This document shows, piece by piece, positions 1 to 64,000 of a stretch of 64,000 nt of DNA (position 1 is its first letter; each line of letters opens with the position of its first letter). The translations under genes were made by a program, and so were the position numbers. Origin of the DNA: Acidimicrobiia bacterium (GTDB lineage Bacteria; Actinomycetota; Acidimicrobiia; Acidimicrobiales; Bin134); assembly GCA_009842675.1 (NCBI GenBank), contig VYEX01000002.1, positions 88,018-152,017 on the forward strand. The letters are read 5' to 3'. The notes beneath the pieces are model-generated. The model was not told the DNA's origin. It worked only from the letters and a program-made list of their open reading frames with translations, and did not search any database.

Positions 1-313
1 CGGCCAGTACCGCGCCCACTGCGGCGGCCAGCCATAGTCCCTGCACCGCTTGCTGGGCGGCCCGGTAATGGTCTCCCGCGCCAATCAGCCGCCCCACCGC
101 GGCGGTGGTCCCGTAGGCCAGGAAAATGAACAGCGACAGGGCCCCCAACAGCACTTGCGAGGCCACCGCCAGCCCGCCCAAATGAGGAGTGCCCAAGTGC
201 CCCACCACCGCGGTGTCGGCCAGGGTGTAAAGCGGCTCGGCGATCAGCGCGCCCAGAGCGGGAATCGCCAACCGGGCGATCTCCCGGTCATAGGGCGACT
301 TCCGCAAACCCAT
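1..313 (-). CDS. MATE-family efflux transporter, N-terminal part (runs off the left edge of the window)
   Basis: Reverse strand reads MGLRKSPYDREIARLAIPALGALIAEPLYTLADTAVVGHLGTPHLGGLAVASQVLLGALSLFIFLAYGTTAAVGRLIGAGD..., typical of the MATE/DinF N-terminus. Missing from the ORF track because it has no stop inside the window. Confidence 0.85.
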   Translation of the reverse strand, partial: MGLRKSPYDREIARLAIPALGALIAEPLYTLADTAVVGHLGTPHLGGLAVASQVLLGALSLFIFLAYGTTAAVGRLIGAGDHYRAAQQAVQGLWLAAAVGAVLA

Positions 314-355
314 TTGCCCTCTAATCTGCGCCATCCCACTAGGTAGCCTGTCGCT

Positions 356-2032
356 ATGAGCGACATGAAGCCACGTTCACATGAGGTCACTTCCGGGGCT
401 GAGCGGGCCCCGGCGAGGGCCATGCTGCGGGCGGTGGGCATGACCGACGACGACTGGGACAAGCCCCAGGTGGGGGTGGCGTCGTCGTGGAACGAGGTGA
501 CCCCTTGCAATCTGCCGCTGGACCGCCTGGCCAAGCGGGCCAAGCAGGGCGTGCGCGACGCCGGCGGATTCCCCATCGAGTTCAACACCATTGCCGTGTC
601 CGACGGCATCTCCATGGGCCACGAGGGGATGCGGGCCTCGTTGGTGAGCCGGGAGATCATTACCGACTCGGTGGAGGCAGTTATGCACGCCGAGCGCCTG
701 GACGCTTTCGTCAGTTTCGCGGGTTGCGACAAGTCGCTTCCCGGCATGCTTATGGCCGCCGCCCGGCTCAACCTGCCGTCGGTGTTCGTTTATGGCGGGT
801 CCATCCTCCCCGGACAGCACAACGGCAAGGTGCTCGACATCGTGAGCGTGTTCGAGGCGGTGGGCGCTCACGCGGTGGGCGCCATCGACGATGAGGAGCT
901 CGACGCCATCGAGCGCAACGCGTGTCCCACCGAGGGCTCCTGCGCGGGGATGTTCACGGCCAACACCATGGCGTCGATCGGGGAGGCGCTGGGCATGTCT
1001 CTGCCGGGTAGCGCTTCGGCCGCTGCCGTCGACCGCCGTCGCGACGACTACAGCTATGCCAGCGGCACCGCGGTGATCGGACTGTTGCGAGACAACATCC
1101 GTCCCCGCACCATCATGTCCAAGGGAGCCTTCGAGAACGCCATCGCGGTGACCATGGCCTTGGGTGGATCTACCAACGCAGTGCTGCACCTGCTGGCCAT
1201 CGCCTGGGAGGCCGGTGTGGAGCTGGAGCTCGACGACTTCAACAAGGTGGCGGCCCGGGTTCCCCATTTGGCCGACACCAAGCCCCACGGGCAGTACCAC
1301 ATGGCCGACATCGACCGCATCGGCGGGGTCCCCGTGGTGATGAAGATGCTGCTGGAAGAGGGCCTGCTTCACGGCGATGAGATCACCGTCACGGGCAAGA
1401 CCATGGCCGAGAACCTTGCCCTGCTGGACCCGCCCGGACCGGACGGAGATGTGATTCATGGTCTGGACGACCCGCTTCACGATGTGGGCGGAATAGCAGT
1501 GCTAACCGGTTCTCTGGCCCCCAACGGAGCGGTGCTGAAGGTGGCCGGCATCGACTTCGACCATTTCGAGGGCCGGGCCCGAGTGTTCGATGGGGAAGAC
1601 ACGGCCATGGACGCGGTGCTGAACGGGCGTATCGAGGCTGGCGACATCGTGGTGATCCGCTACGAAGGTCCCAAGGGCGGTCCCGGCATGAGGGAGATGC
1701 TGGCCATTACCGGCGCTATGAAGGGCGCGGGCCGCGGCGGAGACGCTGCCCTGGTTACCGACGGCCGATTCTCGGGGGGCACCCACGGGTTCTGCGTGGG
1801 CCACGTGGCCCCTGAGGCCACCGAAGGCGGGCCGATTGCCCTGGTGGCCGAGGGTGACCGGATTCGAATAGACGTTCGGGACCATTCCATCGACCTTCTG
1901 GTGGACGAGGCCACCCTGGCCGAACGCCAGGCCAACTGGAAGCCGCCTGAACCCCGCTACACCAAAGGCGTGCTGGCCAAATACGCCCGCCTGGCTCAGG
2001 GGGCCGAGAAGGGCGCCATCACTGAGGCCTAG
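356..2032 (+). CDS. ilvD: Dihydroxy-acid dehydratase
   Basis: 558 aa with IlvD/Edd hallmarks ([67 protein letters not shown]). Confidence 0.97.
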
Positions 2033-2594
2033 CAGAGCGGCCATACAGATCGGGGTCAGACCAAGCGCCGGTGGCCTCGTCGAAAGCCCGGGCCGCGGGG
2101 GTCATCCACTCCAACCGACCTTGGCGGGCGCCGCTGGAAGACACTTCGACCAGCTCTGGGGCGATGTCCAACTCCGCGCCGCTTGGCACCACGAACGGTG
2201 GTCGAGGAGCGACGGCCAGTTCCAACCCAAGCAGGGATTCCACTGCCCGGTCGCGGGCCTCGACCGAATTCCCGTAGAACGCCGGGTCTTGCACTTGGGC
2301 CCACTTGTCGGCGCCCATCACCACCACGTGATACCCCTGGGCGATGTCGACGAGGAGCTGATGGTCGGTGACCACCACCTCCACGCTGTCGATGCCAGCC
2401 ACCGAAGCCTCCAGCACTGCAATGCGGTCCTCGAACGGGGGGACCACCGTTAGCTCCTTGCCCAGCGCCACTCGCGACACCGCCAGGTCCACCCGCTCGA
2501 GCCCCCGTTGCCGCGCCGCTGCCTGGGCGATGGCCAGGTGGCCGATGGTGGGCGGGTTGAACGAACCGGGATACACCCCAAACCGTCTTGTCAC
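2019..2594 (-). CDS. Nicotinate-nucleotide adenylyltransferase-like nucleotidyltransferase
   Basis: [18 protein letters not shown] (GxFxPxHxGH-type) and VSSSGARQG (SSTxxR-like) motifs. Convergent 14-bp overlap with ilvD. Confidence 0.75.
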
Positions 2595-2617
2595 AAGCAG
2601 GCCCTAGCGTTCATACT
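2588..2617 (+). promoter_or_regulatory. Candidate promoter for the ilvBNC leader
   Basis: TTGTCA-N18-CATACT just upstream of the leader-peptide ATG (2629). Pattern-based only. Confidence 0.4.
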
Positions 2618-2628
2618 GGTGGCATCCT

Positions 2629-2676
2629 ATGAAGCGCCATCCCCACACCGGAGCGATTCTCGTAGTACGCCTTTAG
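2629..2676 (+). CDS. ilvB leader peptide MKRHPHTGAILVVRL*
   Basis: 15-codon ORF with ATT CTC GTA GTA CGC CTT (I-L-V-V-R-L) just before TAG. It lies upstream of ilvB and is followed by stem-loops. Confidence 0.75.
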   Translation: MKRHPHTGAILVVRL

Positions 2677-2742
2677 CGCGCGGTCCCGGCTCGGCCCGGG
2701 GACCGAGCGCTACCGACCTCCCACACTGGGAGGTCTTTCCAT
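2676..2742 (+). promoter_or_regulatory. Transcription attenuator of ilvBNC (competing stems plus terminator-like hairpin)
   Basis: GCGC-G-CGGTCCC...GGGACCG-A-GCGC stem (2676-2710). A mutually exclusive GCTCGG(2689-2694)/CCGAGC(2703-2708) pairing. A perfect 9-bp GACCTCCCA-CAC-TGGGAGGTC hairpin (2715-2735) followed by TTT. Confidence 0.7.
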
Positions 2743-2771
2743 TTGGGAGAAGCCCGAAAGGTTGATCCAAC

Positions 2772-4507
2772 ATGAAAATGAACGGCGGACAAGCCCTTAT
2801 GAAGGCCCTCGAGAACGAGGGCGTGGACATCTTGTTCGGGCTGCCCGGCGGGGCCATCCTGCCGGTGTATGACCCGCTGATCGACTCCTCCATCCGCCAT
2901 GTGCTGGTGCGCCACGAACAGGGCGCCGGCCACATGGCCGAGGGGTACGCCCACGCCACCGGCCGCCCCGGCGTGGCCATGGTCACCTCAGGACCAGCGG
3001 CCACCAACATCGTCACCCCGCTGTGCGATGCCTACATGGACTCCATCCCCATGGTGGTGGTGACCGGCCAGGTTCCCTACGCCGCCATCGGCACCGACGC
3101 ATTCCAAGAATGCGACACCACCGGCATCACCATGTCGGTGACCAAGCACAACTACCTGGTGACCGAGGCGGCCGACATCCCCCAGGTGATCCACGACGCC
3201 TTCTACATCGCCACCACCGGCCGACCCGGACCCGTGCTGGTGGACATCCCCAAAGACATAGTCGACCCCAACAATCCGCGATCGGCGATGGAGTGGTACA
3301 CCCCCGACAGCCACGATCTGCCGGGATACCTCCCCAACATCGCGGGCGACGCCGAGCTCATCCGCCAGGCGGCCAAGCTCATCTGCGAGGCCGAACGCCC
3401 AGTCCTCTATACCGGGGGCGGCATCTTGAAGTCCCGGGGGGCGGAGGCCCTGTTGGAGCTGGCCGAGATGACCGGCATCCACGTGGTCACCACGCTGATG
3501 AACCGGGGAGGCTTCCCCGACGACCATCCGCTGTGTTTGGGCATGCCCGGCATGCACGGCAACTACACCGCGGTCACCGCCATGCAGGAGGCCGACCTGC
3601 TCATTGCGCTGGGCGCCCGCTTCGATGATCGGGTTACCGGCAAAGTGGGCGAGTTTGCCCCCTTGGCCAAGGTCATCCATGTGGATATCGACAGCGCCGA
3701 GTTGGGCAAGGTGCGCCGTCCTGATGTGGCCATCCAGGGCGATTGCCGGGTGGTCACTGAGGAACTGGTCAAGGCGCTCAAGGAGATGGGGGGCAGCGAT
3801 GCTCAGCCCGATCGGAACCAATGGCGGTCCCGGATCAGCGGCTGGCAGGAGCGATTCCCGTTGACCTATGAGCAGTCCAAGGGCGACGAGCTGCTGAAGC
3901 CACAGTACGTGCTGGAACAGCTCAGGGATTCCACCCCCGACGACACCATCGTGGCCTCGGGAGTGGGCCAGCACCAGATGTGGACCAGTCAATATTGGAA
4001 GTTCAACCACCCCTACACCTGGGTTAACTCGGGCGGCTTGGGCACGATGGGGTTCGCCATTCCCGCGGCCATCGGAGCCAAGGCGGGCCGACCGGACCGA
4101 ATGGTGTGGGCCGTGGACGGCGACGGCTGCTTCCAGATGACGGCACAAGAGCTGGTCACTGCGGCCACCGAGGGCTTCCCCATCAAGGTGGCCTTGATCA
4201 ACAATGCCTATTTGGGGATGGTCCGCCAGTGGCAGGAGATGTTCTACGAAGAGCGCTATTCCGAGGTTTACCTGACCCGCGACGTGCCCGACTACAAGAT
4301 GTGGGCCGAAGCGTTGGGCTGCGTTGGCCTAAAGGTGGAGTCGCCCGAGGAGGTTGGCCCGGCCATCGCCCAGGCCAATGAGATCAACGACCAGCCCGTG
4401 GTGGTTGAGTTCCGCTGCGAGGCCGAGGAGAACGTCTTTCCGATGGTTCCAGCGGGCATGTCCAACAGCGACGTTGTGGTCGACCCATCACAGCGAGATC
4501 GACCCCG

Positions 4508-4511
<4 letters not shown>
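2772..4511 (+). CDS. ilvB: Acetolactate synthase large subunit
   Basis: 579 aa ThDP enzyme (GLPGGAILPVYD, RHEQGAGHMAEGYA, GDGCFQMTAQEL...NNAYLGMVRQWQ). Confidence 0.97.
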
Positions 4512-6120
<1,609 letters not shown>

Positions 6121-6141
6121 TCCCCGGGCCAACCTTCGATA

Positions 6142-6157
6142 GCTGCCAAACGGCAGC
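6142..6157 (+). terminator. Hairpin downstream of ilvC (possible operon-end structure)
   Basis: GCTGCC-AAAC-GGCAGC, 6-bp perfect stem in the ilvC/metY-like gap. No clear U-tract. Confidence 0.35.
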
Positions 6158-6205
6158 AATTCATTAGTATCTACCCGGCAACTCCGAAAGGAAGAGAGAA
6201 GAGCC

Positions 6206-7519
6206 GTGAGCGAAAACTGGGGTTTTGAGACCAAGCAGATCCACTCCGGGCAGGAGCCCGATCCGGCCACCGGATCGCGGGCCGTGCCCATCTACCAGAC
6301 CACCTCCTATGTGTTCCGCGACACCGAACACGCCGCTGCGCTGTTCGGGCTGGCCGAGGTGGGCAACATCTACACCCGGATCATGAATCCCACCCAGATG
6401 GTGCTGGAGGCCCGGCTCTCCGCGCTGGAAGGCGGGACTGAGACCGCCATCGGGATCCCCGGGGCGCTGGCCATGGCCTCAGGACAGGCCGCGGAGACGC
6501 TGGCCATCTTGAACCTGGCCGAGTCGGGCGACCATGTGATTTCCTCCGCGTCGCTGTATGGCGGCACCTACAACCTTCTGCACTACACCCTGCCCAAGAT
6601 GGGCATCGAGGTGTCGTTCATCGAGGATCCCGACGACCTGGGTGCTTGGAAGAACGCCACCCAGGAGAACACCAAGGTGCTCTACGCCGAGACCATCGGC
6701 AACCCCAAAAACGACTGCCTCGACATCGAGGGCGTCGCCGCGGTGGGCCACGCCGAGGGCATCCCACTGATGGTGGACAACACGGTGCCGTCTCCCTATC
6801 TGATCCGCCCGCTGGAGCACGGGGCCGACATCGTGGTCCACTCCATGACCAAGTTCATCGGCGGCCACGGCAACTCCATCGGGGGAGTCATCATCGACGG
6901 CGGCACCTTCGACTACGGGGCCAGCGGTCGCTTCCCCAACTTCACCGAGCCCGACCCCAGCTACCACGGCCTGGCTTTCTGGCCGGCATTGGGCAACGGT
7001 TCCTTCATCATCAAGGCCCGGGTGCAACTGCTTCGGGACATCGGTGCGGCCATCTCCCCGCAGAATGCCTTCTACTTCCTCCAAGGGTTGGAGACGCTCA
7101 GCATGCGCATGGAGCGGCACTGCTCCAACGCCAACGCGGTGGTCGACTACTTGGAAGGCCACGACCAGGTGGAGTCGGTGCAATTCGGCGGCCTGTCGTC
7201 CAGCCCGTGGCACGAGCGGATGAATCACTACACCGGCGGCAAGGGCTACGGCTCGGTGCCCGCCTTCCACATCGAGGGTGGACGCGAAGCCGGTGAGAAG
7301 TTTGTGAACGCTCTCACCCTGCACAGCCATGTGGCCAACATCGGCGATGTGCGCAGCCTGGTGATCCACCCGGCGTCCACCACCCACTCCCAGCTCACCG
7401 AGGAAGAGCAGATCAGCACTGGGGTGTACCCCGGACTGGTGCGGCTCTCGGTCGGTTTGGAAACGGTGGACGACATCATCGCCGACTTGGAGCAGGGCTT
7501 CGCAGCTGCCCGCGGCTGA
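6206..7519 (+). CDS. O-acetylhomoserine aminocarboxypropyltransferase/sulfhydrylase (PLP-dependent)
   Basis: [50 protein letters not shown] (PLP lysine), [13 protein letters not shown]. Confidence 0.93.
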
Positions 7520-7562
7520 CCCCGCCGCCCGCGCAACCTCTACTTCGTGCGACGATAAAGGC

Positions 7563-9137
7563 GTGCGGCTCGCCCGCTTCGTCAAGTTTGCGACTGCGCC
7601 GTTCGTGCTGACGGTGGCCTTGGCCTTGGTGGTCGCGGGCTGCAAGACCCCCGATCTCCAGGGACCGGTGGTGTCGTCGCCCGAATTGGCCACCCCCACT
7701 CCCACCCCCGAGCCTCAGGACCCGGTGGTGCCCGGACCAACGGCCGAGCCGATCCGTTCCGGGGTTAGCGACGATGTGATTCGTATCGGGGTGATTGCCG
7801 ACAGCAGCACCGGGAACCCGGTTACCGGGGGCAGCGAAGCGGCATGGCTGGCCATGCGGGCCTGGGCCCAAGCGGTGAACAGCAGCGGTGGCCTGGGGGG
7901 CCGGGACGTGGAGGTCGTCCTTTTCGACGCCAATGTGTTCGACCACCGGGCCGCCATTCAGGAGGCCTGCGAAAGCGACATCTTCGCCTTGGTGGGGTCT
8001 TATGCCCTGTTCGACGGCGATGGGGTGGACCTCTTGAACGATGAGTCCTGCCTCCTGCCCGACTTCCCGGCCGCCGCACTAAGCCCGGCTCGGCGGTTTT
8101 CACCAGTGACGTTCGTCTCCAATCCAACATCCAATACCGTTTGGCAGGCCGGTCCAGCCCAGTTCATGAGCGAGCGTTTCCCAGCCGCCGCGGCCGCGGT
8201 GGGCACGGTGGTGCTGGACATGCCGGTGGCGTTCTACCGGGCCCAGCGGGATATCGAGGCAGCCACTGCTGGAGGACTCAACTTTGCCTTTCAGGCCACG
8301 GCCGACGTGATCGACGAGGACTACGACGCGCTGGCCTCAGCCATGTTGGAAGCCCAGGTTCTGGGAATCACCTGGTCGGCCGACAGGAATCGGCTGATGG
8401 AACTGCTCCAGGCCCGGGCCCACCTTTTTGAGCAGCTGCCTACCTTCGATTTCCCTGCGCCCGAGGAGGAGCCCACCACCCTGCCCGACAGGGAGCCTGA
8501 CGACACTTCCGAAGCGGGCTCTGATGAGACGGGCGAAGGAGAGCCCACTGCGGATCCTGAAGTCGAGCCCCAGGAAGGGGAGTCAGAAGAGGAGCCCGCG
8601 GATGGGCCGACCTTCGTCCTCTGCGGCGCCGACTGCTACTCGCAGAGTTGGGCGGCCGAAGTCGCCGAACTGGGGTCGGATCTGTGGGTAAGCATCGGGG
8701 TGCTTCCCTTTGAGGAGCCGGGCGACAACGTCGAGTTGGTGAGGTACGTGCTCTTCTTGAGAGAGGAAGTGGACGAGGAGGCCGAAGTTGACCTGATCGG
8801 CCTGTCCAGCTGGGCGTCTGCGCTGCTGTTCGAAGAAGCGGTCAACCGGGCGATGTTCACCAGCGGTGGGGGACTGACCCGGGAGTTGGTGATCGAGTCG
8901 GCCCGCACCATCACCGAATGGGACGGCCGAGGTTTGCACGGGCCGACCAATCCTGCCGAGGGCATCCCGTCGCCCTGTTTCCTGCTGATGAGCCCCACCC
9001 CAAGTGGCTGGATCCGCCGTCACCCCGCCACCCCGGGCACTATGGATTGCGACCCCGACAACTTGGTGGAGCTGGTGGAATCGGCGACCTTGGGTGTCGA
9101 TCCCAGCCAGCCCAACGCGGACGAGGCGTCGTCCTAG
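7563..9137 (+). CDS. Lipoprotein with periplasmic substrate-binding (PBP1, Leu/Ile/Val-binding-like) fold and acidic low-complexity insert
   Basis: GTG start; lipobox ALVVAGC; VIRIGVIADSSTGNPVTGG...AWAQAVNSSGGLGGRDVEVV. Acidic insert EEEPTTLPDREPDDTSEAGSDETGEGEPTADPEVEPQEGESEEEPADG. Confidence 0.75.
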   Translation: MRLARFVKFATAPFVLTVALALVVAGCKTPDLQGPVVSSPELATPTPTPEPQDPVVPGPTAEPIRSGVSDDVIRIGVIADSSTGNPVTGGSEAAWLAMRAWAQAVNSSGGLGGRDVEVVLFDANVFDHRAAIQEACESDIFALVGSYALFDGDGVDLLNDESCLLPDFPAAALSPARRFSPVTFVSNPTSNTVWQAGPAQFMSERFPAAAAAVGTVVLDMPVAFYRAQRDIEAATAGGLNFAFQATADVIDEDYDALASAMLEAQVLGITWSADRNRLMELLQARAHLFEQLPTFDFPAPEEEPTTLPDREPDDTSEAGSDETGEGEPTADPEVEPQEGESEEEPADGPTFVLCGADCYSQSWAAEVAELGSDLWVSIGVLPFEEPGDNVELVRYVLFLREEVDEEAEVDLIGLSSWASALLFEEAVNRAMFTSGGGLTRELVIESARTITEWDGRGLHGPTNPAEGIPSPCFLLMSPTPSGWIRRHPATPGTMDCDPDNLVELVESATLGVDPSQPNADEASS

Positions 9138-9164
9138 TGGTGTGCCCCCAGGAGCTGACTGATC

Positions 9165-10637
9165 TCAGTTCCCGCTGACGAATTCGCTGTTCTCGGAGTC
9201 CCAGTAGAGCCGGACAAGCGGTGCGTTGTCAGCGCTGTACTTGCCTTCGCCGAGCGAGGCGGAGGTAGTGCCGGTGAGATCGAATGAACCCAGCCCTCGA
9301 GCGGCCTCGAGGAACGATTCTTGGGTGAGCACCGGACCAGCGGCGGTGGCGATGGCAACGAAGAGCTCAACACCACGACATGACCGGATAGTGGGGGGGA
9401 GGTTGTTGGGCCTCGGGTTGGGGACATTGACGTTGACTATGTTGCCGCTGCGGGTTTCATAGTTCTCGACGCATTCTCGAACGCCGGCTTCGCCGGCGTT
9501 GTAATAGTCCTGGAGCGTCGGGAAGCCGTAGGCATACAAGTCGACCTGGCTTGGGTCGTAGCCGAGTTCGACATACCCCGCCTTGCTGACCGAATCGGTG
9601 ATGACCGCCAGATCGCTTCCGGCCCGCTCCACGCCTCCAACCGCTCCGTAGCCAGCAGTATTGAAGGCCAAGACGGCGTCTACACCATCAGCTTCTGCTC
9701 GTTCGATCCAGACGTCGACTTCTGCTTCCCCTGCCGGGACATCACCGGGTGGCGCAGTTCCGGACACCGCTCGGGTCACGGTGCCGCCGGCAGCTTCAAC
9801 CAGCTCCTGCACCGGCCCAAGGAGGGACTCGTCATCGTTCGATGCATGGATCTGGATCTTCCGACCGTCGATCAGCCCATCAGCCTTGGCAGCATTGACG
9901 AGACTGGCGATCCTCTCGATGAGCCCCCCCTGAGTGGTAAAGAGCAGCCCGCCGCTTCGCCCTAGGACGTCGGGTGCCATCTCGGCCGTGTTAACAGCCA
10001 GTACCCCGTACAGCTCGGTGTAGCAGAGCACTCCGTCCCAGAGGACGAAACCCACGAACGCGAAGACTTCCTCGTCTTCGATGAACTCCACGCACACTGC
10101 CTCGATGGCAGAATCGTCGACTGGCGAGTATTGCCCGAACACCGGTACCAACAGTCGCCCATTGACCCCTCCGGCATCGTTGGCCCTGTCGATGGCCGCC
10201 TGCCACTGGGCCTCGTGGTCGCCGTTGTCGATGCCGAATTCGGTGACGTCGACGAATCCGACGCCGATCTTGATCTCAGTCTCGGTGACGCCGCGGTACG
10301 ACGCGGTGAGCACTACTGGCTCGGGCTCGGGCTCCTCGGGGGCTGTCTCTTCAGGCGCAGCCTCTTTGGGCTCGGCGTCTTCGGGTTCAGCGGGTTCGGG
10401 CTCGCCCTCCTCGGGTTCTGGGGCCTGAGGCTCGACCTCGGATTCGGCTTCTTCCGATTCGGTGTCTTGGGGCTCGGGTGCTTCGGGTTCAGCCTCTTCG
10501 GCACTCACCGGTGGGGCATCGCCCCCCGAACCGTCATCGTCGTTGCCTCCGCAAGCTGCCGCCACCAGCGCTAATGCGAGAACCAGAGCCAGAATCCATC
10601 GCCGCATCTTCCTGTCCCCCCGAATCTTGCTGAGCAA
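9165..10637 (-). CDS. ABC transporter substrate-binding lipoprotein (PBP1/LivJ-like) with long Pro-Glu-rich linker
   Basis: Signal and lipobox MRRWILALVLALALVAAACGG. PE-rich linker, then EIKIGVGFVDVTEFGIDNGDHEAQWQAAIDRANDAGGVNGRLL. Start may be the internal Met at MRRW. Confidence 0.8.
   Translation of the reverse strand: MLSKIRGDRKMRRWILALVLALALVAAACGGNDDDGSGGDAPPVSAEEAEPEAPEPQDTESEEAESEVEPQAPEPEEGEPEPAEPEDAEPKEAAPEETAPEEPEPEPVVLTASYRGVTETEIKIGVGFVDVTEFGIDNGDHEAQWQAAIDRANDAGGVNGRLLVPVFGQYSPVDDSAIEAVCVEFIEDEEVFAFVGFVLWDGVLCYTELYGVLAVNTAEMAPDVLGRSGGLLFTTQGGLIERIASLVNAAKADGLIDGRKIQIHASNDDESLLGPVQELVEAAGGTVTRAVSGTAPPGDVPAGEAEVDVWIERAEADGVDAVLAFNTAGYGAVGGVERAGSDLAVITDSVSKAGYVELGYDPSQVDLYAYGFPTLQDYYNAGEAGVRECVENYETRSGNIVNVNVPNPRPNNLPPTIRSCRGVELFVAIATAAGPVLTQESFLEAARGLGSFDLTGTTSASLGEGKYSADNAPLVRLYWDSENSEFVSGN
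10315..10505. repeat. Low-complexity sequence encoding an (E/P/A)-rich lipoprotein tether
   Basis: Repetitive GGCTCGGGCTC/TTCGGGTTC words; translated (-) as AEEAEPEAPEPQDTESEEAESEVEPQAPEPEEGEPEPAEPEDAEPKEAAPEETAPEEPEPEP. Confidence 0.8.
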
Positions 10638-10648
10638 AGGGTAGTCAA

Positions 10649-13000
10649 CTAGAGCCCGGCGGGGCGGGTGCCGATGACACCTTTGGCCTCCAGCTCAGCT
10701 AACTCGTCATCGGTCAAGCCCAGCTCGCCGCCCATTACCTCCCGGTTGTGCTGGCCGAGGAGGGGAGCCGGGGTCTTGGTCCAGGGGCCGGGGGACGATT
10801 CGAACCGGAAGGGCAGGCTGGCCGCTGATACTTCCCCGCACACCGGGTGGTCAATTGGCTCAATGAATGAGCGGGTCCGCAGTTGGGGGTGGTTGCTGAT
10901 CTCGGCGGGCAGCACCACCACACTGGCCGGGACCCTGGCGTCGAGCAGTTGTGCTACGGCGTCGGCGTCGGTTTGAGGAGCCACCCACGAGGCTATGCCG
11001 GCATCGATGGAGTCGGCGGCGGTCCGGCGCTTGTCAATGGTGTCGTAGTCAGCCCAATCGGGGCGGTGGAGCAGATCGCAGAGAGCCTTCCATTGGTGGT
11101 CGTCGGCCACCGCTACTGCTACCCAGCGTTCATGGCCAGCGGCGGGGTACACGCCTTGGGGAGCAGCCCGCGGGCCCCCGTTGCCCTCGCGGGGGAGTTG
11201 GCGGCCAAGGGCGGAGTACTCCACCAATTGCTCGGCCGCGGCGTTGAGGGCGGCGGCCACCATGGTCACCTCCACCAGACGCCCCTTACCGGTACGATCC
11301 CGCTCCTCCAGGGCGGTGAGGGTGGCGAACACCGCGTGCATCCCGGCCAGCGGGTCGCACGGCCCGCGGGGAATCTGAGGGTCCTCGTCCGGGTATCCGG
11401 TGATGTTGGCCATCCCGGTGAGCTGTTCCATGGTCTGGGCGAAACCGGTGTTATTCCGCCAAGCACCGCTGAGGCCGAAGGCGGGCATCCGGGTCATGAT
11501 CAGCTTGGGGTTCAGTTCTGACAGCCGCTCCCAGGTGAGGCCAAAGCCGTCCATCACCCGGGGGGTGAAGTTCTCGATCACCACATCGGCATCGGAGATC
11601 AACCGCTCGGCCACCGCCACCCCTTCGGGGGAACGGAGGTCGAGGGTGATGTCTCGCTTGTTGGTGTTGGCCCCATGGAAGACCATGCCCCACTCCCACC
11701 ACTGGTCCGCCGAGGGCGGGCGGGCGGAGGCGAAGCGCATTCCGTCGGCCCGCTGCACGGACTCGATTTTGACCACGTCGGCGCCGAGCAGAGCCAAAGA
11801 GTGGCTGGCGATGGGCCCGGCCCACCAGGCGGTGAAGTCGATCACTCGTAATCCGGCTAGAGGGAGCGCATTGGGCTCCCCCCGGTTGGGTTGGGGGGTG
11901 TGGGCTTCGATCTGACCGGTGTGCTCTCCGGCGGCAGGGACGGGCTCGAAGGGCCGGGTGGCGGCACCGTGCAGTTGGTAGGGAACGGCAGGCTGGGTGA
12001 AGCCGCCCGAGGGGTTAGTGGTGAAGGCGTCCCGGCCGGAGAACGCCTCCAGGGTGGGCACGGTCGCTCCGTTGCCGATGGGGGCCACCGGTATTCGCCG
12101 GGCCGATGCCTCGGCGATCACCTCGGCGGTGGTCCGCTGGGTGGTCCAGGCGTGCATTGCGGCTCGGAACTCGTCGCGCCGCTTCCAGCGGCCGCCGTAG
12201 CCGCACATCTCCTCGTCCTCCAGCCAATCGGAACGGCCGATCATCACCAGAAAGTCCAGGAATTGCTGGCGGGCCACCGTGCAGAAGCCCACGTGGCCGT
12301 CGGCGGTGGGCTCGATGGAAGGCAGCTCCACATTGCGGCCGGGACGTTCGGGGTTGGTGTCGCCACTCAGCTCAGCGGCGATCCACGCGTAGGTGTTCAT
12401 GGTCATGACCATGGTCTCGAACATGGACACGTCCACGTGGTCGCCTTGACCGCTGCGCCCGGCGGCTCGGGCCGCGGCCAGCGCCCCCACCCCGGCGTAT
12501 ATGGCCGCGGTCCACTCGCCGATAACGCCACCGGCCTGCACCGGGGGTCGCTCCGGGTTGCCCCGCTTGCCGATGCCCCCGCACTCTGCTTGCAAAGTGA
12601 ACTCGGTAGCCGGCCTGTTGGCGTAAGGTCCGTTGCGCCCCCACGGAGAGATTGACACCAGCACCAGCGCGGGGTTGGCCTGGCGGGCCGCGTCGATGGT
12701 TGCCGGGGCAAGGCCCTGGACAGTGGAGTCGATGAGGATGTCGGCGCTGGCTAGTAGATCGGCCATAGCCAGGTCGCTGGGATCGCCGACCACTGAGCGC
12801 TTGGAGGTGTTGAGGAACTGAAATAGCGGTCCGTCGCTGTCGCCCAACTCTGCGCCTGATGCCGACCACCGGCGTAAAGGCTCGCCGCCGGGAGGCTCGA
12901 CCTTGATGACGTCGGCCCCCGCGTCGGCCAGCAGCTTGCCCGCATAGGAGGCGGCGATACCCCCGCCCACCTCGATTGCCCGGAGGTGCTGGAGGATCAT
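10649..13000 (-). CDS. Two-module CaiB/BaiF (class III) CoA-transferase
   Basis: Two successive CaiB modules: LRAIEVGGGIAASYAGKLLADAGADVIKVEPPGGEPLRRW and LAGLRVIDFTAWWAGPIASHSLALLGADVVKIESVQRADGMRF. Likely start MILQHLRAIE at 13000, not 13318. Confidence 0.9.
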   Translation of the reverse strand: MILQHLRAIEVGGGIAASYAGKLLADAGADVIKVEPPGGEPLRRWSASGAELGDSDGPLFQFLNTSKRSVVGDPSDLAMADLLASADILIDSTVQGLAPATIDAARQANPALVLVSISPWGRNGPYANRPATEFTLQAECGGIGKRGNPERPPVQAGGVIGEWTAAIYAGVGALAAARAAGRSGQGDHVDVSMFETMVMTMNTYAWIAAELSGDTNPERPGRNVELPSIEPTADGHVGFCTVARQQFLDFLVMIGRSDWLEDEEMCGYGGRWKRRDEFRAAMHAWTTQRTTAEVIAEASARRIPVAPIGNGATVPTLEAFSGRDAFTTNPSGGFTQPAVPYQLHGAATRPFEPVPAAGEHTGQIEAHTPQPNRGEPNALPLAGLRVIDFTAWWAGPIASHSLALLGADVVKIESVQRADGMRFASARPPSADQWWEWGMVFHGANTNKRDITLDLRSPEGVAVAERLISDADVVIENFTPRVMDGFGLTWERLSELNPKLIMTRMPAFGLSGAWRNNTGFAQTMEQLTGMANITGYPDEDPQIPRGPCDPLAGMHAVFATLTALEERDRTGKGRLVEVTMVAAALNAAAEQLVEYSALGRQLPREGNGGPRAAPQGVYPAAGHERWVAVAVADDHQWKALCDLLHRPDWADYDTIDKRRTAADSIDAGIASWVAPQTDADAVAQLLDARVPASVVVLPAEISNHPQLRTRSFIEPIDHPVCGEVSAASLPFRFESSPGPWTKTPAPLLGQHNREVMGGELGLTDDELAELEAKGVIGTRPAGL

Positions 13001-13151
13001 CGACAGCTGGTGGGGTCGACAGAAGACATCGCCCGGCAGATTACTCAGCAGGGAAGTGGGGCAGCCATGCCAGCGGTTTGGGCACCAGTGGGGTACGGGT
13101 GGCCTAATATTCGCGCTCGTCGAACAGGTCCAGTGGATGGAAGGAGTTGGC

Positions 13152-14081
13152 ATGGCCACGGTTGCGCTGCATGAGGAGATCGAGCCGCTCAAGGACATGG
13201 TGCCGCTCGGGGTGATCAATGCCGACGTCTTGCCCGAGTTGCGGGCGACGCCGCTGGGGGAGCCTCCCGTACTCAGCGATGCGGTGGAGCGCACCGACCA
13301 CGTGGTGGATGAGGCCAATGGTGTGGTGGTGCGGGTTCACCGAGCGGTGGGACAGGAGGGTGCTGTGCCGTGCGTGTACTCGATCCACGGCGGGGGGTAC
13401 ATCCTGGGCAGCTACGAAATGGATGATGCCAAGTTCGACAAGTGGTGCCCGAAGTACGGAATTGTCGGGGTCTCGGTGGAGTATCGGCTGTCACCGGAGA
13501 CGGCCTATCCCGGGCCGCTGGAAGACTGCTACGCGGGCTTGAAGTGGACGTATGACAATGCCGATGAGATTGGCATTGATCGGGACAAGATCGGCATCAC
13601 CGGTGTCAGCGCCGGAGGTGGCTTGTGTGCCGCGCTTGCGCTGTTGGCCCGAGACCGGGACGAAGTGCCGTTGCAGTTCCAGTTGCTGGACTGCCCCATG
13701 CTCGACGACCGCCAGATCACCCCATCGAGCCAGCTCGACGACCTGCTGATTTGGAGCAGAGACTCGAATGCCTTCGGCTGGCAGTGCTACCTCGGCGATC
13801 TCTACGGCTCTGATGATGTGCCGTACACCGCGGCGGCTGCTCGGGCTGAGGATCTGTCGGGCTTGCCCGACGCCTACGTATGCATCGGCGGTGCTGACGG
13901 CTTCCGCGACGAGGACATCACCTACGCCATGCGGCTCTATGGTGCTGGCGTGCCCACAGAGTTGCACGTCTATCCTGGCGCTCCCCACGGTGTCGCCCTG
14001 TTCTCCCACCTCGAAATCGCCCAGCGCTATTCCGCCGACCAAGAAGATTGGCTGCGGCGTCAGTTGGAGCGGCTCGGCTGA
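13152..14081 (+). CDS. Alpha/beta-hydrolase (acetyl-esterase/HSL-like), copy 1
   Basis: YSIHGGGYILGSYEMDD (HGGG oxyanion), GITGVSAGGGLCAALAL (GxSAGG nucleophile), VYPGAPHGVAL. Confidence 0.9.
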   Translation: MATVALHEEIEPLKDMVPLGVINADVLPELRATPLGEPPVLSDAVERTDHVVDEANGVVVRVHRAVGQEGAVPCVYSIHGGGYILGSYEMDDAKFDKWCPKYGIVGVSVEYRLSPETAYPGPLEDCYAGLKWTYDNADEIGIDRDKIGITGVSAGGGLCAALALLARDRDEVPLQFQLLDCPMLDDRQITPSSQLDDLLIWSRDSNAFGWQCYLGDLYGSDDVPYTAAAARAEDLSGLPDAYVCIGGADGFRDEDITYAMRLYGAGVPTELHVYPGAPHGVALFSHLEIAQRYSADQEDWLRRQLERLG

Positions 14082-14122
14082 GGGCCGTCTAGCTGAGCCG
14101 CTCCGAACAAGCGGGAACTCCG

Positions 14123-15046
14123 ATGGTCATGCTGGACGCAGAGATCGAGCGGCTCAAGCACACGGTGCCGACCCGGGACCTCAGCGTTGAGCTGCTGCCC
14201 GAGATTCGGGCCACATTGCCGGTTCAGTTCCCTGAGCTGAGTGATGCGGTGGAGCGGTCGGATCATGTGGTGGATGCGGCCAACGGGATAGAGGTGCGGG
14301 TGCACCGGCCGAAAGGGATTGAGGGCGCCCTGCCGTGCGTCTATTCGATTCACGGCGGGGGTTATATCCGGGGCACCTACGACATGGACGACGCCAAGTT
14401 CGACCGATGGTGTCCGACCTACGGCATCGTCGGGGTGTCGGTTGAGTACCGGTTAGCTCCGGAAACGCCGTATCCCGGCCCCTTGGAAGACTGCTACGCC
14501 GGTTTGAAGTGGACGTACGAGAATGCCGATGAGCTTGGCATCGACCGTGACAAGATCGGGATTACCGGGGTCAGCGCTGGGGGAGGGTTGGGCGCGGCCT
14601 TGGCGCTGTTGGCCCGTGATCGGGGCGAAGTGCCGTTGCAGTTCCAGCTGCTCGACTGCCCGATGCTCGACGACCGGCAGATCACCCCGTCGAGCCAGCT
14701 CGATGACCTGGTGATTTGGACCAAGCAGACAAACGCATTCGGATGGAGGTGCTATCTGGGCGACCTCTACGGCTCTGAGGATGTGCCCTACACCGCGGCC
14801 GCGGCCCGAGCCGAAGACCTATCTGGCCTGCCCGACGCCTACGTCTGCGTCGGCGGCGCCGACGGCTTCCGCGACGAGGACATCACCTACGCCATGCGCC
14901 TCTATGGCGCTGGCGTGCCCACCGAGTTGCATGTGTATCCGGGCGGACCTCACGGCGTCGGCCTCTTCCCTCAAACCCAAATCGCCCAGCGCTACGCCGC
15001 CGACCGGGAAGACTGGCTCCGCCGCCAACTAGCGCGGATGGAATAG
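14123..15046 (+). CDS. Alpha/beta-hydrolase (acetyl-esterase/HSL-like), copy 2
   Basis: Same motifs and near-identical central and C-terminal segments to the upstream copy (LQFQLLDCPMLDDRQITPSSQLDDL; DVPYTAAAARAEDLSGLPDAYVC). Confidence 0.9.
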   Translation: MVMLDAEIERLKHTVPTRDLSVELLPEIRATLPVQFPELSDAVERSDHVVDAANGIEVRVHRPKGIEGALPCVYSIHGGGYIRGTYDMDDAKFDRWCPTYGIVGVSVEYRLAPETPYPGPLEDCYAGLKWTYENADELGIDRDKIGITGVSAGGGLGAALALLARDRGEVPLQFQLLDCPMLDDRQITPSSQLDDLVIWTKQTNAFGWRCYLGDLYGSEDVPYTAAAARAEDLSGLPDAYVCVGGADGFRDEDITYAMRLYGAGVPTELHVYPGGPHGVGLFPQTQIAQRYAADREDWLRRQLARME

Positions 15047-15066
15047 TTGATGGCCTAGTCGAAACC

Positions 15067-15089
15067 GGCTAGAGGGTTCTCCTCTAGCC
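15067..15089. terminator. Perfect inverted repeat between hydrolase copy 2 and the R-M locus
   Basis: GGCTAGAGG-GTTCT-CCTCTAGCC (9-bp stem, 5-nt loop). No U-tract. Confidence 0.4.
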
Positions 15090-15133
15090 AGTAGCGTGCG
15101 TGACGGTAGTTGTCATCGCGCATCGCTAATGTA

Positions 15134-15161
15134 TTGACATGAGATTTCACCGGTGTAGTTT
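15134..15161 (+). promoter_or_regulatory. Candidate promoter of the DNA methyltransferase gene
   Basis: TTGACA-N16-TAGTTT, followed by an AGGGGG RBS-like sequence before the GTG at 15183. Confidence 0.45.
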
Positions 15162-15182
15162 GCGCCGCGCAGGGGGTGCGGG

Positions 15183-16904
15183 GTGAGTGGTGTCCGGCAG
15201 TTGCCCCTCGTGGAATCTCAAGAACTGATGATCAGAAGTGACCATCAAAGCGGGTACGGCGAAGTATTTACCCGGCGGTGGGTCGTAGACCTGATGCTTG
15301 ACCTTGTCGGTTATACACCCGAGGCCGACTTGGGAGCAAAGGTTATCGTGGAGCCTTCCTGCGGCTGTGGGGCGTTCCTGCTTCCTATCGTCGAGAGGCT
15401 TGCGGAGTCATGTTCCGCCTATGGGCGCTCGCTGTCCGAGCTTGAAGACACCATCGCCGGATTCGATCTGCTTGACCACAACGCTGAGATCGCACGCAAG
15501 GCAGTGGTGGCCAAACTGATTGATTTGGGTGAGACCCTTGAGGACGCAGAGCGACTTGCCCAGCGATGGGTCACAACGAGTGACTTCCTGTTGAGCGAAG
15601 AGCCGGTACATCCTGCTGATTTTGTGGTTGGGAATCCGCCGTATGTCCGTCTTGAGGACGTTCCCAGGGAAGTCAGCGATGCATATCGGTCAATGTGGCC
15701 AACCATGCGAGGTCGAGCAGATATCTACATTGGATTCTTTGAGAAGGGCTTGTCATTGCTTGGTCCAGAGGGGCGGCTGGCCTACATCTGCGCTGATCGG
15801 TGGATGCGGAATCAGTACGGTGCGCACCTCCGCGAATTGGTGTCGAGCCGGTATGCCATGGACTCGGTCTTGGTCATGCATGATGTCGACGCGTTCGAGG
15901 AAGAGGTGTCGGCATACCCGGCGATAACCATGCTTCGAAGTGGTGTCCAGGGTCCTGTGAGGGTGGTGGATGCGAACGGTTCCTTCGATCAGGATGAGGC
16001 CTCTTTGGTGCTCGACTGGCTACACAATCCACAACATGCCTTGTCAGCCTCACGGGGCTTTGAGGCGGGGGAGTTGACAAGCTGGTTCAAGGGTCCCGGC
16101 TTGTGGCCGGTAGGATCTCCCCAGACGCTTGAGCTGCTGGCTGATCTCGAAAGCCGGTTCGCCCCACTTGAAGACTTTAGGACGGGGACACGGGTTGGAA
16201 TCGGTGTTGCTACGGGATGTGACGAGGTCTATATCCGGGCTGAGGCAAAGGGGGTGGAGCCCGATCGTCTACTCCCGCTCCTGACCGCAGGAGATATAGC
16301 AACAGGTCGTCCTGAATGGTCGGGCAAGTACCTGATCAATCCCTGGGGAGATGATGGGCTTGTGGATCTGCACGGCTACCCAGGACTGGCAAATCACTAT
16401 GGGCGACACAGCAAGAAGCTTCGTTCTCGCCACGTCGCCCGAAAGCGGCCGATGGACTGGTATCGGACCATCGACCGGATTGCCCCTGAGCTCATTGATC
16501 GGCCCAAGCTGTTGCTTCCGGACATCAAGGCGCTTTCCCACCCCGTCTTGGACACTGGTGGCTTCTACCCTCACCACAACCTCTACTACGTGATTTCCGA
16601 CTCATGGGACCTTGAGGTGCTGGGCGGACTTCTTCTGTCGGACATCGCCAACCTGTTCGTGGGTGCCTACTGCGTCAAGATGCGAGGCGGCACCTACCGA
16701 TTCCAGGCACAGTACCTACGCAAGATCCGAGTACCTGCCCCCGATTCCATCAGTCCAGGATTGAAGGAACGTCTGCGAAGCGCCTTCAGAGGGCGGGACC
16801 GTCGTGCTGCGACTGAAGCTGCGGCAGAAGCCTATGGCGTGACCTTAAGCGCTGATCAGCGTGGTGGGCTCTCTCCTCGTGGCATTCAATTAAGCGGGAG
16901 TTGA
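15183..16904 (+). CDS. N6-adenine DNA methyltransferase (Eco57I/TaqI-like, type II R-M modification enzyme)
   Basis: Motif I VIVEPSCGCGAFLLPIVE, motif IV ADFVVGNPPYVRLEDVP; C-terminal TaqI-like region HHNLYYVISDSWDLEVLGGLLLSDIANLFVGAYCVKMRGGTYRFQAQYLRKIRVP. Confidence 0.85.
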   Translation: MSGVRQLPLVESQELMIRSDHQSGYGEVFTRRWVVDLMLDLVGYTPEADLGAKVIVEPSCGCGAFLLPIVERLAESCSAYGRSLSELEDTIAGFDLLDHNAEIARKAVVAKLIDLGETLEDAERLAQRWVTTSDFLLSEEPVHPADFVVGNPPYVRLEDVPREVSDAYRSMWPTMRGRADIYIGFFEKGLSLLGPEGRLAYICADRWMRNQYGAHLRELVSSRYAMDSVLVMHDVDAFEEEVSAYPAITMLRSGVQGPVRVVDANGSFDQDEASLVLDWLHNPQHALSASRGFEAGELTSWFKGPGLWPVGSPQTLELLADLESRFAPLEDFRTGTRVGIGVATGCDEVYIRAEAKGVEPDRLLPLLTAGDIATGRPEWSGKYLINPWGDDGLVDLHGYPGLANHYGRHSKKLRSRHVARKRPMDWYRTIDRIAPELIDRPKLLLPDIKALSHPVLDTGGFYPHHNLYYVISDSWDLEVLGGLLLSDIANLFVGAYCVKMRGGTYRFQAQYLRKIRVPAPDSISPGLKERLRSAFRGRDRRAATEAAAEAYGVTLSADQRGGLSPRGIQLSGS

Positions 16905-16920
16905 CAGGAAGAGTCAATAG

Positions 16921-17754
16921 ATGTCCGCTCCAAACAATGCCCGATGGGCTACGAGTCAGCGTTGTGCACCGTTCATGGATGTGTATGACACCGCTGAGGC
17001 TGAAGGGCACACAAGCTGGAACCAAGTTGAGCAGGCGTTCCTGGCAGCAATGTCTGAATTCGACGCGTCCATTGCTGCGTCTGTCGGCGCAGACATGACG
17101 GACGACGAGAAGTCTGAGCTTGGTGCTGATCTCCAGAACGGCAAGGGCGACTTCTTCAACGATTTGCTCGTTCTTCTCCTCAAGCAGTGCTCTGGTGTTC
17201 AGCTCCTGACATCTCGTCGACCCGTGCCTGGGCTGATCGTTCCCGTACACAACCTCGACTGCGTCTATCCAGCTGAAGGGGATCTCCGGTTCATGCTCGA
17301 GGCGAAGATGATGGGGACACCAAAGCACATCAACTCACCTAAGCAGAAGGAGAGCGGACGTCCCGGATCAGCTGATATCGACAAGCGGGTCAAAGAGCTT
17401 GCTTTCAAGTGCATCGACCTGAAAGGCGAATTCAGCAGGCGCCAGGCCATGAGTGGCACAGCGCCACGCACTGGGGGACCGGGTGGAGGCGATCTGACTA
17501 CCTGGCTTCGGTCCGTCGAGCCAAAGATCTATTTCTTCATCGCAGTGCGGGTCACCAGTGAAAGCGACTTCGAACGAACCCTCAAGTGGGCCTCAACCGC
17601 GCAACAGGTCCTCGACGCTGTCGGGCTCTATTGCTTCCAGCCCACCGACGGCACGTATACCAACTATCAACGACGCGATGGCATTCCACCTGACCTCCAG
17701 CTCGAACGGGTCCTCTTCAAGGCATGCGTTGATCTACAAGCAATACACCAATAG
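16921..17754 (+). CDS. Putative restriction endonuclease partner (PD-(D/E)xK-like)
   Basis: 277 aa, 16 bp downstream of the methyltransferase on the same strand. Candidate catalytic segment NLDCVYPAEGDLRFMLEAKMMG (D...ExK). No family recognised by eye. Confidence 0.5.
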   Translation: MSAPNNARWATSQRCAPFMDVYDTAEAEGHTSWNQVEQAFLAAMSEFDASIAASVGADMTDDEKSELGADLQNGKGDFFNDLLVLLLKQCSGVQLLTSRRPVPGLIVPVHNLDCVYPAEGDLRFMLEAKMMGTPKHINSPKQKESGRPGSADIDKRVKELAFKCIDLKGEFSRRQAMSGTAPRTGGPGGGDLTTWLRSVEPKIYFFIAVRVTSESDFERTLKWASTAQQVLDAVGLYCFQPTDGTYTNYQRRDGIPPDLQLERVLFKACVDLQAIHQ

Positions 17755-18074
17755 CAAAGGCTGAGTCAGGCGACAGGAAATTCTCAACCAGCCCGTACCT
17801 GACGGAATGGACAGTGGCCCCTGCAGATTTGGCCATTGGTCGTGCACGGCATCCAGCGCGCCGTATCTAGGTTGCCTTCTTCCGGTCCTACAGCTCCAAT
17901 TCGTATGTCGGAAAATGTGTTTACCCAGGTCATAGATGCAGGAGGCTGCTATTTTGGGATGCCGGTCCATGGTTTGCCGCGAGAAACCGTCGAAGTTGTG
18001 AAAGGGTCCAGTTGTGCCAACTTCGCTAGGAAAATCTGTAGTGGCTGCCGGAGGAGCGAGAGGAGTGTTGTTTT

Positions 18075-18338
18075 ATGGCTAATGCAGATCAACGTGTGGG
18101 CGACCTAACTCGACTTGTACAACACGTGCAGTTCTGGTCCAATGGCGGGCCTACTGATTTCGGCAATTTGGTGTTGGTGTGCAATGACTGCCACCACAGC
18201 ATTCACGATCATGATTGGCGAGTAGCCCAGGATCCCGACACCCGTCGCTGGAGAACCAAGCCGCCACCTGATCCGTTCCCTGATGACGGAGTTGATTCGG
18301 CTCGATTGGATCAGCGCAACCCCGTGCTCAGGCGCTGA
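18075..18338 (+). pseudogene. C-terminal remnant of an HNH endonuclease (DUF222-HNH style)
   Basis: LVQHVQFWSNGGPTDFGNLVLVCNDCHHSIHDHDWRVAQDPDTRRWRTKPPP matches the HNH C-terminal pattern. The expected several-hundred-aa N-terminal region is absent. Confidence 0.6.
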
Positions 18339-18382
18339 CTGGGAAGACTGAGTAGAAGGCGTGGAAGTGGGAAATTCCCAGC

Positions 18383-18850
18383 TCAGGAGTCTTCGACCAA
18401 GCGGGCGGGGAAGCCGCCCTTGGAGATGGGGCCCCACTGGTCGATGGTGAGGCGGATGAGGCATTTGCCTTGGTGGGCCATGGCTTGGCGGTATTCGTCC
18501 CAGTCGGGGTGCTCGCCGGAGATGACGCGGAAGTACTCGACCAGGCCGTCGAGAGCCTCGGGCATGTCGAGGACTTCGGCGTTTCCGTCGAGCTGTATCC
18601 ACTCGCCGCCGAATTCGTCCGACATCACCACCATCGAGGCCGCGGAGTTGCGCTTGGCGTTTATCGATTTGGCCCGCTCGGGATAGCTAGACACCACCAC
18701 CCGGCCGCTGGTGTCGAGCCCCAGCGTGACCAGTGAGCTTTGGGGGCGACCGTCGCGGCGAATAGTGAGCAGCACGCCTCGGTGGCGGGGGCGGACGAAG
18801 TCCTCCATCTCGGTCCGGTCGACATAGCGGTCGGTAGCAATTGAGGGCAT
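18383..18850 (-). CDS. PPOX-class (likely F420-dependent) oxidoreductase
   Basis: MEDFVRPRHRGVLLTIRRDGRPQSSLVTLGLDTSGRVVVSSYPERAKSINAKRN... Confidence 0.8.
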   Translation of the reverse strand: MPSIATDRYVDRTEMEDFVRPRHRGVLLTIRRDGRPQSSLVTLGLDTSGRVVVSSYPERAKSINAKRNSAASMVVMSDEFGGEWIQLDGNAEVLDMPEALDGLVEYFRVISGEHPDWDEYRQAMAHQGKCLIRLTIDQWGPISKGGFPARLVEDS

Positions 18851-18908
18851 GGTTTGAACTTAGTGGGAATCCAGTGGCATTAGCCGATTGCCAGAACTAC
18901 TGGGGGCT

Positions 18909-19793
18909 CTACAGATTGCGCCTAATGGGCAGCAGGTTCTGGAAGACCGGGTCGCGGTCCTCGGCTCTCGCCGCGAAGACCTCGGCCATGTCGTCGGGGT
19001 GGAACATGCCGGATTGCCAGGTGGCGACATAGTTGAGTCCGTCGGCCACGCTGTGGTCTCGGGTGTAATTGAGCATCTCCTTTGATCCCCAAATGGCCAG
19101 TGGCGATCGGGCGGCGATTTCTTGGGCAATCTCAAAGACGCCTTCGAGCATGGCGTCCTGGTCGGGATACACCTGATTGACCAATCCCGCGGCCTGGGCC
19201 TCATCAGCAGTGAGCCGTCGCCCGGTATATGCCAGTTCGCGGGCCAGTCCGTCGGGAATGATCCGGGGCAGCCGTTGCAAGGTGCCCAGATCAGCGGTCA
19301 GACCGATGTTGATCTCCTGAATGCAGAAAAACGCATCAGCGGTGCAATACCGCATGTCGGCAGCGCTGACCATGTCCACTCCGCCGCCGACACAGCCTCC
19401 CTGAACCGCGGCCAACACCGGCATGCGGGCCTTTTCCAGGCAGCTGAATGACTCCTGAAGGGTGAGGGCCAAGTTGCGGGTCTCCGCCCGGATCCGGCCG
19501 AACTCCGGCGGCTCTGCTGACCCTGCATCGGCATCCGAGCCACCCGAGAACAGCGAGTCCGGCTGGGTGAACACCGACAGGTCCATTCCCGCGGTGAAAT
19601 GGCGTCCGGTGGAGGAGATCACCAGCGCCCGGACCTCCCCGGAGTCGGACAGGTCGTTCACCGCGGCGGGCAGCTCAGACCAGAACTCCGAGATCATTGA
19701 GTTTCTGGCTTCTGGTCGGCTGAGCTGTAAGTGAGCGACTCCTTCTTCTAGCGCGATCTCAAAGCAGGTGTACTTCTGGGATGAACCAGCCAT
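18909..19793 (-). CDS. Enoyl-CoA hydratase/isomerase family protein
   Basis: Crotonase motifs ALVISSTGRHFTAGMDL, AAVQGGCVGGGVDMVSAADMRYCT, LGTLQRLPRII. Start MAGSSQKYTC at 19793; the longer ORF is an antisense extension. Confidence 0.9.
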   Translation of the reverse strand: MAGSSQKYTCFEIALEEGVAHLQLSRPEARNSMISEFWSELPAAVNDLSDSGEVRALVISSTGRHFTAGMDLSVFTQPDSLFSGGSDADAGSAEPPEFGRIRAETRNLALTLQESFSCLEKARMPVLAAVQGGCVGGGVDMVSAADMRYCTADAFFCIQEINIGLTADLGTLQRLPRIIPDGLARELAYTGRRLTADEAQAAGLVNQVYPDQDAMLEGVFEIAQEIAARSPLAIWGSKEMLNYTRDHSVADGLNYVATWQSGMFHPDDMAEVFAARAEDRDPVFQNLLPIRRNL

Positions 19794-19874
19794 CTCTAGG
19801 CCTCCTCTCATGCCCGCGTCCGACCAAGTGACTTCAGGTCGGCGTTCCGGGGCGTTGCCGAGCAAACTAATCCA

Positions 19875-20639
19875 GTGCTCGTGGTGGATACCCATACTCA
19901 TGTGATTTCTGATGACCTGGACAGATATCCGCTCCAGGTGGCCGACTATCCGGGGGTGGAGTGGGTGTATGACGCGCCGGTCACTGCTGAGGAGCTGTTG
20001 GCCGAGATGGCAGATGCCGAAGTGGACCGGGCGGTGTTGGTACAGGCCCTGGGGGGCTACGGCACGGACAATTCCTATGTAGTAGATGCTCGAGCGGCAT
20101 ATCCCGACTCGTTCAGCGCGGTGGCCATTGTGGACGATCCGGCTGAGCTTGACGCGTTGGCGTCGGCCGGGGTTGGCGGTGTGCGGTTCTACGCCGTCGG
20201 CGGAGGAGGGCCGCTGCAAGATGAGGCCACTTGGGACATCGCGAGACGGCTCGGCCTCCGGGTCAGTGCGGCCACCGTGCCCGAGCACCTGCCCGCGCTG
20301 GGCAAAGCGGTGGCTGCCCATCCTGATGTGATCTTGGCTCTGGATCACTGCGGATTCGCTCCCGAGTCGATTGGCAATTACGCCGATCTGGAGAACTTGT
20401 ACCTGAAGGTCACCCCCCATGTGCTGGACGCCGGCGAACCGGCCGCCATGCTGGAGCGACTGGCCGAGCAGTTCGGCTTCGACCGGCTTATGTGGGGGTC
20501 GGACTACTCCCAGACCCACGACAGGCCATACCTGGAACTTGCCGATCAGGCGCGGGCGGCCTGCGCGGCGATGTCTTCAAGCGAGCAGGCTCAGTTCCTG
20601 GGCGGCACTGCGCTGGCCCTCTGGCCAGAGCTGGCTTGA
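19875..20639 (+). CDS. Amidohydrolase-2 family TIM-barrel hydrolase
   Basis: GTG start; VVDTHTHVISDD, GVGGVRFYAVGG, LDHCGF, LMWGSDYSQTHDRP. Confidence 0.85.
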   Translation: MLVVDTHTHVISDDLDRYPLQVADYPGVEWVYDAPVTAEELLAEMADAEVDRAVLVQALGGYGTDNSYVVDARAAYPDSFSAVAIVDDPAELDALASAGVGGVRFYAVGGGGPLQDEATWDIARRLGLRVSAATVPEHLPALGKAVAAHPDVILALDHCGFAPESIGNYADLENLYLKVTPHVLDAGEPAAMLERLAEQFGFDRLMWGSDYSQTHDRPYLELADQARAACAAMSSSEQAQFLGGTALALWPELA

Positions 20640-20640
20640 G

Positions 20641-21492
20641 CTAGTCCAGTTCCAGCATCTGGTCGACAACCGCAGCCATAGCGGAAGCGTCGCGCTCGAC
20701 CTCCCGAGTCTGGCCACCGGCGTCGAGGAAGCGTTGCATCAGGGGCACGTGCTGGCCGGTAGCGGAGCAGGCCATCATCGCCTGGCTCTCGGTCAGAAGT
20801 CCGGGCTCCACTGGTCCGAGGGCAGCATCCACGGCTTGCTTGGCCTTGGCAATGGACAACCGCGGCGATGCGGCGATGCGACGGGCCACCTGGGCGGTGT
20901 GGGCCCGAAGCTCATCGGAGGGCAGCACCCGGTTGACGTAGCCGATGGCTGCGGCTTCCTCAGCGTTCACATCGTTGCCGGACAAGACAATCTCCAGTGC
21001 CCGGCTGCGGCCCACTAGTCGGGCCAGCCTTTGGGTTCCGCTGGCCCCGGGAATGATGCCCATGGCCACCTCAGGCTGGCCCAACACGGTGCGAGGTCCG
21101 GCGAAACGCATGTCGAGCGACAACAGAAACTCCGATCCGCCACCCCGGGCAACGCCGTCGATCATCCCGATGGTGGCCACCCCGATAGTTCGGCACCGGT
21201 CGAAGGTGACCGCGGCCATGTTGGGCTCGGCGGGCACATCAGCAGGGGCCTCCATGGCCAGGATCTGCTCTACGTCTCCGTGCATCAAGAAAAACTCCGG
21301 ATCCGCGCTCTCAAACACCAGCACGCTGACATCGTCGCCTGCTTCATTGGCAGCCTCGACCGCGTTCAGCAAGCCGATCAATCCGCCGATCAAGGCCCCG
21401 TCCACCAATTGCTTGGGTGGATGGTCGATCACCACCCAGCCGATGCTGTCGTCAACGCTGAGCGAAAACGGGCCAAAGGTTTGCTCACTCAT
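20641..21492 (-). CDS. Enoyl-CoA hydratase/isomerase family protein
   Basis: MIDGVARGGGSEFLLSLDMRFAGPRTVLGQPEVAMGIIPGASGTQRLARLVG. Confidence 0.9.
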   Translation of the reverse strand: MSEQTFGPFSLSVDDSIGWVVIDHPPKQLVDGALIGGLIGLLNAVEAANEAGDDVSVLVFESADPEFFLMHGDVEQILAMEAPADVPAEPNMAAVTFDRCRTIGVATIGMIDGVARGGGSEFLLSLDMRFAGPRTVLGQPEVAMGIIPGASGTQRLARLVGRSRALEIVLSGNDVNAEEAAAIGYVNRVLPSDELRAHTAQVARRIAASPRLSIAKAKQAVDAALGPVEPGLLTESQAMMACSATGQHVPLMQRFLDAGGQTREVERDASAMAAVVDQMLELD

Positions 21493-22102
21493 GAGTGCCC
21501 TCCCATTCATTCCAGAAACAGACTTCTGACAACGGCCTGCGGCGTACCGGGCCAAACGGTACCGCGGGCCAGCCCATCGGGATGCTGCACACAATGTGAA
21601 TGTCATCGGGTATCCCGAGTACGGCCCGCACCTCATCGGCCCGGAAAGAGTGCAGCGTGGTCAGCACTGTGCCCAAGCCCAGGCTACGAGCCGCCACCAG
21701 GAGATTCTGCACCGCGGGGTAGATCGAATGGCTCACTCCTCGCTGAGAGGAGCACACGATGATGAGCACCGGAACCTCGCCGATTTCCCGGGCGAATTTG
21801 GCAGCCTTCTCGACGATCACGGCCTCTTGGTTTCGCAGCCATTGGGTGCCGGCCGCGGCTGGATTGTTGTAGGCCTCTTCCTGGGCGTCCAGGTACAGCT
21901 CGCCCAACCGGCGGCGCTTCTCAGGATCGGTGACGACCACAAAGCGGGCGAACTGGCCGTTGATGGCGCTGGGGGCTCGGATGGCGGCGTCCAGCACCTG
22001 GGTGACTAACTCGTCGGGCACCGGGTCGGGCCGATAGCGCCGCACCGCCCGCTGGGTGTGCATGGCCTCGAACACGCCGACTTCGGCGGTTGCTTGGTTC
22101 AT
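21485..22102 (-). CDS. Nitroreductase family protein
   Basis: MHTQRAVRRYRPDPVPDELVTQVLDAAIRAPSAINGQFARFVVVTDPE; AVQNLLVAARSLGLGTVLTTLH. 8-bp overlap with the crotonase. Confidence 0.85.
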   Translation of the reverse strand: MNQATAEVGVFEAMHTQRAVRRYRPDPVPDELVTQVLDAAIRAPSAINGQFARFVVVTDPEKRRRLGELYLDAQEEAYNNPAAAGTQWLRNQEAVIVEKAAKFAREIGEVPVLIIVCSSQRGVSHSIYPAVQNLLVAARSLGLGTVLTTLHSFRADEVRAVLGIPDDIHIVCSIPMGWPAVPFGPVRRRPLSEVCFWNEWEGTHE

Positions 22103-22168
22103 GGGCGCAGAGAGTAGCGGGCGCTGAAATGAATAGGCTGCCCACGCTCTCGGCGGTAGCCTGCACCC

Positions 22169-22441
22169 ATGGGGCAAAAGCACCGCGTCACCATCACCTA
22201 TTGAGTTCCTTGAAACTATTCCGAGCACGCCGTGAGCGCTGCCAAGGACTTGCTTCAGAACTACCAGCACATCATTGAGGAACTCACCCTGGTGACCGGT
22301 GCATCGGGCATCTTCGACGTGGAAGTCGACGGTGAGATGCTCTATTCCAAGTACGCCACCGACTGTCACGCCGACCCCGGCGAGGTGCTCAAGCTGTTTG
22401 CCGAGCAGTACGCCCAAGGAGTGCTTGTCTACGGCTCGTAG
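22169..22441 (+). CDS. SelW/Rdx-family selenoprotein with UxxU motif (two in-frame TGA = Sec at residues 12 and 15)
   Basis: Reading TGA as Sec gives MGQKHRVTITY-U-VP-U-NYSEHAVSAAKDLLQNYQHIIEELTLVTGASGIFDVEVDGEMLYSKYATDCHADPGEVLKLFAEQYAQGVLVYGS*. TGAs at 22202-22204 and 22211-22213 replace both Cys of the family's YCxxC(N)Y motif. The downstream LTLVTGASGIFDVEVDGEMLYSK matches the family core. The ORF track shows only 22232..22441. Confidence 0.88.
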
Positions 22442-22464
22442 CCGCTGAGCGAATCTGGGCGGGC

Positions 22465-23748
22465 TTGATTGCCTACGCTACGGGCGTGGACGCCGAGACA
22501 GCAGATGTCACAGTAGATATCGATCATCAGACACCGGAGTTCGTTGCCAACCGCCACAGCCGCTACCACGAGCTGAGGGAGCGGTGCCCGGTGGTGTTCA
22601 ACGAGCACTACGGCGGGTTTTGGATGGTCACCGACTACGAGTCGGTGGTCCAAGTAGCCCGAGACAACGAGACGTTCGCCCACAAGTATGAGCCCGATGC
22701 CCCTGACGGCATCTCCTACCACGGCATCTGCGGCGTTCCTCGACCGGGTTATATCCCCCGCCAGGGAGTATCCGAGATCGACGGGCCCGAGCATGCCGAT
22801 CTGCGGCGGGTGCTGAACCCCCTTATGACCATCAATGCGGTGGAGAGCAATCGCCCCCGCATGGAGGCGGTGTCGGCCTGGTTTATCGACGAGATCATCG
22901 AGTCGGGTGAAGCCGACTTGGTGCTTGACTACACCACACCGGTGCCCGCCGTGTTGACGCTTGAGATGATGGGCATGGTTTCGTCTAACTGGCAGCACTA
23001 CGCCGACTTCTTCCATGCCACGTCGTCTTATGAGCCCACCGACGAGCGGTACCTCAGCGCGATCACCCACCAGCCGGACATGTGGGCTGAGCTCAGGGAC
23101 TTCGCCGCGTTCCGCCGAGAGAATCCGGCCGACGATGTCACCACTGCCTTGGTGACTTCCCCGCTAGATGGCCGAATGCTGAGCGATGACGAGATCACCG
23201 CCATCATGTGGAACCTGGTGGCTGGCGGTCTCGACACCACTACGTCGCTGGTGTCGTGGGGCCTGCACCACCTGGGCACTCACCCTGAGGACCGCGCCCG
23301 ACTCATCGAAGATCCGAGCCTTATTCCCGCCGCGGTGGAGGAGTTCCTCCGCTTCTACAGTCCCAGCGAGACCCTCACCCGCACCGCCTCCCGGGACGTG
23401 GAGTTGGGCGGCCGCCAGATCCGCCGGGGCGACATCGTGATGATCAGTTGGGTGACAGCCAACCATGATCCGGCGGTATTCGATGACCCCGGCAAAATCC
23501 GCGTCGACCGCGAAGCCAACAAGCATTTGGCGTTCGGTCTTGGGGGCCACCGCTGCATCGGGTCGTCGATCGCCCGCATCGAGTCGGAGCTCATGTTGAG
23601 GGACGTCCTCACTCGCATGGGCGACTACGAGATCGAACTCGACGGGTTCAAGCCCTATCCGGGCAACCTGCTCATGACCGGCGTTGTGTCGATGCCGGTG
23701 ACCTTCACGCCTGGGACACGCTCAGGGGCGGCCGATCCCTTCGCCTGA
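22465..23748 (+). CDS. Cytochrome P450
   Basis: Heme-binding FGLGGHRCIGSSIAR; I-helix AGGLDTTTSLV; TTG start. Confidence 0.93.
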   Translation: MIAYATGVDAETADVTVDIDHQTPEFVANRHSRYHELRERCPVVFNEHYGGFWMVTDYESVVQVARDNETFAHKYEPDAPDGISYHGICGVPRPGYIPRQGVSEIDGPEHADLRRVLNPLMTINAVESNRPRMEAVSAWFIDEIIESGEADLVLDYTTPVPAVLTLEMMGMVSSNWQHYADFFHATSSYEPTDERYLSAITHQPDMWAELRDFAAFRRENPADDVTTALVTSPLDGRMLSDDEITAIMWNLVAGGLDTTTSLVSWGLHHLGTHPEDRARLIEDPSLIPAAVEEFLRFYSPSETLTRTASRDVELGGRQIRRGDIVMISWVTANHDPAVFDDPGKIRVDREANKHLAFGLGGHRCIGSSIARIESELMLRDVLTRMGDYEIELDGFKPYPGNLLMTGVVSMPVTFTPGTRSGAADPFA

Positions 23749-23775
23749 CGGGGGCCTAAACCCGCCGTTGACGGG

Positions 23776-23791
23776 CTAGATGAGAATCTAG
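23776..23791. terminator. Hairpin between convergent P450 and thiolase genes
   Basis: CTAGAT-GAGA-ATCTAG perfect stem with GNRA-type loop, preceded by CCCG-N7-CGGG (23761-23775). Confidence 0.45.
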
Positions 23792-23798
23792 GCTCAGC

Positions 23799-25001
23799 TC
23801 AGCTCAACCGCTCGACGATCATGGCCATGCCCTGACCGCCGCCCACGCACATGCTCTCCACGCCGATGGTCTTGTCGGCGTCTTCCAGCCCGTTGAGCAG
23901 GGTTCCCATGATTCGGGCCCCGGTCATGCCGAAGGGATGGCCCAGGGCGATGGCCCCGCCGTTCACGTTGAGCTTGTCGTAGCTGATGCCCAGCTCGTCG
24001 GCGCTGGGGATGACCTGAGCGGCGAAGGCCTCGTTGATTTCCACCAAGTCGACGTCGTCGATGGTCATGCCGGCCCGGTCCAGCACCTGGGTGATGGCCG
24101 GGATGGGGCCGAGGCCCATGATCTCGGGGTTCACCGCGGCCACCCCTGAGGCCACGATCCGGGCCAGAGGCTTTACGCCCAGCTCGGCGGCCTTGGTGTC
24201 ACTCATCACCACCACCGCCGCGGCCCCGTCGTTGAGGGGGCAGGCGTTGCCCGCGGTCACCGTGCCGTCAGGCCGGAACACCGGATTGAGCTGTGACACC
24301 TTCTCGATCACGGTGCCGGCCCGGATGCCGTCGTCTTTGCTCACCAGCGTGCCGTCGGCCAGGGGATAGGGGGTGATCTCCCGCTCGAAGAAGCCCCGTT
24401 CCTGGGCGGCCTCGGCCCGATTCTGGGACATGACGCCGAACTCGTCTTGGCGCTCGCGGCTCACGTTCCAGGCCTGGGCCACATTCTCAGCGGTCTGGCC
24501 CATGGCGATGTAGATGTCGGGCAGGCCCTCGGGGGGCGACCATACCGGGGTGCCCTCGCCACTGCGCTCCACCGAACGGGCCTCGGCATCGGCGAACTTG
24601 TCGTTCTTGCCGCCCCGATCGGAAGCGCCGGAGGCAAAGCGGCTCACGCACTCCACCCCGCCGGACACAAACACGTCGCCCTCTCCGGCTCGAACCGCGT
24701 GGGCAGCCATGCGGATGGTCTGAAGCGACGAGGAGCAGTAGCGATTGACGGTTACGCCAGGCACGTCCAGTCCAGCCAACAGCCCCGAAAGCCGGGCGAT
24801 GTTGTAGCCGGCCTCGCCCGCGGGCTGGGCGCATCCCCACATCACGTCCTCGACGTCGGCGCCGTCGATCTGGGGGACTTTGCTGAGCACGTCGTCGATG
24901 ATGAACGCCGACATGTCGTCGGGGCGGACATCGACCAGCGATCCTTTGACCGCCCGCCCGATCGGCGTGCGGGAGGTGGCGACGATTACTGCTTCGGGCA
25001 T
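23799..25001 (-). CDS. Acetyl-CoA C-acyltransferase (thiolase)
   Basis: [65 protein letters not shown]. Confidence 0.95.
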
Positions 25002-25056
25002 GGTTGCTCCTGAATTGGTTGGGTCGAGTTTGGAATTGGTCGGGGTAAGCGGGGAT

Positions 25057-25095
25057 TGATCGGCCTAGGACTGATCGACCTAGGACAGATCAACC
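25057..25095. repeat. Short imperfect tandem repeat (15-bp unit, about 2.6 copies) at the 3' end of the deacylase gene
   Basis: TGATCGGCCTAGGAC / TGATCGACCTAGGAC / AGATCAACC. Confidence 0.7.
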
Positions 25096-26798
25096 CTTTG
25101 AGTGTCTGTGCCGCTGCGCAGGTGCTTGCCGGGCCGGGCGTCGGTGAACTGCCCGTTGCGAACGATCTCTTCGCCGTTGCAGAACACGTGGTCGATGCCG
25201 TCGGCCTCACCGTACAGGCGGGGAGCGCCGGCGGGTAGATCGGCAACGACGGTGAGAGGCTTGGCCCCCACCCGGGATTCGTCGATAACCACCACGTCGC
25301 CGTGCCAGCCCTCTTGCAGCTGGCCCCGCTCCTTGAGCCCGTAAAGCTTGGCCTGGACGTCGGTCATCAGGTGGACGGCTTCTTCCATCGAGATGAGTCC
25401 CCGCTTCCGCATGCACTGGCCGAGCATCGAAGTGGCGTAGTTGGCCGTCATGAACAGATCCAAATGGGCGCCGGCATCAGAAGCGCCGATCACCGCCCGG
25501 CCGTCCCGCCAGATCTCCATGCGGGCCTTCCAGTCCTCATCTGAGGACACTGGCGGCGGGGTGCCAAAAGAGGTCTTCAGCTCGTCGGCCACCACGATGT
25601 CGCACAAGGCGTCGAAGGGCTTCTTACCCTCGTCCTCGGCAATCTGGCCCACGGTGCGATTTCGATACTGCTGGTTCTCGGGGGCGAAGGTGTCGAAGAT
25701 GATCTTGGTTGACCAGTCGGCCAGACCCTTGAGGGGTCCGGGCTGCTGGGCCAGCTCATCGAGGCGATCACGCTCGGCCTGATCCGACAGGAGCGCCATC
25801 TTCTCGGCGGGCGGGGCCAGCATGGCGCCCTCCCAGTCGGGCAGGGCGTCGAGCACGAAACCGCCGGCCATGCTTAGGCGAACCGAGAAGGCCATGGGGA
25901 TGGTGAGGGCAACCACCTTGCCGCCGTTGGCCTTGGCGTAGTCACTGGCTTCCAGCTTGGCGTAGCACTCGTCGAGGTTGCCGGCCATGACGGTCATCAC
26001 GTTCCAGTTGAGTTGGGTCTGGGCGGCCACCGACATGTCGGTCATCAGATTGGTGGCGGCATCGTCGAACGGACCGACGCAGGGGATCAGCTCCAGCGAG
26101 GTGCCCTCGTACTCCGAGCACACCCGGGCCAGCTCCACCAGCTCCTCGCGGCTGGCGTACCGGCTGGGCACCATGTTGCCGAAGGGGTCGTTGTGGGTGC
26201 GGGCGTAGGAGGAGGAGAATCCCAGGGCCCCGGCCTCCAGACCGGCCCGGAGCAGATCCTGCATTTGGGCCAGTTCTTCGGGGGTGGCCTCCCGCTTCAC
26301 GCATTCGGGACCCATGACCACCCGGCGCAGGGCGGAGTGGCCCACCTTGAAGGCGGTGTTGATGGACAGGGTGCCGTCGAAAGCATCGAAGTATTCGGCA
26401 GTGGAGCGCCAATTCCACGGCACGCCCACTTGCAGCGACTCCAAAGGCATCCCTTCCACCCGGGCCAGCATCTGCATCAGGTACTCGCCGTCGGCGGGGT
26501 CGTCGGTCAGCGGCGCAATCGTGAAGCCGCAGTTGCCTCCGATGATGCTGGTCACGCCATGCAGAGGGGATGGGCTCAGGGTGGTGTCCCAGAACACCTG
26601 GGCGTCGAGGTGGGTGTGCACGTCGATGAAGCCCGGGCACACCGCCTTGCCGGTGGCATCCACGGTATTGGCCGCCTCGGCGGCGCTCAGATCACCGATG
26701 GCGGCGATCCGGCCTCCTTGCAGTCCCAGATCGGCCCGGTAGCGAGGGGTGCCGGTGCCGTCGACAATGTCTCCGCCGTTGATGATGGTGTCAAACAT
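25080..26798 (-). CDS. N-acyl-D-amino-acid deacylase-like amidohydrolase (amidohydrolase-3 family)
   Basis: MFDTIINGGDIVDGTGTPRYRADLGLQGGRIAAIGDLS; CPGFIDVHTHLDAQVFWD; IIGGNCGFTIAPL. Confidence 0.88.
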   Translation of the reverse strand: MFDTIINGGDIVDGTGTPRYRADLGLQGGRIAAIGDLSAAEAANTVDATGKAVCPGFIDVHTHLDAQVFWDTTLSPSPLHGVTSIIGGNCGFTIAPLTDDPADGEYLMQMLARVEGMPLESLQVGVPWNWRSTAEYFDAFDGTLSINTAFKVGHSALRRVVMGPECVKREATPEELAQMQDLLRAGLEAGALGFSSSYARTHNDPFGNMVPSRYASREELVELARVCSEYEGTSLELIPCVGPFDDAATNLMTDMSVAAQTQLNWNVMTVMAGNLDECYAKLEASDYAKANGGKVVALTIPMAFSVRLSMAGGFVLDALPDWEGAMLAPPAEKMALLSDQAERDRLDELAQQPGPLKGLADWSTKIIFDTFAPENQQYRNRTVGQIAEDEGKKPFDALCDIVVADELKTSFGTPPPVSSDEDWKARMEIWRDGRAVIGASDAGAHLDLFMTANYATSMLGQCMRKRGLISMEEAVHLMTDVQAKLYGLKERGQLQEGWHGDVVVIDESRVGAKPLTVVADLPAGAPRLYGEADGIDHVFCNGEEIVRNGQFTDARPGKHLRSGTDTQRVDLS

Positions 26799-26925
26799 GG
26801 TTCGCCCCTTGTGCGCGCCCCTTCGGCACGCTTTGTGAACAATCTAGGTCATGCCTGGGCTCATTGGCGAAGAACTGGGCGTTGGGTAAATGGCCCGTCC
26901 CAGAGCCCCGATAAGCTCTCTGCCC

Positions 26926-28146
26926 ATGGCAGAGATCCCCCGCATCATCTCCGTGGACGACCACGTGGTCGAGCCCCCCGACCTGTGGACCGAGCGGTTG
27001 CCCCGCAAGTACCACGATCGCTGCCCTCGGGTTGAGCGTGACAAGGCCAAGTTCCACTTCGAAGGCGGGGTCTTCAGCTACGAAAAGGGAGTGCCCGACG
27101 GTACGTGGGGCGACTGGTGGCTCTACGACGACCTGATCTACCCGTTCCCCAAGCTCTCAGCCGCCATCGGGTTCGAGCCGCTCACCAACACCCCGGTGAC
27201 GTTCGACGAGATCCTGCCCGGCTGCTGGAAGCAGAAAGAGCGCCTCCAAGACATGGACGCCAACCACGTGGAGGCGTCGATCTGCTTCCCCAACGTGCTG
27301 CCCCGGTTCTGCGGCCAGGCCTTCTACGAGCGGGAAGACAAGGATCTGGCCCTGCTGTGCGTCAAGGCCTACAACGATTGGATGATCGACGAGTGGTGCG
27401 CGGGCGATGGTGCGGGGCGCCTCATTCCGCTCACCATCATCCCGCTGTGGGATGCCAATCTGGCCGCCGAGGAGATCCACCGCTGCGCCGACAAGGGCAG
27501 TTTCTCGGTGGCCTTCTCGGAGAACCCCTACCACCTGGGACTGCCGTCGATACACGATCCCAACGGGTTCTGGGGGCCGTTCTTCGCCGCCTGCGAGGAG
27601 ACCGGGACGGTGGTGAACATGCACATCGGCTCGTCGTCGAAGATGCCGACCACGTCGCCCGACGCGCCGTTTGCGGTCAGCTCCACCATCACCTTCAGCA
27701 ACGCCATGGGCTCGATGTGCGACTACATCCTGTCGGGCGTGTTCGTGCGATACCCCGGCCTCCGGGTGGCCTACAGCGAGGGTCAGGTGGGGTGGATGCC
27801 CTACGTGATCGAGCGCATGGACAAGCTGTGGGAGGAGCGGATCAACGACGACGACGGCGACTTCGGGGTCAACCTGCCCAACCCGCCGTCGTCCTATATC
27901 GCCGGCCACGTGTGGGGCTGCATGTTCGACGACGAGGTGGGACTGCGGAACCGCGACCTCATCGGCATGGACCAGATCACCTTCGAGGTAGACTATCCCC
28001 ACGCCGACTCCACGTTCCCCCACACCAAGGAAGTTGCCACCAGGATCGTGACCCAGGCCGATCTCAACGAGGAGGAGGCCTACAAGCTGCTCCGGGGCAA
28101 CGCCATCGAGCTGTACGGGCTGGAGAGGTACGGCATCGCCGCCTAG
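26926..28146 (+). CDS. Amidohydrolase-2 family protein
   Basis: RIISVDDHVVEPPDLWTERLPRKY; QITFEVDYPHADSTFPHT. Start MAEIPRIISV at 26926. Confidence 0.9.
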   Translation: MAEIPRIISVDDHVVEPPDLWTERLPRKYHDRCPRVERDKAKFHFEGGVFSYEKGVPDGTWGDWWLYDDLIYPFPKLSAAIGFEPLTNTPVTFDEILPGCWKQKERLQDMDANHVEASICFPNVLPRFCGQAFYEREDKDLALLCVKAYNDWMIDEWCAGDGAGRLIPLTIIPLWDANLAAEEIHRCADKGSFSVAFSENPYHLGLPSIHDPNGFWGPFFAACEETGTVVNMHIGSSSKMPTTSPDAPFAVSSTITFSNAMGSMCDYILSGVFVRYPGLRVAYSEGQVGWMPYVIERMDKLWEERINDDDGDFGVNLPNPPSSYIAGHVWGCMFDDEVGLRNRDLIGMDQITFEVDYPHADSTFPHTKEVATRIVTQADLNEEEAYKLLRGNAIELYGLERYGIAA

Positions 28147-28196
28147 CTCGGCCGGCCGTTTGGGGTAACGAGCATTTTGGCAAAGGGGGATTCGTC

Positions 28197-29678
28197 ATGA
28201 CACTGGCCGAATTGGAGCCGGTGAACGTCGACGAGCAGTATCGCCTGCTCATCGGAGGCGATTGGGTCGCCGCCGAGTCGGGCACCTATGAGATCGTCAA
28301 CCCGAACACCACCCAAGTGATCGGCCACGCTCCCGAGGCGTCGATTACCCAGGTGAACGACGCTGCTGCCGCGGCCAAGGCGGCCTTGCCCGGCTGGCGG
28401 GACACCCCGATGGCCGAGCGGTGCGCCATGATCGGCCGGGCCGCCGATCTGCTGGAACAAAAGCTCGGCGGCCTGGTGGGCCTGGTCCAAGGGGAGACGG
28501 GGGCCACCATCAATGTGTCCGAGTCGATCCAGATCACCTCTTGTGCCGACCGGTTCCGCCACTACGAAACACCGGTGAACGTGGACGAACCCATTGAACC
28601 GTACCCGGTGGCGGAGAATCCGCTGGGGCCTGGTGGGCTGTCGTGCGCCCATGTAATCCGCCAGCCGGTGGGCGTGGTGGCCTGCATCACCTCCTACAAC
28701 TTCCCGCTGGTCAACATGTCGGGCAAGATCGCCCCCGCGCTGGCCATGGGCAACACCCTGGTGATCAAGCCGGCGCCCCAAGACCCGCTGGCAGTGATCA
28801 AGATGGGCGAGATCATTGAGGAGGCCGGATTCCCACCGGGGGTAATCAACATCATCACCGGATCGGGTGCCGTGGCCGGGGCTGCGCTGGTTGAGTCCCG
28901 AGACGTAGACATGATCAGTTTCACCGGCTCCTCCGCGGTAGGGGCCAAGATCATGCAGGCGGGCGGATCAACCATGAAGCGCCTGCTCATGGAGTTGGGG
29001 GGCAAGGGAGCGTGCGTGTTGACCGACGACTGCAACGTGGACGGCGCGGTCGGGGCCATCGCCTCGGTGTGGGGGTTCCACAGCGGCCAGATCTGCACCG
29101 CGCCCACTCGGGTGATCGTGCACCGCTCCCGCTACGACGAGCTGGTGGACAAGCTGACCGCGGTGGCTGGGATGCTCAAGTTGGGCGATCCCCTCGATCG
29201 AGAGACGATTGTCGGCCCTGTTATCACCGAGCTTCATCGCGACCGGGTGGAGCATTTCATCGCCAGCGGCGTGGCCGACGGCGCCACCCTGCTGTGCGGC
29301 GGGAGGCGTCCCGACCTGCCCGGCTACTTCGTGGAACCCACCTTGCTGGCCGATTGCACTTCAGACATGCGCGTCGTGCAGCGGGAGATCTTTGGCCCGG
29401 TCGTCGTGGTGCTGGCCCATGACGACGACGACCACGCGGTGGAGTTGGCCAACGACAGCGACTACGGGCTGTTCAGCTACGTATTCGCGGGAACCACCGC
29501 CCGGGCCTTCGAAATCGGCAAACGCATCGAGTCGGGAAATGTCGGTCTCAACTCCATGGCGCCCCACATTCACGCCCCCTTCGGCGGCTTTAAGATGAGC
29601 GGCGTCGGCCGCGACCGGGGCGTCTACGGCCTCCACGCGTACAGCGAGGTCCAAGCCCTCAGCTGGATGTCCAGCTAG
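28197..29678 (+). CDS. Aldehyde dehydrogenase
   Basis: ITSYNFPLVNMSGKIAPALAMGNTLVIKPAP; FTGSSAVGAKIMQAGG; LLMELGGKGACVL; HSGQICTAPTRV. The 27105 ORF start is a read-through of an alternative frame. Confidence 0.94.
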   Translation: MTLAELEPVNVDEQYRLLIGGDWVAAESGTYEIVNPNTTQVIGHAPEASITQVNDAAAAAKAALPGWRDTPMAERCAMIGRAADLLEQKLGGLVGLVQGETGATINVSESIQITSCADRFRHYETPVNVDEPIEPYPVAENPLGPGGLSCAHVIRQPVGVVACITSYNFPLVNMSGKIAPALAMGNTLVIKPAPQDPLAVIKMGEIIEEAGFPPGVINIITGSGAVAGAALVESRDVDMISFTGSSAVGAKIMQAGGSTMKRLLMELGGKGACVLTDDCNVDGAVGAIASVWGFHSGQICTAPTRVIVHRSRYDELVDKLTAVAGMLKLGDPLDRETIVGPVITELHRDRVEHFIASGVADGATLLCGGRRPDLPGYFVEPTLLADCTSDMRVVQREIFGPVVVVLAHDDDDHAVELANDSDYGLFSYVFAGTTARAFEIGKRIESGNVGLNSMAPHIHAPFGGFKMSGVGRDRGVYGLHAYSEVQALSWMSS

Positions 29679-29764
29679 CACTCTGCGGGGCGGCCTCTAC
29701 CGGCGGGAGCAGATGGCGCTGTCGAGGGTCACGAGGGTTATTGGGGTGTGGCACGCTGGTCGGT

Positions 29765-30553
29765 GTGGTTGAGGAGCCCCTTGGCGGGGGGATAGCCAAC
29801 GCTGGGCAGGTGGTCCGAGTAGGTCCGCATGTTCTACGACCGTCCAGTCCATACTCAGATTCGATCCACACTTTTCTTCGGGCGGTGAGGCGGGCCGGAT
29901 TTGAGGGCGCTCCCGAACCGGTCGGCATTGATGGCGATGGCCGCGAGCGCTTGGTCTTCATTGATGGCGAGGTTCCAATACCGCCTTATCCGGAGTGGAG
30001 CCAGTCCGACAGCGCGCTGGCATCTACGGCTGAACTGCTGCGGGGCCTGCATGACGCCGCTAAGGGATTCGACCCCCGGGATCTCATGTGGAACGACGGC
30101 CTGGCTGACCCTGAGGGCGGGGTGATCGTATGCCACAACGACGTGTGCCTGGAGAACGTTGTATTTCGTGATGGCGTTGCCGTTGCGCTGCTCGACTTCG
30201 AGTTCGCGGCACCGGGACGCCCCATCTACGACCTGGCCTGCCTGGCCCGCTTATGCGTGCCGATCGACAACGACTTCGACCAAGCCCGCCTCGGGTGGCA
30301 GCCGGCCGACCGGCCGGAGCGGCTGCGGTTGGTAGCCGACGCCTACGGCCTGGACCGGGACGGCCGGAAGGATCTGCTGGCCATCATGGAAGCCGCCCTC
30401 ACCCGCGCCGAAGAGTTCATCTGGCGCAGAGTGGAATCGGGCGACCCCAACTTCGTCGAGATGTGGAACCGGACCGATGGCGCTGACCGCTATCACCGCC
30501 GACGACGCTGGTGGAACGACAACCACCATCAATTCGCTACCGCCCTCCGCTAA
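29765..30553 (+). CDS. Aminoglycoside phosphotransferase (APH)-family kinase-like protein
   Basis: CHNDVCLENVVFRDGVAVALLDFEFAAPGRPIYDLACLARL (HxDxxxxN...DFE). GTG at 29765 is the likely start. Confidence 0.8.
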   Translation: MVEEPLGGGIANAGQVVRVGPHVLRPSSPYSDSIHTFLRAVRRAGFEGAPEPVGIDGDGRERLVFIDGEVPIPPYPEWSQSDSALASTAELLRGLHDAAKGFDPRDLMWNDGLADPEGGVIVCHNDVCLENVVFRDGVAVALLDFEFAAPGRPIYDLACLARLCVPIDNDFDQARLGWQPADRPERLRLVADAYGLDRDGRKDLLAIMEAALTRAEEFIWRRVESGDPNFVEMWNRTDGADRYHRRRRWWNDNHHQFATALR

Positions 30554-30580
30554 AGACCCATTCCACGGTTCGGGCTCTTT

Positions 30581-31417
30581 CTAGATGGGGCGGTGGCCGC
30601 CGGGGTAGGGGGCGGTGCCGTCGAGGGTCATGACGGTGCGGTTCAGCTCGTCGAGGAGGGGGAGGCTGGACAGGACCTGGCCGCAGCGGTCGATGGGGCA
30701 GTCGCAGAGGGCCACGGCCGCCTCCACCATGGCCTCCATCGACTCGATTTGGTCGGGTCGCAGAATGCCGCCCACCAGCTCGTCGGCGCCCTCGGACAAC
30801 ACGGCGGCCAGCGGCTCGATGGTGTTGATGCGGATGTTGCGGGGATGCAGCTCCACCGCCCACGCGCTGGTCATACGGTTGAGGGCCGCTTTAGTGGTGC
30901 CATAGAACCCGAAGACGCCCTTGACCCCGTCGGCGGGGAAGGGCGGGCCGACGGCCAAGTTGGCGGTGGCGCTGGACAGGTTGACGATCCATCCCTCTCC
31001 CGCGGACTCCATATCGGGCAAAACTGCCTCGATGAGATCGTGAGGGGCGAGCAGGTTGACTTCCAACATCAGGCGACGCCGCTTCAGCGGGTAGCCGTTC
31101 ATCGGCTGGTAGATGGCCGCGGCGGCGTTGTTGACCAAAATGTCGATGGGGCCTAGAGCTTCCCGAGCCTGGGGGACGATGGCAGCCCGGCTGTCGGCGT
31201 CGCCTAGATCGGCCTGGATGGCGAGGTGGGTGCCCGAGTAGGCATTGAGCTCAGCCAGGGTTTCATTGAGCGAGCCGGGCAGGGTGGGGTGGGCGTCCAG
31301 CGTGCGGGCGGTGATGGCCACGTTGGCGCCTTCGGCGGCCAGCCGCTGGGCGATACCCCGGCCTATGCCTCGGCTGGCTCCGGTGACGATGGCGTTCTTG
31401 CCCTCGAATCGCTTCAT
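30581..31417 (-). CDS. Short-chain dehydrogenase/reductase
   Basis: MKRFEGKNAIVTGASRGIGRGIAQRLAAEGANVAITAR; FYGTTKAALNRMTSAWAVE. Confidence 0.92.
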   Translation of the reverse strand: MKRFEGKNAIVTGASRGIGRGIAQRLAAEGANVAITARTLDAHPTLPGSLNETLAELNAYSGTHLAIQADLGDADSRAAIVPQAREALGPIDILVNNAAAAIYQPMNGYPLKRRRLMLEVNLLAPHDLIEAVLPDMESAGEGWIVNLSSATANLAVGPPFPADGVKGVFGFYGTTKAALNRMTSAWAVELHPRNIRINTIEPLAAVLSEGADELVGGILRPDQIESMEAMVEAAVALCDCPIDRCGQVLSSLPLLDELNRTVMTLDGTAPYPGGHRPI

Positions 31418-31509
31418 GGCCAGCATCCTAAGTTCACAGGGTTTCCCCTCTCCCAGCCAGGGCCCTACAACTGCTCCCTTCAATGGCGTCGGAGCTAGGG
31501 TCGCCACTC

Positions 31510-31980
31510 ATGTTGAGCGAAGGTAAGAGGGCTCCGGAGTTCACTGCACCCGATCAGGACGGCAATGACCTGTCGCTGGCCGACTTGCGGGGCAATTGGG
31601 TGGCGTTTTGGTGGTACCCGAAAGCGTCCACCAAGGGTTGAACCATCCAGGGAAGGGGATTCCGTGATCGAATCTCCGAGTTTGAGGCCCTCGGAGCCGT
31701 GGTGGTGGGGGCATCGTTCGACTCTGTCGAGGATCAGAAGGGATTCGTAGACGGCGAGGGCTTCCCGTTTGCGCTCATTTCCGATCCCGACCGAGCCGTG
31801 GGTCGGGCCTACGACGCTGAGCGGGCTGAGGGCGAGCCCTATTACGAGCACGGGCTGCCCCGACGGATCAGCTACCTGATCTCACCGGACGGCACAGTGG
31901 CCAAGTCCTACGACCTGGAGGGTCAGGATCTGGACCAGCACGCCGCCGAGATCATCGCTGACATTAGGGCTCTCAGTTAA
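31510..31980 (+). CDS. Peroxiredoxin (Bcp/AhpC-TSA type) selenoprotein, Sec at the peroxidatic position (residue 44)
   Basis: MLSEGKRAPEFTAPDQDGNDLSLADLRGNWVAFWWYPKASTKG-U-TIQGRGFRDRISEFEALGAVVVGASFDSVEDQKGFVDGEGFPFALISDPDRAVGRAYD... One in-frame TGA (31639-31641) exactly where Bcp-like Prx carry YPKADTPGCT. Frame is continuous on both sides. Confidence 0.92.
31645..31668 (+). promoter_or_regulatory. Candidate bacterial SECIS hairpin 3' of the Prx UGA
   Basis: ATC-c-A-g-GGAA-[GGGGA]-TTCC-g-T-GAT: imperfect stem with a G-rich apical loop, starting 3 nt after the TGA. Confidence 0.35.
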
Positions 31981-32023
31981 GCGTTGAGCTAGGGGTTGCC
32001 TCCCTGGGGTTCCCTAGAGGCAG

Positions 32024-32965
32024 CTAGAACTCGATCACCCATCGGCCGCGGGTGCCGCCGGCTTCCAGGCGGGCGTGGGCTTCCGAGGCGTTCTCCATGG
32101 GTACGGTGCCAGCCACCCGCAGAGAGACTTGCCCGTCTTCGGCTTGCTGGCGCAAGCGGTCGAGCTTGGCTTGCTCCTTGGCGTAGTCGAACACCCACGT
32201 GGCGTGGAATTGGATGCCCCGCTCGCCGTTGCCCGGCCATCCCCGCACTGAGGCGAAGCCTCCGCCGTCGCGCACTGCGGCCACCAGCGGATCCATTTGC
32301 ACCGATCCATCGGCCAGACCGTCCACCCCGTCGGGAGCGTGCTTTCGGATGCGGTCGGCCACGTCGTCGCCCCGGCGCACGATCACATCAGCGCCGAACG
32401 AGGCCACCAGATCCTCGTCGGCCTCGGAGGAATCGGCGATCACCCGCAGGCCGTCAGCTTTGGCCAGCTCCACCATGTAGCCGCCGTAGCACCCTGCCGC
32501 CCCGGTCACCGCCAGGGTCTGGCCGGGCTGGAGGGCGAGCTGGTCGAGGCTGAGCCGGGCGGTGAGGCCGTTCATGGGCAGGGTGCTGGCCTCGGCAAAC
32601 GACGATCCCGCTGGCATCCGGGCCACCGACTCCGCCGGCAAGGCCACATACTCCGAATAGGCCCCGTGGGAGCCTCGGGGCAACACCATGGCCATCACCT
32701 GGTCGCCCTCTTGCAGATCGGTGTCGGCGCCTTCGCCGATCTGGTCCAGCACCCCGGCCACGTCCATGCCCGGCACATAGGGCGGCGGCCCGGTCTTGGC
32801 CTGCTGCTCGGCTCTGGTACCGGCCCGCACATGGGTGTCGGTGGGGCTGACCGCGGTGGCCCGCACCCGGATCCGCACTTGGCCGGGGCCGGCTTCTGGA
32901 GTGGGTAGCTCCACCACCTCCAGTGCCTCCGGCCCGCCGTACTCGATGACTCCAACTGCTCGCAT
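32024..32965 (-). CDS. Zinc-type alcohol dehydrogenase/quinone oxidoreductase (MDR)
   Basis: MRAVGVIEYGGPEALEVVELPTPEAGPGQVRIRVRATAVSPTDTHVRAG; LAVTGAAGCYGGYMVELAKADG. Confidence 0.92.
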   Translation of the reverse strand: MRAVGVIEYGGPEALEVVELPTPEAGPGQVRIRVRATAVSPTDTHVRAGTRAEQQAKTGPPPYVPGMDVAGVLDQIGEGADTDLQEGDQVMAMVLPRGSHGAYSEYVALPAESVARMPAGSSFAEASTLPMNGLTARLSLDQLALQPGQTLAVTGAAGCYGGYMVELAKADGLRVIADSSEADEDLVASFGADVIVRRGDDVADRIRKHAPDGVDGLADGSVQMDPLVAAVRDGGGFASVRGWPGNGERGIQFHATWVFDYAKEQAKLDRLRQQAEDGQVSLRVAGTVPMENASEAHARLEAGGTRGRWVIEF

Positions 32966-33004
32966 GGGCCGAGAGACTATCTACTGATCGTCATGCTGGG
33001 TGAC

Positions 33005-33871
33005 TCAGTCCCAGCAACGGACTTTGTTGTCATCGCGAAGTCCACACGCATGATTGAGCCCGGCGGAAAGAGCGATAAAGCGGTCGCCGGGAGGATCGAC
33101 AACTCCGCCGCGGCCCCAACACCGAACGGTCTGGTCGTCGCGGACGCCGCAGGTGTATCCGGCACCGGCTGCGATGGCGGTGTAGATGCTGAGCGGGGGA
33201 TCGGCCTGCCCATCGCTGTTGTCGCCCCAGCATTGGGCAATGCCGTCGTTGCCCAGGCCACACGCGTGGCTTGAGCCGACCGTGATCGCGCTGAAAGAGC
33301 TCTCAGGAGGAATCTCCCAGCCGTTGTCGCCCCAGCATTGGGCGGTGCCGTCGCCTCGCAGCCCGCAAGAGGCCGGACCCCAGCCCACGGAGATGGCGGT
33401 GAAGCGCCCTTCAGGCGGTTCTGCGGGGTCGGGGCCTCCCACGACGTTGCCCCAGCACTGAAGGGTGCCGCTGTTGTCTATACCGCACGACCGGCTTGCG
33501 CCCACGGAGATGGCGGTGAAGCGACCCTCGGGCGGATCCACACCTGCTTGGTAGTTGTCCTCCCAGCATTCGGCAGCACCGGTATCGCGAATCCCGCACG
33601 AGTAGCCGATTCCGGCGGAGATGGAGGTGAATTGGCCGCTGAGGTAGACGGCCCAGCCGGGGTTGTTCTCGTTGCCCCTCCAGCATTGGGCGGTGCCGTC
33701 TTCGCGGATGCCGCACGAATGATCTCCACCGGCGGCCACGGCGGTGAAGCGTCCCCCAGAGGCATCGGGTTCCTCGACGGAGCAGGCGGCCACCGAGACC
33801 GCGATCACCGCAAGGGTCAGCGCTAGACGGCCAGTTGTGACTCCACGGAGCAGCGCCTGCCTCTGTGACAC
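33005..33871 (-). CDS. RCC1-like repeat protein with lipoprotein-like signal
   Basis: Signal ALTLAVIAVSVAACS, then repeated FTAI(S/A)xGxxxSCGIRxDGTAQCWG units. Confidence 0.8.
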   Translation of the reverse strand: MSQRQALLRGVTTGRLALTLAVIAVSVAACSVEEPDASGGRFTAVAAGGDHSCGIREDGTAQCWRGNENNPGWAVYLSGQFTSISAGIGYSCGIRDTGAAECWEDNYQAGVDPPEGRFTAISVGASRSCGIDNSGTLQCWGNVVGGPDPAEPPEGRFTAISVGWGPASCGLRGDGTAQCWGDNGWEIPPESSFSAITVGSSHACGLGNDGIAQCWGDNSDGQADPPLSIYTAIAAGAGYTCGVRDDQTVRCWGRGGVVDPPGDRFIALSAGLNHACGLRDDNKVRCWD

Positions 33872-33875
33872 ACCA

Positions 33876-34703
33876 CTAGGAGGCCGAACGGGCGGCCACC
33901 ACGTCGGCGAAGTCGACGAACGAGCGAAGCGTGTGACCGCCGTCCACGGTGATGAACTGGCCGGTGGTGAAGCTCGACTCCGGCCCGGCCAGATAGCGGA
34001 TGGCCCAGGCGACGTCGTCAGGCCGGCCGATGCGCTGGAGGGGCTGCTGGTCGAGGTACTGGGCCACCACCGAGTCGTTATTCACCAAGCCCTGGGTGGT
34101 GTCGGTTGCGGTGAGACCAGGGCGCACCGCGTTGACCCGGACGCCGAGGCCCCCCAACTCGTCAGCGGCCACCCTGACCAGGGCGTCCACTCCGGCTTTG
34201 CCCGCGCAATAGGGGGCCAAGAAGCGACAGGACTGGATGGCCGACGTGGACGATACCGCCACGATTGAGCCGCCTCCGGCATCAGCCATGTGGCGCCCGG
34301 CGTGCTTGATCATGATGAACGGGACAACTACGTTGAAGCTGACAGTCTCGGCGACTTGCTCGGGTTCGTAGTCGAGGATGGCGGCCATTGCGCCACCACC
34401 GGGCACCGAGATCGCCATGTCGAGCCGACCGGTGGGCTCGGCGGCCAGCGCCACCGCGGCCTGGACATGGTCGCTGTCGGTGGCATCGCAGGCTGTCCAG
34501 CGGATCGAGCCGCCGGTGTCGGCAGCCAGCGGCCCGAGCTCGCTGGCAACCTCTTGGAGATGGCCCGCGCTACGGCTGGCGATCACCACGTGGGCCCCGT
34601 CGGCCACCAGCAGCCGGGCCGTGGATCGGCCGATGCCACCCGCACCCCCGGTAACCAGGGCGGCCATGCCAGCTAGCGGCCGGCTCTCAGACAAGTCGCT
34701 CAT
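33876..34703 (-). CDS. Short-chain dehydrogenase/reductase
   Basis: AALVTGGAGGIGRSTARLLVADGAHVVIASR; APYCAGKAGVDALVRVAADELGG; GQFITVDGGHTL. Confidence 0.92.
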   Translation of the reverse strand: MSDLSESRPLAGMAALVTGGAGGIGRSTARLLVADGAHVVIASRSAGHLQEVASELGPLAADTGGSIRWTACDATDSDHVQAAVALAAEPTGRLDMAISVPGGGAMAAILDYEPEQVAETVSFNVVVPFIMIKHAGRHMADAGGGSIVAVSSTSAIQSCRFLAPYCAGKAGVDALVRVAADELGGLGVRVNAVRPGLTATDTTQGLVNNDSVVAQYLDQQPLQRIGRPDDVAWAIRYLAGPESSFTTGQFITVDGGHTLRSFVDFADVVAARSAS

Positions 34704-35671
34704 ATCTCGGCCACTCCTTCGCGAACGACGGTACACAGCAGTTCGGCATGGCGGTGGGCCAAGTCGTCGGGCATGCCGGCGATGCTGGCCCAGCAATAGG
34801 CCTCCACCATGGGTATGCCTTCGGATAGGCGGCGCAAGTGCTCGATGGCTTCGTCGGGGGTGAGGACCTCCATCGGGGAGATGACCCCCATGGTGCTGCG
34901 CCGCTCCCGCAGTTTCTCCACCGTGAGCGGGCTGGGCGTCTTGCCGGACCCCGATGCCCCCGCGGCCCGGTAGGTGTTCAGCTGCCAGGCCAGGTGGGGG
35001 AGGATGCGCTCGTAGGCCTCCTCGGGGTCGTCAGCCACCACCATGCTCACCACCCCAGCCATATTGGCGATGCCCGGGTCGTGGCCAGCCTCGGCCAGTC
35101 CCTCGGTATAGGGCTCCAGCGACGCCTGGTTGATGGACAAAAGCCCGCATCCCAGCCGACCGGCTCGGCGGGCACCCTGGGGGCCGTTGTAGCCCAGCCA
35201 GATGGGGAAGGGATTCTGTACCGCTGGCGGGGTGACGACGCCCCCGTCCAGCAGCTCCCGCACCTCCCGCACCCGCTGATCGGTGGTGGTGTAGCGCTTG
35301 GAGAGATCGGCGCCGTAGGCCTCGAATTCGTCGAACACATAGCCCGCGCCCAGCCCTAGGTCGATCCGGCCGTTGCTGATCTGATCGGCCACCGCGGCCT
35401 CTTCGGCGATCTGGGGCGCCAAGCGCAGCGGGGCCAACAGCACTGCGGTGCCGATCCTGACCCGCTGGGTTCGTGCTGCTACTGCGGCGGCGAAAGTGAG
35501 GGGCTGGGGCAGGTAGCCGTCCTCGAAGAAGTGGTGTTCGCTGAGCCACACCGAGTCGGCCCCCCACTTCTCGGCTTGGACAGCCAGCTCTAGAGACTGC
35601 CGGTAAAAGTCGGGCCAGGGCTTTTGCCACTCCGGCGGGTTCCGCAGGTCCAGGTAGATGCCGATGCGCAT
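34700..35671 (-). CDS. LLM-class flavin-dependent oxidoreductase
   Basis: MRIGIYLDLRNPPEWQ...WGADSVWLSEHHFFEDGYLPQPLTFAAAVAARTQRVRIGTAVLLAPLR. ATGA overlap with the downstream SDR. Confidence 0.9.
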   Translation of the reverse strand: MRIGIYLDLRNPPEWQKPWPDFYRQSLELAVQAEKWGADSVWLSEHHFFEDGYLPQPLTFAAAVAARTQRVRIGTAVLLAPLRLAPQIAEEAAVADQISNGRIDLGLGAGYVFDEFEAYGADLSKRYTTTDQRVREVRELLDGGVVTPPAVQNPFPIWLGYNGPQGARRAGRLGCGLLSINQASLEPYTEGLAEAGHDPGIANMAGVVSMVVADDPEEAYERILPHLAWQLNTYRAAGASGSGKTPSPLTVEKLRERRSTMGVISPMEVLTPDEAIEHLRRLSEGIPMVEAYCWASIAGMPDDLAHRHAELLCTVVREGVAEI

Positions 35672-35699
35672 GCTGTGACCCTAACCCCCTGAATTGGGA

Positions 35700-36572
35700 C
35701 TACTCGTCCTGGGTGGCGTCAGGCATCCAGTCGGGCCAGTGGTCGGCCAGAGTGAGCGACCATTCCGGAGGGCGCTTCTCCAGGAAGGCTATGACCCCTT
35801 CGGTGGCGTCGGGCTGGCCCATGACGTGAAGGTGAATGCGGCGCTCCAGCTCGTTGATGATCCCTTGATCACCGGGCGAAGTGGTCCACAGCAGGCGCTT
35901 GCTGAGCGCCACCGACACCGGAGCGACGTTGACTGCGATGTCTTTGGCCGTCTCCATGGCGGCGGGCAGAACTTCGTCAGCAGGCAGAGCGGCGGTGGCT
36001 AAACCCATCTCTGCGGCCTCCTGACCGGTGTACATCTTGCCGGTGAGGAGAATCTCGATTGCCTTGGCGTGGCCCACGGTGCGGGGCAGGGTCCAGTGGG
36101 AGCGCAAGTCGGGAAGCACGCCCCGGCGATTCTGCACGATGCCCCAACGGGCATTGGAGGAGATATAGCGGATGTCGCATTGCAGAGCCATGGTCATGCC
36201 CAAGCCCACGGCGTGGCCGTTGATGGCGGCGATGACTGGCTTGCGAACGTCCCAGGGGTGGAACTCGAGGGGATCGGAGCGGAAGCCTTCGGCCTTGGGT
36301 GGGCCAAACACGCCCGGACCACCGGAGAAGTCGGCCCCCGCGCAAAAGGCCCGCCCCGCGCCGGTGATCACCACCGTCCGCACCTCCTCGTCGGCGTCGC
36401 AACGCCTCAGCGCATCGGCCAGCTCAGTGCCCATCAGGGTGCTGAAGGCGTTGAGCTTCTCGGGACGGTTCAGCGTGATCACCGCCACCCGGTCGTCCAC
36501 CGAATAGACAATGTCCTGGTAGCTATTGGGATCGCGGCTGCCGGGATCGTGGCCGTCTGGGTTGTCAGTCAC
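35700..36572 (-). CDS. Enoyl-CoA hydratase/isomerase family protein
   Basis: VVITGAGRAFCAGADFSGGPGVFG; AAINGHAVGLGMTMALQCDIRYIS. GTG start VTDNPDGHDPG. Confidence 0.92.
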   Translation of the reverse strand: MTDNPDGHDPGSRDPNSYQDIVYSVDDRVAVITLNRPEKLNAFSTLMGTELADALRRCDADEEVRTVVITGAGRAFCAGADFSGGPGVFGPPKAEGFRSDPLEFHPWDVRKPVIAAINGHAVGLGMTMALQCDIRYISSNARWGIVQNRRGVLPDLRSHWTLPRTVGHAKAIEILLTGKMYTGQEAAEMGLATAALPADEVLPAAMETAKDIAVNVAPVSVALSKRLLWTTSPGDQGIINELERRIHLHVMGQPDATEGVIAFLEKRPPEWSLTLADHWPDWMPDATQDE

Positions 36573-38935
36573 TGGTCCTGGTATCTCCTCAAGGCTCGGG
36601 GGATGGTGACCACCCCCATGCCGGCAATGGCTACGGCAGCGATGGTGGGGATCCATACCCAGGACGGGGGCATGTCCAGCTCGAAGAAATTCCGGGCCCA
36701 CGGCCACACCATCACGATCAGGTACGACCCGCCCATGGCCGCGGCCAATCCGATCTTCCACGGACGCAGCGGACGGCTGATCACCACCAAGATCACCAAC
36801 CCAACCCCCAGCAGGGTGAACGTGGCCACGGTGCGGGCCTCGGGCAGGGTGACATCCTCGTGACGTCGGGCGATCTCATAGACGAAGAATGATGCAACTG
36901 CGGCCAGCAACCCGGCTGGGACTGAAAACCGAAGCACCCTGCGCAAGAAACCGGGTCGAATCAGCTCGGTGCTGGGGGCCAGGGCCAAAAACAGGCCGGG
37001 CACGCCGATGGAGAAGGTGCCTACCAGAGTGAGATGACGAGGCAGGAACGGGTATTCCACGGTGAAGATCCCCACGAGCACGGTGAGCAGCACGGCGTAG
37101 GACGCCTTGGTCACGAACAGGTTGGCCACCCGCTCCACGTTGTTGATCACCTTGCGCCCTTGGGCCAACACCTCAGGCAGGGTGGCAAAGGAGTTGTCAA
37201 GCAGCACCAGCTGAGCCACGGCCCTAGTGGAGGCCGACCCGCTGCCCATGGCTATTCCCATGTCGGCGTTCTTGAGGGCCAGCACATCGTTCACACCGTC
37301 GCCGGTCATGGCCACGGTGTGGCCCCTCGACTGGAGTGCATCCACCATGGTCCGCTTCTGCTGGGGGGTCACCCGCCCGAACACTGCGTTATCAGCCAAC
37401 GCGGCGGCCATCTCGTCAATGTCGTCGGGCAGGTCTCGAGCGTCGAGGTTGGCGTCGGCATTGGGGATGCCGGCCCGTTTGGCTACCGCGGCCACCGTGG
37501 CGGTGTGGTCGCCGGAGATCACCTTGAGGTTCACCCCCTGTTCCCGGAAGAAGGCCAGGATCTCGGGCGCGTCAGGGCGGATGGTGTCTTCGAGCAGGAT
37601 TAGCGCAAGAGGGGTCCGGCTCTCGGGCAGCGTCTCGTCGGCCAGGGGCTCGGGGTTTCGGGCCAGCAACAGGGTGCGCCGCCCCGCTTCAGCGTGCCCA
37701 GCTACCCGGTTCATCACGTCGGGCAGGTCCCCGGCGATCACATCGGGGGCCCCAAAATAGAAGGCGCCGTGACTGCGGAACTCCATGGCCGACCACTTGC
37801 GGGCACTGGAGAACGGGGTGGTGGCCACCGGGGTCCAACTGCCGGTGTCATGGTCGGGAGCGGGATAGGCATCGCGCACGGCCAGCATGGTGGCGTTGGG
37901 GGCCTCGTCGGCGTGGGCCATGGCCCCCAGGGCGGTGGCGACCAGCGCGGGATCGACGCCGGGCAACGTCTCCACCTCGCCGAAGCTGATGTGGCCAGTG
38001 GTGATGGTGCCGGTCTTGTCCAGGCACAAGACGTCGGTGCGGGCCAACAGCTCCACGGTGGCCAGCTCCTTGGCCAGCGCCCGGCGGCGGGCCAAGGCAA
38101 TCACCCCGGCCACGAAGGAGAGGCTGGTGAGCAGCACCAGGCCGTCGGGGACCATGGCCACCGCGGCAGCCACCGTGCCCTGAAGAGCGTTCTGCCAACG
38201 GTCCTCGGTATCGAGCAGCACCAGAATCAGCAGCGCTGAGGCCGGGGGGATGATCACGATGAGCCAGCGCAGCACGGTGTCGATGCCCCGGCGCAGCTCG
38301 CTGTTGACCAGGGTGAAGCGGCGGGCCTCCTCCGACAGGGTGCTGGCGTATGACTCGGCGCCGATGCGAGTAGCCTGATAGCGGCCACTTCCCGCAGCCA
38401 CGAAGCTGCCCGACAGCAGCTCGTCGCCGGGTTCTTTTTCGATGGGATCGGCCTCGCCGGTGAGCAGCGACTCGTCGGCTTCGAGGCCGGAGGACGTGAG
38501 TACAGCTCCATCCACCACTACTTGGTCGCCGGGGGTCAACTCCAGCACGTCGTCGGCCACCACCTCGCTGACGCCGACTTCGGAGACCTCCCCGTCGCGG
38601 ACCACCCGGGCCTTGGGGGCGCTGAGCACCGCTAGTCTGTCCAGCTCTCTCTTGGCCCGGAGCTCTTGGGCCACGCCGATGACGGCATTGGACACGACTA
38701 CTCCGACGAACAGGCCGTCGCGGGGGAACCCAGCCACCAGGATGGCGGCGAACAATGCCAGCATGATTCCGTTCACTGGGGAGAACACATTGGCCCGGAG
38801 AATCTGGGGCAGCGTGCGCACGGGGGCGTCGGGCACCCGGTTGGTGCGTCCGGCAGCCACCCGTTCGGCCACTTGTTCGCTGGTGAGCCCCCGCGTCGGA
38901 TTGACTTTCGGAGGGTTGGCGGTGTCAGGAGCCAT
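36569..38935 (-). CDS. HAD-IC P-type ATPase, cation transporter (CtpE-like)
   Basis: LCLDKTGTITTGHI; TGEADPIEKEPGD; AMTGDGVNDVLALKNADMGIAMGSGS. Confidence 0.93.
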   Translation of the reverse strand: MAPDTANPPKVNPTRGLTSEQVAERVAAGRTNRVPDAPVRTLPQILRANVFSPVNGIMLALFAAILVAGFPRDGLFVGVVVSNAVIGVAQELRAKRELDRLAVLSAPKARVVRDGEVSEVGVSEVVADDVLELTPGDQVVVDGAVLTSSGLEADESLLTGEADPIEKEPGDELLSGSFVAAGSGRYQATRIGAESYASTLSEEARRFTLVNSELRRGIDTVLRWLIVIIPPASALLILVLLDTEDRWQNALQGTVAAAVAMVPDGLVLLTSLSFVAGVIALARRRALAKELATVELLARTDVLCLDKTGTITTGHISFGEVETLPGVDPALVATALGAMAHADEAPNATMLAVRDAYPAPDHDTGSWTPVATTPFSSARKWSAMEFRSHGAFYFGAPDVIAGDLPDVMNRVAGHAEAGRRTLLLARNPEPLADETLPESRTPLALILLEDTIRPDAPEILAFFREQGVNLKVISGDHTATVAAVAKRAGIPNADANLDARDLPDDIDEMAAALADNAVFGRVTPQQKRTMVDALQSRGHTVAMTGDGVNDVLALKNADMGIAMGSGSASTRAVAQLVLLDNSFATLPEVLAQGRKVINNVERVANLFVTKASYAVLLTVLVGIFTVEYPFLPRHLTLVGTFSIGVPGLFLALAPSTELIRPGFLRRVLRFSVPAGLLAAVASFFVYEIARRHEDVTLPEARTVATFTLLGVGLVILVVISRPLRPWKIGLAAAMGGSYLIVMVWPWARNFFELDMPPSWVWIPTIAAVAIAGMGVVTIPRALRRYQDQ

Positions 38936-38987
38936 CAGGCCTTGAAGTTATCGGCTCGGAATGAAGACAGGAGGACTCGCCATCTCA

Positions 38988-40355
38988 TCACTGCCAGATG
39001 CGAAGAGAGCCTTCAACAGTGGCAGCGGCCACCGACAAGGTGCCGTCTGGGCGGGTCAGCACCGCGATGTTGGTGGCCAGCGTGCCCCCGAGCGGGCGGC
39101 TCCACATATCCACCGCCCCGTCAGGTCCATGGCGGACTCCTGCGATGTGCTGGCGGTTGAGAGTGGGGAGGATCACCTCGACGCGGCCATCCCGATCAAC
39201 GTCGGCGGCCACAGCCTGCTCAAGGTTTCGGGCGCCGAATTCGTGGGACCGGTAGCCCGTCCGTACGGCAGCAACCCCCAAATAGCTTCCACTCAAGCTC
39301 AAGAACCTCAGCGATCCCTGGGCATCGGGGTAGAGGACCTCGGCGATCTCGGTTTGCCCGGTGGGTCCGAGTGGTCCCACCGCTATCAAGTGGCGCCAGC
39401 CCAGCAGCCGGTCCACGGGGTCGCTGATCGCCACCACACCGCCGCCGGTGCTTGAGGCCACCACGATCCAGACCTCGCGGTCATTGCTAACGGTAAGCAC
39501 CACATCGTGGATCCCGTCGCCGTCCACGTCGGCCAGCAGGGGCGCGATGGACTCGATGACGTCGTCCTCAGACCGGTAGACGGTCTCCACCTCGTTCACC
39601 CCAACCGTAACCACCACCACGGAGGTGGCCTCCAAGTTGTCGCCCAATGCTGAATGGGGGAAGCGGTCGGTGGGTCCGGCCAGCACTAGCACCTTTTCGG
39701 GGCTGATCTGGATTACCCGGGTGTCGGGAAGCACTTTCAGATCGGGGCGCCACAGCGTGCCGTCGGACTCCAACACGGTGAGCCGCTGGAGATTGTCTAC
39801 GTAGGCGGCTCGATTGCCAGTGAGATACACAGGCACGCTGTTGGGTGACGCGTTGGCTGGCGTAGTGGCCAGACGGACCGAGTTGCCTTGGACGGCCAGC
39901 ACCGGAGGCTGGCCGGGCGCCAGTCGGCCGCCAGAAATCTCTATCGGGACCGGCTGGCCCCCAATGGGGATCTGGTACCCGTACACCGTTCCGTCGGCCA
40001 GGGTCACTACCCAGACGTCCCCGTCGGGAGTGCTGGTGCCGGTGACCCAAGTGGGAATGTCGCCCAGGTTGATGTCCTTGGTGGTGATTTGCTGGATGAA
40101 CCCAGTGCCCAGTCCAGCGCCGCCGGCCAATCGGTTGCCATTGGGCTGGAAGACGGGATCGACGTAGGTCACCGGACCGCGATCGGGGGGCGAAGTGGCG
40201 GTGGCCGGGGGTTGGGAGACTGCTGGGATGGCCGTGGGGGTAGTCAGGGTGGCCGAATCCGAACCGCAGGCACTGGAGATGGCGAGAGCGAGCACGCCCA
40301 ACGCGGCCAGCGGCCTACGAGGTATGCCCGCTTGGCGGGGGATGCCGTTGGTCAT
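38988..40355 (-). CDS. FG-GAP/VCBS-like beta-propeller lipoprotein
   Basis: Signal and lipobox ALAISSACGS; LLADVDGDGIHDVVLTV and VAADVDRDGRVEVILPTL (DxDxDG Ca-loop repeats). Confidence 0.75.
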   Translation of the reverse strand: MTNGIPRQAGIPRRPLAALGVLALAISSACGSDSATLTTPTAIPAVSQPPATATSPPDRGPVTYVDPVFQPNGNRLAGGAGLGTGFIQQITTKDINLGDIPTWVTGTSTPDGDVWVVTLADGTVYGYQIPIGGQPVPIEISGGRLAPGQPPVLAVQGNSVRLATTPANASPNSVPVYLTGNRAAYVDNLQRLTVLESDGTLWRPDLKVLPDTRVIQISPEKVLVLAGPTDRFPHSALGDNLEATSVVVVTVGVNEVETVYRSEDDVIESIAPLLADVDGDGIHDVVLTVSNDREVWIVVASSTGGGVVAISDPVDRLLGWRHLIAVGPLGPTGQTEIAEVLYPDAQGSLRFLSLSGSYLGVAAVRTGYRSHEFGARNLEQAVAADVDRDGRVEVILPTLNRQHIAGVRHGPDGAVDMWSRPLGGTLATNIAVLTRPDGTLSVAAATVEGSLRIWQ

Positions 40356-41089
40356 GTCCGCTCGAATCGCCAGCCGCCCTCCTTCAAGGTGAGGCGGTGC
40401 CGGGGGCCAGGCGCGCTGGTGTCATGGGTGTCGTATCCGGCGTCGCCGTGCCACAGCGACACGGGGACGCCATTGTCGAGAGCGATGTGGGTTTCGTAGT
40501 GAGGGATGTCGTCGGACCGGCTTCGGGCGGCGGCCAAGGCTTCGCCGACAGTGGGCTGCTCGGCCAACTCCATCAACGTGATGAAGGTGGGCGGGACCAT
40601 CTCTATCTCGCCGGCGGCATGTCGGGCCAAGGTCTCGGCCGGGCGCCACCAGGCGTGCTCCTTGATCTCACCGCCGTCCACGGTGACGGTGCCGGAGGGC
40701 GCAGGGGCCAGAAAGAACCAAGTGGCGAAGCGCTTGTTGATGGTGGTGGGGGGCACCCAGTGGGAGTAGGGCACCAGATCATCAATTGCGATGGCCAAGT
40801 CGGCCTCCTCTGCGGCCTCCCGCACCGCCGCGACACGGCTAGCAGCGAATATGTCGTCGGGCTGACCGGCGGGGTAGTCGTCATCGTCCACCCGTCCGCC
40901 GGGGAACACCCACATGCCGCCGACGAAGCTGAGCTTGGAGCTCCGCCGCATCATCAGGGTCTCCAGCCCTCCGGGGGCGTCGCGCAAGAGCACCACGGTG
41001 GCCGCGGCCACGAGCTTCGGCGCATCTTCGTCCTTCCCAGCCCAATCAACGAACCGGTGGCGCTTAGCGTCGCGCGGGGATTGGCTCAT
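40352..41089 (-). CDS. NUDIX hydrolase
   Basis: FPGGRVDDDDYPAGQPDDIFAASRVAAVREAAEEADL, an expanded Nudix box. Confidence 0.85.
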   Translation of the reverse strand: MSQSPRDAKRHRFVDWAGKDEDAPKLVAAATVVLLRDAPGGLETLMMRRSSKLSFVGGMWVFPGGRVDDDDYPAGQPDDIFAASRVAAVREAAEEADLAIAIDDLVPYSHWVPPTTINKRFATWFFLAPAPSGTVTVDGGEIKEHAWWRPAETLARHAAGEIEMVPPTFITLMELAEQPTVGEALAAARSRSDDIPHYETHIALDNGVPVSLWHGDAGYDTHDTSAPGPRHRLTLKEGGWRFERT

Positions 41090-41934
41090 GGTGATTCTGT
41101 CCCGAACATCCGGGCACGAACCTCGGGCCTGGTTACGAACACCGGGGCATTGTCGTCGCCCAACATGGCCAGCTTCACCGACATTCCACCGTCCACGGCC
41201 AGCACTTGTCCGGTGATGTAGCTGGCCTGGGGACTGAGCAGGAATGCCGCGGCAGCGGCGATCTCCGCAGGATGGCCCCGGCGGCCCAGGGGGATGGCGC
41301 GTTTGGCCGCCTCTAGCGACTCGTGATCTCCGACTCGGGGCGTGGTGATGGTGCCGGGAGCGATGGCGTTGACCCGGATTCCGTGGCCTCCCCACTCCAC
41401 GGCCATGGTGCGGGTAAGCGAGTTGATCCCTGCCTTGGCCGCGCCGTAGGCGGCCAGAAAAGGCTGGGAGGCCAGGCTGCTCACCGAGGATACGTTGACC
41501 ATGGCCCCACCAGTGCCCGCGTCGATCATGGTTCGGGCCACCGCGCGGTTGAGGAACGCCACATAGTGGAGGTTGTTGGCCATGACCCGATCCCAGCTCT
41601 GGCTGTCGATGTCCACTAGGGGGCCGAAGTCGTCGATGCTGGTACCACCGGCCACGTTGATCAGTCCGTCGATGCGGCCATGGGCGTCGAGAGCGGCTTG
41701 AACGACGGCAGCCGGTGCATCGGGTGCGGTGAGGTCGGCCTGAACTTTGACCACCGGGCGGAGGAGCGTGTCAAGCTTGTCCAGCTCCTCTGGAGACCGT
41801 TCCACCGCCACGACCTCAGCCCCAGCCGCCAGAGCAGCTTCGCAGGAACAGGTGCCGATGCCTCCTCCTCCGGCCCCGGCCACGACCACGATGGCCCCGG
41901 TGAGATCGGCAACTGGCGCAACCATTCCCATCAC
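41086..41934 (-). CDS. Short-chain dehydrogenase/reductase
   Basis: IVVVAGAGGGGIGTCSCEAALAAGAEVVAVER; AAYGAAKAGINSLTRTMAVEWGG. Confidence 0.9.
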   Translation of the reverse strand: MMGMVAPVADLTGAIVVVAGAGGGGIGTCSCEAALAAGAEVVAVERSPEELDKLDTLLRPVVKVQADLTAPDAPAAVVQAALDAHGRIDGLINVAGGTSIDDFGPLVDIDSQSWDRVMANNLHYVAFLNRAVARTMIDAGTGGAMVNVSSVSSLASQPFLAAYGAAKAGINSLTRTMAVEWGGHGIRVNAIAPGTITTPRVGDHESLEAAKRAIPLGRRGHPAEIAAAAAFLLSPQASYITGQVLAVDGGMSVKLAMLGDDNAPVFVTRPEVRARMFGTESP

Positions 41935-42038
41935 CCTACGGCGTGTTACCCGGTGGGCTGAGTCACGCAGAAATCATCGGCTGGGAAATATCCCTGGCAA
42001 GATGAGGCGTCGGTTAGTCGGACAGAGGAGTTCGGGCT

Positions 42039-42872
42039 ATGAAAGAGCTCAACGGCAAGGTCGCAGTAGTGACCGGGGCGGCTAGCGGGATCGGATACGG
42101 CTTGAGCAAGCGGTTCGTCGCCGAGGGGATGCAGGTGGTGATGGCCGACGTGGAGGAAGAAGCGCTGGCCCGGTCGGCCACCCAGCTCGAAGCCGATGGC
42201 GCCGATGTGCTGGGCGTGCTGTGCGATGTGAGCGATGCGGCGGCGGTGAGGGATTTGGCTGAGCAGACGCTGTCGTCATACGGCGGTGTTCATGTGGTGT
42301 GCAACAACGCCGGGGTGGGACCTGCCGGGCTGATGCTGGAGACCACGTCCGAGGAATGGGATTGGATCGTGGGGGTAAACGTCATGGGCGTGGCCCACGG
42401 AGTGATCACCTTTGCGCCGCTCATGGTGGAAGCCGGCGAGGGCCATATCGTCAACACCGCCTCGGAGGCTGGACTGGTCACCAACAGCGTGCTGGGCATG
42501 TATTGCGCCACCAAGCACGCGGTGGTGGGATTGAGCGAGTCGCTATGGAGAGAGGTGCATCCCCAGGGTGTGGGGGTGTCGTGCCTGTGCCCCAACCTGG
42601 TGAACACCCAGATTTTCAACTCCGAGCGCAACCGCCCCTACGGCGCCGAGCTGACAGCTACCCAGAACGCCATCATGACCCCGTTGCGGGAGACGCTCAG
42701 CGCCCGGGGAATCGCACCTTCAGAGGTAGCCGACAACGTGGTGAACGCCATTGTGGAGGACCGGTTCTGGGTATTCACCCATGACATCACCCCCGAGGCG
42801 GCCACCGTTCGCTTTACCGATATTGAAGCCCGCCGCAACCCCACCGATCCCTACGCGGGGATGGAGTTCTAG
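42039..42872 (+). CDS. Short-chain dehydrogenase/reductase
   Basis: MKELNGKVAVVTGAASGIGYGLSKRFVAEGMQVVMADV; MYCATKHAVVGLSESLWREV. Confidence 0.93.
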   Translation: MKELNGKVAVVTGAASGIGYGLSKRFVAEGMQVVMADVEEEALARSATQLEADGADVLGVLCDVSDAAAVRDLAEQTLSSYGGVHVVCNNAGVGPAGLMLETTSEEWDWIVGVNVMGVAHGVITFAPLMVEAGEGHIVNTASEAGLVTNSVLGMYCATKHAVVGLSESLWREVHPQGVGVSCLCPNLVNTQIFNSERNRPYGAELTATQNAIMTPLRETLSARGIAPSEVADNVVNAIVEDRFWVFTHDITPEAATVRFTDIEARRNPTDPYAGMEF

Positions 42873-42929
42873 AGCAGTCTCTGCCGACCGCTTCGGGGTT
42901 CAAAGAGGACAGTGGGCTAAATTCTCGTC

Positions 42930-44138
42930 ATGGCTGTAGTGGATCATGCTCCCCGTCTTCCCCAGTTCGACACCCTGGACTTCGACGATTTCCATGCCGA
43001 TGAACTGCCCCGGCGGCTGGCAGCGGGCAATGGAGATTTGGCTGCTGACATCGCGGCGGGCGCCCAGGTCAAGAGCTTCGCCTGGCGGCTGACCGACGGC
43101 CGGTCGGTGACCTACACAGTTGGCGATAACGGCTTCGAGATCGTGCCCGGCGACGACGCCGAGCTTGTAGTGGAGGTCAGCGAGCAGAACTGGTTCAACT
43201 ACGTGGCCGAGCTGTGGACCTGGGTCGGCTTGATGTACGCCGAGGCCGCCGAGATGGTTCGGGGCGACTTCGGGCTGTTCGAGGACTTCGAGCCGGTTCT
43301 TTTGGCCATGTACCACGGCCGACCTCTGTACGAGGGGTGGGAGCCCACGGTGGACCTGTCCCGCAGCTTCACCCTCGACGACGACCATGAGGAGATGAGC
43401 CGGTTCCTCGATGAGGCTGGGTTCCTCCACATCAGAGGCGTGTTCAGCGCCGAGGAGATCGAGGCTCTACGGGCCGAGGTGGAGCGCCAGCGCAGCGAGG
43501 CCACCCCCGACGACCACCGCTCATGGTGGGCCACCAACGCTGACGGCGAGGAAGTGTGCTGCCGGGTGACCCACATGGACGACCGCAGCGAGCTGATGCT
43601 CGGATTGATCGGAGACCGCCGACTGGACGCCATCGGCGCGCTGGGCGGGGACGACTTCGCCGCCTATCCCGAGCGGGGAGACGGCGTCTCGGTGGTCATC
43701 AAGCTGCCCCGCATCGTGGAGGGCCTGGCTGATCTGCCCTGGCACCGCGACTGCGGTACTGGCGGCCACTCCATCACCTGTCCCATGGTGAGCATCGGCA
43801 TTCAGCTCGACGATTGCACCGAGGCCAACGGCCAGCTCCATTACCTGGCCGGTTCGAACAAGTCGTCCAATCGGGCACGCGAGGTGCGCGATGGCTGGCC
43901 CACAGTGGCTATCAGCGCCTCGCCTGGCGATGCCACCGTCCACTACGGCCACACCATGCACGGTGCTCCGCCCCCCACTGGTGCCCCTGTCTCCGGCGGC
44001 CGCCGCACCATCTATGTGGGCTACCACAAGCCCATCTGGGCCGAGTTCATTCCCCCTGGTCAGGGCTACAACGACATCCTGTTTAAAGACGGCGGCCGCA
44101 TCCTCAGCCCCGAGGAATTCCAAGAGCAGAGCAGCTAG
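42930..44138 (+). CDS. Phytanoyl-CoA dioxygenase (PhyH)-family protein with N-terminal SCP2-like domain
   Basis: C-terminal LPWHRDCGTGGHSITCPMVSIGIQLDDCTEANGQLHYLAGSNKSS...VHYGHTMHGAPPPT. The N-terminal ~140 aa (VTYTVGDNGFEIVPGDDAELVVEVSEQNWFNYVAEL) looks SCP2-like. Confidence 0.8.
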   Translation: MAVVDHAPRLPQFDTLDFDDFHADELPRRLAAGNGDLAADIAAGAQVKSFAWRLTDGRSVTYTVGDNGFEIVPGDDAELVVEVSEQNWFNYVAELWTWVGLMYAEAAEMVRGDFGLFEDFEPVLLAMYHGRPLYEGWEPTVDLSRSFTLDDDHEEMSRFLDEAGFLHIRGVFSAEEIEALRAEVERQRSEATPDDHRSWWATNADGEEVCCRVTHMDDRSELMLGLIGDRRLDAIGALGGDDFAAYPERGDGVSVVIKLPRIVEGLADLPWHRDCGTGGHSITCPMVSIGIQLDDCTEANGQLHYLAGSNKSSNRAREVRDGWPTVAISASPGDATVHYGHTMHGAPPPTGAPVSGGRRTIYVGYHKPIWAEFIPPGQGYNDILFKDGGRILSPEEFQEQSS

Positions 44139-44162
44139 CCGGCGGGCTGGACTTCAGCCTGC

Positions 44163-44711
44163 TCAGCGAATCAACAGCCGGTCGAGAATTTCGTCGAGCA
44201 GGGGTTCGAGCTTCTTGGCGATGGCGTCGGTATCTTCGCTGAGATAGTCGTGGGGGATCACTACTCGGGGGACGTCGGGCATGCCCAGGGAGCGGGCCAC
44301 GGTGTCGGCGGCCACAGTGAAGGGCTCAGTCACCACGGTGACGGTGGGGATGCCTAGCCTCTCCAGGTTTACGGCGTCGAGCACACTGCCCGACGTGCAT
44401 GAGCCTCATTTGGCCAGGCCGTTGACCACCCCGGCGCAGGCCCGGAACGAGGCCAGCATCTCGTCGCCCGCGGGGCGGCTGAGCACTGGCTTGTGCTGGC
44501 GGATCACCGCAGTCACATCCAGACGGTGGCTGAATTCCTGCTCCAGCACTTCGGTGTAGCGGGTGAAGTCGGGACCCGACGAGGGGTTGTACTCGTTGAC
44601 CAGGAATCCGATGGTCAGCGGTCCCTGGGTGTGGCCTCGCCGGGGAGCCAGCGCCTCGTCGCGGACCACTACCTCGCCCCGGGGATCAACCAAGTCGCCG
44701 ACCAACTTCAC
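44163..44711 (-). CDS. UGSC-family (seleno)protein, Sec at residue 102
   Basis: GTG start. MKLVGDLVDPRGEVVVRDEAL...FRACAGVVNGLAK-U-GSCTSGSVLDAVNLERLGIPTVTVVTEPFTVAADTVARSLGMPDVPRVVIPHDYLSEDTDAIAKKLEPLLDEILDRLLIR*. In-frame TGA at plus coordinates 44406-44408. The ORF track splits it into 44406..44711 and 44163..44384 in the same frame. Confidence 0.92.
44377..44402 (-). promoter_or_regulatory. Candidate bacterial SECIS hairpin 3' of the UGSC-protein UGA
   Basis: TC-at-GCAC-[gtcgggcagt]-GTGC-tc-GA: 4-bp stem extended by 2 bp across a small internal loop, GGG in the loop. Confidence 0.3.
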
Positions 44712-44714
44712 GCT

Positions 44715-45770
44715 CTAATCCTGCCAAATATGTTGGTCTAGCGCTCGGCTCACGGCGTAGCCGCCCAGGTTGCCCCAACCGGCGCACACTGCCATCCAGG
44801 GTATGGATTCGGCGCCGGTGACCATCACGTGGATGTCCTGGGGCCGCTCGGTCACCGGAACCAGCTCATCGGGATTCTCAGTGTCCACCCAGTCGGGCCA
44901 CCAGGCATAAGGGGGAACGCCGGGGGACAGGAGGTCGCCGATCCGCCGCCGAGCCTGCTGCCAGAGTTGTTCTTGCACCGCGGCCCGGTCGTAGCCGTTT
45001 TCAGCCAGGTGCCGGGCCTCGTTGGGGGTGAGCACCACCAGGGTCTCGCCCATGGTGTGGGTGTTGTTACACCCCTTGATGGCCATGGAGTCGGCCAGCT
45101 GGGCCAGTCGATTCACCGGAGTGTCGTCGGCCCCCCACATGGCCACGCTGGTGGGGGATTCGCAGGCGAACACCGTGATCCCGCTCTCGGCCTCGATGCC
45201 CCGGGCCTGGTGTAGTGGGGGCCAGGGGCTGGCCGGGGACTCGGCCACGCAGAAGGAGTAGCGGCCGGGGTGGCCAAACACCTCTTTGACCGGCTCGCCG
45301 GGCGTGGCTCCGCCGGCGTTCCACAGCAGCAGCTTGATGGCCCGGCCGATGGCGGCGTTGGCGTGGGCCCCACCGCCGCTGAACACCGACTCGGTGTGGG
45401 CCATGTCGAGTTGTTCGACCACCGGCCCCGACACGATGACCAGAGGCCAGCACGGATGGGTGGTGGTGACCACCCCCCGCAAGTTGAAGCGATCCTCCAA
45501 CATGGCCTCCACAGCCTTCAGCACCACCTCGAAGTGGTCAGGCTTGCAGCTGGCCATTGCCGCGTTGGCAGCCACCACTTCGACAGTGGCCGCTCCGCCC
45601 CTGGGGGGAATGGCCCCCAGTAGTTGTCCGGGGCCTCGGCCCGAGGATTCCACCAGGGCGTCCACTGCGGCTCGGGTGGGGGGATACACCGGCAACCCGT
45701 CGGTCAGTCCCTCGGCGTGGGCCAGCTCTACCCATTCTTCGATGGTGCTAGCGGTGGTGATGGCGCTCAC
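44715..45770 (-). CDS. Conserved protein immediately upstream of, and likely co-transcribed with, the UGSC selenoprotein gene
   Basis: VSAITTASTIEEWVELAHAEGLTDGLPVYPPTRAAVDALVESSGRGPGQLLGAIPPRGGAATVEVVAANAAMASCKPDHFEVV...GCNNTHTMGETLVVLTPNEARHLAENG. Ends 3 nt before the selenoprotein start. GTG start at 45770. Confidence 0.75.
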   Translation of the reverse strand: MSAITTASTIEEWVELAHAEGLTDGLPVYPPTRAAVDALVESSGRGPGQLLGAIPPRGGAATVEVVAANAAMASCKPDHFEVVLKAVEAMLEDRFNLRGVVTTTHPCWPLVIVSGPVVEQLDMAHTESVFSGGGAHANAAIGRAIKLLLWNAGGATPGEPVKEVFGHPGRYSFCVAESPASPWPPLHQARGIEAESGITVFACESPTSVAMWGADDTPVNRLAQLADSMAIKGCNNTHTMGETLVVLTPNEARHLAENGYDRAAVQEQLWQQARRRIGDLLSPGVPPYAWWPDWVDTENPDELVPVTERPQDIHVMVTGAESIPWMAVCAGWGNLGGYAVSRALDQHIWQD

Positions 45771-45774
45771 GAGC

Positions 45775-46851
45775 TCAATCCCAACCGAAGAGCCGCTTGG
45801 GGTTGGACTCGAATATCGCCTGCTTGTGGTCATCGGTCAGATCTGGGCGTTCAGTAACCCCGGTCACGCTGGTGGGGAAGGCGCTGTCCCAGTGGGGGTA
45901 GTCAGATGCCCACACGATGATGTCGCAGCCGATCTGCTCTATGACCTGCGGCAAACCGTGCTCGCCCTCGGTGGACACGAACAGCCGCCCTTCGGCCAGG
46001 TATTCGCCGGGCGGCTTGGTGATGGCGTCGAATTCGTGGGCCCGGTATTCGTAGTGCTCGTCAAGGCGTTCCATGGTGTGGGGAACCCAGCCCACTCCGC
46101 CTTCCAATAGCGCCACTCGGAGCCGCTTGAACCGCTCGAACACCCCGCCGCAGATCAAGGTGGTGGCGGCGAACATCAGGTTGAACGGGAACTCGATCAC
46201 ATGGAGCTGGGCGTAGGCGTCGGTGAACCGGCTGTTGGCAAACCGGCAACCGCCGGCGTGGAATCCCAGGGGCACGTCCAGCTGCTCGGCGAGGTCATAG
46301 AGCGGGTCGTTGTCAGGGTGATCGGGGTTGCGGTCGCCCACCGCGCAGGGCACGGTCAGCGACACGAACCCCAACTCGGTCACGCACCGCTCGGCCTCGG
46401 CCACCGCCTCGTCTATCCACTTCAGCGGCAACGCCGGGGTGCCCCGCAGCCGCTTGGGATCGGTCGAGCACCAGTCGGCCAGCCAGTTGTTGTAGGCCCG
46501 ACAGCAGGCCACGGTCAGGTCCCGATCCGACCCTGCATACAAGCCCAGCGACATGGCGCCGTACAGCACGGCGATGTCGATGCCCTCGGTGTCCATGTCG
46601 GCCAGTCGCAGCCCGGAGTCCACCCCGCCTTCCCGGTGGGTGGTGGCCTCCCGGATGCCCTCGGGGGCCCAAGCGCCAATACCGGTGCCCGGGGGGCCCG
46701 CCCTGCCCTCGATCACATAGCGGGTGGTGCCCCGGTCGTCGGTGATCAGCCGGGGACGGCGCTCATGGAACCGGGCCGGGAGGTACTGCTCCCACAGCTC
46801 GTCGGGTTCGAACACATGGCCGTCCACGTCGATCACCAGATGCTCCGGCAT
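45775..46851 (-). CDS. Amidohydrolase-2 family protein
   Basis: VIDVDGHVFEPDELWEQYLPARFHERRPRL; IIVWASDYPHWDSAFPTSV. Four nt separate its stop from the next gene's start. Confidence 0.9.
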   Translation of the reverse strand: MPEHLVIDVDGHVFEPDELWEQYLPARFHERRPRLITDDRGTTRYVIEGRAGPPGTGIGAWAPEGIREATTHREGGVDSGLRLADMDTEGIDIAVLYGAMSLGLYAGSDRDLTVACCRAYNNWLADWCSTDPKRLRGTPALPLKWIDEAVAEAERCVTELGFVSLTVPCAVGDRNPDHPDNDPLYDLAEQLDVPLGFHAGGCRFANSRFTDAYAQLHVIEFPFNLMFAATTLICGGVFERFKRLRVALLEGGVGWVPHTMERLDEHYEYRAHEFDAITKPPGEYLAEGRLFVSTEGEHGLPQVIEQIGCDIIVWASDYPHWDSAFPTSVTGVTERPDLTDDHKQAIFESNPKRLFGWD

Positions 46852-46918
46852 GCCATGAAGCTAACCCGTCAGCCAGGCAGTGGCCCGTGCCGGGCAGCCA
46901 GTGCGTAATGTTCAGCTC

Positions 46919-47821
46919 ATGGTCAGCCTTGGAGTCCTTCCCCACATGCACGAGTCGGTGATCACCGATCCCCGCTGGGTCACCCAGTTCGCCCAGGCGA
47001 TGGACGAAGAGGGAGTGGAGTCGATCTGGACGGTGGAGCACGTGGTGGTGGCCAACAACTACGAGCCCCGCTATTCCTACTCGGAGTCGGGACGCATGCC
47101 CGGCGCTCCGGGCGTGGTGATGCCCGATCCGCTGGAGATGCTGGCCTTCATGGCATCGGTGACCGAGCGAGTGCGGTTGGGCACCGGGGTGGTGGTGCTT
47201 CCGCTGCACCCGCCAGCGGTGATGGCCAAGCGGGTGGCCACCCTCGATGCCCTCAGCGGCGGGCGGGTGATCCTCGGGGTGGGCAGTGGCTGGCAGGTTG
47301 AGGAGTACGCCGCCTGCGGGGTGCCCTATGAGGGCCGGGGGGATCGGCTGGATGAGTGCATCGGCGCTCTGCGGGAGCTGTGGGCCCCCGGCTACCGCAC
47401 CTACGAGAGCAACGCGGCCAGCTTCTATGAATGCGAGAGCTTGCCCAACCCAGCCCAGCCTGGCGGGCCGCCCATCGTGATCGGCGGCAGCACCGGTCGG
47501 GCGGCACGACGGGCCGGTCGGCTGGGCGATGGGTTCTACCCCTATGTGATCTCGCCCGAGGACTACGCCGACCGGGTGGCTCTTATCCGGTCCACTGCTG
47601 TCGAGCACGGCCGAGATCCCGACGCCATAGAGATGACGGTGTGGCCGGGCAGCTACCAGCGGGGCGGCTCGTTCGATTTGGGACTCATCGAGAAGTACGC
47701 CGAGACGGGCCTTGATCGGCTCATCGTCTCGGCCGCCGAGTCGGGCAGCGCCGACATCGACGACATCCGCCGATTCGTCGGGCGCTACCACACCGAAGTC
47801 TTGGACAAGATCGGAGGCTAG
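46919..47821 (+). CDS. LLM-class F420-dependent oxidoreductase
   Basis: MVSLGVLPHMHESV; VESIWTVEHVVV; RVRLGTGVVVLPLHPPAVMAKRVATLDALSGGRVILGVGSGWQVEEY. Confidence 0.92.
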   Translation: MVSLGVLPHMHESVITDPRWVTQFAQAMDEEGVESIWTVEHVVVANNYEPRYSYSESGRMPGAPGVVMPDPLEMLAFMASVTERVRLGTGVVVLPLHPPAVMAKRVATLDALSGGRVILGVGSGWQVEEYAACGVPYEGRGDRLDECIGALRELWAPGYRTYESNAASFYECESLPNPAQPGGPPIVIGGSTGRAARRAGRLGDGFYPYVISPEDYADRVALIRSTAVEHGRDPDAIEMTVWPGSYQRGGSFDLGLIEKYAETGLDRLIVSAAESGSADIDDIRRFVGRYHTEVLDKIGG

Positions 47822-47823
47822 CC

Positions 47824-48687
47824 ATGGCACTGACCACCCAAATCGGCAACGTAAAGGTCATGCTGGTGCGGGAGATCCTGCAACCGGTTCCGGCCGAGGG
47901 GATGTATGTGGAGCCTGACATGGCGGTGTTCGAGGCCAACGCCGACTGGCTGGTGCCCCACTTCTTGGATGACTCCGGCGATCTGGCCCTATCCATCCAC
48001 GCCCTAGTGCTGGAGTCACAGGGCCAGACCATCATGGTGGACACCTGCATCGGCAACCGGCCCATCGAGATGATTCCCGAGATGGGCAACCTGGGCAACG
48101 GGTTCCTCGACGAGCTGGCCGCCGCGGGCTACGAGCCTGAAGACATCGACATCGTGCTGTGTACCCACCTGCACTTCGACCACGTGGGTTGGAACACGAT
48201 CCTGGTGGACGGGGAGTGGGTGCCCACCTTCCCCAACGCCCGCTACCTGTTCGGCCGCACCGAGTACGAATACTGGGACTCCGGGGCAGAGGGAGCAGCC
48301 ATCACCTTCGGCGATGCCGTTCGCCCGGTGCTTGAGGCTGGCCTGGCCGACCTGGTGGAAAGCGACCACGCCATCACCGATGAAATTCACCTGGAGCCCT
48401 CGCCCGGCCACACCCCCGGCCACGTCAGCGTGAAGATCTCCTCGGCGGGCCAAGAGGCGGTGATCACCGGCGATCTGGTCCATCACCCGGTGCAGTTCAC
48501 CGCCCCCGAATGGGTGATGACCGCCGACGACGACCCGCCCCGTGCGTCGGCCACCCGACTGGAGTTCCGCGACCGTTACGCCGACTCCGGCATCCTCATC
48601 TTCGGCACCCACTTCGCCGGTCCCAGCTGCGGCCACCTATCCCACACTGACGGCCGCTGGATCTTCACCGCAAAGGCGCACCACTAG
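47824..48687 (+). CDS. MBL-fold metallo-hydrolase
   Basis: IVLCTHLHFDHVGWNTI (HxHxDH); PSPGHTPGHVSVKI; VITGDLVHHPVQF. Confidence 0.93.
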   Translation: MALTTQIGNVKVMLVREILQPVPAEGMYVEPDMAVFEANADWLVPHFLDDSGDLALSIHALVLESQGQTIMVDTCIGNRPIEMIPEMGNLGNGFLDELAAAGYEPEDIDIVLCTHLHFDHVGWNTILVDGEWVPTFPNARYLFGRTEYEYWDSGAEGAAITFGDAVRPVLEAGLADLVESDHAITDEIHLEPSPGHTPGHVSVKISSAGQEAVITGDLVHHPVQFTAPEWVMTADDDPPRASATRLEFRDRYADSGILIFGTHFAGPSCGHLSHTDGRWIFTAKAHH

Positions 48688-48699
48688 CCCGAAAGCAGA

Positions 48700-49557
48700 T
48701 CAGCCTCCGGCCACTGAGGCGCGGGCCATCACTCGGCGGGCGGGGTAGTAGTCGTTGGCGCCGTAGTGCTGGACGGCCTGGTTGTCCCAGATGACCACAG
48801 TGCCAGGAGCCCAGCGGACTCGGCAGTGGTACTCGGGGATCTCAGCCTGTCGGCAGAGGAATTCAAGGAGCTTGTCGCTGTCGTCGACTGGTGACTCGTC
48901 TCCGTCGATCAGTTCGGTTGTAAAGCCGGAGTTGACGAACAGGGTTAGCCGGCCGGTGCGGGGATGGGGTCGGGCCACCGGGTGGATGGCGGGGGGAACT
49001 TCGGCTCGCAGATCGTCGAGTTGATCGCCGTACTTGTCGGCGTAGGCCCCGATGCTCCAGTCATGGCGGGCCGAGAAAGAGGCGAGTCGGTCCTGCAGTT
49101 CGGGGTCAAGGTTGTCCCAGGCGGCGGCCATATCGGCGAATAGGGTGTCGCCTCCTACTGGGGGGACCTCGATGGCCCGCAGGATGGTGCAAACCGGCGG
49201 GTGCTCCCGAAATGTACCGTCGGTATGCCACATGTTCTCGAGGCCGACCACGGTGTCGTTGCGCTCAAAGGTGATCGCATCGGTTAGGGCGGCAGTACCG
49301 GGATTGGGAATCAGCTGATCATCGGTGAGCGGTCCCCAGCGGAGAGCCAATGCGCCTTGAGCGGCCACGTCGATGGGCTGGTCCCGCACGATCAGCACCT
49401 TCCACTCCAGCAGTGCCCGGTCGAGCTCGGCGAACAGCTCGTCGTCCACATTCTCCAGGGAGAGGCCGCTCAGCTCCGCGCCGATGGTCGGGGTCACCGG
49501 TGAAACCTCGAATCGCTCAAATGTGTATGGCACCCAACCTCTGGGCAGTCGGCTCAT
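48700..49557 (-). CDS. TauD/TfdA-family Fe(II)/2OG dioxygenase
   Basis: MWHTDGTFREHPPVCTILRAIEVPPVGGDTLFADM (HxD); VVIWDNQAVQHYGANDYYPARRVMAR. Confidence 0.92.
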   Translation of the reverse strand: MSRLPRGWVPYTFERFEVSPVTPTIGAELSGLSLENVDDELFAELDRALLEWKVLIVRDQPIDVAAQGALALRWGPLTDDQLIPNPGTAALTDAITFERNDTVVGLENMWHTDGTFREHPPVCTILRAIEVPPVGGDTLFADMAAAWDNLDPELQDRLASFSARHDWSIGAYADKYGDQLDDLRAEVPPAIHPVARPHPRTGRLTLFVNSGFTTELIDGDESPVDDSDKLLEFLCRQAEIPEYHCRVRWAPGTVVIWDNQAVQHYGANDYYPARRVMARASVAGG

Positions 49558-49615
49558 GATTCGAGGTCCGACTGGGTGATGACGAACATTTCCCATGGTG
49601 CCGACAGGCCTTCCG

Positions 49616-49960
49616 TCAGTCGGCGGTGTCGCGCTCGGCAAATACGTCGATGGCAATCTCGAATGCCTTCATTGCGGAAGGGAAGCCGGCGTAGATGGCG
49701 GCTTGGATCATGACCTCGCAGATTTCCTCCCGGCTCAGTCCGAACGAGTCCAGCCCCATGATGATGTGCTCGCGGATGGCGAATTCGTTGCCTAGTGCGG
49801 TCATCATGGCGATGGTGGCCAGACTCCGCTCCCTGCGGCTCAGCACGGACCGACCCCACACCGCCGAAGGGCCGACCCTCAACATCTCCATAACGTCGTC
49901 GCGAACTTCCTTGGGAATCGGCAGGCGGCTGAGCACATCGGGTTGACTAGGTTCGGTCAT
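49616..49960 (-). CDS. Carboxymuconolactone decarboxylase/AhpD-like family protein lacking CxxC
   Basis: LSRRERSLATIAMMTALGNEFAIREHIIMGLDSFGLSREEICEVMIQAAIYAGFPSAMKAFEIAIDVF. Confidence 0.85.
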   Translation of the reverse strand: MTEPSQPDVLSRLPIPKEVRDDVMEMLRVGPSAVWGRSVLSRRERSLATIAMMTALGNEFAIREHIIMGLDSFGLSREEICEVMIQAAIYAGFPSAMKAFEIAIDVFAERDTAD

Positions 49961-50065
49961 GGCCCGACCGTACTCCACGCCTGTTTGCGGTAGCCCATCT
50001 CATAATGTGTCGCCGATGGTCAGCGGATTGGAGCGGTTTCAGGCCGCGGCGGAGGAGTTGGGTAA

Positions 50066-50902
50066 CTAGGCGTCAACCGGGGGAGATGAGGTAGTCCCGT
50101 TGCGCTGGTCGAGGGCGCCGGCGACGGCGGCGCCGGCGGTGACGCCGCAGGCCGCGGCCCACAGCCAGCTCAGGGCGGCCAGGGTTCCGGCAGTGGCCAC
50201 GGTGATGGCGGTGCCGCCCACGGTCCAGTTCACCGCCACTGCGGCAACCGCTGAGATGATGGAGAACCAGACAGCCGATACCAAACCGCCGATCAGGTGA
50301 TGGCGCCAAGGCTGATGAGGGCAGGACATCTTCTGCACCAGGGAGAACACGGCCACCGCTGAAACAAAGCCGACCACCGGGGCCAGTCGGGGTTCGACCC
50401 ACACCGCAATGGCGGTGGGTCCGGCGATGAGGGGAAGAGCTCCGACCAGGAGCCAAAATCCGGTGAAACGCTCCATCCACCAAGAACGGCGGGGGGCGCC
50501 CCGCACTCGCCGGACAGCCCGACAGGCCGCGGCGGCGGCCCTCATGGTGCCCCACACCGCTACTACCGCGGCTATGGACGTAGCTGCCGGGGGAGCGGAG
50601 ACAACATCGGCGAACTCCTCGCCGATGGTGCTGTCCACATCGCTGAGCGCGGTCTGGCCGGCGTCGGCCAGCCATTCGTTAAACCGGTCGGCAATCCGAT
50701 CAGAAACCGCCCGAACCGTCGAGGCGATGGCGGCGGCGGCCACCGCGGCCGGAAACAGCGACACCGCCGACCAGAAGGCGATCTCTGCTGCCCCGGTACC
50801 GCCCTCTCCCTCCCGCCAACACGACGCTGATTGCCTGGTGAGGGCAACGATTTTGGCAAACCAACTGTCCGAATTTGCGGGCGGAGTCTGGTAAGCGCCC
50901 AT
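50066..50902 (-). CDS. YihY/BrkB-like inner membrane protein
   Basis: IAFWSAVSLFPAAVAAAAIAS...; FSLVQKMSCPHQPWRHHLIGGLVSAVWFSIISAVAAVAVNW. Multiple TM segments. Confidence 0.6.
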   Translation of the reverse strand: MGAYQTPPANSDSWFAKIVALTRQSASCWREGEGGTGAAEIAFWSAVSLFPAAVAAAAIASTVRAVSDRIADRFNEWLADAGQTALSDVDSTIGEEFADVVSAPPAATSIAAVVAVWGTMRAAAAACRAVRRVRGAPRRSWWMERFTGFWLLVGALPLIAGPTAIAVWVEPRLAPVVGFVSAVAVFSLVQKMSCPHQPWRHHLIGGLVSAVWFSIISAVAAVAVNWTVGGTAITVATAGTLAALSWLWAAACGVTAGAAVAGALDQRNGTTSSPPVDA

Positions 50903-50916
50903 CGGAAAATCGATGG

Positions 50917-52818
50917 CTAGCCCGCCTGGGCCTCGGCCAGACGGGGGATCAGGGCGTCGAACACCTCGGCCCAGTCGCCCACAAAGCCGATGTCCACGAT
51001 CTCCCACAAGGGAGCTTCGGGGTCGGGGTTGATCCCCACAACCGTTCCGGCGTTGCGGACTCCCACGGTGTGGTTGAACTTTCCGCTCATGCCGATCGCG
51101 AAATAAAGCTGCGGGCTAATGCTGTGGCCGGTGATGCCCACCTGGCGGGCTCGCGGCATCCACCCGTAGTCGGTGACCTTGCGGGTGGCGCACAGGGCGG
51201 CGCCGATGGCTGCCTGGTGCTTCTCCAGCTTGGGATAGTCGGTCGGGTCCACTCCCTGGCCCACGCCGATCACCACCGAGGCGTTGGCCAGCTCGTCGCT
51301 GTCGTCGTCCCGATAGCGCCGGATGACTTCGAGGCGGCTGCGGCCCGGAGAGTCCAGCGAAGATTGCAGAGTGGGCGGCCGGTCGGGATTGGGCCGGGGG
51401 AGGGGCAGCACCCCCGGTCGCACCGTGGCCATCTGGATCGCTGACGAGCAGAGGATCTCAGCCACCAGCCATCCCCCGAAGGCCGGCTTCATGGCTATCA
51501 GCTTCCCGTGGTCGTCCACCTTCAGCCCCACGGCATCGCCGGTGAGGCCAGCGCCCAGCGCCGCGGCCATCCGGGAGGCCACCTCACGGCCCCAAGCGGT
51601 GCCCGGTGCTAGCACGGCCCACGGCTGGGTCTCGGCGGCCCAGGCTGACATGGCCGATGCCAGGTCTTCCTCGACCAGCGGGGTGGCGCCATCGCCGCCG
51701 CCGATATCGATCTGCTCATCGGCCCCCCACGGGCCCAGGTCATCGTCGGGATCGTCCAGGCCGGGACCGAGGGCGGCCACCTTCCCGCCGATCTCCGCGG
51801 CCAACTCGGCAGCCGCTCCCAGAAGCTCCCGGGTCACCCGCTCTCGGCCGGGTTCCACCAGCACGACGATGGTGGACGCTCCCGACCCGCCTCCAGAGTG
51901 CCCGGCAACTACGTCCGGCTCGGGCATCGAGCCGGTGGCCAGCGCCCCCTTCTCGGCCAATATCGCCACGGCCTGTTCGACCTGCTCGTCGAGCGTGCCG
52001 GCCATAATTTGGCGGCGACGCTCAACGTCGATCATCTGAACCGGACCGACCGAGGTAGGGCTGGCCTCCTGGCCCCACGGACCAGGACCCAGATCGGCGG
52101 CGGACACTGTCTCGATCAACGAGCCGTCTGCGGTGGCCCAGGCCTCGGGGTCCTTGATCTTGCACGGGTCGCACAAGCGCTCGGCACACGACACCACCGC
52201 GGGAAGCCCCACCGCCACATCCACCCACTCGTCGTCGTGTTCCAGCCGCAGCTCGAGGCGGTCGCCGTGGAGGGAGAAATGGCGCACTCCGGTGGCAAAC
52301 GGCAGTCCCAAGAGCTCGGCCAGTTGCGGCGGCACTTGGCCGGTATCGGAGTCCACGGAGTTGCGCCCCATCATCACCAGGTCGAACGGCCCCAGTCTCT
52401 CCAGGGCGGCGGCCAGGGCCTTGGCGGTGGCCCAAGTGTCCGACCCTGCGAATTCTGGGTCGCTGATGTGAACTCCGGCGTCCACCCCAAAGAGCAGGGC
52501 CTCCCGGCACACATTCTCAGCCGACGGAGGCCCCAGGGTGAACACCGTTACCGTGCCCCCGCTGGCCCGAGCCACCTCGGTGCCTTTGGCCACAGCCCGG
52601 CGGCAGTAGTCGTTCATGTGCATGTCGATGCCGTCTCGCACCATGCGGCCGTCGGGTCCCAACACCATGTCCTCGAACACCGGGATCTGCTTGACCAAAA
52701 CGGCCACTCGCAACGGGCGATCCGGCGCGATCACGTCGGCAGGGGGGTCGAACATCTGCTCCGAGGCTACCCAGCCGGATGGTTCTTCTTCGGGTTGGGC
52801 AACGTGCGCTGAGGCCAT
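50917..52818 (-). CDS. Fused electron transfer flavoprotein (EtfB-EtfA in one polypeptide)
   Basis: N-terminal EtfB: RVAVLVKQIPVFEDMVLGPDGRMVRDGIDMHMNDYCRRAVAKG...VMMGRNSVDSDTGQVPPQLAELLGLPFATGV. C-terminal EtfA: NASVVIGVGQGVDPTDYPKLEKHQAAIGAALCATRKVTDYGWMPRARQVGITGHSISPQLYFAIGMSGKFNHTVGVRNAGTVVGINPDPEAPLWEIVDIGFVGDW. Confidence 0.92.
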   Translation of the reverse strand: MASAHVAQPEEEPSGWVASEQMFDPPADVIAPDRPLRVAVLVKQIPVFEDMVLGPDGRMVRDGIDMHMNDYCRRAVAKGTEVARASGGTVTVFTLGPPSAENVCREALLFGVDAGVHISDPEFAGSDTWATAKALAAALERLGPFDLVMMGRNSVDSDTGQVPPQLAELLGLPFATGVRHFSLHGDRLELRLEHDDEWVDVAVGLPAVVSCAERLCDPCKIKDPEAWATADGSLIETVSAADLGPGPWGQEASPTSVGPVQMIDVERRRQIMAGTLDEQVEQAVAILAEKGALATGSMPEPDVVAGHSGGGSGASTIVVLVEPGRERVTRELLGAAAELAAEIGGKVAALGPGLDDPDDDLGPWGADEQIDIGGGDGATPLVEEDLASAMSAWAAETQPWAVLAPGTAWGREVASRMAAALGAGLTGDAVGLKVDDHGKLIAMKPAFGGWLVAEILCSSAIQMATVRPGVLPLPRPNPDRPPTLQSSLDSPGRSRLEVIRRYRDDDSDELANASVVIGVGQGVDPTDYPKLEKHQAAIGAALCATRKVTDYGWMPRARQVGITGHSISPQLYFAIGMSGKFNHTVGVRNAGTVVGINPDPEAPLWEIVDIGFVGDWAEVFDALIPRLAEAQAG

Positions 52819-52840
52819 AGTGGGCCGCTACGGTTGCCGG

Positions 52841-53794
52841 ATGGCATTCACGAAACGGCGAATCGTAACCGGGCACGACGACACTGGGGCACCGGTGATC
52901 ATCTCCGACGGACCGGCGGAACCGAGTTTTCTGGGAAGGACCACGGCCAGCCTGTGGTATGTCGGCCAGCCTCCCGTAACTGTGGACGACGGCGGCGACG
53001 AACCAGCCGACCGCAAGGATTTCGTTCCCCCGCCCGGAGGGATCTCGTGGCGGATCTTCACCCTGAAGCCCTCGGGCGGCAAGGCGATCGGCCCCACTGA
53101 CGACCCCCGATTCGACCAGGATCGGGTGGGTTTCCACGCTACTCCCACCATCGACTTCATCGAGGTCATCTCGGGCCGCATTCGCCTGGAGCTGAACGAC
53201 CACACCGTCGAGCTCGACGCCGGATCCTGCGTCATCCAGCGGGGCACATGGCACCGGTGGATCGTGCTGGGCGACGAGCCCTGCACCTTCAGCGCCACCA
53301 TGCTAGGAGTGGGCGACGGCGATGACCTGGGGTTCGCCGGTGCGTCAACCGGCGCTTTGGGGCCTCGTCGGGTGGTGACCGACGGCGACGGGGTGTGCGC
53401 CGACGGCCCACCGGCCACTGCATCGCAGTCCGATGGAGGGGTGGTGACCGCCGAGCTGTGGCACACCTTTGCCCCGGTGGCCAGCGAGCTTCAGGGCGGC
53501 GACGCCCCCGTGTCGGATATGCAGCTCAACCCGCCGGGCGGGGGAGTGACCTGGAAGCAGGTGACGATTCCGGCGTCGATGGCCGACCAGGCCGCGTTGA
53601 TGCACCGAACCCCCACCATCGACTTTGTGCGAATTGCCCAGGGCACGGTGGACCTGGAGCTGCCCGGCCAGCCGCCGACGCACCTTGTCGCTGGCGACTG
53701 TGTGATCCAGCGAGGCACCGAGCACGCCTGGCGCAATACCGGCGACGGCCCGTTCACCCTCTCGGCGGTGATGATCGGGGTTGGGGATGGCTGA
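52841..53794 (+). CDS. Bicupin protein (two tandem cupin halves)
   Basis: TPTIDFIEVISGRIRLELNDHTVELDAGSCVIQRGTWHRWI and TPTIDFVRIAQGTVDLELPGQPPTHLVAGDCVIQRGTEHAWRNTGDGPFTLSAVMIGVGDG are internal duplicates. Confidence 0.88.
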   Translation: MAFTKRRIVTGHDDTGAPVIISDGPAEPSFLGRTTASLWYVGQPPVTVDDGGDEPADRKDFVPPPGGISWRIFTLKPSGGKAIGPTDDPRFDQDRVGFHATPTIDFIEVISGRIRLELNDHTVELDAGSCVIQRGTWHRWIVLGDEPCTFSATMLGVGDGDDLGFAGASTGALGPRRVVTDGDGVCADGPPATASQSDGGVVTAELWHTFAPVASELQGGDAPVSDMQLNPPGGGVTWKQVTIPASMADQAALMHRTPTIDFVRIAQGTVDLELPGQPPTHLVAGDCVIQRGTEHAWRNTGDGPFTLSAVMIGVGDG

Positions 53795-54326
53795 CGTCGA
53801 TTCGAGGCTCCAGGCGCTGCTCGACAAGGACGAGATCACCGACACCATCCACCGGGTGGCCCGGGGCACCGATCGGCTCGACAAGGAGCTGATCGTCTCC
53901 GGCTATCACCCCGACGGCTTCGACGATCACAACAACTTCCGGGGCAGCCCGGTTGAGTTCGCCGACTGGGTACTGGAGGTGCTGGCCCACTTCGACTACA
54001 CCCAGCACCTGCTGGGCCAGTCCCGCATCGAACTCGAGGGTGATGTGGCGTTTGTGGAGACCTACTGCAATGCCCACCACGTGGTGCATCCCACCCAGGA
54101 AGGGCCGGGGTCCGACATGCGCATGGGTCTGCGCTACGTGGATCGGTTCGAGCGCCGCGACGGCGGTCCCTGGTTGATCGCTACCCGGATATGCGCCTTT
54201 GAATGGCGCTACACCCTCACGCTGGATTACTCGTTCCCCTACGACGACGATTTCACCATCGGGTACCGGGACCGATCTGACATCACCTACACGCGCCAAG
54301 GTCTGATGGGAGAGCCGCGGGGGTGA
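53787..54326 (+). CDS. SnoaL/NTF2-like protein
   Basis: MADVDSRLQALLDKDEITDTIHRVARGTDRLDKELIVSGYHPDGFDDHNNFRGSPVEFADWVLEVL...VETYCNAHHVV. Confidence 0.85.
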   Translation: MADVDSRLQALLDKDEITDTIHRVARGTDRLDKELIVSGYHPDGFDDHNNFRGSPVEFADWVLEVLAHFDYTQHLLGQSRIELEGDVAFVETYCNAHHVVHPTQEGPGSDMRMGLRYVDRFERRDGGPWLIATRICAFEWRYTLTLDYSFPYDDDFTIGYRDRSDITYTRQGLMGEPRG

Positions 54327-54403
54327 GCCCAGCCAATTTTGGTTTAGCGGTGCCACGGCATAGAGGGGAACCACCAAGGTGAGCGCCAATTTGGGACCTT
54401 CCA

Positions 54404-54886
54404 ATGGCCCTCGATAAACGCCACATCAGATTCGAGCGGCTGGACTTGGGGGAAGTGGTCCACGAGATGCTGACCTTGGCTGCCCGGGGCGACGGCAAGG
54501 GGTGGATGAACGTGCAGCCGCTGGTGGCCGACGAAGACCGGCCCCCCGAGTCACCCATCTTCAAACTGTTCACCGCCAAAGGACCGGCCATCCCGCTGGG
54601 CACTTGGGTGCCGGGCCACCACCATCGGGACAAGTGGCAGCCCGCTTCGGTGGGGTTGCAGCACGCCGGCGGCCGATACGCCGCAAAGCTGCTGGAAGAG
54701 CGGGGTGTGACCGAGCCCGACGGGTGGAACCGGCGCCAAGACCACATCAAGCGGGGCCTGGTCTACGAGCTCCCCGAGGGCCAAGACCCAAGAGTGGCCG
54801 TTGAGTTCCTGCTGGACGCCATGTCTCAGCTCGCTGCCTTGCCCCTCAGCGGGCGCTGGCTGGCGATCGTAATGACCCAGCGTTAG
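54404..54886 (+). CDS. Hypothetical protein
   Basis: 160 aa ORF with a coding-like composition. No family recognised. Confidence 0.55.
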   Translation: MALDKRHIRFERLDLGEVVHEMLTLAARGDGKGWMNVQPLVADEDRPPESPIFKLFTAKGPAIPLGTWVPGHHHRDKWQPASVGLQHAGGRYAAKLLEERGVTEPDGWNRRQDHIKRGLVYELPEGQDPRVAVEFLLDAMSQLAALPLSGRWLAIVMTQR

Positions 54887-56574
54887 CTGTCGGACTCTGC
54901 CCCCAGCCGATCGGCGGCGTCCTTCTTGAGTTCCCCCTTGGCCACCTTGCCACCCGATGACCGGGGCAGGGCATCGACTACGAAGAGGTGCTCAGGCCAC
55001 CACTCCCGGGACACGCCGCGCTCGGCTAGGTGCTTCCGGAGTCCGTCCAAATCCAGGCTGGTGTCGGGAACCAGCTCCACATAGGCGGCCACCCGCTCGC
55101 CGAACACCGGATCGGGGGCGGCCACTGCGGCCACCATGGCCACCGCCGGGTGGGTCATCACCTCGTCTTCCACCGCGGGGGCGCTGATGTTCTTGCCCCC
55201 CCGGATGATGAAGTCCGACGTGCGGCCCACCACCCGCAAGTAGCCGTCCTCGTCGATCTCCACGATGTCGCCCATCAGCATCCGGCCGTCGTCGGTCATT
55301 AGCTCGGTGTTGGCCCTGTTGTCGTCGTAGTAGCCCAAAGCGGTGGCCGGCCCCCGGCAGGCGGGCTGGCCCCGGCCCCGCAGCTCCGGAAGCCGCAGCC
55401 CGTCGTCGGGGTCATAGAGCGCGCAGTCCATCTCGGGCTCGCACTTGCCCCCGGTGCGCAGCCGGGCCGACCGCGGATCGCTCAAGCGGGTCCCGCTCAG
55501 CATCCCGGTCTCGTTGGAGCCGTAGAAGTTCAGCACCGTGCAGCCGGTGCGGTCCTCGAACTCAGCGGCCCGCTGATAGGGAATGGCCTCGCCGCCGGTG
55601 AACATCAGCCGCAGCGACGACAGGTCGTGGTCGTCGAATGCGGGGGAGTTGAGCATCATGATGAACTGGGTGGTGACCGCGCACAGCACGGTCACCCGCT
55701 CGGCTTCGATGAGCCGCAACAGCGCCGCGGCGTCGAAGTCGGCCATCACCACCGTGGGCACGCCCAAAATGGTGGGGGTGTAGTGAGCGGTCCACAGCCC
55801 GAAGCCGAACGGAGCGGGCACCGGCACGCAGAACACCTCGTCGGCCCCCAGCCCGCTGTACTCCACCGCCTTCTGGTGGAAGTAGAACCAGCGATTGTGG
55901 GTCTGCATCACGCACTTGGGCAGTCCGGTGGTGCCCGAAGTGGAGTTCAGCAGGCACAGCTCAGAGGCTCCCAGACGGCGAGCATCCACGGCTTCGGCAA
56001 ACTCGAGCACCGACTCCGGTATAGGAGCGGGATCGCCATTCAGGAACAGGGCCGCATCCTGGCCGGGGCCATCGATGGTGATGTGGTGGGCGAGGGCGGG
56101 CAGGTCACGCCGCAGCTCGGCCATCGCGTCGGCGGCCGGACGCCCCCGGTGTTCGGCTCCGGTTATGACGGCCCGGGCCCCGGACTTCTCAACCAGATGG
56201 GTAATCTCCGCGGGCCCAGCCCGGTGGCCGATGCCCATGACCACCACCCCGGCCTTATCGGCTCCGGTGAACGCAGCGTGGACCGCAGCGCCGTCGGGCA
56301 AGATCACCGCCGCCCGGTCGCCCCGATCCAGCCCCGCCGCCAACAGCGCGGCGGCCATCCGATCCGACAACCGGTCATAGCCTGCCCAGGTGATCCGATC
56401 GATGCTGCCCAGCCCGTCCCCGGCCTCACTTGTCGGCCTGCTCCACGAGACATACGCAGTGTCATCAGGCCGCTCGGCCGCGTTGCCCCGAATCAGGTCG
56501 GTGGGCGTGTCATGCCCCCACCACCCGGCGGCCACATAGGCAGCAGCCACCTCTGGATCAGCGGCAATTGGCAT
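54883..56574 (-). CDS. AMP-dependent acyl-CoA synthetase/ligase
   Basis: LNSTSGTTGLPKCVMQTHNRW; LNFYGSNETGML; GDIVEIDEDGYLRVVGRTSDFIIRGGKNISAPAVEDEV. Confidence 0.93.
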   Translation of the reverse strand: MPIAADPEVAAAYVAAGWWGHDTPTDLIRGNAAERPDDTAYVSWSRPTSEAGDGLGSIDRITWAGYDRLSDRMAAALLAAGLDRGDRAAVILPDGAAVHAAFTGADKAGVVVMGIGHRAGPAEITHLVEKSGARAVITGAEHRGRPAADAMAELRRDLPALAHHITIDGPGQDAALFLNGDPAPIPESVLEFAEAVDARRLGASELCLLNSTSGTTGLPKCVMQTHNRWFYFHQKAVEYSGLGADEVFCVPVPAPFGFGLWTAHYTPTILGVPTVVMADFDAAALLRLIEAERVTVLCAVTTQFIMMLNSPAFDDHDLSSLRLMFTGGEAIPYQRAAEFEDRTGCTVLNFYGSNETGMLSGTRLSDPRSARLRTGGKCEPEMDCALYDPDDGLRLPELRGRGQPACRGPATALGYYDDNRANTELMTDDGRMLMGDIVEIDEDGYLRVVGRTSDFIIRGGKNISAPAVEDEVMTHPAVAMVAAVAAPDPVFGERVAAYVELVPDTSLDLDGLRKHLAERGVSREWWPEHLFVVDALPRSSGGKVAKGELKKDAADRLGAESDS

Positions 56575-56587
56575 CGCTCGAACGGTC

Positions 56588-57844
56588 TCAGAAGCTGTTG
56601 GGGTCGTTGACGACGGAGTCGGGGACGGGGTGGCGGAAGAGGTCACTGGCGTTGCCCCAGCAGATGCGGGCCACTTCGTCGGCAGGGATGCCGCTGAGCT
56701 GCTGGCGGAGTAGTTCCTGGGTGTTGGGCCAGGTGGAGTCGGCGTGGGGATAGTCCGACTCCACCATCAGGTTCTCCAGGCCCATGTAGTGGCGCTGGTC
56801 GAAGGCCGAGGGGTCGTCGATGGCGCAGAACCAGAAGTTGCGGCGCAGGGTGTCGGCGGGGGAGAGCTCCACATCGGTCCAGGTGCCGTACATGGAGTCG
56901 TACTTGCGAACGTGCTCCAAGCGGTCCAACAGCCCGGCCACCCAGCCGAGGCCCCCCTCGCTGAGGGCGATCTTGATATCGGGGAAACGCACCGGGATTT
57001 TGGAGTACAGCCAATCCACCGCGGCGAACATGGCGTAGCCGAAGAACAGCACCCCCACGGTGTCGGAGGGGGCATCGGGCGAGGTGGCCGGCGAGGTGCC
57101 CGAGGAGCCGACGTGCAGGCACACCACCGTCTCGGTCTCCTCGCAGGCGGCCATGATCGGATCCCAGTGGCCGGAGTGCAGCGAGGGGAACCCCAAAGAA
57201 TGGGGAGCCTCGGAGAAGCTGATGGCCCGGTAGCCCCGCTCGGCGTTGCGGTACACCTCGGCCGCGCCCACCTCAGGGTCGAGGAAGTAGGTGATCTGGC
57301 ACGGGATCATGCGATCGGGATAAGCCCCTGACCACTCCTCGATATTCCAATCGTTCCAGGCCCGCACCGCGGCCAGAGCCAGTTCGGGGTCGTCAGTTAG
57401 CTGCTGGAACCGCTGGCCGCAGAAGCCGGGCAGGAACGACGGGAAGCACAGCGACGCGTAGACCCCGTTGAGGTCCATGTCGGAAATCCGGGCATCAATG
57501 TCCCATGAGCCCCGGCGCATGTCCTCGAAGCGGGTGGGTTCGAAGCTGTATTCGCTGACCGGACGGCCCACCACGGCGTTGAACCCCACGTTGGGCAGCG
57601 AGTGCCCGGCATACAGCCAGGTCTCCGATCCGTCGTCGAGGGTGGCCACCCGGGGGGCGTCATCTGCGTACTTGGCCGGGAACCGATCGACAAAGGCCTC
57701 GGGGGGCTCCACGATGTGGTCGTCCACTGAGATCATCGGCGTCCATCGATCGGCCCGCTCGGGCTCGGGCAAGAACGTCACCTGGCCCTTGACGTGTTGG
57801 GTGAAGGAGGTGTCAGCGGTGAGGTCGTCCAGCGATATGGCCAT
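56588..57844 (-). CDS. Amidohydrolase-2 family protein
   Basis: MISVDDHIVEPPEAFVDRFPAKYADDAPRV; ENLMVESDYPHADSTWPNTQELL. Paralogue of 26926..28146. Confidence 0.9.
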   Translation of the reverse strand: MAISLDDLTADTSFTQHVKGQVTFLPEPERADRWTPMISVDDHIVEPPEAFVDRFPAKYADDAPRVATLDDGSETWLYAGHSLPNVGFNAVVGRPVSEYSFEPTRFEDMRRGSWDIDARISDMDLNGVYASLCFPSFLPGFCGQRFQQLTDDPELALAAVRAWNDWNIEEWSGAYPDRMIPCQITYFLDPEVGAAEVYRNAERGYRAISFSEAPHSLGFPSLHSGHWDPIMAACEETETVVCLHVGSSGTSPATSPDAPSDTVGVLFFGYAMFAAVDWLYSKIPVRFPDIKIALSEGGLGWVAGLLDRLEHVRKYDSMYGTWTDVELSPADTLRRNFWFCAIDDPSAFDQRHYMGLENLMVESDYPHADSTWPNTQELLRQQLSGIPADEVARICWGNASDLFRHPVPDSVVNDPNSF

Positions 57845-57863
57845 GCCTCAAGCTTGCCCCGAA

Positions 57864-58322
57864 TCAGCCCGGCTGGGCCACCGAAAGGCGCACTTGGAGG
57901 TCGGTGAAGCTGGGGGGGCCGAGGCCGTCACTGCAATGCAGGGCCAGGTGTCGCTCTGCTTGTTCGACGATCATTCCGGCGTTGCCCAGCCAGGACGTCT
58001 CCAGGCCGCCCAGGTCCCAGGCGTTCCACACCTCCAAACGCCGGACTCTGGCGCCGAGCACGGTCAGCTCCACCTCGGCCGGACTGGTGTCGGACCAGAG
58101 CGAGATGACCTCGGATGTGGCCTCGTTCACCTCGAGAAGTCCGTTCACCGCGGCGAGCTTGAGGGCCTGGCGGCGATCGGGCCTGGCGGCCATCCGCACC
58201 ACGCGCACCTTGGTGCCCTCCGACACCGCCAGGCGAAGAATCGGCCGAATGTCGCGTCCGCGGTGCTCAACGGTCTCGGCCCCGTCGGCAAACAGGTCGC
58301 TGAGGGTGGGGCTAGCAGTCAT
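57864..58322 (-). CDS. Hypothetical protein
   Basis: 152 aa ORF within a co-oriented gene run. No recognised family. Confidence 0.5.
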   Translation of the reverse strand: MTASPTLSDLFADGAETVEHRGRDIRPILRLAVSEGTKVRVVRMAARPDRRQALKLAAVNGLLEVNEATSEVISLWSDTSPAEVELTVLGARVRRLEVWNAWDLGGLETSWLGNAGMIVEQAERHLALHCSDGLGPPSFTDLQVRLSVAQPG

Positions 58323-58332
58323 GGGCCCTCAG

Positions 58333-58956
58333 TCATGGCCGGACAAAGGGGTCGAGGCCTTGGTCGTCCCAGGTGGGGGTAGGCCTTCGCCTGGCCGCCC
58401 AGCAGTAGCGCAGCATGGACTCGGGCAGGCTCAATTCCTCAATGGCACCGTTCCGGGGGTTGAAACGCTGGGGCGCCTGTCCCACGGCCATGAGCGTCCG
58501 GTTGTCCTCGCCGAACACCGCAGAGGAGGGGCGCTCGGACAGATTCTTCCAATAGCGGCGGCGCACGGCGGTGATCGACGGCGGGGTTCCCCGGGGGGTG
58601 AGCTTGAAAATGGAGTCGCCCGCCTGCCAGGGCCCCGACGAGGATGGTTCCTCTGGGTGGGGAGCCGGGTTGAGAGCGGGGTACTCGGCGGAAGGCTCTG
58701 AGGCGGCCTCCGGCTGTTCGATGGCTGCCGATTCGGCGGGCAGTTCCAGCAAGTCGCGGCCCGCACTCGGCATTGTGGAGGTGTCGGGACTCTCCGGCGG
58801 CACAGGGGCGTCCACCATCACCCAGGCGGGGGTGCCGGTAGTGCGGGGACGGAATGAGCGGCGGATCGGCTTGCCCATCCAGTCCAAGATGATGGCCAGG
58901 GTGGCCAGCGCCAGCATGATCAGCAGAAAGACGAAGAAGACGGCAACCGAGGACAT
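58333..58956 (-). CDS. Hypothetical membrane-anchored protein
   Basis: N-terminal TM helix MSSVAVFFVFLLIMLALATLAIILDWMGKPI, then a soluble region. Confidence 0.55.
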   Translation of the reverse strand: MSSVAVFFVFLLIMLALATLAIILDWMGKPIRRSFRPRTTGTPAWVMVDAPVPPESPDTSTMPSAGRDLLELPAESAAIEQPEAASEPSAEYPALNPAPHPEEPSSSGPWQAGDSIFKLTPRGTPPSITAVRRRYWKNLSERPSSAVFGEDNRTLMAVGQAPQRFNPRNGAIEELSLPESMLRYCWAARRRPTPTWDDQGLDPFVRP

Positions 58957-58979
58957 ACTTGTAGAGGCTGATTCTATGA

Positions 58980-59777
58980 TCAGCGCCCCCGAAAACGGGG
59001 TTCGCGGTGCTCGGAAAAGGCAGCCCGGCCCTCGGCAAAATCATCGCTGGCCCAGCAGTCGGCGATGGCGTCCAGGGCTGTCTGTCGATTCCCCCGGCCC
59101 GCAGCCGAGGCGATGGAGAGCTTGACAGCCCGCAGTGTGAGGGGGGCATTGGCCACCAGGCGGGAGCAGAGCTGCTCGACCTCGTCGTCGAGTTCGTCGG
59201 CAGGCACAACCTTGTGGGCCAAGCCCATGCTGGCCGCCTCTTCGGCGCCGACCCGGTCCCCGGTCATCAAGATGCGTGCCGCGTTGGCGTCGCCCACCCG
59301 GCCCACCAGCTGCTCCACCCCCTCAATGGGGTAACCCACCCCCAAGCGGGCCGCGGGGATACCGAACTGCGAGCGGTCGGTGGCCACCAGCAGATCGGCG
59401 TGCAGGGCCACCAGCAGTCCGCCGCCCAGGCAGAAGCCGTCTACCTCGGCGATCAGCGGCTTAGTGAGGCGGCCCAGGGCGGCCGGTCCTCGGCTGGTGC
59501 GGGCATCGTCGGGGGAGGGGTTGCGGCTCGGGCCCCGAGCGGAGTCCAGGTTTCCGATGTCGGCGCCGGAGGCGAAGGCCCGGCCCCCGGCGCCGGAGAC
59601 AACCACCACCCGGATCTTCGCATCTTGCTCGTAGGCGTCGACAACGGCGGCCAGCGCCGCGAACATGTCGGTGGTGATGGCGTTGTGCCGCTCGGGATTG
59701 TTGAACACGATGCGGCCCACCGCGCCCTCGACCTCGGCGATCAGCTTGTCGGTGCCGGTTTCCACTGTCTGGGCCAT
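58980..59777 (-). CDS. Enoyl-CoA hydratase/isomerase family protein
   Basis: VVVSGAGGRAFASGADIGNLD; AEVDGFCLGGGLLVALHADLLVATDRSQFGIPAARLGVGYP. Confidence 0.92.
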   Translation of the reverse strand: MAQTVETGTDKLIAEVEGAVGRIVFNNPERHNAITTDMFAALAAVVDAYEQDAKIRVVVVSGAGGRAFASGADIGNLDSARGPSRNPSPDDARTSRGPAALGRLTKPLIAEVDGFCLGGGLLVALHADLLVATDRSQFGIPAARLGVGYPIEGVEQLVGRVGDANAARILMTGDRVGAEEAASMGLAHKVVPADELDDEVEQLCSRLVANAPLTLRAVKLSIASAAGRGNRQTALDAIADCWASDDFAEGRAAFSEHREPRFRGR

Positions 59778-59794
59778 CGGTTAGTAGTAGCACG

Positions 59795-60967
59795 ATGTCG
59801 ATGTACGACCGCGCCGATCCGGGAAACGGGCCGCTGGCCGGTCTGCGGGTGATCGATCTGACCAGGGCTCGGGCCGGGCCGACCTGCACCCGCCAGCTGG
59901 CCGACATGGGCGCCGACGTGATCTGCGTGGTCGATCCGCAGCGCCGGCTTCTGACCGGCTCCGACAATCACAACCTCCAGCGAAATAAGCGGTCTATGCA
60001 GCTGGATCTGACCAATGACCGGGCACGAGAGGCCTTCTATCGGCTGGCTGAGCGGGCCGATGTGGTGGTGGAGAACTTTCGGCCCGCCGTTAAGGATCGC
60101 CTCGGCATCGGCTACGACGTGTTGTCGGCCCGCAACCCCGGGCTGGTGTACGCCAGCATTTCGGGTTTCGGCCAGGAAGGGCCGTACGCCAACCGTCCGG
60201 GTGTGGACCAGATCGCCCAGGGATTGAGCGGGCTGATGAGCGTGACCGGTCCGCCGGGGAGTGGGCCGTGGCGGGTAGGGGTCGCCATCTCCGACACCGC
60301 GGCGGGCACGTTCCTCACCCAGGGGGTGCTGGCCGCGCTGGTGGCCCGGGAGCGCACCGGGCGGGGCCAGTGGGTCCACACCTCGCTGCTGGAGGCGGCC
60401 ATCAACTTCATGGACTTCCAGGCGGTGCGCTGGCTGACCGATGGGGAGGTTCCGCCCCAGGAGGGCAACAACCATCCCACGGTGGTGCCGATGGGTATGT
60501 TCGCCACCGCCGATGGGCACGTCAACGTGGCGCCGATGTCGCGGTGGGAGACTTTTGCCGAAGCGCTAGGCGCCCCCGAGCTGGCAAACGATCCCCGGTT
60601 TGCCGATCGCAATACCCGCACTGCCCACCGCAGGGAATTGGACGAGATCATCGAGCAGCGCATGGCCACCGCCTCCACCGCCGAATGGGTGGAGCGGCTA
60701 AACGCGGCCGGTTGCCCGTGCGGTCCGGTATTGGCGGTGGACGAGACGTTTGCCGATCCTCAGGTGGAGCACCTCAACATCTACTCAACGGTTTCCGATC
60801 CCGACGGCGGCGAGATCGCCGTGCTCCGGCTGCCCCTCACCTTCTCTGAAACCCCCGCCGCGGTGGGAACCGGTCCCGTTCGACCCAATCACCACACCCG
60901 CGAGATCCTGGCCGAACTGGGCTACGACGACGCCGAGATCGACGTGCTGGCGGCCAGCCCCGACTGA
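59795..60967 (+). CDS. CaiB/BaiF CoA-transferase
   Basis: GPLAGLRVIDLTRARAGPTCTRQLADMGADVICV; LQRNKRSMQLDLTNDRAREAFYRLAERADVVVENFRPAVKDRLGIGYD. Confidence 0.93.
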   Translation: MSMYDRADPGNGPLAGLRVIDLTRARAGPTCTRQLADMGADVICVVDPQRRLLTGSDNHNLQRNKRSMQLDLTNDRAREAFYRLAERADVVVENFRPAVKDRLGIGYDVLSARNPGLVYASISGFGQEGPYANRPGVDQIAQGLSGLMSVTGPPGSGPWRVGVAISDTAAGTFLTQGVLAALVARERTGRGQWVHTSLLEAAINFMDFQAVRWLTDGEVPPQEGNNHPTVVPMGMFATADGHVNVAPMSRWETFAEALGAPELANDPRFADRNTRTAHRRELDEIIEQRMATASTAEWVERLNAAGCPCGPVLAVDETFADPQVEHLNIYSTVSDPDGGEIAVLRLPLTFSETPAAVGTGPVRPNHHTREILAELGYDDAEIDVLAASPD

Positions 60968-60974
60968 CTCTGGA

Positions 60975-61931
60975 TCAGGGCAGGCGGGCCAGCAGGTTCA
61001 ACAGCAGCTCGTAGAACCCGTCAGAGTCCACCTCGGTGATGAACTGGCAATTGGCCGGGCGGTCGGTGACGTCCCACCAGTCCACCACGGTCATGCCCAT
61101 GGTGAGGGGGGATTCGGTCTCCACCTCCACATTGCAGTGGCGACCGCCATAGAGGTCGGGGCGCAGCAGATAGGCGATCACGTTGGGATCGTGGAGGGGG
61201 CCGCCGAAAGTGCCGTACTTGTCCACGTCGAAGCGCTCGTAGAAGTCCAGCATTCCGGCCGCGGCCGACCCGGTGCGGGTTCCCAGATTTCGAACCTGGT
61301 TGATCCAGGCGTCGGTCATCAGCGCCTTGTGGGTCACGTCGAGGGGGAGCATGGTGACTGGGGCGCCGCAGTGAAGCACAATCTGAGCCGCTTCGGGATC
61401 CACGAACACGTTGAATTCCGCGGTGGGGGTGGTATTGCCCCCGTCGAAGAACCCGCCGCCCATGCAGACGATCTCCCGGATATTGCGGGCCGCCTCCGGG
61501 GCGGTCTCCAGCACGGTGGCAATATTGGTCATAGGCCCCACCGGGCAGATGGTGATCTCCCGCTCGCCCGCGGCCAGCAGGGTTTCGATCATCCAGTCCA
61601 CTGCGGACTGGGGTTGCAGTTCTGTAGTCGGATCAGGCAGGTCGGCGCCGTCGATGCCGGTCTTGCCGTGAACGTGCTCGGCGGTGACCAGATCCCGGCG
61701 CAGCGGACGGTCGCAGCCCGCGAACACAGGGACATCGGGGCGCCCGGCCAATTCGACGAGGATGAGGGCGTTGCGGGCAGTCAGCTCCAGGGGCACGTTG
61801 CCGGCTACTGCGGTTAAGCCCAGCACCTCCAATTCGTCCGACGCCAGTGCGGCCAGGATGGCGATGGCGTCATCCTGGCCGGGGTCGGTGTCGATGATGA
61901 TCGGCCGGGGGCCAGTGGGGTTTTTGGTCAT
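60975..61931 (-). CDS. Nucleoside hydrolase (IUNH family)
   Basis: IIIDTDPGQDDAIAILAALAS; AGCDRPLRRDLVTAEHVHGKTGIDG; EFNVFVDPEAAQIVL. Confidence 0.93.
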   Translation of the reverse strand: MTKNPTGPRPIIIDTDPGQDDAIAILAALASDELEVLGLTAVAGNVPLELTARNALILVELAGRPDVPVFAGCDRPLRRDLVTAEHVHGKTGIDGADLPDPTTELQPQSAVDWMIETLLAAGEREITICPVGPMTNIATVLETAPEAARNIREIVCMGGGFFDGGNTTPTAEFNVFVDPEAAQIVLHCGAPVTMLPLDVTHKALMTDAWINQVRNLGTRTGSAAAGMLDFYERFDVDKYGTFGGPLHDPNVIAYLLRPDLYGGRHCNVEVETESPLTMGMTVVDWWDVTDRPANCQFITEVDSDGFYELLLNLLARLP

Positions 61932-62674
61932 CTGCGCTTTCCTGCTCTGGTGGCGGCAACGGCGTGGGCTGACTTTTCGAGGTCGTCTTCCAGCGGTTTC
62001 AATTCGGAGGTGTGCCCGGCGTGGTCCAGGGCCCAGCCCAGCAGAATATCGGCCAGCCAGGGATTCTTGGGCAGAAGCGGTCCGTGCAGGTACGTGCCCA
62101 CCCGACGGCCGGCCACCGCCCCCTCGCAGCGGTCGTCCCCGTTGTTGCCGTGCCCTCGGCGCAGGCGGCCCAGCGGAGTACACCCCCCGCCCAGGTGAGT
62201 GCGCCCGGCGTGGTTCTCATAGCCGACCACCGTGCGGGTCAGGCCGTTGAGGGTCACCTCCAGCACCACATCGCCGATGAGACGGCTGGCTCCTGCGGTG
62301 GTCTCCACATCCAGCAGTCCGATCCCTGGCATCGGTCGGCCGTCGACCGCCATGTAGCTGTGGCCCAGGAGCTGGTAGCCGCCGCATACCCCCAGCACCA
62401 CCGCGCCGTCACCGGCGGCATCAAGCAGCGAATCGGCCTTTTGGGCCAAGTCTTCAGCTACCAGCATTTGGTCGCGGTCTTGGCCGCCGCCCAGGTAGTA
62501 GAGGTGGCAGTCGGCGGGGATGGGGTCGCCGAGTCCGACTTCCGCCACTTCCAGAGACAGCCCCCGCCACTCCAGGCGGCGCCGGAACACTGCGATGTTT
62601 CCCCGGTCGGCGTAAATGTTCATGTGATCCGGGTACAGGTGGCACAGCTTGATTGAGGGGTTGGCGGCGCTCAT
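61928..62674 (-). CDS. gatD: Lipid II isoglutaminyl synthase glutaminase subunit GatD (CobB/CobQ-like GATase)
   Basis: KLCHLYPDHMNIYADRGNIAVFRRRLEWRG; YYLGGGQDRDQ; VLGVCGGYQLLG. Pairs with adjacent murT. Confidence 0.88.
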   Translation of the reverse strand: MSAANPSIKLCHLYPDHMNIYADRGNIAVFRRRLEWRGLSLEVAEVGLGDPIPADCHLYYLGGGQDRDQMLVAEDLAQKADSLLDAAGDGAVVLGVCGGYQLLGHSYMAVDGRPMPGIGLLDVETTAGASRLIGDVVLEVTLNGLTRTVVGYENHAGRTHLGGGCTPLGRLRRGHGNNGDDRCEGAVAGRRVGTYLHGPLLPKNPWLADILLGWALDHAGHTSELKPLEDDLEKSAHAVAATRAGKRR

Positions 62675-64000
62675 CGATCCTCCCAGAAGGCGGGCACCAA
62701 GCCTCGCTCAGCCAGCACCGCCTGGAACTCCAGCAGGGCGGTGTAGGTGGGCAGCACGTAGAGATCGCCGCCGGCCCCGCTGGCCCCCAGAGCGGCATCC
62801 AGCGCGGCCGACACCGTGGGGACGACCGAGAGCCGCTCGGGGTCGAATCCGGCATAGCGGAACCGCAGCGCCATGTCGTAGCCCCGGTCGCCGCCCACCG
62901 TGAGCGAAGCCAGCCGGCCGCTGTCCATCAGCAGCTCGTAGTCCACGTCCCAGATCCAAGAGACGTCCTGGCCGTCGGCGGTGCGGTCGTTGAGCAGCAC
63001 CAACAGGTGCAGGGGGTGGTCCTCCAGCAGCATGGTGCGGATGTTCTCGTTGGCACCGGCCGGGTTCTTGGCCAGAAGCGTGGTCACCCTGACCGGGCCA
63101 ATCTGGGTGCGCTCGGCCCGCCCGAACGCCGCCTCCCGCTTGGCCAGCGCAGGTCCGATGGCCTCAGGCCCGAGGTCGAGTGCGACGGAGGTGGCGGTGG
63201 CGGCCAGGGCGTTGTAGGAGTTGTGCATGCCCGGCAGCCGCAGCGACATCTCGATCGGACCCTTGGGAGTGTCGATGGCCAGCCGCTGGCCGTCCAGCCC
63301 GTGCAATTCCACCCGAGTGGCCCCCACGTCGGGCTGGGGCCGGACCAGACCGCACCTCGAACAGGACCACCGGCCGAGGTGGGCGATGGTGACCATTTCG
63401 TAGTGCAGCGAAGCTCCGCAGTGGCGGCACTCGGTGGTGTCGGCGGCATGGGGTAGGCGGTCGCGGCCCACGCGGGGGTCTTCGATGCCGTAGGACAAGG
63501 TGTTGGGATGCCGGGCGGCGATCTCGGCCACCGCGGGATCATCGGCGTTGTAGATCACGGTTGTGGCCGAGTCGATCTCGGCCACCGCGTCCCGCCATCG
63601 ATCCACCAGGTGCTCCAGCTCCCCGTAGCGGTCCAGCTGGTCCCGGAACAGGTTCATAAGGGTGACCACCCGCGGTTTGGTTTGGGCGATCAGCCCCGGT
63701 AGGGCCGCTTCATCGACCTCGAACAGGGCCACCTCGGCCCCATCGGCGTTGAGCAGCGCAGTGGCCACCCCTCGCTCCAGATTGGAGCCGGCGGTGTTGG
63801 CCACCACGCGGGCGCCGCTGGCGTCGAGTGCGGCCCGAACCAGCCGGGCGGTGGTGGTCTTGCCGTTGGTCCCCGAAAGCATGATCACGCCGTCGGGAAC
63901 CGAGCGGGCCATCTCTGCGGTGGCCTCGGGACGCAGCCGGGTGAGCACCAGGCCGGGCAATGTGGTACCCCCGCCCCGCCCCAGCCGCTGCGACAGCCGC
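62671..64000 (-). CDS. murT: MurT, lipid II isoglutaminyl synthase Mur-ligase subunit (5' end beyond the window)
   Basis: GVIMLSGTNGKTTTARLVRAALDASG; ECRHCGASLHYEMVTIAHLGRWSCSRCGLVRP (Cys4). The open frame continues upstream to the edge as RLSQRLGRGGGTTLPGLV. Confidence 0.9.
   Translation of the reverse strand, partial: RLSQRLGRGGGTTLPGLVLTRLRPEATAEMARSVPDGVIMLSGTNGKTTTARLVRAALDASGARVVANTAGSNLERGVATALLNADGAEVALFEVDEAALPGLIAQTKPRVVTLMNLFRDQLDRYGELEHLVDRWRDAVAEIDSATTVIYNADDPAVAEIAARHPNTLSYGIEDPRVGRDRLPHAADTTECRHCGASLHYEMVTIAHLGRWSCSRCGLVRPQPDVGATRVELHGLDGQRLAIDTPKGPIEMSLRLPGMHNSYNALAATATSVALDLGPEAIGPALAKREAAFGRAERTQIGPVRVTTLLAKNPAGANENIRTMLLEDHPLHLLVLLNDRTADGQDVSWIWDVDYELLMDSGRLASLTVGGDRGYDMALRFRYAGFDPERLSVVPTVSAALDAALGASGAGGDLYVLPTYTALLEFQAVLAERGLVPAFWEDR

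What the first reader, a model, noticed from the sequence alone, without database searches (positions are those of the whole stretch)
22169..22441. SelW/Rdx-like selenoprotein with a double-selenocysteine UxxU redox motif
The frame 22169..22441 is continuous apart from two TGAs nine nt apart, at 22202 and 22211. Reading both as Sec gives MGQKHRVTITY-U-V-P-U-NYSEHAV...LTLVTGASGIFDVEVDGEMLYSK.... These are the two redox-Cys positions of the Rdx/SelW motif (YCxxC.Y). Family members known to me carry CxxC or CxxU; replacement of both positions is unusual and would give a potential diselenide. The ORF track reports only the 69-aa tail, so standard annotation loses the active site.
Basis: partly seen in the sequence, partly recalled or inferred. 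Interest (0 to 1): 0.92.

Follow-up and report, generated by a model that had tools for sequence, protein, structure and literature searches.

The report
Bacterial SelW with two selenocysteines
A small redox protein of sponge- or reef-associated marine actinobacteria appears to carry two selenium-containing amino acids in place of both of its usual active-site cysteines; the protein family is well known, but in bacteria it was catalogued with only one selenium.

Summary
Confirmed. Frame 22169-22441 is one 90-codon gene with in-frame TGAs at 22202 and 22211 and a TAG stop. Read through, it is an Rdx/SelW protein (Pfam Rdx 61.8 bits; TIGR02174 above cut-off; AlphaFold2 pLDDT 92.6, best PDB match SelW-related 2fa8). 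Both TGAs sit on the two redox-Cys columns. It is not an assembly error: 16 genomes of the genus, two of them single-contig, carry the same UVPU; four other genus members carry CVPU. All other SelW genes found in 397 genomes of the order have exactly one TGA. The gene tree needs one change, so UxxU most simply arose once from CxxU. The genome encodes tRNA-Sec(UCA), SelA, SelB and a SelD with its own TGA. One conserved hairpin with compensatory changes, shared with CxxU relatives, has its loop 17 nt after UGA2 and 26 nt after UGA1; both lie in the bacterial SECIS range, so it probably serves both codons (inferred). UxxU SelW was already reported in amphioxus and the alga Ostreococcus; prokaryotic catalogues (2022, 2026) list SelW-like proteins as CxxU only. 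So this is a new bacterial variant of a known family. Sec insertion and a diselenide are not shown experimentally.

The parts
22169..22441 (+). selW-like gene, 90 codons + TAG, encodes a UVPU Rdx/SelW protein
   Evidence: Pfam PF10262 61.8 bits; TIGR02174 45.2 bits, cut-off 34.2
22202..22204 (+). UGA1 = Sec12; aligns with the first Cys of the CxxU/CxxC motif
22211..22213 (+). UGA2 = Sec15; aligns with the Sec of CxxU relatives
22225..22242 (+). Putative SECIS hairpin: stem 22225-22230 with 22236-22242 (one bulged base), 5-nt loop CGUGA at 22231-22235; loop begins 17 nt after UGA2 and 26 nt after UGA1
   Evidence: bSECIS rules from PMC13188914
22439..22441 (+). TAG terminator; TAG or TAA in all 15 distinct UxxU sequences
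22157..22162 (+). TAGCCT, -10-like hexamer 6 nt upstream of the ATG, kept in the UxxU clade; suggests a leaderless transcript (inference)
   Evidence: upstream DNA of the relatives
21485..22102 (-). Divergent nitroreductase-family gene; conserved neighbour in the UxxU clade, no functional link shown
22465..23748 (+). Downstream cytochrome P450 gene on the same strand (start 22465 or 22486), 23-44 nt after the selW stop; conserved neighbour in the UxxU clade

Best explanation
This is a genuine double-selenocysteine member of the Rdx/SelW family. Both UGAs are decoded as Sec by the organism's SelA/SelB/SelD/tRNA-Sec system. One SECIS hairpin (22225-22242), inherited from the ancestral CxxU gene, most probably serves both codons. 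The protein is a small thioredoxin-fold oxidoreductase whose UVPU loop lies between strand 1 and helix 1. By analogy with CxxU SelW, Sec15 would be the attacking selenol and Sec12 the resolving one, giving an internal diselenide where relatives give a selenylsulfide. The change C12 to U most simply happened once, within this genus. Shown: gene, motif, conservation, machinery, predicted fold, hairpin. Inferred: Sec insertion at each codon, use of one SECIS for both, diselenide formation, redox role. The physiological substrate is not known.
For: Rdx 61.8 bits and TIGR02174 45.2 bits. AlphaFold2 pLDDT 92.6, pTM 0.85; top PDB match 2fa8, TM 0.83-0.87; the family profile also finds mouse SelW 2npb. 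UVPU in 16 genomes of the genus, CVPU in 4. Of 397 order genomes only this genus has 2 TGA. One change on the gene tree, support 83/86. tRNA-Sec 67.5 bits with anticodon TCA, selB, selD with one in-frame TGA, selA; selA in 21 of 22 genus genomes. Purifying pattern upstream of UGA1: pN/pS 0.37 over codons 1-11; UVPU amino acids invariant. Third positions of codons 16-26 never vary, run-length permutation p = 0.007, as expected for an overlapping RNA element. Compensatory pair C27-G37 / U27-A37: 62 of 62 sequences can pair, a codon-20 third base following a codon-24 first base.
Against: No proteomic or Se-labelling data. Hairpin energy is not lower than that of shuffled sequence (z about -0.6). 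Only one pair shows strong covariation, with 2-3 independent switches, so a sign test has no power. The shuffle control of the whole helix is not significant on most measures. Which UGA uses the hairpin, and how efficiently, is unknown. Support for the UxxU clade is moderate (83/86).
Confidence: 0.88

Rival explanations
1. UGA2 is Sec, but UGA1 is read by a different route (near-cognate Cys or Trp, or low-level read-through), so the mature protein is effectively CxxU or WxxU.
For: The hairpin keeps a fixed distance to UGA2 in the CxxU relatives; UGA1 has no hairpin of its own, only 6 nt separate the codons.
Against: UGA1 is 26 nt from the loop, within the 16-37 nt SECIS range (PMC13188914). 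UGA1 is invariant in 16 genomes on a redox-Cys column, and a Cys codon is one base away and used by sister genomes, so long retention of a merely mis-read stop is unlikely.
Confidence: 0.07
2. The gene is decaying or is a short regulatory ORF: UGA1 is a real stop and the 69-aa tail or a leader peptide is what matters, for example a selenium-responsive switch for the downstream P450 gene.
For: The P450 gene follows at 23-44 nt on the same strand in the UxxU clade; two UGAs in tandem would make translation very selenium-dependent.
Against: Purifying selection runs across the whole frame including the 11 codons before UGA1 and the tail; the motif is intact in all 16 genomes; the tail alone lacks the first strand and the active site. 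Shared neighbours may reflect shared descent only.
Confidence: 0.03
3. Sequencing or assembly error, or TGA reassigned as a sense codon in this lineage.
For: None found; the window's own genome is a multi-contig assembly, which alone could not settle it.
Against: Same two TGAs in 16 genomes, two of them single-contig (G322, G409). TGA is the commonest stop of long frames in the window. Homologues have Cys or Sec there, not Trp.
Confidence: 0.01

Closest known systems
Bacterial SelW-like selenoproteins (PF10262 Rdx / TIGR02174), CxxU
   Same: Same fold, length, Y-C/U-x-x-U-x-Y motif region and SECIS hairpin; sister genes in the same genus are CxxU.
   Different: First redox Cys is also Sec here; catalogues PMC9312934 and PMC13188914 list CxxU only for prokaryotic SELENOW-like proteins.
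Eukaryotic UxxU SELENOW (amphioxus, Ostreococcus lucimarinus; PMC3473315, PMC7539508)
   Same: Same family, both motif positions Sec.
   Different: Eukaryotic; there the SECIS lies in the 3' UTR (general knowledge). The bacterial case uses an in-frame hairpin. The bacterial tree points to its own Cys-to-Sec event, i.e. convergence rather than shared descent (no joint tree was built).
SelL and Prx-like UxxU selenoproteins (Shchedrina 2007, cited in PMC2398784; Prx-like UxxU in PMC9312934)
   Same: UxxU motif in a thioredoxin-fold protein; a diselenide was reported for SelL (from the paper's title).
   Different: Different family (Prx-like), not Rdx.
Rdx proteins with CxxC, e.g. 2fa8, 3dex (SAV_2001)
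   Same: Same fold, TM about 0.76-0.89.
   Different: No Sec; Cys at both positions.

Membership tests
Rdx/SelW (PF10262, TIGR02174) | Profile match above curated cut-off | tested here: met
   PF10262 61.8 vs 22.6 bits; TIGR02174 45.2 vs 34.2 bits
Rdx/SelW (PF10262, TIGR02174) | Thioredoxin-like fold of the SelW type | tested here: met
   AF2 pLDDT 92.6; 2fa8, 2obk, 3dex, 2p0g top matches, mouse SelW 2npb lower
Rdx/SelW (PF10262, TIGR02174) | Redox C/UxxC/U motif in the loop after strand 1 | tested here: met
   Positions 12 and 15 fall there; both are UGA
Rdx/SelW (PF10262, TIGR02174) | Glutathione-linked redox activity | not testable with these tools
   No biochemistry
NF041051 SelTWH_Campy equivalog | Score over curated cut-off | tested here: not met
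   66.4 vs 88 bits
Bacterial selenoprotein | Genome encodes SelA, SelB, SelD, tRNA-Sec | tested here: met
Bacterial selenoprotein | SECIS downstream of UGA: 3-9 nt loop, G in first two loop bases, 16-37 nt spacing, MFE <= -7.5, 4-16 bp upper stem (PMC13188914) | tested here: met
   5-nt loop CGUGA, 6 bp with one bulge, 17 and 26 nt, -9.4 from UGA2 and -10.9 from UGA1. Caveat: not better than shuffles
Bacterial selenoprotein | Cys/Sec pairing with homologues at the UGA columns | tested here: met
   Column 12 Cys in CxxU relatives; column 15 Cys in CxxC relatives, e.g. L037 and 3dex
Bacterial selenoprotein | Sec physically present | not testable with these tools
   Needs MS or 75Se labelling
UxxU diselenide proteins (SelL-like) | Diselenide bond formed | not testable with these tools
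   Inference only

The most novel reading that the evidence does not exclude
A bacterial SelW in which a single ancestral SECIS hairpin was co-opted, without a new RNA element, to decode two UGAs nine bases apart, giving a diselenide thioredoxin-fold protein fixed across most of a genus of sponge- or reef-associated actinobacteria, convergent with amphioxus and Ostreococcus SELENOW.
Probability: 0.6. Interest if true: 0.62.

Novelty: new variant of a known kind. Interest (0 to 1): 0.52.

Why it matters
It gives a clean natural experiment: closely related bacteria with CVPU or UVPU in the same protein and with the same hairpin. That makes two open questions testable: what a diselenide adds over a selenylsulfide, and whether one bacterial SECIS can serve two nearby UGAs. 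It also shows that standard gene calling drops the active site of such genes.

Tried and rejected
A UxxU-specific lower stem (bases after UGA1 pairing with codons 30-32): appears in minimum-energy folds, but L003 breaks it and there is too little variation to test; rejected as unsupported. Better accessibility of the hairpin in UxxU than in sister CxxU genes (core pair probability 0.79-0.89 vs 0.01-0.59 when folded from codon 12): other CxxU genes also fold well and the ribosome would melt these bases; not used. Function from neighbours: nitroreductase, P450, thiolase and others are conserved in the UxxU clade, but that clade is recent, so no link is claimed. Viral contigs: no relatives. The genome search could not be centred on L014's phylum, so the survey outside Actinomycetota is limited.

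Full report
Observation. The frame 22169-22441 encodes 90 residues plus TAG, interrupted only by TGA at 22202 and 22211. The 69-aa tail that a standard caller reports is codons 22-90, from the GTG at 22232. The window lies in a 3.39 Mb, 95.5% complete genome (G000, contig 35). Its named relatives are Acidimicrobiia assemblies. One of them, Sva0996 bin134, comes from the sponge Aplysina aerophoba (PMC5649159). That the others are also sponge- or reef-associated is my inference from record names.

Family. With both TGAs read through, the protein matches Pfam Rdx at 61.8 bits (cut-off 22.6) and TIGR02174 SelT/SelW/SelH at 45.2 bits (cut-off 34.2). It misses the Campylobacterota equivalog NF041051 (66.4 vs 88). 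AlphaFold2 gives pLDDT 92.6, with strand 5-12, helix 18-35, and the motif at 12-15 between them. The best solved structures are SelW-related proteins 2fa8, 2obk, 2oka and 3dex. A profile of the family also reaches mouse SelW, 2npb.

The two TGAs are conserved. Of 22 genomes of the genus, 20 have the gene; 16 have two TGAs (UVPU) and 4 have one (CVPU). G322 and G409 are single-contig assemblies, so an assembly error is excluded. In the order, 111 of 397 genomes have a match, and every match outside this genus has exactly one TGA. In the class, every listed match but one has one TGA; the exception, L037, is CxxC; the list was cut before the weakest matches. In a 396-genome sample of the phylum, only the window's own genome has two TGAs; the rest have one or none. 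The gene tree, built without the two redox codons, puts UxxU on one side of one branch (support 83/86, one change). The simplest reading is a single Cys-to-Sec change at position 12 inside the genus.

Selection. Among 15 distinct UxxU sequences, pN/pS is 0.37 before UGA1, 0.30 for codons 16-29 and 0.28 for codons 30-90; UVPU has no amino-acid change. The codons before UGA1 are therefore under selection as protein. None of the 15 ends in TGA, while 27 of 48 CxxU relatives do.

Machinery. tRNA-Sec scores 67.5 bits (gathering 47) and ARAGORN reads anticodon TCA. selB (268.9 bits, plus a separate C-terminal match in the same open frame) and selA (403 bits) are adjacent on contig 74, the contig that also holds tRNA-Sec. 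selD (359 bits) carries one in-frame TGA itself. selA is found in 21 of 22 genus genomes. TGA remains the main stop codon in the window.

RNA element. All UxxU sequences fold a hairpin with loop CGUGA at 22231-22235. The loop begins 17 nt after UGA2 and 26 nt after UGA1. The bacterial SECIS rules, quoted in PMC13188914, ask for a 3-9 nt loop, a G in its first two bases, a 4-16 bp stem, 16-37 nt spacing and MFE <= -7.5; all are met from either UGA. The hairpin is shared with CxxU relatives at the same distance from UGA2. In an all-against-all scan of column pairs, the strongest covarying pair is inside this stem (columns 27-37 counted from UGA1, C-G versus U-A). All 62 sequences can pair there (35 C-G, 26 U-A, 1 U-G), with 2-3 switches on the tree. 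The third base of codon 20 follows the first base of codon 24, which protein coding does not require. Third positions of codons 16-26 never vary in the UxxU clade (run-length permutation p = 0.007). Limits: the fold energy is no better than shuffles, the whole-helix shuffle test is mostly not significant, and the loop GU overlaps a conserved Val codon. There is no room for a second hairpin between the UGAs, so I infer that one element serves both.

Mechanism. SelW proteins are small thioredoxin-fold redox proteins (established family knowledge). Here the C-terminal Sec15 would be the nucleophile and Sec12 the resolving residue, giving a diselenide. This follows from the family and from the SelL precedent; it is not shown. 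The cellular substrate is unknown. Neighbours (divergent nitroreductase, downstream P450, thiolase, enoyl-CoA hydratase, amidohydrolase) are conserved in the UxxU clade but prove no link.

Comparison with what is known. UxxU SELENOW is reported in amphioxus (PMC3473315; PMC7539508) and in Ostreococcus lucimarinus (PMC7539508). UxxU occurs in other bacterial families (PMC9312934, PMC13188914). Both reviews give prokaryotic SELENOW-like as CxxU only, and the second states one Sec. PMC3473315 also mentions earlier multi-Sec SelW reports without naming organisms in the passage read. I found no paper on Acidimicrobiia SelW. So the bacterial UxxU SelW seems unreported in the library searched, which lacks most subscription papers. 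I class it as a new variant of a known kind.

Noticed in passing
22157-22162 and upstream DNA of L001-L012: A TAGCCT -10-like hexamer sits 6 nt before the start codon in nearly all UxxU genes, suggesting leaderless transcripts; L003 starts with GTG.
   Followed up: partly
L033 (G000 contig 39, selD): selD of this genome itself has an in-frame TGA (GAG-U-AGK), so the selenophosphate synthetase is a selenoprotein too.
   Followed up: partly
L014:5001-5255: A Chloroflexi assembly carries a CVPU SelW about 50% identical to the window protein, grouping with this lineage and not with other Acidimicrobiia SelW, which hints at horizontal transfer or mis-binning.
   Followed up: no
L083-L086 versus L067-L082: The four CxxU genus members have smaller genomes (1.8-2.8 Mb) than most UxxU members (mostly 3.1-3.8 Mb) and mostly lack the conserved flanking genes; two genus members (G395, G407) have no SelW found though selA is present.
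   Followed up: no
L004-L012, codons 62-66: A UxxU subclade has a Cys-containing stretch DDCMRH or DDCCRH near residues 64-66 where the window has YATDCH; possible extra thiols near the active site, not examined.
   Followed up: no
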